From: a virus
DNA length: 31,183 nt
IMG/VR virus record: IMGVR_UViG_3300037504_000584
Span: 1 to 31,183 of that record
Strand: one strand, 5' to 3'
The position numbers were made by a program, and so were the translations under genes. The notes below the pieces were generated by a model. The model worked only from the letters and a program-made list of their open reading frames with translations. It had not been told where the DNA came from and made no database searches. Of this stretch, positions 1 to 31,183 are shown in pieces. Positions within the stretch are counted from its first letter, which is position 1. Each line of letters starts with the position of its first letter.

Positions 1-99
1 CCAATAAACGCGCCAGGGCGAAATCGGGAAAGGCAGAGTTTTTATGTCCTTAAGTTGCCTGGTTTCGGTCGGGTCGGTAGTCGGTGTCTGTGTTTCCAT
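1..99 (-). CDS. Unknown protein, 5' part only (runs off window start)
   Basis: An open frame starts at ATG 99-97 and stays open for 33 codons to the window edge. The visible N-terminus is rich in Thr, Pro and Asp (it begins METQTPTTDPTETRQL) and then becomes more hydrophobic and aromatic. No family is recognisable from so short a piece. The start is supported by context: a close match to the Bacteroidota promoter (TATCTTTG box) ends four bases upstream, and the preceding gene ends at 152. The placement predicts a leaderless or nearly leaderless mRNA. It is the first gene of a new transcription unit leaving the window. Confidence 0.6.
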   Translation of the reverse strand, partial: METQTPTTDPTETRQLKDIKTLPFPISPWRVYW

Positions 100-103
100 A
101 CTC

Positions 104-134
104 CAAAGATAACTAAGTGTCCTTAGGTTTCCAA
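104..134 (-). promoter_or_regulatory. Bacteroidota-type promoter TTG-N20-TATCTTTG
   Basis: On the minus strand, TTG (134-132) is followed by exactly 20 bases and TATCTTTG (111-104). This matches the known Bacteroidetes sigma-A pattern of a -33 TTG and a -7 TAnnTTTG. The -7 box ends four bases before the ATG at 99, so the transcript would start at or just before the start codon. The -33 TTG sits in the loop of the inverted repeat at 114-149, and one repeat arm fills most of the spacer. That suggests a repressible promoter with an overlapping operator. Confidence 0.65.
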
Positions 135-149
135 GCCTAAGGACACTTA
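114..149. repeat. Perfect 14-bp inverted repeat; candidate operator and/or terminator
   Basis: TAAGTGTCCTTAGG (114-127) and its exact reverse complement CCTAAGGACACTTA (136-149) flank an 8-nt loop. The repeat lies just downstream of the 152-490 gene stop and overlaps the promoter for the gene starting at 99. A hairpin could form in RNA, but neither side has a good U-tract, so I favour a dimeric repressor operator over an intrinsic terminator. A near copy of one arm (12 of 14 bases) lies between the -33 and -7 boxes of the promoter at 6062-6092. Confidence 0.75.
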
Positions 150-151
150 AT

Positions 152-490
152 CTATTCTTCACGCTGGCTAACGGCCAGTACAGTGGGCTCGGTGGCCTCG
201 AGGAATTCCTGGATGGGAGAGAGGACAGTAGTCGGGAAATTTTCTTCGGTGTCCTGCAGGGCAAAACCAATCGGTCGGCCCGCTGCATCCTGCTCGAGTA
301 CCAGCAGCCCCGTGTAAATTGGCGGTGTTTGGGAGGTGTTTATGTCGGCCAATACAAACCAAGCTGCGGCGCTGTCTTTGATGAAAACCGGGGAGGTCTC
401 CGCTTGAGGAGCGTAGGTGCTTGTCAGTGCACTGCCGGTTGAAGCATCCACAATACCAACGGTCTGAACTGTTGTGTCTATTCTTGCCAT
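152..490 (-). CDS. Hypothetical protein, 112 aa
   Basis: ATG at 490, TAG at 152. The gene follows the RuvC-like gene after a 4-bp gap and is last in its transcription unit before the inverted repeat at 114-149. The protein is acidic, rich in Thr, Ala and Val, with no signal peptide, membrane segment or Cys. Alternating hydrophobic stretches suggest a small beta-rich domain, with a C-terminal helix around residues 90-105. I do not recognise the family. Its place behind replication and resolvase genes says only that it is co-expressed with them. Confidence 0.7.
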   Translation of the reverse strand: MARIDTTVQTVGIVDASTGSALTSTYAPQAETSPVFIKDSAAAWFVLADINTSQTPPIYTGLLVLEQDAAGRPIGFALQDTEENFPTTVLSPIQEFLEATEPTVLAVSQREE

Positions 491-494
491 AGGG

Positions 495-1043
495 TTAAGA
501 TTGATTGCGTTTGGAGCAAGTTAGCAAATAGTCAGCAACGGCGATGGCATCGGCTTCGTTGTCGGTTATTGAGCTAGGCAAGCCATATTTTCCGCTCGCA
601 GCGGCCACCATCATTTTCTTGTTGCAGTTGCCTTTGCCGGTCATATGCTTCTTGAGCGCCGAGGGCGTGAGGTCGTGGAGTTCCATCCCCTCGACTCGCT
701 CATAGTACGTGCGGTAGCTATGTACATAGGCCAGCTTGAGCACGCCGCGCAATTCATTGCCCACGCCCACGCCATAGGTGTGCCCGCCGGCGAAGCCTTT
801 CAAGGTTTCGTAGCCGACGACGATATGGTTCGCCTGAGCCACGCATTTCGCCATACGCTTTTGAAAATTCACGAAGAATATCCACGGCCGCATATGCTCT
901 TGGTGCCCCCTGGGCGGTTTGCAATCCCACTCTCCGTAATTGAGCAGTTTGCCAGCATCATTAATCATCGCCCAGCCGGTCGTCGTAGCCGGGTCGAGGC
1001 CGAGGAATAATCTCTTCGTAGTCTGTTGTTTCTGGTGTGGCAT
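495..1043 (-). CDS. RuvC-like Holliday junction resolvase / crossover junction endonuclease
   Basis: The 182-aa protein has the RNase H-like resolvase signature. An N-terminal strand LFLGLDPATTTGWA carries catalytic Asp17, VVGYETLKG carries Glu79, and C-terminal DNEADAIAVADYLL carries acidic residues 161-165. This order (Asp, Glu, Asp pair with an ADAxA helix) is typical of phage RuvC-type nucleases that resolve branched DNA before packaging. ATG 1043 is the only start that keeps the whole first strand; the next Met (residue 26) lies beyond catalytic Asp17. As a result the gene overlaps the upstream 290-aa gene by 83 bp, with the catalytic Asp inside the overlap. It is co-transcribed with the replication genes. 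Confidence 0.88.
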   Translation of the reverse strand: MPHQKQQTTKRLFLGLDPATTTGWAMINDAGKLLNYGEWDCKPPRGHQEHMRPWIFFVNFQKRMAKCVAQANHIVVGYETLKGFAGGHTYGVGVGNELRGVLKLAYVHSYRTYYERVEGMELHDLTPSALKKHMTGKGNCNKKMMVAAASGKYGLPSSITDNEADAIAVADYLLTCSKRNQS

Positions 1044-1833
1044 CTTTGGGGGGATAGTGACTTAGAATAATTATCTCAACGCGTTTGGCCCAGGCCGTTT
1101 CGGCGTCGACCTCCTGGCGAATGTACTCGCTTGCGTTCTTGCGCCGCCCGTGCTTTTTCTTGGCCTCGTGGATTACGGCCCGCAGACGCTGCAACTTGCA
1201 GTTGCGCCAATCGCGCAATGGTCGGTCATCGATGTAAGGGCGGGCGGCAATCCAAGCGGACGGCCAGAGCGGTTCGGTCAACTGCGAATACTCTTCGAGG
1301 GTTTTGCAGCGTTCGTAACGTTCTTGCCAACTTAGCCCCTTGGGGGCTTTAAGCGCCGCTTGCTGCTGTAGCTTTTTCTGGATAGGCTTAAACGCCGCAA
1401 GGTAAGCCTTGAGCGCTTCGGTAATCGTTTCGCTGTTGAACCGATTATAAGCCTGCGGGTAATCGTATTCCAGTTCCCCGATGCGGAACCGGCGACTGCG
1501 GTAGCTGTCTAGGAAATCCATAAGCGCCGCTAGGCCTAAGGGGCGGGCGTAGCTTTTCACGATGGCGGCCGACAGTTCGAAGAGCTCCTCTCTGTCCATC
1601 GTCTTGTAGCCCTGGGCTTTGTAGGCTTCGTTCAAAGTTGTGAGGCGCTTAACCACGATGGCATACACGCGCTGCGAAAGTTCTTTCTGGACTTCCGGCA
1701 GTGGGCGCTGCAACTGCTCGGCCAACTGCCCAGGCAACTGGGAAAGCGGCACCTGCTGGAGCAGCTCGATGCGCTCCGCCGGTTTGGTGAGCCCGGTCTT
1801 GACCGCTTGTTCGATGGCTGTTTGCTGGTTCAT
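961..1833 (-). CDS. Unknown protein in the helicase-loader position, 290 aa
   Basis: ATG 1833 overlaps the stop of the winged-helix initiator-like gene (ATGA), so the two are translationally coupled. The protein is mostly alpha-helical by composition and rich in Gln, Leu, Arg and Lys, with a basic stretch around residues 215-240 (including KKKHGRRK) and an acidic, Pro-rich C-terminus. No Walker motif is visible, so it is not a DnaC-type ATPase loader. In many phages the gene after the initiator supplies a helicase loader (compare lambda O and P). That role is an inference from position only. Its last ~27 codons overlap the RuvC-like gene in another frame. Confidence 0.7.
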   Translation of the reverse strand: MNQQTAIEQAVKTGLTKPAERIELLQQVPLSQLPGQLAEQLQRPLPEVQKELSQRVYAIVVKRLTTLNEAYKAQGYKTMDREELFELSAAIVKSYARPLGLAALMDFLDSYRSRRFRIGELEYDYPQAYNRFNSETITEALKAYLAAFKPIQKKLQQQAALKAPKGLSWQERYERCKTLEEYSQLTEPLWPSAWIAARPYIDDRPLRDWRNCKLQRLRAVIHEAKKKHGRRKNASEYIRQEVDAETAWAKRVEIIILSHYPPKDATPETTDYEEIIPRPRPGYDDRLGDD

Positions 1834-2756
1834 AGGTCTTCAGAGAATTTGCGGGCTTCTTCCAAAATCTCCTCGTCCGTCAGCGTTGAGCCCGATTTCT
1901 TGGCTTCTGTGAGCTGGCCGAGAATGGTATCCAAGTGCGACTCGAGGAGGTTGATATTCAGCTTGCGGTAAAATTTGTCTGTCCGTCCGGCCCAAATTCC
2001 GCCGAGAACGCGCGAGAAGGAGAAGAATAGGGCATACATACGTTTTTGAAGTTCCGGCGCGTTAGGGGCGAAGTCTGGCGGCTCTATGACGATTTTAGAA
2101 GCCTTGTCCGTGTACAGCCAGTTGCCGAATGGAACTTCCGGGGCAAAATTGTTTAGCCGATTGGCTTCATCCAGCCGCTGCGCCAGCTTCTTGGCCGCCG
2201 CCATTTCCTTGCCGCTCACCCGGGGCAGGCTGCCAGCGTGGTCGCGGACGTGGGCTTTCCAAACTTCAATCACCGTGTTCGTGAGTGGGGCGTCGGCCTT
2301 AGCCGACATCCTACCATTGTTATTTTTACTAGTGTTACTTGTAGGACTGTTATTTATTAAGTGTCCCGGTTTTCTGGACTCCTGGTTTTCTGGACTCCTG
2401 GTTTTCTGGACTCCTGAAAATCGGTCTCCCTGGTCGGCCGGTTCTTTTGCCCATCGCCTATCGGCCGCAAACTGCAGTTGCTCACCTGCGAGTCGCTTCT
2501 TGGCGTGGTCGTAAATCTTGACGGATTGGATGTAGCCCGCTTCTCTGAGTTCTTGTATGCCCGAGCGCACAGCTGCTTTCCCCTCAGTGCTCCGGCGTAC
2601 TAAATCGCGGAACTTGATTGTCCAGTTATCTGGACGGCCACAGAGGTAAGTGGCCAAGCCCTTGGCTTTCCAGCTCAGGTCGGGGTTCTCGAGGATGTGG
2701 TTCGGGACCACCGAGAAGCTTTGGTTGGTGCCTAGGATTTTGATTGAGTTACTCAT
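1830..2756 (-). CDS. Winged-helix replication initiator-like protein
   Basis: The 308-aa protein starts with a region (about residues 1-95) typical of helix-turn-helix phage replication proteins. It opens with a short strand, then a VVPNHILENPDLSWKAKGL helix, then NWTIKFRDLVRR and an AAVRSGIQELREAGYI recognition-helix and wing pattern. A low-complexity linker follows (about 110-155, rich in Ser, Asn and Pro), then a helical C-terminal domain. The linker DNA contains three perfect 16-bp direct repeats and an AT-rich tract, as in lambda O, where the origin lies inside the initiator gene. The 290-aa unknown and RuvC-like genes follow. A terminator at 2777-2802 separates it from the recombination genes. 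Expected role: origin recognition and helicase recruitment. Confidence 0.75.
   Translation of the reverse strand: MSNSIKILGTNQSFSVVPNHILENPDLSWKAKGLATYLCGRPDNWTIKFRDLVRRSTEGKAAVRSGIQELREAGYIQSVKIYDHAKKRLAGEQLQFAADRRWAKEPADQGDRFSGVQKTRSPENQESRKPGHLINNSPTSNTSKNNNGRMSAKADAPLTNTVIEVWKAHVRDHAGSLPRVSGKEMAAAKKLAQRLDEANRLNNFAPEVPFGNWLYTDKASKIVIEPPDFAPNAPELQKRMYALFFSFSRVLGGIWAGRTDKFYRKLNINLLESHLDTILGQLTEAKKSGSTLTDEEILEEARKFSEDL
2311..2415. other. Candidate replication origin (iterons plus AT-rich tract)
   Basis: Inside the initiator-like gene, three 16-bp iterons (2368-2415) abut a strikingly AT-rich stretch (about 2311-2362) in an otherwise GC-richer window. It encodes Asn/Ser/Thr-rich linker sequence. 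The layout of iterons in the linker of the initiator gene next to a melting region is that of the lambda origin. A TAAGTGTCC sequence at 2358-2366, matching the first nine bases of the inverted repeat at 114-149, sits between them. This is inference from architecture. Confidence 0.55.
2368..2415. repeat. Three perfect 16-bp tandem direct repeats (iterons)
   Basis: GGTTTTCTGGACTCCT occurs three times back to back at 2368-2383, 2384-2399 and 2400-2415 with no mismatch. Each unit contains GGACTCC, an odd-centred palindrome. Sixteen is not a multiple of three, so the repeats are read in three successive frames and the encoded peptide is not repetitive. The DNA sequence rather than the protein therefore appears to be what is conserved. 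Confidence 0.95.
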
Positions 2757-2776
2757 CTTGATTGGTGTTAGAAGTG

Positions 2777-2802
2777 AAAAAGCCCAGGCGTTCGGCCTGG
2801 GC
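2777..2802 (-). terminator. Rho-independent terminator after the recombination genes
   Basis: On the minus strand GCCCAGGC, a CGAAC loop and GCCTGGGC form an 8-bp GC-rich stem followed by TTTTT. It lies between the stop of the 239-aa gene (2811) and the ATG of the initiator-like gene (2756). Confidence 0.85.
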
Positions 2803-2810
2803 GTTGGTGA

Positions 2811-3530
2811 TTACTCGTCTGTCTGTTGGTCAGGCTCGACCACCAGAACCGGGTCGGGTTCGTCCAAATCATAGGGAAAGACGTAGTCGTTGCCCTCAAA
2901 GCCAGGGAACTGGCCTTGCGCATACTTACCTTCGAATAGATACGCGTGCAGCTCCACGCCTATGGTATTGAAGACGTATTTGCGTAGCTCCTGCGTGTTG
3001 CAATTGTGCGAAGATTCGGCGGCGTTTGCCAGGTGTATCAAGTCGGAAAAAAGCACGTGCGTCCGCATCCCCTGAGCCAGGTGCATAAGCCAGCCGTCCA
3101 ATATCTCCCCGCCCTTGACCGGGACTTTTTCGAGCTGCAGCTTGCAGGGGAGTTCAATCTTCACCGGGTGGTCAGGGGTGCCCATCACTTCCAGCTTGTA
3201 GCCCATTTTTTCAGGCACGGTAATTTTGGGGTAGACATTGAATTCATCCTTACCATAAGGGCTAAAGGTCAGGCCACGCACCTGCACGTGAGAAGCCAAG
3301 TCTTCCGAGCCGACGAGCTCCGACATACTGCCCTGCACGAAGGGTAATATCAAACGTAAACTAGCTATGAGGTCAGGGTGCGCGTATTGGCGGCGCACCA
3401 ACGTGGCCTCTTCGCCGTTGGCATCTGTAATTTTTACGTCGAATCCGCCGGCTTTGTTGGCGGTGATTTTCTGCACCGAATAAGCTTTATAGGTTAGCTC
3501 GACGGTCTTTTCTGTCTGTGGTTCTATCAT
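2811..3530 (-). CDS. Hypothetical protein, 239 aa (recombination operon)
   Basis: ATG 3530 overlaps the stop of the PD-(D/E)XK gene (ATGA). The N-terminal ~110 residues look beta-rich (ELTYKAYSVQKITANKAGGFDVKITDANG). The C-terminal part is mixed helix and strand and ends in an acidic tail (about residues 205-239). No catalytic motif, signal or membrane segment is seen, and I do not recognise the family. Its place as last gene after NinB-like, AAA ATPase and nuclease genes, and just before a terminator, suggests an accessory DNA-metabolism role, for example ssDNA binding or annealing. The sequence does not show this directly. Confidence 0.75.
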   Translation of the reverse strand: MIEPQTEKTVELTYKAYSVQKITANKAGGFDVKITDANGEEATLVRRQYAHPDLIASLRLILPFVQGSMSELVGSEDLASHVQVRGLTFSPYGKDEFNVYPKITVPEKMGYKLEVMGTPDHPVKIELPCKLQLEKVPVKGGEILDGWLMHLAQGMRTHVLFSDLIHLANAAESSHNCNTQELRKYVFNTIGVELHAYLFEGKYAQGQFPGFEGNDYVFPYDLDEPDPVLVVEPDQQTDE

Positions 3531-4345
3531 AACGTTGTTAGTGTTGAAGGTTGAGAATAAAGCATCCGCTGGTTGACAGCGGGGTCATTGGTACGATTGA
3601 GGTAGTCCACTAAGCTATTTAGTTGGCCTAGCAGATATTTGCGGGAAAAGTCGGCGGGCGTTAGGGTCATTGTTTGCCTGTCCATCGCTTGGAAGTATTG
3701 TATCTCATTGCTCTTCTTTAGCGGCCGGAACCGGTACAGCACAAACGTAATCGCCTGGGCTTCGAACAGTTCGAGGTAACTCATCCACTGCATACTGTCG
3801 CGGTAGCTGGTTACCGTTTTGCGCGGGCCGTTGAGGGTGGTTTTAATCTCACCAATTACCCGTTTCTCGTTGTTCCATATGTCAGCCGTGCCGCTCAGGA
3901 TGGCGGTGCCCGCCTGGAGCTCATATTTGCGCTCTAAGGCCACCTCGGGCTGACGGTTAGGCTCACGTGCCAGTTCGCTGACGAAACGGCTTAGGTCGGC
4001 AATATCAAAGGCCATACCCGCCTTTTCTTCGTCGGTCTCTGGGATGACCACGTGTCGGCCCAACTCGATTGTCTTTTTCCAGAGTTGGCCGTCCTCGTTG
4101 CGGGCCCCGAGCTCCCCATCCCGGAGCGCCCGGAGCGCCCGGACAACAGCCTGCGGCCTGGCGTCTTCCAGGAGCAACGCCGCTTCCACCAGCCCGGCAA
4201 AGAACTTGCCCAGGGTCATATATTTATTTGGCTGTACATCCCCCGCAAGACGCTTGTTCAGCGCCTCGCGGGATTGGATGTACTTACCCTGCTGGTAAAG
4301 CCGCCAGCTCTCAAGGTCGGTGCTATGTATTGTCCAGGGTAGCAT
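3527..4345 (-). CDS. PD-(D/E)XK nuclease, probable recombination exonuclease
   Basis: The 272-aa protein carries the PD-(D/E)XK core. SGTADIW (Asp155) is followed by VIGEIKTT (Glu166-x-Lys168) at the expected spacing, with Glu136 upstream and a Gln-containing helix (SYRDSMQWMSYLELFE, Gln186) downstream, as in RecB/Cas4/lambda-exonuclease-like enzymes. The N-terminal ~100 residues are helical. The start overlaps the upstream AAA gene stop by one base (TGATG). Phage nucleases of this type resect double-strand ends for annealing or recombination. The paired AAA ATPase and NinB-like genes support that. A Cas4-type Cys cluster is absent. Confidence 0.82.
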   Translation of the reverse strand: MLPWTIHSTDLESWRLYQQGKYIQSREALNKRLAGDVQPNKYMTLGKFFAGLVEAALLLEDARPQAVVRALRALRDGELGARNEDGQLWKKTIELGRHVVIPETDEEKAGMAFDIADLSRFVSELAREPNRQPEVALERKYELQAGTAILSGTADIWNNEKRVIGEIKTTLNGPRKTVTSYRDSMQWMSYLELFEAQAITFVLYRFRPLKKSNEIQYFQAMDRQTMTLTPADFSRKYLLGQLNSLVDYLNRTNDPAVNQRMLYSQPSTLTTL

Positions 4346-5619
4346 CAGACAAAGTCAATTGGTGTTCCTCCCGCCTGGGCTTCGGCCTCGGCGTAATACG
4401 CTTGCTTCTCGTTGTCGCTCAGGTAGCTGGCCGGCACCAAGATGTTCTTAATTTCCTGCGGGCGCTCGGCCAAGAAAGACTCCCGGTTCTGTTCCATTAT
4501 CGCCCGTTGCATCGAAGTTAACTCCTCGGTCTGTGCGTCGAAAACTTTCTGGTGCTCGTCGGAAAGCACATCCTGCAACTGGTCAAACAATTCGTGATAT
4601 TCACGCATCACCTTCCTTGCTCTTCCGAGCCGTGGCTGGTCTGTTACTTCGCTGAACTGGTCAACAAAGTTGTCGAGGATTAGGCTAACATTCTTAGCCA
4701 TAAAAACCAATTGCTCCTGCTCGGCTTCGTTGGCCTTGGCGTATTTTTCGACCAGCTCCCGCAGGACGGTTTTTCCGGGCGCCATCATCGAAGTCAGCTT
4801 GCCAAAGATATCGGCTTCGGTTGCTTCGGTTGCTTCGGTGCTTTGTTTCTCGACCGGCTTGCCCGCCACTTTGTTGCGCACGGCAGTCATCACGTCTTGC
4901 ATTATTGCGTACTCCTGCGGGTCGTCGTAGTCTTCTATCAGTAACGTGCCCAGGCCAGCGGTATCCTTCCCCACGTGGAACTGCCCAGGCTCGAAGGAAA
5001 CCACCCGTTGGTCTTGCTGCATATGCATATACCCTATCTGGTCTGCCATCGTAAGCAGGTACTCCCCGCTCTTCTTGCCGACCAGCGAGGGCATATACAT
5101 CGTTTCGTCGCCGTTGCGTACGTTCTCGAGTACCGAATGCCCGACGAGGATAATATCCACGTCCAGCTCGAGCAGGCGCTTGAGCCAGGCGATAAACCGC
5201 TTAGCCAGCAGTCCGTAGCCTGCAGGGCTCAGGGTTAACCCGTTTGGGTGCACGTTGTTGCGCACGCCCTCGTCGCATATCTGCTGCTCCAAGGCTTCCG
5301 TAGCCTTGCCCACGGTGTCGATGATGACGGTGCGATAGCGAGGATTGCCGTCCTCGGCCGGCTTCTTCCACATCCGCTGATACCAGTTGTCGGTATCTTG
5401 CGGATGGTTTGGGGTAACGAGGATTTCGGCCTCCCGCCAGTCCAGTTGAATGGTATCCATCGTTCGCACCTCGGAGCGGTGCACACCCTTATCGAAGTCG
5501 AGTAATAATGGCCGTTCGGCCGAGGCGGCTAGCGATGTTTTGCCTACGCCAGCTTCGCCGTAAAGAATCGTGACAAGCCTGTTGATTTTCATCGGCTTGT
5601 TTGCCTGAAAGAATTTCAT
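4345..5619 (-). CDS. AAA-type ATPase of phage recombination (AAA_24 / Sak4-like)
   Basis: A P-loop GEAGVGKTS lies at residues 21-29 and a Walker B-like strand YRTVIIDTVGK at about 95-105, followed by a region with GHSVLENVRNGDETMYMPSLVGKKSGEYL. That is the layout of the phage AAA_24 nucleotide-binding family, which includes RecA-like annealases of the Sak4 type. At 424 aa it is much longer than the ~220-aa core. The extra C-terminal ~170 residues are helical and begin with a short TEATEATEA repeat. ATG 5619 overlaps the NinB-like gene stop (ATGA). ATG at residue 10 is an alternative start that would keep the P-loop. Annealase activity is inferred from the family and from its neighbours. Confidence 0.8.
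   Translation of the reverse strand: MKFFQANKPMKINRLVTILYGEAGVGKTSLAASAERPLLLDFDKGVHRSEVRTMDTIQLDWREAEILVTPNHPQDTDNWYQRMWKKPAEDGNPRYRTVIIDTVGKATEALEQQICDEGVRNNVHPNGLTLSPAGYGLLAKRFIAWLKRLLELDVDIILVGHSVLENVRNGDETMYMPSLVGKKSGEYLLTMADQIGYMHMQQDQRVVSFEPGQFHVGKDTAGLGTLLIEDYDDPQEYAIMQDVMTAVRNKVAGKPVEKQSTEATEATEADIFGKLTSMMAPGKTVLRELVEKYAKANEAEQEQLVFMAKNVSLILDNFVDQFSEVTDQPRLGRARKVMREYHELFDQLQDVLSDEHQKVFDAQTEELTSMQRAIMEQNRESFLAERPQEIKNILVPASYLSDNEKQAYYAEAEAQAGGTPIDFV
4814..4840. repeat. Three 9-bp tandem repeats within the AAA ATPase gene
   Basis: GCTTCGGTT, GCTTCGGTT and GCTTCGGTG lie in tandem. Being a multiple of three they encode a Thr-Glu-Ala repeat at the junction of the ATPase core and the C-terminal extension, so this is probably a slippage-generated flexible linker. 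Confidence 0.85.
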
Positions 5620-6053
5620 AATTGTGTTGATTTAAGTGTTAGGTTACAGAACTCAGTCAGCCATTGCTCGGTGCGGTTCATAAACTCGGCGAATTGCTTT
5701 TTGTCCAGCTCGCTAGTCCCCTTAGGCACTTGCATTGTTTGGCCGGTGTCGGGGTTGACAAACTCCACATACGAGAATTTCGCCGTGAGGTAGGCCTTGG
5801 CTTCGTCGTTGGTGAGACTCATTCCCCACTCATCCAGCACCCACTGGCGGAACAGCGGCACCAGGTAGCCCCACAGCCGCCGGTTCTGTGCCAGCGACCG
5901 TTCGGGCGCGTACTGTTTGAAGTAGAGGGTCACCCGCTGGCCTTCCATCTTGTCCAGGAAAGCGCGCAGGGTCTGATTCTCCGTTTTCGTTACGGGCTTC
6001 AGCTTACCGTCCGTTACTTGTACCGCGATGGCAAAGACTTCGCTGTGTTCCAT
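5616..6053 (-). CDS. NinB-like recombination protein
   Basis: From ATG 6053 the protein is 145 aa. The frame could be extended upstream to a TTG at 6101, but that would run through the terminator and promoter at 6062-6122. It has the pattern of NinB/Orf-type phage recombination proteins: VTLYFKQYAPERSLAQNRRLWGYLVPLF (the S-x-x-QN-x-x-xW/Y-x-Y segment) and a C-terminal helix SELDKKQFAEFMNRTEQWLTE that in the family binds single-stranded DNA. NinB-type mediators act between SSB-coated DNA and the recombinase, which fits the ATPase and nuclease that follow. Length (~140 aa) matches the family. It is first in its transcription unit and has its own candidate promoter. Confidence 0.6.
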   Translation of the reverse strand: MEHSEVFAIAVQVTDGKLKPVTKTENQTLRAFLDKMEGQRVTLYFKQYAPERSLAQNRRLWGYLVPLFRQWVLDEWGMSLTNDEAKAYLTAKFSYVEFVNPDTGQTMQVPKGTSELDKKQFAEFMNRTEQWLTEFCNLTLKSTQL

Positions 6054-6061
6054 AGTACTGC

Positions 6062-6092
6062 TAAAGTTAAGTGCTCTTAGGCTAAAAACCAA
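6062..6092 (-). promoter_or_regulatory. Candidate promoter TTG-N20-TAACTTTA with operator-like spacer
   Basis: On the minus strand, TTG (6092-6090) lies inside the terminator U-tract. It is followed by 20 bases and TAACTTTA (6069-6062), 7 of 8 matches to TAnnTTTG, ending eight bases before ATG 6053. The spacer contains CCTAAGAGCACTTA (6081-6068), 12 of 14 identical to the arm of the inverted repeat in the promoter at 104-134, with the same 20-base spacing. A third related copy, CCTAAGGCAACTT, lies at 6120-6108. This points to a shared regulator for the recombination operon and the operon leaving the window at position 1. Confidence 0.55.
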
Positions 6093-6122
6093 AAGGCCCA
6101 AGACAAAAAGTTGCCTTAGGCC
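6084..6122 (-). terminator. Strong Rho-independent terminator ending the late operon
   Basis: On the minus strand GGCCTAAGGCAA, a CTTT loop and TTGTCTTGGGCC pair over 12 bp (two G-U wobbles), followed by TTTTGGTTTTT. It lies 30 bases after the stop of the spike-like gene (6153) and just before the promoter of the NinB-like gene. It separates late structural, lysis and packaging genes from recombination genes. Confidence 0.85.
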
Positions 6123-6152
6123 TCACTCTAACACTAATCAACGGTATCTACC

Positions 6153-7133
6153 TTACAGCCCGCCTGCGGTCAGGCGAGCCCCTATTTCGTCGAACAGTTC
6201 CTGCCCGTTGTTAGGGTTGGTGTTTTGCCAGTCGTTGGGGTTGGTAGGGTCGTAGTTGAAGCCGAAAGCGTGGTTAACGCGCGTCAGGTTGACACCCGGT
6301 GCGATGTTTGTCTGTGCTCGCCTGGGCAGGCTGGAATTGCTTTCGTAGTCGATGTTGCCCTGGAGCTCCAGAAAGTTAACAACGAGTGCCGAGGTGGTGA
6401 TAAAGCCCTCTTCCCCGGCAACTAGGTCGGTAATTGTGCAGCCCCGAATCTGGCCGACTACCCCAAAGATGGCGGGCACCGGCTGCTGAATTTGTAACTC
6501 ATTAGCGTTGGTGTTCTCCATAAAAAGCGCTCCGCTGACGTGCCGCAGCTCGTTGAGCGAGCTGGAGTAATACGCGACCGTGTGCGTGAGCTCCTGACAG
6601 GTGTTGACCGATGCTCCGCCGAGGCTCAAGTTACAATTGCTGAAGCTAACGCTGCCCCCGCCAGCGGCCACGCCAACGAAATCAATGATTGCATCGCCGC
6701 TCAAGTCGAGCCTCGAAACGTAGGAATTACTCCCCACGCTGTTATTCCAATCGCTGCGCAGTGTGAGATTGCCTTGCACGGTCGGGGTGCGGATGGCCAG
6801 CCCGTTGATGCTCGTGAAGGGCGGCAGTTCGATGTCCTCGTTGTAAATGCCCGGGCCCACGATGAGAGCGTATTGGTTGTCGACCGCCGGGGCTTGCACC
6901 TGGGCCAACGCATCCCCGATTGTGGGATAAGGGCAGGTTGCCGAGCCGTCCGGCGTGAATCCGCCCGTTGCGCTCTGGTCAACATACAGCTGCCGGCTGG
7001 TATCGTAACTGCACCCGCCGGACGGTTGAGTTACTAGCTGGTTGACCATCGCTTGCAAAGCATTTAGCCGCTTCTCCAGGTCTTTGCAGTCGCAGCACTC
7101 GCAGCAATTCTTTTTGCGCCTCAGCAGCTTCAT
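6153..7133 (-). CDS. Putative beta-helix (pectate-lyase-like) tail spike or fibre protein
   Basis: The 326-aa protein begins with a basic Cys cluster (NCCECCDCKD, residues ~9-18), then a short amphipathic helix (LEKRLNALQAMVNQLV) that could trimerise. It continues with the entry motif of right-handed beta-helix proteins, YPTIGDALAQVQA...YALIVGPGIYNEDIELPPFTSINGL (about 68-115). After that come repeated short strands rich in Asn, Ser, Gly and Val (about 115-285). Such folds occur in phage spikes that bind or degrade surface polysaccharide. No catalytic residues can be assigned. It is last in the late operon after terminase and ends at the terminator at 6084-6122. The start overlaps the upstream stop (ATGA). 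Confidence 0.6.
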   Translation of the reverse strand: MKLLRRKKNCCECCDCKDLEKRLNALQAMVNQLVTQPSGGCSYDTSRQLYVDQSATGGFTPDGSATCPYPTIGDALAQVQAPAVDNQYALIVGPGIYNEDIELPPFTSINGLAIRTPTVQGNLTLRSDWNNSVGSNSYVSRLDLSGDAIIDFVGVAAGGGSVSFSNCNLSLGGASVNTCQELTHTVAYYSSSLNELRHVSGALFMENTNANELQIQQPVPAIFGVVGQIRGCTITDLVAGEEGFITTSALVVNFLELQGNIDYESNSSLPRRAQTNIAPGVNLTRVNHAFGFNYDPTNPNDWQNTNPNNGQELFDEIGARLTAGGL

Positions 7134-7534
7134 AGGTTGTAAAAATTTCCGAGAATTTCGTAGTCGTAGTTTGCATCATTCCGGCTTGCACGGCCTTGGA
7201 TGATAACCTCGATAACGCGGGTCTGACAGCCGTTGCCATCTACAAACACCAGCATATCATCTTCGTAGGGCACTTGCCCGATGTAGGAATTAAAGATGCG
7301 AATTTCCAAGTGCCCTGTTCTCCCGGTGAGCCATAGCCGTTCGTCGTCGTTGCGTGGCCGAATGGTGCCTTGGCTATCAGTGAAGAATTCCCGGAGCTCG
7401 TATTCTTTTCCACTATCCACCCGGAGCCAATACACCCGGTCGGCAAATTCTGGAGCTTCGCCAAGTTCAATGCTCCAGTTCGCCCCGTAGGGTAAGTAAA
7501 GCGGCTTTTTGGGTAGTGCTTTGGGCCAGGTCAT
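7130..7534 (-). CDS. Hypothetical protein, 134 aa, between terminase and spike-like gene
   Basis: ATG 7534 overlaps the terminase stop and its TGA overlaps the spike-like gene start, so it is locked into the late operon. The protein looks beta-rich and soluble (YLPYGANWSIELG, VYWLRVDSG, HLEIRIFNSYIGQ, TRVIEVIIQG), with aromatic residues at strand positions. There is no signal peptide or membrane segment. The pattern fits a small structural protein, for example an adaptor for the downstream spike, but I do not recognise the family. Confidence 0.7.
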   Translation of the reverse strand: MTWPKALPKKPLYLPYGANWSIELGEAPEFADRVYWLRVDSGKEYELREFFTDSQGTIRPRNDDERLWLTGRTGHLEIRIFNSYIGQVPYEDDMLVFVDGNGCQTRVIEVIIQGRASRNDANYDYEILGNFYNL

Positions 7535-8868
7535 CGGATATCATCATAGAACCAACGGGAGAATCCCGTGTGCACAATATAGCGAAAAAAGTCAAGGCAG
7601 TGGGACCGCTCCGGGTCACTCTTGTCTATCTCGACTTTATCGCGCTCATCTTCAATCGTGCAGAATTCTAGGTCACGGATGGTTTCGACGCACCGGTCAG
7701 AGATGCGCACATCGGGCAAGTTGCGCAGCAGGCTATTGGTCATTATCCAGCTTTGCCGGACGGGCGGGTTTGTGCGGGGCACATCGATGGCGCGCGGCGG
7801 CAATTCCAAGCGGCCGCGGATGTATTCGTAAGCACCCGACAGCTCGGAATCCATCACGTGCCGGTTGCGGCCACTGGCATCGCCGGTAATATACAGCAAC
7901 GCATTCGCGGGCAGGCGCTGGCGCAGTTCTGCTACCATATCGCGAATGGACGCGTTGTGCAATACGACCTCATCCAATTGATAGAGATATTCGCTTCCCA
8001 CCGCAGTGCCAAACTGGAAGATGCCGGCGCAAAACGGGTTGACGTTGAAGTCAAAAGACACCCAAAGCGGTTCGGTAGGGTTGTACCATTGCCACCCGTC
8101 CTCTTCTATCACGTGGCGCTCTTTGTCGAATTCATACGCGAAGAACAGCCCACCCGCCGAGATTAACTCTCCGTAGACTTCGCGGCGAGTGGTTATCTCG
8201 TCATATTTACTCACCATATTGGTGATGTAACGCTTAGGCAGGTTGTGCTGGTTGAGAAACGTCGAACCGGTAATGAACTTCACCTCTTCGTCTTTGCGCT
8301 CCCGGAGCTCAAGCAGGAACCCGGGATTTTCGGGCGGCGTAGTGGCATAGAAAATCTTGTGTTTCAAGTTCTTTTGCCGGTAGGTCTCGCCACGCAGCCG
8401 GCCCAGCAAGAGGTCGCGAACGCCTTCTTTCACATCGCGGTACTCATCGATGAATATCAAGTCGAAATCCTGGCCCCGCTGGCTGTTGAAATTGTCTAGG
8501 CCGTCCGTAATAACGTACGAGCCATTCGCAAACGTGAGAATCTTCTGCGGGTTACCATACCGGAATTGTATGCCCCACTTAGCGGGTGGTCGCCGAAACT
8601 TCACATAGTGCACGTCTTCTTTGATACCTAGTACCTGGAAGGCCTTAACAATTTGCGGGAACGTGGCGTGGCTGAACTGTTTGACTGTCGGGGCGAAGAG
8701 TCCGGCAATGGTCCCGGGCGTTGTGGTTACTGCCTTTGCTAGGGCTGTGGCCAGAAAGAACGTCTTGCCCAGGCCAACCCCCCCGATAAGAAAAGTCTCG
8801 GTTGCTTCCGACTGAATGGCCTCGTGCTGTGCTTCATTTAGCGCTAACGTCTTCGTCTTCCCCTCCAT
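7531..8868 (-). CDS. terL: Terminase large subunit (packaging ATPase and nuclease)
   Basis: The 445-aa protein has both terminase domains. The ATPase has Walker A GGVGLGKT (29-36), Walker B DLIFIDEY (136-143) and coupling motif ATTPP (175-179). The RNase H-like nuclease has VSFDFNVNPF (Asp273), YITGDASGRN (Asp330) and CLDFFRYI (Asp426), giving the expected acidic triad. It pumps DNA into the prohead through the portal and cuts the concatemer. It overlaps the small-subunit gene by 35 bp. Unusually it lies downstream of the head and lysis genes rather than before the portal. Confidence 0.95.
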   Translation of the reverse strand: MEGKTKTLALNEAQHEAIQSEATETFLIGGVGLGKTFFLATALAKAVTTTPGTIAGLFAPTVKQFSHATFPQIVKAFQVLGIKEDVHYVKFRRPPAKWGIQFRYGNPQKILTFANGSYVITDGLDNFNSQRGQDFDLIFIDEYRDVKEGVRDLLLGRLRGETYRQKNLKHKIFYATTPPENPGFLLELRERKDEEVKFITGSTFLNQHNLPKRYITNMVSKYDEITTRREVYGELISAGGLFFAYEFDKERHVIEEDGWQWYNPTEPLWVSFDFNVNPFCAGIFQFGTAVGSEYLYQLDEVVLHNASIRDMVAELRQRLPANALLYITGDASGRNRHVMDSELSGAYEYIRGRLELPPRAIDVPRTNPPVRQSWIMTNSLLRNLPDVRISDRCVETIRDLEFCTIEDERDKVEIDKSDPERSHCLDFFRYIVHTGFSRWFYDDIR

Positions 8869-9178
8869 GATTCGACCGCACTATGTTAAAAATCGGGAAT
8901 TCCGGCGTCTTGGTGATGGTGTCTTCCGAGCGCCGGTCTTGCATAATTTTGTAGAAGAACCGCTGACTTTCTGCATCCTGTAGTTTGGCATTTTTCATGA
9001 TGCCGCTCATAACATAGTCCAGGAATTCCCGCTGTGCCCATTCAAGAGCATCTTTCAGTTCTGGGTCATTATCAATCATTTCGCAGACCTCTCGATAGGG
9101 CTGCTGCAACTTTTTAGCGATTGACCAGTAGTTCCCAGATTGCTCTTTAATGTGCTTTAAGATTTCTTCTCTGTTCAT
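8834..9178 (-). CDS. terS: Probable terminase small subunit
   Basis: The 114-aa protein has an N-terminal helix-turn-helix-like segment (MNREEILKHIKEQSGNYWSIAKKLQQPYREVCEMIDNDPEL as consecutive short helices). It continues with a central helical segment (DALEWAQREFLDYVMSGIMKNAKLQDAESQRFFYKIMQDRR) of the kind that oligomerises in small terminases, and ends in an acidic, disordered tail. It lies directly upstream of the large terminase and overlaps it by 35 bp. Its start overlaps the amidase stop (ATGA). Expected role: recognise phage DNA and regulate the large subunit. The assignment rests on order, size and helical pattern. Confidence 0.75.
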   Translation of the reverse strand: MNREEILKHIKEQSGNYWSIAKKLQQPYREVCEMIDNDPELKDALEWAQREFLDYVMSGIMKNAKLQDAESQRFFYKIMQDRRSEDTITKTPEFPIFNIVRSNHGGEDEDVSAK

Positions 9179-9888
9179 ATGCTCATCTTTTTTGCGATGC
9201 CAAATTTATCGGCTTTGGAAACATTCTGTTCAATGCCGATGGCCTCGCCCCACTTTGGGACTGAAAAGCACGGGCAGGCCTTGCGGTGCACCTGGTTGTG
9301 CCCGAGGACAACCAACTCAGGGAAATTGCTTAGGTACTTCATTACCTGGTTCTTTAACGCAATGCGCTGGTGCAGGGTGCGCGTGTCTTTCGCCTTACCC
9401 TTGCGAACGCCGCCAACGTAGCAGATGTGAATTGCATAGGCGTTGTATTCTCCAGCACCGTAAGCCCAGTCGGTCGGGTCGAAACCATCGGCCAAATTTG
9501 TTTCGACCGTTTGCACCACGCTGCCGTCTCGTTCGATAATTGCGTGGTAGCCACAGCGGCCCCAGCCAAGCCCCAGGTGATATGCTACGATGTTCTGGGC
9601 TTGCGGCTCCACCTTGACACGCTCCTCGGCCACGTCCTGAGCGGTGCAGTGCAGCATCAGCATCGTGGGCGTCTGGCGCTCCTGGAGCAAGCCTAACGCG
9701 AGATAAGTGTTGCGCCCGACCATTCCATCGACCTCGAGGCCGTTCTCGCGCTGGAAGGCCTTTACGGCCTTCTCAAGGCCCGCATCATAGAGGTCGCCTG
9801 ACCGTAGGGCACGCTTGCCCAGTTTTTGGCGTACCAGCACGACCGCCGGGTCACGGCGGCCTAACCGAAGAAGGGGGAATGCTTTCAT
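9175..9888 (-). CDS. Endolysin: N-acetylmuramoyl-L-alanine amidase with peptidoglycan-binding domain
   Basis: From ATG 9888 (ATGA overlap with the upstream gene) the protein is 237 aa. A longer upstream frame exists but runs through another gene. Residues ~10-68 form a peptidoglycan-binding domain (VRQKLG, LYDAGLEKAVKAFQRENGLEVDGMVGRNTYLAL). Residues ~75-215 are an Amidase_2 / T7-lysozyme-like domain. Probable zinc ligands are His80 (LMLHCTAQ), His197 (GHNQVH) and Cys205, with Tyr114 and Lys203 at the T7 catalytic positions (His to Cys spacing of 8, as in T7). It cleaves the amide bond between MurNAc and the stem peptide. No signal peptide is seen, so release needs a holin, which fits the membrane-protein genes just upstream. 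Confidence 0.92.
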   Translation of the reverse strand: MKAFPLLRLGRRDPAVVLVRQKLGKRALRSGDLYDAGLEKAVKAFQRENGLEVDGMVGRNTYLALGLLQERQTPTMLMLHCTAQDVAEERVKVEPQAQNIVAYHLGLGWGRCGYHAIIERDGSVVQTVETNLADGFDPTDWAYGAGEYNAYAIHICYVGGVRKGKAKDTRTLHQRIALKNQVMKYLSNFPELVVLGHNQVHRKACPCFSVPKWGEAIGIEQNVSKADKFGIAKKMSI

Positions 9889-10373
9889 ATGATTTTGAGG
9901 CCTTTGAGGATGCGGAAGATGAAATAGAGTCCGGCAACGCCGAGGGCTACCCACAACCAGGTCGGCACGCGCGTTTTGACTTCTGTAATCACCCGCGTCT
10001 TGGTGCGGGTGCGGTAGTTGGTTACCGCCATCCAAGCGATGGACTGCGCCCAGCGCGTGGCGGAAACCTGCAGGCGGTTCTCATCATCTACGTAAATGCG
10101 GAGTTCCCCGGAGCTGTCGGCTTTAACTTGCTCCAGAATTAGGTCGATGCAAGGCTGCGGCAAGGGCTCCGAGGCGGTCGTGGAGATTTCCCACCTTGGC
10201 AGGTCTATCATCTCGACTTCTGCAACAGTGCAATCGCGGTATTCAATCCGGCCGCATTCTCCGAATTTGCGCTCGCAGGCTCTTCGGGTTACACAGCTAT
10301 TGAGGCTCATCCATAGCAGCGCGATTGAAACCGGGAGGAGTACCTTGAGGATTAGGACGCGTGGTCGGTGCAT
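9885..10373 (-). CDS. Candidate unimolecular spanin (lipoprotein with C-terminal membrane segment)
   Basis: The 162-aa protein starts with a basic tip, a hydrophobic stretch (VLILKVLLPVSIALLWMSL) and a lipobox ending at Cys27 (LNSC), predicting an outer-membrane lipoprotein. Residues ~138-156 (PTWLWVALGVAGLYFIFRIL) form a C-terminal transmembrane segment followed by a basic end. Lipid anchor at one end and inner-membrane anchor at the other is the topology of u-spanins such as phage T1 gp11, which fuse inner and outer membranes at lysis. It lies between small membrane-protein genes and the endolysin. It overlaps the preceding gene by 77 bp and the endolysin by 4 bp. Confidence 0.65.
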   Translation of the reverse strand: MHRPRVLILKVLLPVSIALLWMSLNSCVTRRACERKFGECGRIEYRDCTVAEVEMIDLPRWEISTTASEPLPQPCIDLILEQVKADSSGELRIYVDDENRLQVSATRWAQSIAWMAVTNYRTRTKTRVITEVKTRVPTWLWVALGVAGLYFIFRILKGLKII

Positions 10374-10644
10374 TGTTTCGATAGTTTAGTGCTCTGTTTT
10401 TGGCCGCCTGCGGCCAGACGGAGATGCCCAGCAGAGCCGCTCCAATGGTCAGTACGCCGATGATTAACTCGGTCGGCAGCTGGTAGGTGCTCAGGCCTGT
10501 AGCGAAGAATCCCGCCAAGCCACTGGCGAGGGTAATGCCGCCGTAAACGAGGCGACTCTGCAACTCTCCGTCTTGGGAGTGCAATTCGAGCAGAAAATCA
10601 CTTATTCTCACGGGCGATGTTTTTATAGGTGATGACAATTTCAT
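10297..10644 (-). CDS. Putative holin: small protein with two membrane segments
   Basis: The start is uncertain. ATG 10713, ATG 10644 (115 aa, given here) and GTG 10611 (104 aa) are all possible. GTG 10611 gives the smallest overlap with the preceding gene, which ends at 10598. Two hydrophobic segments, LVYGGITLASGLAGFFATGL and LPTELIIGVLTIGAALLGISVWP, are followed by a basic, Pro/Asn-rich tail. A small two-helix protein beside endolysin and spanin candidates is most simply a holin (inner-membrane hole former that releases the endolysin). No family-specific motif is seen. It overlaps the u-spanin candidate by 77 bp. Confidence 0.6.
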   Translation of the reverse strand: MKLSSPIKTSPVRISDFLLELHSQDGELQSRLVYGGITLASGLAGFFATGLSTYQLPTELIIGVLTIGAALLGISVWPQAAKNRALNYRNNAPTTRPNPQGTPPGFNRAAMDEPQ

Positions 10645-10924
10645 TGATTGTATCGATTTTGCCCGATATTTCTTGGAGCTGCTTTTCGATTTTATCCCAG
10701 GCGGTTTCGACATTGGAAACGCGCTGCTTGACCAGAGCGTGATTCGTGCGCATATCAGAAACTTGCTCTTTCAGCGTAGTAATATAGGTAAGGTGTTGCG
10801 ATTGTTCCTTCTCCACTGACTTGAGCAGCGAATTCATTCTCCAGAACCGCTCGACTGCGATGAAGATGAGTGCTAGCAAGGCCACAAATTGGCCAAGGAT
10901 AAGATAGAGTAGGTTTTCTAACAT
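10598..10924 (-). CDS. Small membrane protein with coiled coil (holin accessory or i-spanin-like)
   Basis: ATG 10924 gives 108 aa. A GTG at 10957 would add 11 residues. The N-terminus is a single membrane segment (LLYLILGQFVALLALIFIAVERFW), followed by a long heptad-like coiled coil (about residues 30-105: SLLKSVEKEQSQHLTYITTLKEQVSDMR...). A membrane anchor plus coiled coil resembles i-spanins (Rz type), or small phage hemolysin/holin-associated proteins. Because the 9885-10373 protein could be a complete u-spanin, a holin or antiholin role is also open. The start overlaps the previous gene by 7 bp. Confidence 0.6.
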   Translation of the reverse strand: MLENLLYLILGQFVALLALIFIAVERFWRMNSLLKSVEKEQSQHLTYITTLKEQVSDMRTNHALVKQRVSNVETAWDKIEKQLQEISGKIDTINEIVITYKNIARENK

Positions 10925-11502
10925 TCGTAGGTGCAGAGTTGAAAGGTGATTGCCCACGAGCAGCGGGCAAAGTTCAACGATTGTACATCATACCCGTCCC
11001 GCCCGTAGGCTGTATCGAGGTTTGATATCTCGGTAGCCAGGGCTTGCAAGGCATCCACATAGCATTCGCGAATATCGACTGCAAAGCGGCTAAGGGAGAG
11101 CCCCTGGGATTTGAGTTTTTCAACGATTGGCCTCGGCGGGGTATACCACCGCATTACGTTGGTGAGAAAGCGTTCCACGAAATCGCGTGTCGTGAGTTCG
11201 ACGTTACCCACCAATGCCACGGTGTTGATATCGTACTGAATGATAGGCTTAGGGGCATCCCCGTAATCGTCGCCAGGCTTCGCGGTAACGTTAGCGATGC
11301 GCTGGTAGAACTGACAAGAATGGTCTCTTCCTGTGAAGGCGAAAAACTGGGATAAGATTGGTAGCAGTCGGTCTCCATCGTCATTTGATTTTGTTAATAC
11401 CGTGTCCAGTTGGCCTAGGTATTCCGTCGAGCCGTACCGCTGATGAAGGTCGTCTCGCAGTTGCTGGCCGAAGCCTTTCAATATGTGGTCAATTGCTGCC
11501 AT
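10918..11502 (-). CDS. Probable head-tail connector or tail terminator, 194 aa
   Basis: It starts with an ATG sharing one base with the preceding stop (TAATG). The N-terminal half is helical (DHILKGFGQQLRDDLHQRYG). The middle has strand-like stretches (PIIQYDINTVALVGNVELTTRDFVERFL) and the C-terminus ends in a hydrophobic strand (SLNFARCSWAITFQLCTYEC), a pattern resembling small tail-terminator or neck proteins. The preceding gene resembles virion morphogenesis/tail-completion proteins, which supports a neck role. No family motif is certain. It is the last gene before the lysis cluster. Confidence 0.55.
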   Translation of the reverse strand: MAAIDHILKGFGQQLRDDLHQRYGSTEYLGQLDTVLTKSNDDGDRLLPILSQFFAFTGRDHSCQFYQRIANVTAKPGDDYGDAPKPIIQYDINTVALVGNVELTTRDFVERFLTNVMRWYTPPRPIVEKLKSQGLSLSRFAVDIRECYVDALQALATEISNLDTAYGRDGYDVQSLNFARCSWAITFQLCTYEC

Positions 11503-11951
11503 TAGGGGTTCACAAGTTGTCGCAGGCGAACGCTGAAAAGCCGGCGCAGCAAGGCCTGCTCTTGGCGGGTAAGGTCGAAGACGGGCCCGTAGCGCTTCTC
11601 GTTCATCACGATTTTCTTCCAGTTCTTTTTATCGCTTACGCCCAGGCCAATGCGAGAACCCACCTTGTAGATTTTGTAGTCGTGCCGGAGCGCCTCGGTT
11701 AGCGCGAGAATCACGCGCGAGGAGCTGCCCCAGTTACGTTGCATTCGCTGGTATTTGATATAGCTGGCCGAGTAGGTGCCGATGGCGGTGCCGTCGCTCT
11801 TGGTGCCGTCCTGGAAGATACGCTTGCGTTGCCAGGCCAGCAGGCTTAGCAGGATAGGCCGCAGGAGCTGCTCCTTATTGAGCAGCACCGGGAACACCCT
11901 ATCAAGGAGCCTGTCCAGTTCTCGTAAGTCGGCCTTACTGCGCAGTTTCAT
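11502..11951 (-). CDS. Virion morphogenesis / tail completion-like protein, 149 aa
   Basis: A helical N-terminus (residues 1-40) leads to RKRIFQDGTKSDGTAIGTYSASYIKYQR. This matches the pattern of phage virion morphogenesis (gpS/gp10-like) proteins, in which a DGT-x-IG-x-Y loop follows the first helices. The C-terminal segment KRYGPVFDLTRQEQALLRRLF also fits that family. Such proteins join head and tail in the neck. It overlaps the 37-aa gene stop (ATGA) and shares one base with the next gene. Confidence 0.6.
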   Translation of the reverse strand: MKLRSKADLRELDRLLDRVFPVLLNKEQLLRPILLSLLAWQRKRIFQDGTKSDGTAIGTYSASYIKYQRMQRNWGSSSRVILALTEALRHDYKIYKVGSRIGLGVSDKKNWKKIVMNEKRYGPVFDLTRQEQALLRRLFSVRLRQLVNP

Positions 11952-12061
11952 CGCTGCTTGGGATGAATAATTTTCGGCACATTCTTATGAGTGGTGGGCA
12001 CCGGCCGGGGCTTCTTCTTGGTGGTTGCCCGCTTTCGTTTGTTGCATTTGCTACAAGCCAT
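11948..12061 (-). CDS. Micro-gene, 37 aa, basic with a CxxC pair
   Basis: An ATG at 12061-12059 and TGA at 11950-11948 give a 37-aa frame that exactly fills the gap between the 342-aa gene (stop at 12063-12065) and the 149-aa gene, whose ATG it overlaps as ATGA. The peptide begins MACSKCNKRKR and is very basic (about 14 Lys/Arg), with Pro and Thr and a single Cys-x-x-Cys pair. It is too short for a full zinc finger, so it could dimerise around a metal, bind nucleic acid, or be a minor virion part. Fit to the operon spacing is the main evidence that it is translated. Confidence 0.6.
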   Translation of the reverse strand: MACSKCNKRKRATTKKKPRPVPTTHKNVPKIIHPKQR

Positions 12062-12062
12062 A

Positions 12063-13091
12063 TCAAGGTCGGGGAAAGTATTTATCAATCAACTTGTCTT
12101 CTTGGTAACAATGATAACAATCATAAAGGTCAATGTCTCTCACTGCCTCGCGCAAGAGGTGCCAGTAGGTCTCTCTTGCGTAGGCTATGGCCTCATCGTT
12201 TGGGGTTGCGGTGCTCGGGTTGGTGCGCTTCGTGGTGGCCAGCCGCTTGAGAATGCGCCCAGCCAATAGGTGCTGCCAGGGCACGTACAGCCGGTCGATG
12301 AATGGCCGCATTATTAGGTCAATCGAGCACTGATACGAATAGCGTAGAATCAGCCCGGCATTGTGCTGTACGGACTTGATATTCTCTTCTCGGATGTCAT
12401 CGCCCGGCGCAAAGCCGACCGCATACACATACGCGCCACTGTCGTGGCAGCCATCGCAAAGCCAAGGCGTTTGATATTGCCAATAGCAAGAATTTCCCGG
12501 AACGCCTGGGCTCACTTGATAGAGTTGCAGGTGCTTGCTTGGGTAAAGCAGTACCGGCTTGCGGTACCACTCATCGGCCGGCACCCGGAAGTTGAGCGGC
12601 ACAACATTTTCGCCAGCAACCACATTCACCGTCTTGGATTCTAGGGACTCGCCCCAACGCAAGTCAAACAGTTCGAAAATTAGGTTCGGCGCGGGGTTGT
12701 TTGCCCGGAACCGTACTTCTTCGATGACCAGCTCAAGGCCGTTGGCTTGGTAGGGCTCAAAGCGGAAGCCTTGGAAGGCATCGCTGGTGAAGATTAGCTT
12801 GGGTTTGTCGTCGCTATAATGGCCGTCTAACGCGCGATCGATAAGCTTCTTGACCCTATGGCCGCAGACCTCGCGGAGCGCGTTCCTAACGTCTTCTCGG
12901 AAGATTGGCACAGCGCTGCGTTGCAGCTCCTTGAATAGGGTGTACTCGTCGGCCGAATCGTACTGCTGACTCCCGTCTTGCAAGGAACCCACGCCAATGC
13001 CTGGCACGTCCGTAACAAATAACCCGCTCGGGTTACCGGCGTTCGGTCGGCTGTTCTCCGAAAAAGGCACGGTATCCACGAGCGGGTTCAT
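12063..13091 (-). CDS. Probable head-tail structural protein, 342 aa
   Basis: It follows the major capsid gene after 28 bp. A disordered, Gly/Ser/Asn-rich N-terminus (1-45) leads to a helical segment (EYTLFKELQRSAVPIFREDVRNALREVCG), then a long beta-rich centre (about 95-200). Next comes a Cys/His cluster (NSCYWQYQTPWLCDGCHDSG, about 200-220) and a helical C-terminus with a second aromatic/Cys cluster (DLYDCYHCYQED). The CDGCH segment could bind metal. No known family is recognised. Its place between capsid and neck genes suggests a connector or head-decoration role. Confidence 0.65.
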   Translation of the reverse strand: MNPLVDTVPFSENSRPNAGNPSGLFVTDVPGIGVGSLQDGSQQYDSADEYTLFKELQRSAVPIFREDVRNALREVCGHRVKKLIDRALDGHYSDDKPKLIFTSDAFQGFRFEPYQANGLELVIEEVRFRANNPAPNLIFELFDLRWGESLESKTVNVVAGENVVPLNFRVPADEWYRKPVLLYPSKHLQLYQVSPGVPGNSCYWQYQTPWLCDGCHDSGAYVYAVGFAPGDDIREENIKSVQHNAGLILRYSYQCSIDLIMRPFIDRLYVPWQHLLAGRILKRLATTKRTNPSTATPNDEAIAYARETYWHLLREAVRDIDLYDCYHCYQEDKLIDKYFPRP

Positions 13092-13119
13092 CCTTCCAAA
13101 GACTGAAGCAGGTAAGTAA

Positions 13120-14292
13120 TTAGGGCAGAAGAGCGGCCTCGAGGTGGTATACGCCAGTGACGCCTGAATTCAGGTCGTTGGCTTTGTATACATTCACCGG
13201 GAGGTGGAAGAGGTCGAACCGGCTGGACATCTGAATGCTCCAACCGTTATCCATCGGCTCGTCGCCGATACATTCTTCATAGCGGATGTCCATATCATAC
13301 ACCAACCCGGGAATCATTGGGTCTGGGAAGGTGCCTCGAACACGGTCTTGCATCGGGCTATTGAACGAGCCAGCGTTGACCACATAGTTGATAAACCGCA
13401 AGTGAGAAGGCTCATAGAACAGCACATCGTCCGGCGAGAAGTTGGTATTGTCGTCCAGCAAACGGCTCATAAACATCGAATAATTCGCACTATTGCGCAG
13501 GGCTTCAAAGTCGGTCGCGTTGTCGTTGCAGCACGTATAATTCATCGCCTGGGCATAGCGATAGAAATTACCGTGTCCCGTTACCAAAATCGGAGCCATC
13601 GAGGTGCCGCTCATCGAGTAGCCTCGGCGCATCTCGGTGTCAAACGCCGGGATGGGCTCGAAGGTGTTTGTCTGTACAGCGGGCAGCGGTTGACCGGGCA
13701 CCAAACCACTACCGACCGGGAAGCTGCCAATCAGACCACCAGCGATAAGGTTGAGGAGGTCTTCTTCGATGGCCTCGCGAAGGGCATTCACTTGCTCATT
13801 GATGATATTGTAATGGTCGAGCATTACACTGAGCGAGGTCTGATTAGCCCCAGAAACTAGGAATTCATAGTCGCCCACCTGCGCCCCTTGCGCCTGCACA
13901 ACGTTTGAGTATTCTTCGCACATCGAGCGCACTTCTTGCTCGCTGAGAAAAAACGTATGCGACCGACGCTGGTCAATAGTTTGTTGAATACCCAGAATCG
14001 GCGGCGGCGTGGTCGTGGTGGCGCAGGTAATATCGTTCGACGTTTCACTGCGTACGGCACGCTGTCGATAGTTCACCCGGTAAACGTAAGTGTGGCCCAT
14101 TCGGGTGATATCCTGAGGGTCGTCCCTTCCGGGCATTACCCGGTTTTGCTGGGAAAATAGGGACTCCAGCAGGCCCACCTGCGTTGTGCGCATTGAAGGA
14201 GCCTCGGGCCCCAAGAGGTTAAACCACGTGGTGAGGATGGCCGGGCAGATAAGGTTGCCCGTGTTTTGTGATACATCTGGCGTTTGTGCCAT
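13120..14292 (-). CDS. Probable major capsid protein
   Basis: The 390-aa protein directly follows the scaffold-like gene (8-bp gap) and has features usual for capsid proteins. It has a mobile N-terminus, an arm-like region with DDPQDITRMGHTYVYRVNYRQRA, a long helix (SLSVMLDHYNIINEQVNALREAIEEDLLNLIAGG), and a C-terminal beta-rich part with SWSIQM-like strands and hydrophobic closing residues. The ATG at 14292 has an A-rich upstream region. No other gene in the window better fits the major shell protein. Motif evidence alone does not prove an HK97 fold. Confidence 0.72.
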   Translation of the reverse strand: MAQTPDVSQNTGNLICPAILTTWFNLLGPEAPSMRTTQVGLLESLFSQQNRVMPGRDDPQDITRMGHTYVYRVNYRQRAVRSETSNDITCATTTTPPPILGIQQTIDQRRSHTFFLSEQEVRSMCEEYSNVVQAQGAQVGDYEFLVSGANQTSLSVMLDHYNIINEQVNALREAIEEDLLNLIAGGLIGSFPVGSGLVPGQPLPAVQTNTFEPIPAFDTEMRRGYSMSGTSMAPILVTGHGNFYRYAQAMNYTCCNDNATDFEALRNSANYSMFMSRLLDDNTNFSPDDVLFYEPSHLRFINYVVNAGSFNSPMQDRVRGTFPDPMIPGLVYDMDIRYEECIGDEPMDNGWSIQMSSRFDLFHLPVNVYKANDLNSGVTGVYHLEAALLP

Positions 14293-14299
14293 TGGTTGT

Positions 14300-15223
14300 T
14301 TACTTAATCATACCGAGCACTTTGTTGATTTGTTGTGACCGGTAGTCTGTCTGAGCATTCCTGCCATTGTTTTCTTGCTGAGAGCGAGTCTCAACAGTGC
14401 GAGTGGCGGGAGGTTGACTCGCTTGAGCGTGCCCGGTTGAATTTGAATCTCCGGACTTTTTGACTTGCATGACCTTATGCTTTGTGAGCGTTTCGTCCAC
14501 AAAATCACTCGGCCGGATAATCTGGTTTTTTTCGTTAAGTACTGGTGTACCGGCTTCTTTATCGATTAGTTCAATATCGCCGGTGTCGGTGAGTTTCAGT
14601 GCGGCATTGTGCCGGTTCATTTCTTCATTAATCAGCGCCCGGGCAATTGTCATAAAAGACGACTTGCTCATATCACCGGCCGGCTGGCGCTGGGCAATTT
14701 CGGCCGCTAAGCGCTCACCAGCGAGCTGTTGCTGGTGCTGTTGGCGCAGGTTGTTCAGCGCTTCTTCCTTCTCCGCCTGGAGGCTTTCGTAGGCCTGCGT
14801 TTGCTGGCCGAGTTTTTCCTGGAGTTCTTTGATTTGCTCTTGTAGCCTCTTCCCTTTGGCATCATTGTCTTGTTGTTGTTCCTGTTGGTTTGAAGCGGGC
14901 TGTTGCTTGTTCAATGCCTGCGCCAAGGCGCTGGGCACATCTTCAAAAACGCTTTCTTTGGAGCGCCGGAACTCCTGAATTTCTTCTGGGCTGAAGCCGG
15001 CTTTTTCCAATTGCTTGCTGACATTCTCTCGCATCAGGTTGGCGAACTCGCCAAAGAGATGGGAGCGCACCTCTTTTTTGTGCTTCGCGTTGTCTACGGA
15101 CACGAGGTTGCCAACAAATTGCTGGTATTGCTCCGCCGGGATTTCCGCATCGAGGCTATCGGGGAGTTCCCCCTCAACGTTGGCGTTTTCGGCGAGGGTT
15201 TTTAGCAGGTCGCTTAGTTTCAT
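14300..15223 (-). CDS. Scaffolding-like protein with central coiled coil
   Basis: The 307-aa protein is highly charged and Gln-rich. A helical N-terminus (1-115) is followed by a long coiled coil (about 115-185: QEQQQDNDAKGKRLQEQIKELQEKLGQQTQ...), a region KSSFMTIARALINEEMNRHNAALKLTDTGDIELIDKEAGTPV, and a disordered tail. Coiled-coil scaffolds sit immediately upstream of the capsid gene in many tailed phages, as here. The C-terminal section, including a capsid-binding basic helix (SQQINKVLGMIK), fits a scaffold that assembles and then leaves or is cleaved. No protease motif is seen. ATG 15223 overlaps the previous stop (ATGA). Confidence 0.7.
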   Translation of the reverse strand: MKLSDLLKTLAENANVEGELPDSLDAEIPAEQYQQFVGNLVSVDNAKHKKEVRSHLFGEFANLMRENVSKQLEKAGFSPEEIQEFRRSKESVFEDVPSALAQALNKQQPASNQQEQQQDNDAKGKRLQEQIKELQEKLGQQTQAYESLQAEKEEALNNLRQQHQQQLAGERLAAEIAQRQPAGDMSKSSFMTIARALINEEMNRHNAALKLTDTGDIELIDKEAGTPVLNEKNQIIRPSDFVDETLTKHKVMQVKKSGDSNSTGHAQASQPPATRTVETRSQQENNGRNAQTDYRSQQINKVLGMIK

Positions 15224-15696
15224 TGTTCAGTGGTCTGTGCTTGGTCGTCTTTGTCTTTTTTCTGTGCTTTCGGCGCGGGCTTGGGTTTCTTCAACTTGGC
15301 AATTTCGTCGTCGATATTGTCGGCGGTGAGCACCTCGGGTTTGCCATCGAAGTGCAGCACGCGTTGGCCCTCTTTGATAATTTTTATCCAGGTATCCAAG
15401 TCTTGCTTGCGGCCGTTGTCCTTGTGCCATTGCACGAACTGGGCGAAGCTTACCGGCTCTGTATAATCGGCCGGGTGCCCTTTCGGGTGTTGACCTTCGT
15501 AGACATTCGGTGAATAAGGAATACCCAAACGCTTGGCGTTCTGGGCTCGCTGGGCTTTATTCATCTTAGCAAAGGCTAGCCAGTTGTCGGCAACTTCCTT
15601 CTCCAAGACGGACACATACGATACCTTCTGGCCGCTGCCCTGGTGGGTCTCAATTTTCTGTAGCGCTTTTTGATGTCGCATAGTTTGATGTCGCAT
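15220..15696 (-). CDS. Hypothetical head-module protein, 158 aa, with duplicated start region
   Basis: ATG 15696 (MRHQT) is followed in frame by a second ATG 15681 (MRHQK), produced by a perfect 15-bp tandem duplication, so either start could be used. The middle contains an aromatic region (ADYTEPVSFAQFVQWHKDNG) and the end is a Lys/Pro/Asp/Gln-rich disordered tail. No family is recognised. It lies between the minor head protein and scaffold genes and overlaps the scaffold start by 4 bp, consistent with a head-assembly or minor-capsid role. Confidence 0.7.
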   Translation of the reverse strand: MRHQTMRHQKALQKIETHQGSGQKVSYVSVLEKEVADNWLAFAKMNKAQRAQNAKRLGIPYSPNVYEGQHPKGHPADYTEPVSFAQFVQWHKDNGRKQDLDTWIKIIKEGQRVLHFDGKPEVLTADNIDDEIAKLKKPKPAPKAQKKDKDDQAQTTEQ

Positions 15697-15698
15697 AG
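15669..15698. repeat. Perfect 15-bp tandem duplication across a start codon
   Basis: TTTGATGTCGCATAG occurs at 15669-15683 and again at 15684-15698. On the minus strand each copy contains CTATG, so the start codon and the next four codons are duplicated, giving two in-frame ATGs 15 bases apart. Confidence 0.95.
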
Positions 15699-15712
15699 TG
15701 CTTCTAAGTTAA

Positions 15713-16591
15713 TTAATCGGTAGTAAATCCCAAACGTTCAGCCCGGCGCCGGGCCGAGACAGGAACCGCCTCGGGCATCACCGGGATAGCTACGTGTCGG
15801 CAATTATATCCGCCAAGATAGGTAAAAATCGAAGATTGCGTTGTGTTTTTGTGTTTGCCTTGCCATTGCTGGCTTGCCCACGACCGTATTTCCTGAGCCG
15901 TATAATACTCGCCGGCCCGGCGCTCGCAGAATTTACGCGAAGTCGTTTTTAGGGGTCCTTCGTAGAGGTACCATTGCAGCTCTAAATCACGCGCGGCGGC
16001 CTGGAAGTATTCGCGCTCGTACTCCATAAATTGATTGTGCGAGGCTTCGCTATAATAGCGCCCGGGCACGCCTAAATCCCCCTGGGTGCCGTAGACCATC
16101 CTCTGCGTTTGCTGGCGCAGCCCAGCGCGGCTACCGCCAGTTGAAACCGTTTGCCGAACCACGTCCTCGAACCGGTCGACTACCTGGCTCTCGAAGCCAT
16201 CCCCTTCCATTACCCGCCGAGCCAAGCTGAGGCCTTGCTTGCGCCGCTCTTCGGTGAACGCTTCAGGGACTTTGCCGCCTAGGCCGGTGCGCACATACTC
16301 GTCGATGGCATTGGCCGAACTGGTGAAGGCACGGTAGAACTGCTCGGTTTTGCTCCGAATCCAAGGGTTCAACTTAATCGCCAAGCCGATTAGCCGGCGA
16401 ATCTTGCTAATCGTGGCGTAGTTGGCCTTGGTCTGCTTTATGTTGCCGTTGTCGTCCGTTTGTAGGGCCTCTAATGCGCGTTCTATGTCTGAGCTGACCT
16501 TAGCCTTAACTTGAGTAGGAAGGCCGCCCCAGAAGACCACAGAAGCGCCTTGGGCATCATTCAGCTGTTTGAGGAGTTCCTGCGGAGTCAT
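15713..16591 (-). CDS. Minor head protein (Mu gpF / SPP1 gp7-like)
   Basis: The 292-aa protein is helical at the N-terminus and ends in the conserved minor-head region. QWYLYEGPLKTTSRKFCERRAGEYYTAQEIRSW and YLGGYNCRHVAIPVMPE contain the C-x(n)-R-x-G...Y-x-x-x-E-I and GG-YNCRH elements of Mu F-like head morphogenesis proteins. Such proteins sit inside the capsid at the portal and are encoded right after it, as here (35-bp overlap with the portal gene). Length is within the family range. Confidence 0.8.
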   Translation of the reverse strand: MTPQELLKQLNDAQGASVVFWGGLPTQVKAKVSSDIERALEALQTDDNGNIKQTKANYATISKIRRLIGLAIKLNPWIRSKTEQFYRAFTSSANAIDEYVRTGLGGKVPEAFTEERRKQGLSLARRVMEGDGFESQVVDRFEDVVRQTVSTGGSRAGLRQQTQRMVYGTQGDLGVPGRYYSEASHNQFMEYEREYFQAAARDLELQWYLYEGPLKTTSRKFCERRAGEYYTAQEIRSWASQQWQGKHKNTTQSSIFTYLGGYNCRHVAIPVMPEAVPVSARRRAERLGFTTD

Positions 16592-18365
16592 CGGTTGCTT
16601 GTTCCGGTTCGGGGCTCGTGAAGTCTACGTTGCGGGCGGCGGCCATTTCTTCGGCCTTCTGGAGCACCAGCTCCCGCTGTTGTTCGTAGCTCAACTCGTA
16701 GAAGCCTGCGTTTTCATCCGCCAGTAGTTTAATAATCGTCTGAATGTTCAGGCTGGCGTACACATCTACCTGCGAGACGGTGCCTTGCAGCGCGATAATT
16801 TCTTCGACGGTGTAGCCCTGCATCGGGTCGAGGTCAATTGTGGCTTGGTTGTACTTGAGAGCCTCGGGCTGGTCTTGCATCCGTTTGTTTACGTACTCCT
16901 TCAGCAAGAGCCGGTTGGTTGTTCGGTCGCCCACGCCGTTTTCATTATTAAACTGTATCTCGCTCAGTAGGTTGGTGGCCGACAGAATATCAAACGTGTC
17001 GGGGATGGCAATGCTGGGCAGTTCATAGGAACGTTCAGGGTAGCGCATTTGATAGGCAAACTCGAAGTAAGGGCGCAGAATGGTTTCTTTGATATGCTGG
17101 GCAATTGAGAACAGAAAGGCGTTCAGCTCCTCCCGGTCGAATTGCTTGGCCACCCCTGACTCGGCCAGCGGCATATCCATAAGGAACGCCATATTCAAAG
17201 CCTCAAAACCCGCTTGGATGTGCTCCTGAACTTTTTGGTTGAGAAACTTCAGGGGCTCCATCGACTTCTCAACGTAGATGATAGGGCTGTTGTAGTTCCG
17301 GTCGGTTTCGTAGCCTGGGCGATTGTCAATCTTAATGCGGGTCACGCCATAGACGGTCTGCGCGGCTCCGGTGCCCTTGCAGGTGGGGCAGTCGGTTGTG
17401 GTCTCTTGGCCGAAGCGCGTTTGTACGACCTTGCCTCGCCCGTTGCAGGTGCTGCAATCTTCCGGCACGTATTCCACGCGCTCGGGCCAGGCGTGTTGCT
17501 TCACGCCGCCCTGCAAGTCGCTGTACAGAACTAGTGCTTCCGTCCAGTCTTCTATCGCGGGGCTCAGGAAACTTTCGAATATATCGCGGTAATCGTTGCT
17601 TTTCTGTATACCGCCAATCACGTTCGCCGGTATTTGCTGGCAGTCGTGTTGCGTGAGCACTTCGCAGTTGTACTCCCCTTTGCGGTCGGTCGAGGTCAGC
17701 AAGAAGAAGGCCTCGGGTGTTACCACCCAAAACATCTCTTCATCGTCGCCCTTGAGCAGGAGCATCGGGGATTGCTTGCGCTTGAGCTGGCCCCAGTAGA
17801 TAATCTGGTCGGCCCGCCAGAAGATAGGCACCGGCTGATTAAACTCACTTTCTTCCGCATCGTAGTTTTTAGGAAAGGTGAGCACCAGTCCGTTGGGCTC
17901 AGTAAACAGCCAGCGCAAGGTCTCCCGGGCGAGCCAGCGATTGACACCTATCCAGTCTTCGTTCTGGCCGCTGAAATATGCCGAGGGCTGCTCTTCCTCA
18001 GGAATACCGGCAATGTCTTCGTATTCGATAACGAAGCCATCGCTGCGAAATATCTTTTGCACCGTATTGACCACCCGGGCATAGGCCTTTTTGACCACGT
18101 TCCGGAAGTTGGCGAACCGGTACTTTTTTATGTGTTCCGGCTCGCTCGGTTGATAGGTCTCGATTTTTTGTTGGTAGTTTTTCGACTCGCTGATAAGTCG
18201 CACTCGTTCAGACTCCTCGACCGACAGCCGGTAGTCCTCGCGGCGCTTGCCTTGCTCGATATATTCTTCCAGCACATCGACAAAGAATTTGCCGGTGACC
18301 TCCCTGTATTGCTCATCGAATTGTTCGATGAGGCTGGCGGCTAATTCCGTAAAACGCAACTTCAT
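16557..18365 (-). CDS. Portal protein with a DnaJ-type zinc-binding insert
   Basis: From ATG 18365 the protein is 602 aa. A longer frame to 18476 would run through the terminator. Portal-like features are a helical N-terminus, KAYARVVNTVQKIFRSDGF, the RWLARETLRWLFTEPNGL segment, a central stem-like region and a long C-terminal helical part with FEFAYQMRYPERSYELP. Portals form the dodecameric DNA gate for packaging. Two CxxCxGxG units (304-311 and 326-333) occur just before VTRIKIDNRPGYETDR. This is a zinc-binding hairpin of the DnaJ Cys-rich type, unusual in a portal. The neighbouring minor head gene supports the call. Confidence 0.82.
   Translation of the reverse strand: MKLRFTELAASLIEQFDEQYREVTGKFFVDVLEEYIEQGKRREDYRLSVEESERVRLISESKNYQQKIETYQPSEPEHIKKYRFANFRNVVKKAYARVVNTVQKIFRSDGFVIEYEDIAGIPEEEQPSAYFSGQNEDWIGVNRWLARETLRWLFTEPNGLVLTFPKNYDAEESEFNQPVPIFWRADQIIYWGQLKRKQSPMLLLKGDDEEMFWVVTPEAFFLLTSTDRKGEYNCEVLTQHDCQQIPANVIGGIQKSNDYRDIFESFLSPAIEDWTEALVLYSDLQGGVKQHAWPERVEYVPEDCSTCNGRGKVVQTRFGQETTTDCPTCKGTGAAQTVYGVTRIKIDNRPGYETDRNYNSPIIYVEKSMEPLKFLNQKVQEHIQAGFEALNMAFLMDMPLAESGVAKQFDREELNAFLFSIAQHIKETILRPYFEFAYQMRYPERSYELPSIAIPDTFDILSATNLLSEIQFNNENGVGDRTTNRLLLKEYVNKRMQDQPEALKYNQATIDLDPMQGYTVEEIIALQGTVSQVDVYASLNIQTIIKLLADENAGFYELSYEQQRELVLQKAEEMAAARNVDFTSPEPEQATDDSAGTPQTAE
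17367..17456 (-). other. DnaJ-type CXXCXGXG pair encoded within the portal gene
   Basis: Codons for residues 304-333 encode CSTCNGRG and CPTCKGTG, with Cys304, Cys307, Cys326 and Cys329, separated by 14 residues. The paired CXXCXGXG units match one zinc centre of DnaJ/Hsp40 Cys-rich domains. No J-domain is present, so this is a domain insert rather than a chaperone. Confidence 0.85.
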
Positions 18366-18381
18366 AGCTACAAAATAAGAA

Positions 18382-18411
18382 AGCCCCGGCAAACACTGGT
18401 CTACCGGGGCT
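18382..18411 (-). terminator. Rho-independent terminator between tail and head modules
   Basis: On the minus strand AGCCCCGG (18411-18404), a 14-nt loop and CCGGGGCT (18389-18382) are followed by TTCTTATTTTG. It lies between the stop of the 541-aa tail gene (18431) and the portal ATG (18365). The U-tract is interrupted, so termination may be partial. TTATTTTG five bases before the portal ATG resembles a Bacteroidota -7 box, though no well-spaced TTG is seen. Confidence 0.75.
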
Positions 18412-18430
18412 GGCGGGCATCGAGGGGGCC

Positions 18431-20056
18431 TTAGGGCTGGATGACTACTACAATGGTTGCAGCGTCGGTGTCGCAACTCGCCACACCCTCAATCTCAATC
18501 CAATAGTTGCCGGCAGTGGCACTGCCGTCATAATTGAGCTCGAGGGTTGCCTGGTTGGTTCCCGGTAGCGCTGAAGCCGGTGTAATCGTCGGAATCAGGT
18601 TTGCAGGCAGGTTGCTGTTGGCCGTGTCGGTCAGGTTAATCTGCTCGTTGCAGTTTGTTCGAATAAGGTCGAGGGTTACGTTTAACACTTGCGGTGAGCC
18701 CTCGGTAAATGTGACTTGGTTGCTGTCAGGGTCAACTGAAATTGCTGCGGGGGCATCCAGCTGTAAGTCGACTAGCGCGGGCCAATTTCCGCACGAATTG
18801 GTCACAAAGCTGAACTCGACCGTCTCTTCGCCCGAAGGCATCTGGGTCGGGTCGATGTTCCACTGCAGCGTATGCGTTGCGCTACCGGCTGGGATGTTCT
18901 GCGAGCCGTTGCGGAATGTGAACGCGCCCTGCGGCGAAAGGGTGGCCTCAGTAGCCAAAATGTTGTCGTTGCAGCAGATGGCTTGAATGTTTAACTGCGC
19001 TTCGTAATCAATCGTGCCATCGGGCTGCGGAGTTTGCGTCACGTTCGCGGGCGGGATATTGACCGCAATAACTCCTGGCTGCGAGTCGCAGGGCTCCGCT
19101 TGGTTGGCCGGCAGCGGAATCTGCGGGGAGTAGATTTGTGAAAACCCGCAGGCCCGGAACCGAATTGCAAGGCCTTCGGCCGGCGAATTCTGATTTACGC
19201 GAATGCTTAACGAAACCGTGTTGTCGGAGATATTGATGTCAAACAGCTGAATCTGTTTCCAAGAGCTCGGCTGTGTCGTCGGATTTTCAGGGTCGTAGAT
19301 AAAAACCTCAAGGTCTTGTTCGAGGTTTCCGCAGCAAGGGGCGAAAATCGAAAACGACCCATTGTAATCGACAAACGGGTCGGTGGTCGGGTCTCCGTCT
19401 TCCTCCCAGCCGCCCGTGTTTGGGAACGAAGAAGAGTAGTTGAATTTGACTGCAAAGTCGTTTAGCTCGGGGTTGAGGCAGCAATCTGGGGAGGCCTCGG
19501 AGCCCTCCAGCGTGTAGCAGCGGAGCAACTGGTTGACCGGCGCATCTTCAATGATGCGCACCTGCTCCAGCTGCGACCAATTGATAGCAAGGTTGTAATG
19601 GTTCTCGGACTGCGTGCTTTGTTCGATAACGAGGCCTCCGTTTGTTTGCGCCGAGGCCCGCGCAACGTACAATTCATTTGCGCCAATCATCACCAGTCGG
19701 TATTCTGTCGCCCGATTCAGAAAGTCGAGGAAGAGCTGGTTCTGGTTGCTGACATTTTGGAACATTACGTTGGCCGTATGATTGCGGCCAATCACCTTTT
19801 GCTCCTGGTCCCCAAAGCCATCGCCGGTCTGGCCCTCGGAGCTGTAATCGCCTCGGGTGTTTGGAATCAAAAAGGCCTTTTTCTGCTCGATAAGGGACTT
19901 CCAGAAGAACCAATTCTGGGCGTCTATGTCTTCGATGGGCTGCGTCTTTTCAACAAAAATAACGCCGCGCACACGACCTTCCTTCTGTACATTACACGGG
20001 TCGCAGAAGAACGTGGCCGTCTGTTTTGCGCAATCAAGGGTTTTTAGTTCTTGCAT
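18431..20056 (-). CDS. Tail protein with Ig-like domains (possible tail tube)
   Basis: The 541-aa protein has an N-terminal domain (~1-190) with a compact beta pattern and Cys near the start (DCAKQTATFFCDPCN, GRVRGVIFVEKTQPIEDID, VIGRNHTANVMFQNVSNQNQLFLDFL). It resembles tail-tube-like proteins of Bacteroidota phages in general character. Two or three beta-sandwich regions with Cys pairs follow. The last (~440-541) has an Ig-like pattern (VTFTEGSPQVLNVTL, LPANLIPTITPAS, TAGNYWIEIEGVAS). It would make a decorated tail tube or a receptor-contact protein. It is the last gene before the inter-module terminator. The tube call is inference. Confidence 0.55.
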   Translation of the reverse strand: MQELKTLDCAKQTATFFCDPCNVQKEGRVRGVIFVEKTQPIEDIDAQNWFFWKSLIEQKKAFLIPNTRGDYSSEGQTGDGFGDQEQKVIGRNHTANVMFQNVSNQNQLFLDFLNRATEYRLVMIGANELYVARASAQTNGGLVIEQSTQSENHYNLAINWSQLEQVRIIEDAPVNQLLRCYTLEGSEASPDCCLNPELNDFAVKFNYSSSFPNTGGWEEDGDPTTDPFVDYNGSFSIFAPCCGNLEQDLEVFIYDPENPTTQPSSWKQIQLFDINISDNTVSLSIRVNQNSPAEGLAIRFRACGFSQIYSPQIPLPANQAEPCDSQPGVIAVNIPPANVTQTPQPDGTIDYEAQLNIQAICCNDNILATEATLSPQGAFTFRNGSQNIPAGSATHTLQWNIDPTQMPSGEETVEFSFVTNSCGNWPALVDLQLDAPAAISVDPDSNQVTFTEGSPQVLNVTLDLIRTNCNEQINLTDTANSNLPANLIPTITPASALPGTNQATLELNYDGSATAGNYWIEIEGVASCDTDAATIVVVIQP

Positions 20057-20083
20057 CTTAGCTGGGGGGTTGGGGTTTCAAGG

Positions 20084-22621
20084 TTAACAAAATTTATTCT
20101 CTTTCCAAAATTTGGCCTGCGTCAGGGTGCCGGTGCTCCGGCGCAGCCCGCCGAGGCGAGGACGGCTCACTTCTTCTTCGATGTCCACGTCCTCCTCGTT
20201 GACAAATTCGATAAAGTCGTTCCAGGGCTTGAATTTTATCTCAACTTTGTCGGCTTCTAACGCCAGCACCAGGAATTCCACCAAGTGCGGCGGCATATAA
20301 TCGGCTTCCCAGTTGATTGTCTTCCCAACCCCTGCGTAATACTTTGTCATCTGGCCGCCGGTCTGGCGAAAAGCCTCCCGGTTGACTTCGTATTCAGGGT
20401 CGTGCGGAGCGAACGGAAGCCGGAACTCATAGAAGAGGTCAGGCACTACTTGCTGTAATTTGTCCAGGTCGAGCCCGAGCTGGTGGCCACTGCCGTTAAT
20501 ATCGAGCCGGAACTCCGAGGTGTAGCAATCATCCTGAATGCGGATACAATTGCTACACAGCCGCTCGGGGTTTGGGTATTCGATGGCGTGCTCGGCCGGG
20601 AGCTCACAGACCTGCACCTCGTAGATGTACAGTGCACTAAAAACTAGCTCCCCTAAAAGCTGGCCGTTGAAATTGGCAAGAAATTGCAACCTCACATTAA
20701 CATCCGGCGGGCCTGCATCGAAGTATTTTCGCAACGTAACGGCGGCAGATTCTGCAAAGAATTGAACTGGTGCTTCCTGGGCTCCGGGGCTAAAAACCTC
20801 GAAATTGTAGGTTGCCTCTCGGCTACTGCTGGTCGGCTGGCCAGCTATCTGAACGGCGACATTTTTTTCTTGTATCCCTAGGTCGGCACCTACGGTAACG
20901 CGAATCTCGTGGGGATTACTGGTCGACAAGGGAATGTTAGGCCAACTCAGAACTAAGGAACCTGAACTGATTTGTAGGTTGCTCTTCGGTGTAATCTTCA
21001 ATGCTCCGCCTTTCTGAGCTAAGGGCGACCAGTTGCCGGCCAGAGAATTTGAAAAATCAACGTAGGTAATATCAACCTCGGAGCTGTCCACTTGGACACC
21101 CGCTAGCGCTGAGTACGGGTTGTCAATTCGGCCAGAGTCTGAAAACGGGAATACATTCTTACACGGCGGGGGGCAATGTGTGATTCGAAAGTCGTCGAAG
21201 TACAGTTCGCCAGGCACGCCGCCATCGAGCGGGCCTTGGCAGCGAATAATCAATTCGCCCATATTCTCAATCGGACTGAAGGGCGTACTTGGGAAAGTAC
21301 CGGGACCGCCAGGCACGCCGCCGTCATCGGTCTCCACACGCGTTAGAATGCGCTGCCATACGCCAATCAGCCCAGGGTTGGCATCAGTGTTTAACTCGGC
21401 CGTTTCGAGCACTGTCTGGGTAATACCTGGCTGCAGAACGGGGTTGGTGCTCAGCTCAAGGCTCACCTGCCCAGGGACGTCATAACTTATATTCTGACGC
21501 ATCCATAACTCGAAATAATACGTCTCATTGGCGTTAAGCCGGATGCCGTCAATTCGGCCGAAATCTTGACTATTTCGCAAGGTTACCTGCAGGGAGTTAT
21601 CCCCGCTCCGGCTGACGCTGCTGCTTACTTGATAGTTCGTTGGATTGCTTGGGTCAGCATAACGCAGCCCCGTTAGTAGTTCTTGCGGCGATAGGCCGAA
21701 TTGCTCAAAGCCGCCGCCATTGAACGCCGGGTTTAGCAGGTCTGTTTCCTCATTGCAATTGCCCTCGACCGGGAACGGCTCGAAGGAATCCCGCTCAATG
21801 CATAGGTAGTATTCGCCGAACCCGATATTTTCCGGCAGTTCGTACTGTATCCAGTCGCTGCCGTCTTCCAGGACGTACAGCGTGCCGATGTTCTGCGCCA
21901 CCACATCGCAGGCCTGGCAGAGGTCGACTTGATATTGCCCTGGCTGCCAGTACCGCTCGGGTAGGCTTACCCAGGCGCTCACTACATCGCCGCGTTCGGC
22001 CGGCAGGCAAAACGGCTGGTTCGGGTAGCAGTCGGGAGCCTCGGGCGGTTGGCAGTCGGTGACCACCCGGCATTCGGGCTGGCGATAGATTTCAATCCAA
22101 TTGCATTCGGGCTTAATGCACCCGCCACCTGTGCAATAATCGATGACAAACGGCTCACAGATTTGCAATAGATATTCGGCCGATGGCGCTCCTGCTTGTA
22201 TGGCTGCGGAAACGTCGAGGACGTAATCAAACAACCAAATTCCGTCCGCATCTTGCGTGACCGTCACATCCACGAAAGGTGTAGCTAAGCCCACCTGCCT
22301 ATCCGGCTCTGCCAAGGTGACAAGGAACTGTTCAAATCGTACTTCAACGTCTGGGCCGAACGTCAGGAAATACGGGTCGTCATTGAAAAGCTCACATTGA
22401 TTCCCCTGGCCGTAAAAACCAGCCGGCGCAGCAATAAAGCATATTTCTGTCGGGTCGTCTTCGCCTGGCTCCAGCGGTAGGCCGCAAGCCTCTCGGTTCT
22501 CTTCCGCCCACGGGTTGAAGTTGACTTTGATGCCCCACTCGATGGTCTCCGGGAGCTGGTTCGGGTCAACGGTTTCCTCGCAGCATAGCGGTCGCAATTG
22601 TAGATAACCTGAGGGGTTCAT
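20084..22621 (-). CDS. Large Cys-rich tail protein with carbohydrate-binding-like domain
   Basis: The 845-aa protein has no signal peptide. Residues ~155-205 hold eight Cys (155, 163, 168, 173, 184, 190, 198, 205). Residues ~296-482 look like a CBM4/9-type jelly roll (NPAFNGGGFEQFG, SGDNSLQVTLRNSQ, NANETYYFELWMRQN, ELYFDDFRITHC), a fold that often binds glycans. A second beta-rich region (~500-680) and a C-terminal domain with FYEFRLPFAPHDPEYEVNREAF follow. It lies after the hub-like gene (ATGA overlap) and is a candidate distal-tail or receptor-binding protein. Specificity cannot be read. Confidence 0.6.
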   Translation of the reverse strand: MNPSGYLQLRPLCCEETVDPNQLPETIEWGIKVNFNPWAEENREACGLPLEPGEDDPTEICFIAAPAGFYGQGNQCELFNDDPYFLTFGPDVEVRFEQFLVTLAEPDRQVGLATPFVDVTVTQDADGIWLFDYVLDVSAAIQAGAPSAEYLLQICEPFVIDYCTGGGCIKPECNWIEIYRQPECRVVTDCQPPEAPDCYPNQPFCLPAERGDVVSAWVSLPERYWQPGQYQVDLCQACDVVAQNIGTLYVLEDGSDWIQYELPENIGFGEYYLCIERDSFEPFPVEGNCNEETDLLNPAFNGGGFEQFGLSPQELLTGLRYADPSNPTNYQVSSSVSRSGDNSLQVTLRNSQDFGRIDGIRLNANETYYFELWMRQNISYDVPGQVSLELSTNPVLQPGITQTVLETAELNTDANPGLIGVWQRILTRVETDDGGVPGGPGTFPSTPFSPIENMGELIIRCQGPLDGGVPGELYFDDFRITHCPPPCKNVFPFSDSGRIDNPYSALAGVQVDSSEVDITYVDFSNSLAGNWSPLAQKGGALKITPKSNLQISSGSLVLSWPNIPLSTSNPHEIRVTVGADLGIQEKNVAVQIAGQPTSSSREATYNFEVFSPGAQEAPVQFFAESAAVTLRKYFDAGPPDVNVRLQFLANFNGQLLGELVFSALYIYEVQVCELPAEHAIEYPNPERLCSNCIRIQDDCYTSEFRLDINGSGHQLGLDLDKLQQVVPDLFYEFRLPFAPHDPEYEVNREAFRQTGGQMTKYYAGVGKTINWEADYMPPHLVEFLVLALEADKVEIKFKPWNDFIEFVNEEDVDIEEEVSRPRLGGLRRSTGTLTQAKFWKENKFC

Positions 22622-25056
22622 AGCGCCTCTTGCAGTTTAAGTTCAGTCTGCCCGGTGACGAGCTCAAATTTACATTCCTGAATGTAATACGTTTTCCAGC
22701 TTCCGCCGCCCTGGTCAACCACGACTTTGCCATAGGGTTTATCCCGAATGGCTACGAACTGCTCGTAGCTCAAGGTGAGGTCAATCGTGGCCATGATAGG
22801 GGTGAGCACCGGGGAACGTTCGGCTGCATCGATATTGTCGTTTTCTTTGTGCAGGACGATGTTCGGCTCTTGGAACGTGTTACCGTTCGCTGTAAAGGAC
22901 GCATCCTCGGAAGCAATACTTTGGCCCTCTGCCACATAGTTCGCGCGCCCTGAGCGGAATTTGAGGCCTTGTGTGAGCCATTTGACGCCAGCGGCCAGCC
23001 ATCCCCACCAGCGGCGTGCCATATGCCAGGGAGTCAGGGGCCAGTTCATCAGTGAGTCGGGGTCAATTAGGTTGTTCGGGCTGTCCACGCCTTGCATATT
23101 GTATTCGAGAGCATCGTAGGTTGTGCCGTCCACGTCTTTGTCCACGCGGCCCACGCGGATGAAGAAAGCATCGCCGTCCTCTTCGGTGTCTTCCGAGGCC
23201 GATTCATCAAATTGCTTCCGGCGCGTCTTTTCGATAAGGTAGCCGGAGCCGATAATTTCGCTGCGAATTTGCTTATTCGTTTCGACCGTGTTCAGCTCAT
23301 TGAAGGCGTATTGCCGGGTGCTCACGGGCTCATCCAAGCCGCCGGTGGCCTCGGTGTCGAAGCGGGCATACCCTATATCCAGCCTTGAGAATACGATGTC
23401 GTCGTCTATTTGCTCCTCGTATTTGACGATGTCTTTTGTCAGCTCGGGTGTAATCGTTAACACCACGTCATTGGTGTAGAAATACCGTAAGGGCTCAATA
23501 CGTATGACCTGCCGGCTGCTCTCTTGGTCAAACTCTTGCGCCATCCCCAGTGCATAGACCGCCTGCGTGCTGTCAAATAGGGTTTTGAACGAGAGAAAGA
23601 ATTCCTTGTCGTCGGGGAAGCCCCGGAGCTGGAAAGCGCCGGTAACTGCGGTCGAGCTACCAGCGCCCAGCTGGTTGGACGGTGAAGGCAATGGCTCGGA
23701 TGCGGGCCGTCCGAGGTAATCGCTCAGGACGGTTAGTTCGTTGTCGGTCGTGGCTTCAATGACACGGGCGAACGCTTCATTAATTAGCCAGGCCTTGGCG
23801 GTCGTGTCTTTGAAGGTAGTCTTGGTATCGAGGCGCAGTTGAAACGGGCACGTATTTGAGCTGATGCATAGGGGCTCGCCCGACCACACCCGTGGGTCAA
23901 ATGGTGGAAAATTTTGCTCAACCACGCCTAGGCCAAACCAAGTTTGCGAAGCATTCACCGCGGCTCTTCTGACATCCGCATTCAGGGTGCCGCGCAGGTA
24001 AATTCTGAATTCGGAGTCTTTGGGCACTTCTTCGAATGGAATTGTTACGTCAAGACACCCATCGACCTGCTCTGTATAGTAACGCTGCCCAGGGGGGCCA
24101 GTACTCAGCGGCGGGTTTGTAAAGAACGGCACTGGCGTATCAATGACCGTTGTTGTGTTATCCCATTCCAGCACCCACTCCCAAGTGATGTCGATGGCTG
24201 TAGGGTCTGGCGAAGTAGGGTTTGGTGCCGTGTATCGATAGAAATACTTGAAGGAATAACAGAAGCACAGCTGCAGTTCGGAAATATCGTCCTTAGGGGC
24301 AATCCACAATGCCGGCAGCGGGTCAGGGTATTGCTCCGTGTCTTGGTACGACCACGTGCTGGCTCCCCACGTCACGTTGCTCTCGTTGATAATTACGCCT
24401 GCGAATGCCGGTTGGTATTTGACCACGATATTCAACGGCACAATACCAAAGCCGCCGCCCACTACTTGCAATGCCATTCCGGGTGGCGGATTCGGAAAGA
24501 TATTGCTTGTCGCCGGTGGATAACATTCGCCGCCATCTTCAATCTCCCGGCGAATACGCTCGAGGATGGCTTGGCCGAACAGCTGCAGGTCATACCCGGC
24601 ATATAGGTACGGGTCGAGGGGCTGGCCTTCTACGCTCTCCAACTTGTTCATATCGACCTCCTGCTGTGCCCGGCTAAATAGCTTCTCCAGCGCTCCAAGG
24701 TCTTCAATCTGCACTTGAACCCGGTTCAGGGCCCGGTTGATGACCAGGCCATTAAGGTTCACCTTACCTTGATACAGCGTAGCGAAGGAATCGCCCTCGC
24801 ACCGGTATTCAATAATAATGCGGATGTCAGCACCGACTCCGTGAATATCGTATTGCTCCAGAATCCAATCGTAGGCGTTACACCAGAAGGACAAGTCAAA
24901 CGAGAACGAGGGGAACACGCCGTGATAGTCCTCGTGCCGGGCGATAGTGATTTCTGAGCCCTCCGCACCGAACGGCTCCTTCGCTTTTACGCTCGTGGAG
25001 TTGCCGTTTGCGTCTTGGCCGAAGAGTGTGAACTTGAGTCTATCTTTTTGCGCCAT
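22618..25056 (-). CDS. Large distal tail / baseplate hub-like protein
   Basis: ATG 25056 (MAQKDRLKF) gives 812 aa and overlaps the tape-measure stop by 17 bp. A longer frame to 25107 lies inside the tape-measure gene and is unlikely. The N-terminal ~150 residues form a beta-rich domain (GSEITIARHEDYHGVFPSFSFDLSFWCNAYDWILEQYD, VNLNGLVINRALNRVQVQIEDLG). Long beta-rich stretches with aromatic residues follow, and a C-terminal region ends ELVTGQTELKLQEAL. The first gene after the tape measure usually encodes the distal tail or hub protein, which fits. No peptidase or lysozyme motif is visible. Confidence 0.6.
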   Translation of the reverse strand: MAQKDRLKFTLFGQDANGNSTSVKAKEPFGAEGSEITIARHEDYHGVFPSFSFDLSFWCNAYDWILEQYDIHGVGADIRIIIEYRCEGDSFATLYQGKVNLNGLVINRALNRVQVQIEDLGALEKLFSRAQQEVDMNKLESVEGQPLDPYLYAGYDLQLFGQAILERIRREIEDGGECYPPATSNIFPNPPPGMALQVVGGGFGIVPLNIVVKYQPAFAGVIINESNVTWGASTWSYQDTEQYPDPLPALWIAPKDDISELQLCFCYSFKYFYRYTAPNPTSPDPTAIDITWEWVLEWDNTTTVIDTPVPFFTNPPLSTGPPGQRYYTEQVDGCLDVTIPFEEVPKDSEFRIYLRGTLNADVRRAAVNASQTWFGLGVVEQNFPPFDPRVWSGEPLCISSNTCPFQLRLDTKTTFKDTTAKAWLINEAFARVIEATTDNELTVLSDYLGRPASEPLPSPSNQLGAGSSTAVTGAFQLRGFPDDKEFFLSFKTLFDSTQAVYALGMAQEFDQESSRQVIRIEPLRYFYTNDVVLTITPELTKDIVKYEEQIDDDIVFSRLDIGYARFDTEATGGLDEPVSTRQYAFNELNTVETNKQIRSEIIGSGYLIEKTRRKQFDESASEDTEEDGDAFFIRVGRVDKDVDGTTYDALEYNMQGVDSPNNLIDPDSLMNWPLTPWHMARRWWGWLAAGVKWLTQGLKFRSGRANYVAEGQSIASEDASFTANGNTFQEPNIVLHKENDNIDAAERSPVLTPIMATIDLTLSYEQFVAIRDKPYGKVVVDQGGGSWKTYYIQECKFELVTGQTELKLQEAL

Positions 25057-28000
25057 ACCGGGTGCGTTTGATGGTCTGCCGCTTGCGGAACCGCTCCTGA
25101 CGCACATAGAAACCGTCCTCGTCGACCTGAAGCTGCACTTGCGGCACTTGCTTGCCCACCTCTTTACCGAGGCGTTTGTAGTCGATGCTGAAAGAGGCCT
25201 GCGGGCGAGCCTCTCCCTTGCTGGCGCTTAGCATCATCGGGGTAAAGTCGGGCAGCGGAGTGAAGCTTTGCGCGAACTGCTCGGGCGTTAGGTTGCCGGC
25301 ATTGATGGCTTCAAGGTAGTCGGCCCATTTCCCGGCGGCCTCTTTGGTCAGTACAAATTCCCCCTCCGTCAGGCGAGCCGAAACGGTATCAATGCCCGGG
25401 CGCTCGCCGTTCTGGCGTTCCACCCAGCCACCTTCTTTGAAGGCCTGCGGGGTCTGGCGCATCTTGGTCACCCATCCCAAACCGAGGGAGAGAACCGTTG
25501 CAGCGAAGCCGATATTCGCGGGGAATGGCGTACTCGCCAGCGTGTTGGTGGCACTCAAGTTAGCGTTCTGGATGGCCTGGGCAATCTTAATCGCTGTCTC
25601 GGCCGTGTATTGCGCTTTCTCTAGGCGCAACTGCCGGCGGGCGATACGTTCCCTCTCTTGTTGCAATTGCCGCTCTTGTGCGGCCTGCTGTTGGTTGAAC
25701 CGGGCATTGATTTCAGCCCTGCGGCGCTCGTTGTTGCCCACTGCTGCCAGTTCACGCTCCCGCTGTTCGTTGAGTTTGTTCTCCCGGCGCTGCGCCCGGT
25801 TTTCCAAGTTTTGGAGCCGCATTTCTCCCCACTCTTGAGCAACGCCAAATATCTCGGCCTGCATATTGCTCCAGATATTTATCTCACGTTCGGCGGCGGC
25901 TTGGATGGCATCGGTGCGCTGCTGTAAGTTCTCCTCGAGGGCCCGTGTGCGCTGCTCCTCGATATCGGCCAAAAGCTCCTCGTTGCCCTGGGCGAGTTCC
26001 AGTTGCCGGTCGTAATACCGCTCGATAATGTCCTCGCGGTTCTGATAATGGCGGCGAATATCGTCGACCTGCAGGTTGTAAATCGCCGCTTCCTGGTCGA
26101 AGCTTTCCTCAAGGGCAGTCAGGCGGATGTCACGTATCTCGTCGGCCAACTCCATCTCGATGCGCTGTATCTCACTTGCGGTAGCCTCCTCCTCCTGAAT
26201 GCGGCGGTTGGCAATGCGCCGGGCGGCCTCAATTTGTTGGTCAGCCCCGCCCCGCTGTTGGATGTTGACCTGGGCCTGGAACTCGCGGCGGTCGAGCTGT
26301 TCCAGTTCTTTGAGGAGCTCCTGGCGTTCCCTGACTTCGGCCTGGCGTTGTTCGTTGAGCAGGCTCCGCACCTGCATATTGTAGGCGTTGCGCAGGTCGA
26401 TGCGGTCTTGCAAGTGCTCCCGGTCGAGCCGTTCGATGGCCTCGTTATACTGCTCCTCGGTCGTGGTACCGGCGAGAAACTGCTCGGCAATCCTGTCGCG
26501 CTCCTGCTGGTACTCGGCCTCAAGTTCGGCAAACAACTGGTCGAGGGCAGCCTTAGCTTCCTCTGCCCCTTGCTTGAGTGCGTTGGTCGTCGCCTCGGCA
26601 ATGCCATCCCCATCGCCGGCACCTTGCTCAATGCCTTGCTGCATTCCCTGTGCATAGGCCTCGCCGACTTCCTCGCCCTCTTCCTCGGCTCCTTTACGCA
26701 GCAACGCCAGCGACATATTCTCCAAGAACTCGTCCATCGTGACGGTTCCTTGCCGCTGGGTAATCTCGTCGATTTCGGCCTGCAAGTTTTCCATCTGGCT
26801 GGAATACGCGTCCATTGCATTTTCCAGGTCGGCCAGCTCCCCCTCATCCATCGCGCGACCAATGCCGTGCGTGAACATCGTCAAAATGCCGGTGGCCTCC
26901 CGCCCTACTGTACCTAGCATTTCTTCGGCTTCATCCATCGCCCCGCTAATCTGTTCAGCCTCGGCATCGAGTTCCGCTTGTATCATACGGGCATCTACGG
27001 CCACGCTGGCGCGGCGTTCGCCCAATTCCTCCATTTCTGCGTTGAGAGCCTTGAGCCGCAGCTGGTCGGCGAGGGCTTCGTTCGCCCGGCGCTGGATAAT
27101 GCTAATCTGATGAATACTCGCCCGCTCCAAGTCGAGATTGCCCAGGTACTCGCCGTATTGCTCATTCAGCTGCTTGATTATTTTGGCCTTTTCCCCTTGC
27201 TGGTCGCCCACATTTTTGAGTGCCTGGAAGAGGTCGTTCATCTCGTTTTGCTGGCGCTGTATTTCGTCGTTGACCAGCATCATTTCGCGTTTGAAACTTT
27301 CGGCGGTTTCCTTGGCCGCGTCGAAATCGTCGGTCAGGGAGCCTATCGCGTCCCTTAGTGCGAGGATACCTTCCAAGATGACAATAGGGGCGAAAGCGCG
27401 AGCGATGGCCTTGCCGGTAGCCACCACGCTGGTGCGGAAAGCTTTTAGGCTGCGCCCGGAAGCCCGGAGCCCTGCCCGAAACTTGCTCACTGAGCCTAAC
27501 ATTCGGCCGAACGTCTTGCCTGTGCGTAGGACAGCCTTGCCCAGGTTGACAAACTGCTGGGAGAGTCGGCGGCCGGTCTTGGTGAGGGCGAGGAATGCAG
27601 CGAGGAGCAACTCCGCCCCTTGCCGGACGGTTTCCATTACGTTGTTGAAGGCTTCCTGCTGCTCCATCGTGGCCTGCGTGCCCCGCAGCCAGTTGGCCAG
27701 ATAGCCCAGTAGTTCCGCGATGGTCTGTATCAAATCCCGTAGCGCTCCCTTATTGCCCTCGGCCAGCTCGTTCGTGAAAGACTCCCAGGCGCTATTGAGG
27801 CGGCGAATATCCCCCTGTAGGTTGTCCTCCATTATTTTGGCCGTCTCCTCGGCGAAGCCTTGGCTATTGAGGAGCTCCTCGTTCATGCCGGCAATGGCAT
27901 CGGCTCCCTTATTGAGCAAGGCGGTGAAGCGGCCACCTTGCTGCACCCCAAAAATTTGCACCATATCGCGAGCATCGGCACCCGCGGCCTCGAACTGGCG

Positions 28001-29179
28001 GAAGAGGTCGACCAAGCCCACGAACTGCCCCTCGGAGTCCCGTAGCTGAACCCCTAGGCGCTCGAGAGCCCGTTGTGCATCCTTCGGCGGGTCGATAAGG
28101 CGGGAGAGGCCAGACCGTAGGGCCGTACCGGCCTCGGCTCCGCGTATCTGCTGCTCGGCCAATACGCCCAGGGCAGCCGAAAGTTCTTCGACCGGCACAC
28201 CTAAGGCACTAGTAACTGGCGCAGCTACACGAAAGGCACTGCCCAGTTCCCCGACCGTAGTGGTTGCGCTGTTGGCTGTCTTGGCGAATACATCGTTAAT
28301 GCGCGTTATCTCGTCCACCTCAAGGCCATAGGCTCCAAGTGCACCGGTCGCAATCTCGCTGGCTTCGGCGAGGTCAAGGTTGCCGGCAGCGGCCAGCTGG
28401 AGCACGCCCGGCAATACGCCCTGTATCTCGTTAACGGTGAGGCCCGCCCGTGCGAGGGTGGCCTGGGCATCGGCGGCCTGTTGAGCCGAGAAGCGCGTCT
28501 CCCCGCCCAGTTGCTTAGCAAGGTTGCGCATCGTTTCCATCTGCTCCTCCCCAGCGCGGGTGAGGGCTCGTACCTCGGCCTGAGCCTGGTCAAAGCCGGC
28601 GAAGCGCGTAATCACCTCGCGGCCAAAATCGCGAATGCGGTCGAGGGCGAAAGCGGCTCCAATCGCCACGCCTAGGCGGCGAAACCCGGTCTCCATCCGC
28701 TCGGCACTGTTTCCTACACGGCGCATCTCATCGGCAGCCTGGTTGCTGGAGCGTTTGATGTCCTTGAGTTCCCGGTTTACCCGCTGCAGGCCCTTCTGGA
28801 GCTTGCGGGCCCGGTCGGGGTCGGTGGCCTGGTGCAGCTCCCGGTTCATATCCTCGCTCTCGTTCTTGAGCTGGCGGGTCAGGGCGGCATTGCGGCGGGT
28901 CGACTTACCGAGGGCACTCATCGCCGTTTCGGTGCGGTTAATCTCGGCGGTCAGGCGCTTCTGCTCCTCGGGGTCGGTGGCCTGAGCCAGGGCCTTGCGC
29001 AGACGGTTGGCCTCTTTGGCGAGCTCGCGCATTGACTTCTCCGACTGCTGGAACTCCTTATTCGCGCCGTCGAAGGAATTACCGAGGTCGCGGGCATTCC
29101 TGCGGATGGCCTCGAGGTCGTCCTTCATCCGGCGAAGCCCGGAGTCATCGTAGTCTATGTCAAGGCGGATATCGGCCAC
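25040..29179 (-). CDS. Tail tape measure protein (TP901-type core)
   Basis: The 1379-aa protein starts at GTG 29179; an ATG at residue 18 is the alternative. It opens with a coiled coil (1-165) containing two related ATDPxxxxKL segments. The TP901-type core (~190-480: RFAGFDQAQAEVRAL, GGETRFSAQQAADAQATLARAG, AGTALRSGLSRLIDPPKDAQ) and hydrophobic segments (~540-640) follow. A very long charged coiled coil then leads to the characteristic end FKEGGWVERQNGERPGIDTVSARLTEGEFVLTKEAAGKW. It sets tail length. At about 0.15 nm per residue this suggests a tail near 200 nm. Confidence 0.95.
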   Translation of the reverse strand: MADIRLDIDYDDSGLRRMKDDLEAIRRNARDLGNSFDGANKEFQQSEKSMRELAKEANRLRKALAQATDPEEQKRLTAEINRTETAMSALGKSTRRNAALTRQLKNESEDMNRELHQATDPDRARKLQKGLQRVNRELKDIKRSSNQAADEMRRVGNSAERMETGFRRLGVAIGAAFALDRIRDFGREVITRFAGFDQAQAEVRALTRAGEEQMETMRNLAKQLGGETRFSAQQAADAQATLARAGLTVNEIQGVLPGVLQLAAAGNLDLAEASEIATGALGAYGLEVDEITRINDVFAKTANSATTTVGELGSAFRVAAPVTSALGVPVEELSAALGVLAEQQIRGAEAGTALRSGLSRLIDPPKDAQRALERLGVQLRDSEGQFVGLVDLFRQFEAAGADARDMVQIFGVQQGGRFTALLNKGADAIAGMNEELLNSQGFAEETAKIMEDNLQGDIRRLNSAWESFTNELAEGNKGALRDLIQTIAELLGYLANWLRGTQATMEQQEAFNNVMETVRQGAELLLAAFLALTKTGRRLSQQFVNLGKAVLRTGKTFGRMLGSVSKFRAGLRASGRSLKAFRTSVVATGKAIARAFAPIVILEGILALRDAIGSLTDDFDAAKETAESFKREMMLVNDEIQRQQNEMNDLFQALKNVGDQQGEKAKIIKQLNEQYGEYLGNLDLERASIHQISIIQRRANEALADQLRLKALNAEMEELGERRASVAVDARMIQAELDAEAEQISGAMDEAEEMLGTVGREATGILTMFTHGIGRAMDEGELADLENAMDAYSSQMENLQAEIDEITQRQGTVTMDEFLENMSLALLRKGAEEEGEEVGEAYAQGMQQGIEQGAGDGDGIAEATTNALKQGAEEAKAALDQLFAELEAEYQQERDRIAEQFLAGTTTEEQYNEAIERLDREHLQDRIDLRNAYNMQVRSLLNEQRQAEVRERQELLKELEQLDRREFQAQVNIQQRGGADQQIEAARRIANRRIQEEEATASEIQRIEMELADEIRDIRLTALEESFDQEAAIYNLQVDDIRRHYQNREDIIERYYDRQLELAQGNEELLADIEEQRTRALEENLQQRTDAIQAAAEREINIWSNMQAEIFGVAQEWGEMRLQNLENRAQRRENKLNEQRERELAAVGNNERRRAEINARFNQQQAAQERQLQQERERIARRQLRLEKAQYTAETAIKIAQAIQNANLSATNTLASTPFPANIGFAATVLSLGLGWVTKMRQTPQAFKEGGWVERQNGERPGIDTVSARLTEGEFVLTKEAAGKWADYLEAINAGNLTPEQFAQSFTPLPDFTPMMLSASKGEARPQASFSIDYKRLGKEVGKQVPQVQLQVDEDGFYVRQERFRKRQTIKRTRYGAKR

Positions 29180-29214
29180 AAACTGTAAAGGGTGTCAAAT
29201 AGTGTTCAATTATC

Positions 29215-29526
29215 TTATCGTCGCTTGGCTTTTTCGGCTAACTGGCGTTGTTCTTGTTCGAGGGCTTTGGTTCTGCGGTAGTCAAGGAGTTCAAAGAGTT
29301 CTTCAACCCCCAAACGCTTTGTTGCATTGTACTCTGAAGCGCCGCCAGCCGCGATTGCAGCCAAGCTCTGTCGCTCTCGTCGGCGTATTCCTCGGAAAGC
29401 ATCTGAGAAACTCTCCGGAGCATCCTCGTCTCCTTCATCCTTACCTCCGCCAAATAGAGCGGGGTACTGATTTTGAAGAACGCTGGCCAATCGACGTACT
29501 CGCTCAAAGGCAAACGCAAAAAAAAA
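29215..29526 (-). CDS. -1 frame extension of the tail assembly chaperone (GT-like)
   Basis: In the -1 frame relative to the 29993 gene, codons run open from the U9 run at 29526-29518 down to TAA at 29215, about 101 codons. The encoded segment contains no Met and has no ATG start. Only a TTG at 29490 could serve as an independent start. It reads like a real protein, AFAFERVRRLASVLQNQYP...LGVEELFELLDYRRTKALEQEQRQLAEKAKRR, and ends in the charged helix typical of tail chaperone tails. With the first 158 residues of the frame-0 product it would give a ~259-aa fusion, analogous to lambda gpGT. It lies 35 bp before the tape measure. Confidence 0.7.
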   Translation of the reverse strand, partial: FFFAFAFERVRRLASVLQNQYPALFGGGKDEGDEDAPESFSDAFRGIRRRERQSLAAIAAGGASEYNATKRLGVEELFELLDYRRTKALEQEQRQLAEKAKRR

Positions 29527-29993
29527 CCATCGATGTCGGGATTGGCGGCCCAGGCCTCAGCCTTCTGGTTTACGTGATTTTCGTCGTAGCCGTAGGGGTC
29601 TTCTTCGGCGGTGAAATAGGTCGTGGCGGCAATCTTGAGGGCAATCTCAGGCTCGCTAATCCATTGCGTACGTTCCTGCAAGTCGGTGAGGAGTCGGGAG
29701 GCCTCGACGATGTCGGGCTGAGCTCGGTTGAGGGCGCTCTTAATCGCCTTGAGGGTGACTTGCAGCAACTCATCGGTGCAACGGTATTCAAGCTGCCGGT
29801 AAAGGCGCATAAGAGCCAGGGCGCGCAGGCAGCCCAGGTTCCAAGGCTCAGCGAATTGGTAATGCGCTTTGCCCTGGATGTGTAAGGCATACGTGATGGT
29901 ATGCTCTTTGTCGGGGAAGGCCTGCTCGGGCGGCGGGGCTTTGCTGGGAGCCTTGCCGGTGAAGTTGTTGTCTATGGTCTGTGGTTCGGCCAT
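29238..29993 (-). CDS. Tail assembly chaperone (G-like), frame-0 product, 251 aa
   Basis: ATG 29993, TGA-type stop at 29238. It is first in the tail operon and immediately upstream of the tape measure, the position of G/GT chaperones that bind the tape measure and recruit tail tube protein. The N-terminal ~155 residues are a helical domain (WNLGCLRALALMRLYRQLEYRCTDELLQVTLKAIKSALNRAQP, SRLLTDLQERTQWISEPEIALKIAATTYF). Codons 156-159 lie on GGT TTT TTT TTG, a classical slippery site. After it this frame continues another ~93 codons (LRLPLSEYVDWPAFFKI...). The same DNA is also open in the -1 frame to 29215. TATATTGC six bases before the ATG resembles a weak -7 element. Confidence 0.75.
   Translation of the reverse strand: MAEPQTIDNNFTGKAPSKAPPPEQAFPDKEHTITYALHIQGKAHYQFAEPWNLGCLRALALMRLYRQLEYRCTDELLQVTLKAIKSALNRAQPDIVEASRLLTDLQERTQWISEPEIALKIAATTYFTAEEDPYGYDENHVNQKAEAWAANPDIDGFFLRLPLSEYVDWPAFFKISTPLYLAEVRMKETRMLRRVSQMLSEEYADESDRAWLQSRLAALQSTMQQSVWGLKNSLNSLTTAEPKPSNKNNAS
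29518..29526 (-). other. Slippery U9 run: candidate -1 frameshift site
   Basis: Nine A on the plus strand give GGTTTTTTTTTG on the minus strand, read in frame 0 as GGT TTT TTT TTG at codons 156-159. T-TTT-TTT is a canonical -1 heptamer (X XXY YYZ). The homopolymer could also support transcriptional slippage. No convincing downstream stem-loop was seen by eye. Confidence 0.7.
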
Positions 29994-30002
29994 AAGTGCA
30001 AT

Positions 30003-30040
30003 ATAATAAAAACCGCCCTGCCCGTTGTGAGCAGGACGGT
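30003..30040 (-). terminator. Rho-independent terminator just upstream of the tail operon
   Basis: On the minus strand ACCGTCCTGC, a 9-nt loop and GCAGGGCGGT pair over 10 bp (one G-U) and are followed by TTTTTATTATAT. It ends about 10 bases before the ATG of the chaperone gene at 29993, insulating the tail operon from upstream transcription. Confidence 0.85.
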
Positions 30041-30077
30041 GCGACTATCGAACACAGACGCGTTCTTGACCACAGCC

Positions 30078-30188
30078 GCAAGGTACAAAAAACCCCGCCA
30101 AACGGCGGGGCGCTTCAACCATTCATCTGTCCCGAATCCATTCTTCAACGGGTGAAACAATGAATTACCGGCAAGGTACAAAAAACCC
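30078..30188. repeat. 18-bp direct repeat flanking tandem terminators
   Basis: GCAAGGTACAAAAAACCC occurs at 30078-30095 and again at 30171-30188. In each copy the A-run is the minus-strand U-tract of the adjoining terminator and the CCC begins its stem. The 12 bases past the U-tract are also conserved, which is not needed for termination. Confidence 0.9.
30087..30110 (-). terminator. Rho-independent terminator (second of three)
   Basis: On the minus strand CCCCGCC, a GTTT loop and GGCGGGG form a 7-bp all-GC stem followed by TTTTTT. Confidence 0.85.
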
Positions 30189-30218
30189 TCTCCCCGAGAG
30201 AGCGCAGGGGGGAGAGGG
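30180..30218 (-). terminator. Rho-independent terminator (first encountered of three)
   Basis: On the minus strand CCCTCTCCCC, a 13-nt loop and GGGGAGAGGG form a 10-bp stem followed by TTTTTT. It ends the transcript of the small-gene cassette, whose last stop is at 30245. Confidence 0.85.
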
Positions 30219-30244
30219 CGGAGTCAAATGCCACAAAATGAGTA

Positions 30245-30571
30245 CTACGCCAAGTTAGCAATTTCAGGGAAAAAACCCTCGGGCCGCACCTTGAGGCGCA
30301 AAAAATCTATTGCTGTGGCCTGGCGGAGTTCCGTTTCTGGAACGATGCCGTGTGTCCTATCAAAAGGGTACGAACAAAATCGGCTGTTCTTCAAACGAGA
30401 GGCTTTGAGAACGTTTAGCCAGAGGTGGCGAACACCTTCTTCATCCTCCCATTGGATACAATCAGTCAGGGGTCTGTGAGTGTATAGGATAGCCGAACCC
30501 TTATGGACAAAAAGCCCAGGATTCCAGTGAGAAAATTGCTTGTTCCAAGTGGTTTCGCTTAAGAGTGTCAT
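30245..30571 (-). CDS. Hypothetical protein, 108 aa
   Basis: ATG 30571 is preferred over an upstream alternative start, because a 27-bp leader at 30569-30595 is shared with the next gene up (30860) and ends exactly at this ATG. The protein is soluble, rich in Trp, His, Arg and Leu (begins MTLLSETTWNKQF; RHLWLNVLKASRLKNSRF; LRQATAIDFLRLKVRPEG). No domain is recognised. It lies outside the structural operons, between a terminator array and another small gene, as expected for a host-interaction or regulatory accessory gene, but this is not shown. Confidence 0.65.
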   Translation of the reverse strand: MTLLSETTWNKQFSHWNPGLFVHKGSAILYTHRPLTDCIQWEDEEGVRHLWLNVLKASRLKNSRFCSYPFDRTHGIVPETELRQATAIDFLRLKVRPEGFFPEIANLA

Positions 30572-30595
30572 AGTGTTTTGGGGTTTCGTGGTGAA
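30569..30595 (-). promoter_or_regulatory. Repeated gene leader, copy 1
   Basis: On the minus strand TTCACCACGAAACCCCAAAACACTATG ends at the start codon. Copy 2 at 30858-30884 differs at three of 27 positions and also ends at an ATG. The core CCACGAAACCCC recurs at 30909-30921. It has no Shine-Dalgarno match and may be a translation or transcription leader. Confidence 0.6.
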
Positions 30596-30608
30596 TTTTG
30601 TGTGGGAT

Positions 30609-30860
30609 TTAGTGTACCTCTCGGAAACGCTGCTGCTTGTAGTCCCAAGCAGCGCCCTCATCGATTATCTCTTGCTCAGCGAGGCGTTTTGAAACAGCCG
30701 CGTGAGCACCGATTGCATCCATTAGCTCGGCCAACTCCGAAGAGGTAAGCTTGGTAATCGTGGGACCGGGAACCGAATTCAGGATTGCTTCAAAGGTTCT
30801 GGGATACTTTCCGACTTCCGCTTTTTCGAGAGCTCGATTGATTTTTATGCTGTGATTCAT
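30609..30860 (-). CDS. Hypothetical protein, 83 aa
   Basis: ATG 30860, selected because it directly follows the leader repeat at 30858-30884 and avoids translating through the terminator at 30882-30911, which a longer frame would do. The protein is helical and charged (KINRALEKAEVGKYPRTFEAILNSVPG; SSELAELMDAIGAHAAVSKRLAEQEIIDEGAAWDYKQQRF), without Cys, signal or membrane segment. I do not recognise the family. It shares its leader, but no clear protein similarity, with the 108-aa gene downstream. Confidence 0.65.
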   Translation of the reverse strand: MNHSIKINRALEKAEVGKYPRTFEAILNSVPGPTITKLTSSELAELMDAIGAHAAVSKRLAEQEIIDEGAAWDYKQQRFREVH

Positions 30861-30884
30861 CGTGTCTTGGGGTTTTGTGGTGAA
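30858..30884 (-). promoter_or_regulatory. Repeated gene leader, copy 2
   Basis: TTCACCACAAAACCCCAAGACACGATG on the minus strand starts within the U-tract of the terminator at 30882-30911 and ends at the ATG of the 83-aa gene. It matches copy 1 at 24 of 27 positions. A shorter AAACCCCAA also lies upstream of the 541-aa tail gene (about 20070-20079). Confidence 0.6.
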
Positions 30885-30911
30885 AAAAAGGCCCGCCCCC
30901 GAAGGGGCGGG
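30882..30911 (-). terminator. Rho-independent terminator with UUCG tetraloop
   Basis: On the minus strand CCCGCCCC, TTCG and GGGGCGGG form an 8-bp all-GC stem closed by an extra-stable C(UUCG)G loop, followed by CC and TTTTTTT. It lies just after the stop codon of the partial gene ending at 30922. Confidence 0.9.
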
Positions 30912-30921
30912 GTTTCGTGGT

Positions 30922-31182
30922 TTACCAGCCGTCTTCGCCGGCGAGCGCGAATCCAAATCCGCGCGCGTAGTCTTGAATCCAGCTTGTGTGTTCGCGGCAA
31001 CCGTTACTGATTGTCCTGACGTCTCGCGTAATTTCTACTAAATGACTCAGCCATTGAAGGCGACGGAACAGGCGCTTGAGCTCCTTCTCCTCTTTGCGCC
31101 GGTCGCGCTCGGGCTGCGCCTGCAGCTTAACAAGCTTGCGGTAGGTGTAAATGACGTAGTAGGCGGCGCTATCGAGCGGGGT
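30922..31182 (-). CDS. Unknown protein, 3' part only (enters from window end)
   Basis: An open frame reads 86 codons from the window edge to TAA at 30922. The start is outside. The visible protein is helical and strongly basic in its middle (YRKLVKLQAQPERDRRKEEKELKRLFRRLQ), then has WLSHLVEITRDVRTISNG and an aromatic/Gly end (WIQDYARGFGFALAGEDGW). No family is recognised. The UUCG-loop terminator follows 11 bases after the stop, which supports the frame as a real gene end. Confidence 0.7.
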   Translation of the reverse strand, partial: TPLDSAAYYVIYTYRKLVKLQAQPERDRRKEEKELKRLFRRLQWLSHLVEITRDVRTISNGCREHTSWIQDYARGFGFALAGEDGW

Positions 31183-31183
31183 C

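Follow-up and report, generated by a model that had tools for sequence, protein, structure and literature searches.

Previous studies on phage lambda have shown that gpG and gpGT coat the tape measure protein, that the T domain binds the major tail protein and that the ratio of the two chaperones matters (PMC5009743, PMC4493119). The shift that appends T to G has been described as lying near the 3' end of g (PMC5009743), and the unshifted lambda protein stops 5 codons after the slip sequence GGGAAAG. A -1 frameshift upstream of the tape measure gene is also found in P2 (E/E+E') and its relatives. P2 E ends about 6 codons past the annotated shift site, and in P2-like loci, where the slip site is U UUU UUG, the unshifted frame continues for 13–21 codons. 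Runs of nine A or T that give alternative products are known from Thermus dnaX and from type III secretion genes which, unlike the gene described here, are not phage chaperones (PMC5009743). A search of a library of open-licence papers returned no account of long dual-coded chaperone tails. The gene examined here resembles that of lambda in that a -1 slip heptamer lies in a chaperone gene that immediately precedes the tape measure gene, with a shared N-terminal domain and an additional domain in the -1 frame. However, it has no detectable sequence homology to gpG/gpGT, and 92 codons follow the slip site before the unshifted frame closes.

The gene lies on IMG/VR virus record IMGVR_UViG_3300037504_000584, of which a stretch of 31,183 bases was analysed (the window). 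All features of the window described below are on the minus strand. The open reading frame at 29238–29993 encodes a G-like protein of 251 residues in what we call frame 0. Codons 156–159 read GGT TTT TTT TTG. The nine consecutive T's (T9, 29518–29526) are the longest homopolymer in the window and place two overlapping -1 heptamers, U UUU UUU and U UUU UUG, in frame 0. The domain common to both possible products comprises codons 1–158 (29518–29993); its codon score in frame 0 (0.26) is like that of true genes, and it is kept in three relatives. After the TTG codon, frame 0 runs on for 92 codons (29241–29516, stop at 29238–29240). The -1 frame has many stops throughout the first 155 codons and none in the 100 codons after the T-run (29218–29517, stop at 29215–29217). 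Its stop falls 23 nt past that of frame 0 and 35 nt ahead of the tape measure start. A tandem -1 slip on U UUU UUG would join 159 and 100 residues into a fusion of 259 residues with a T-like C-terminal domain. The third frame closes 0–4 codons past T9 in this phage and in all three relatives. The first-pass annotation had proposed a canonical -1 heptamer within nine T's at codons 156–159, about 101 open codons without Met in the -1 frame, about 93 open codons in frame 0, and two products of similar size that share an N-terminus and differ in their C-terminal halves; the frames measured here agree with each of these points.

A separate initiation of the -1 tail was considered and rejected. The tail contains no ATG and one TTG, and the phage does not use Shine–Dalgarno sequences, so that a start of its own is unlikely. 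Gene starts across the window show no Shine–Dalgarno motifs and are preceded by an A-rich stretch around -15 to -12, a pattern that suggests a Bacteroidota-like host.

Elsewhere in the window, the portal protein (16557–18476) carries at residues ~337–372 a DnaJ-like Cys-rich insertion of the zinc-binding CxxCxGxG type, which matches PF00684 with E = 2e-5 and Anti-TRAP PF15777 with E = 4e-5; neither match reaches its curated cut-off. The open reading frames at 9175–10035, 9885–10373 and 10297–10713 are consecutive and overlap by ~77–150 nt. The first of them is endolysin-like (peptidoglycan-binding plus amidase-like), and its TTG start may be wrong.

The assignment of this gene as a tail chaperone, also made in the first-pass annotation, is supported by its position and synteny and not by a family match. 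It stands directly upstream of a tape measure gene (25040–29179, 1379 aa; PF10145 with E = 1.6e-47, and PHROG tape-measure families), which is followed by a virion structural protein of phrog_15220 (22618–25107) that is conserved in relatives. Searches of Pfam, PHROGs and NCBIfam returned no match to the protein, and no relatives of the chaperone were found in 50,697 phage records or in plasmids, tblastn included. A structure model of the window protein from its single sequence was useless (pLDDT 41). A four-sequence model of the protein from one relative (L111) reached a moderate pLDDT of 69, and fold searches with this model gave no significant match; the HK97 chaperone 2ob9 was the fourth PDB hit, with a non-significant E value of 2.1. 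The locus shares with the G/GT type the place upstream of the tape measure gene, the in-frame heptamer, an open -1 frame that ends at the tape measure gene, and a conserved slip site. Since two usual features are absent, namely an early stop of the unshifted product and a sequence match to a known chaperone family, we class it as a variant of the G/GT kind and not as a member of a named family.

Three related contigs (L109, L110 and L111) were found in IMG/VR by a degenerate-pattern scan. The scan that succeeded used alignment A4, in which rows 2 and 3 are invented sequences that widen the patterns and were used nowhere else; searched with the real window sequence, the three contigs give tblastn E values of 2e-14 to 8e-13. 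Peptide-pattern scans with the chaperone, the terminase and the structural protein produced no matches, and L115 has no recognisable relative of the chaperone gene. The N-terminal domain of the window chaperone is 23–25% identical to those of L109–L111, and the protein matches that of L110 with a BLASTP E value of 9e-17. The order chaperone, tape measure, phrog_15220 protein is common to the window, L110 and L111, and the phrog_15220 protein itself matches with E values of 2e-45 (L111) and 2e-32 (L110). The L109 contig ends just past the frame-0 stop, inside the -1 tail. In the place immediately upstream, where a G/GT locus would have its major tail protein gene, small open reading frames precede the window chaperone. 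The chaperone genes of L110 and L111 are preceded at a short distance by a small membrane-type open reading frame (L110, 5416–5679; L111, 5336–5659) in which a K-P-L-F-E-C motif is conserved.

All four phages have exactly T9 at the same codon of the chaperone, and the flanking bases diverge: the slip site of the relatives reads GAT TTT TTT TTG. The -1 tails are 100 codons long in L110 and 104 in L111, and they are homologous in every pair of phages (window against L110, z 6.7; against L111, z 6.4; against L109, z 3.9). Relatives with stops in the -1 frame or without the T-run had been named beforehand as observations that would speak against the proposal. None was seen: all three keep T9 and an open -1 frame. 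Frame 0 also stays open past the slip site in the relatives, for 45 codons in L109, 63–64 in L110 and 45 in L111. Long frame-0 tails (45–93 codons) are, on these sequences, a trait of a small family and not of the window phage alone.

We then asked whether the similarity of the tails in one frame exceeds what conservation of the other frame would produce, by comparing it with random synonymous recoding of the other frame's proteins (2000 redraws). The frame-0 tails of L109–L111 exceed the recoding of the -1 proteins in each pair (P = 0/2000). The converse holds for the -1 tails of the same phages, which exceed the recoding of frame 0 with P values of 0 to 0.0045. For L110 and L111, for example, the frame-0 score is 43.5 against -16.3 ± 9.0 expected from -1 conservation, and the -1 score is 27.5 against -22.7 ± 9.8 expected from frame 0 (P = 0/2000 in both directions). 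Synonymous divergence between L109 and L111 falls from 0.87 upstream to 0.36 in either overlapping frame (Fisher 4e-7 and 2e-7), and their substitutions at the three codon positions change from 32/17/70 in the N-terminal part to 9/11/15 in the overlap. The frame-0 tail of L110 would be open in 1 of 20,000 synonymous redraws (0.005%). In the relatives, both frames are thus constrained at once, and dual coding is well supported for the family by these sequence comparisons.

The same data bear on a technical explanation, by which an error in sequencing or assembly of the homopolymer conceals a run of different length and the -1 frame is the plain continuation of the gene. Homopolymers are error-prone, and one extra T would put the -1 tail in frame. 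However, the three related contigs come from other metagenomes and also read exactly T9, and conserved, constrained frame-0 tails in relatives are not expected from an indel error. We consider this explanation very improbable.

A second alternative concerns the window itself. In an ordinary G/GT shift only the -1 tail would matter; the frame-0 tail of the window would be passively open, and G would end functionally near the slip. The variable length of the frame-0 tail (45–93 codons) favors this explanation, and so does the weak resemblance of the window's frame-0 tail to those of the relatives: it shows no significant similarity to L109 (P 0.20) or L111 (P 0.26), and the comparison with L110 gives P = 0.001, a value that partly reflects stop penalties. 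What speaks against an ordinary shift is the conservation of the frame-0 tails of L109–L111 beyond that of the -1 frame, and the constraint on synonymous sites in both frames. These relatives give the clearest evidence that frame 0 is selected independently, and the case for the window rests on base and codon composition.

By chance, T9 is expected ~0.1 times on the transcribed strand and ~0.001 times in the 307-nt window of the -1 frame, and the four codons GGT-TTT-TTT-TTG would be chosen together with P = 0.003 under the synonymous usage of the phage itself. When synonymous codons are redrawn around a constant frame-0 protein, 1.0–1.2% of the redraws leave the -1 frame open, and none of 20,000 draws reached the observed -1 codon score. 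In the converse test, which holds the -1 protein constant, 24–26% of redraws leave frame 0 open; openness of frame 0 alone is therefore weak evidence, as an ordinary shift would have it. The observed frame-0 codon score was reached in 0.02% of these redraws (P = 0.0002 under the phage's own usage), which argues against passive openness. A stricter null that permutes only the codons of the -1 frame does not find this score unusual (P = 0.11), so that the evidence from the score requires the odd codon usage of the -1 frame to result from frame 0. In log-likelihood per codon, the frame-0 tail scores 0.025, the -1 tail 0.068 and the third frame -0.30, compared with a mean of 0.225 for true frames and -0.22 for off-frames (99th percentile -0.025/-0.047).

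Across the overlap, GC3 of the -1 frame is 0.44, lower than in any of the 1413 true-gene windows of equal length (minimum 0.46, mean 0.68); flanking coding sequence has 0.72 and 0.82. The third positions of the -1 frame are the second positions of frame 0, and coding in both frames predicts that they should have the composition of second positions. They do: A.31, C.26, G.18, T.25 in the overlap is close to genomic second positions (A.34, C.22, G.18, T.26) and unlike genomic third positions (A.17, C.37, G.30, T.17), which again argues against an ordinary shift. A composition model with dual coding reaches a log-likelihood of -370.8, ahead of frame 0 alone (-374.0) by 3.2 and of the -1 frame alone (-380.9) by 10.1 log units. 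By halves, the first 46 dual codons are beyond all true windows in GC3; the last 46 have 0.50, a value seen in 4% of true windows. Since GC3 is also low (0.36) in the -1-only stretch of L111 past the frame-0 stop, composition alone is not proof of dual coding, and the low values may alternatively arise because codon usage is weakly selected in a domain that is seldom made. Weighing these points, we consider a passively open frame-0 tail in the window unlikely, and dual coding of this longer tail probable but not proven; it is the least certain part of our interpretation.

To place the length of this overlap in context, we compared it with 61 other chaperone overlaps that lie beside tape measure genes and contain an in-frame slippery heptamer; the set was compiled mechanically and includes many loci that are related to one another. 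A tape-measure alignment search gave 80 unrelated loci, used only as an overlap-length control, and a tape-measure fragment search gave 18 further loci. The frame-0 remainder after the slip is 0–35 codons in the 61 loci, many of which are P2-like with a remainder of 16 codons, and 92–93 codons in the window. The first-pass annotation had contrasted the gene with lambda, where the frame-0 product stops soon after the slip, and had called such long dual coding unusual; the measured remainders (5 codons in lambda, 92 here, 0–35 in the control loci) agree on both counts. Closest in length are L038, L043, L051, L058 and L060, in which a U-rich slip site is followed by 30–35 codons in frame 0, about one third of the remainder in the window, and whose chaperone sequences are unrelated. 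These loci slip on TTTTTTA or TTTTTTC and possibly form a second, moderate dual-coding group. Tenacibaculum phage JQ, phage MD05 and Pseudanabaena phage Pan5 have a similar phrog_15220-type structural protein downstream, but upstream of their tape measure genes lies a single uninterrupted open reading frame of ~200–240 aa with no frame change. Unrelated single-frame genes of ~200–240 aa precede the tape measure gene at L002:4624-5277, L003:5447-6052 and L004:5213-5941; these loci have only the phrog_15220 protein in common with the window and represent a different solution in a similar tail module.

How the two frames would be joined is a separate question, since T9 allows slippage of the ribosome as well as of RNA polymerase and the sequence cannot separate the two. 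Polymerase slippage on T9 would give mRNAs with 8, 9 or 10 U's and hence two or three C-termini; it concerns the mechanism and is compatible with dual coding. Transcriptional slippage in bacteria is reported at runs of 9 A or T (PMC5009743). All four phages keep T9, even though U UUU UUG needs just T6, and in the window the run is kept despite the low shares of GGT among Gly codons (13%) and of TTT among Phe codons (38%). No stimulatory RNA structure is conserved either: a stem-loop or pseudoknot downstream of T9 is unsupported (z -1.6 to +1.8), and no notable consensus structure was found. An internal Shine–Dalgarno stimulator is also unlikely in a phage that does not use such sequences. On the other side, T9 contains a pair of canonical heptamers, one of which, U UUU UUG, is the most frequent slip site among the control loci, including P2-like ones, where short T runs suffice. 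Frameshifting of the G/GT type is usually ribosomal. We therefore lean towards ribosomal slippage at T9 and regard polymerase slippage as a plausible, less probable mechanism. An extension of polymerase slippage, in which 8 U's would give a short product that ends within a few codons, predicts three chaperones (short, 251 aa and 259 aa) whose two selected tails serve as different tail-assembly partners; this possibility appears rather remote.

Taken together, we favor, with a probability of roughly 0.7, a chaperone of the G/GT type with two selected tails, that of frame 0 being a genuine second ending. Most translation would read through T9 in frame 0 and yield the 251-residue G-like protein. 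A fraction would slip by -1 at T9 and yield the 259-residue GT-like protein, which would share the first 159 residues and end in the T-like C-terminus. The lambda pathway is the best model for the roles of the two products. By this analogy, the T-like C-terminus would bring the major tail protein to a tape measure coated with chaperone. In contrast to its lambda counterpart, the unshifted protein would carry a long C-terminal tail of its own, encoded by the same DNA. The frames, T9 and its conservation, the homology of the -1 tails and the double constraint in the relatives are seen in the sequences themselves; we infer that both proteins are made, that the ribosome and not the polymerase slips, what the two products bind, and that the window's own frame-0 tail functions.

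Annotation pipelines would call this chaperone gene with only one of its two ends. In bacterial viruses it is uncommon for two protein tails to be encoded by one long stretch of the same strand, and this small orphan group of phages allows the two kinds of slippage on T9, ribosomal and transcriptional, to be compared directly. Should both tails function, the lambda model of a plain G and a G with an extra T does not extend to this chaperone family, and the unshifted protein would have a separate role that goes beyond the shared domain.
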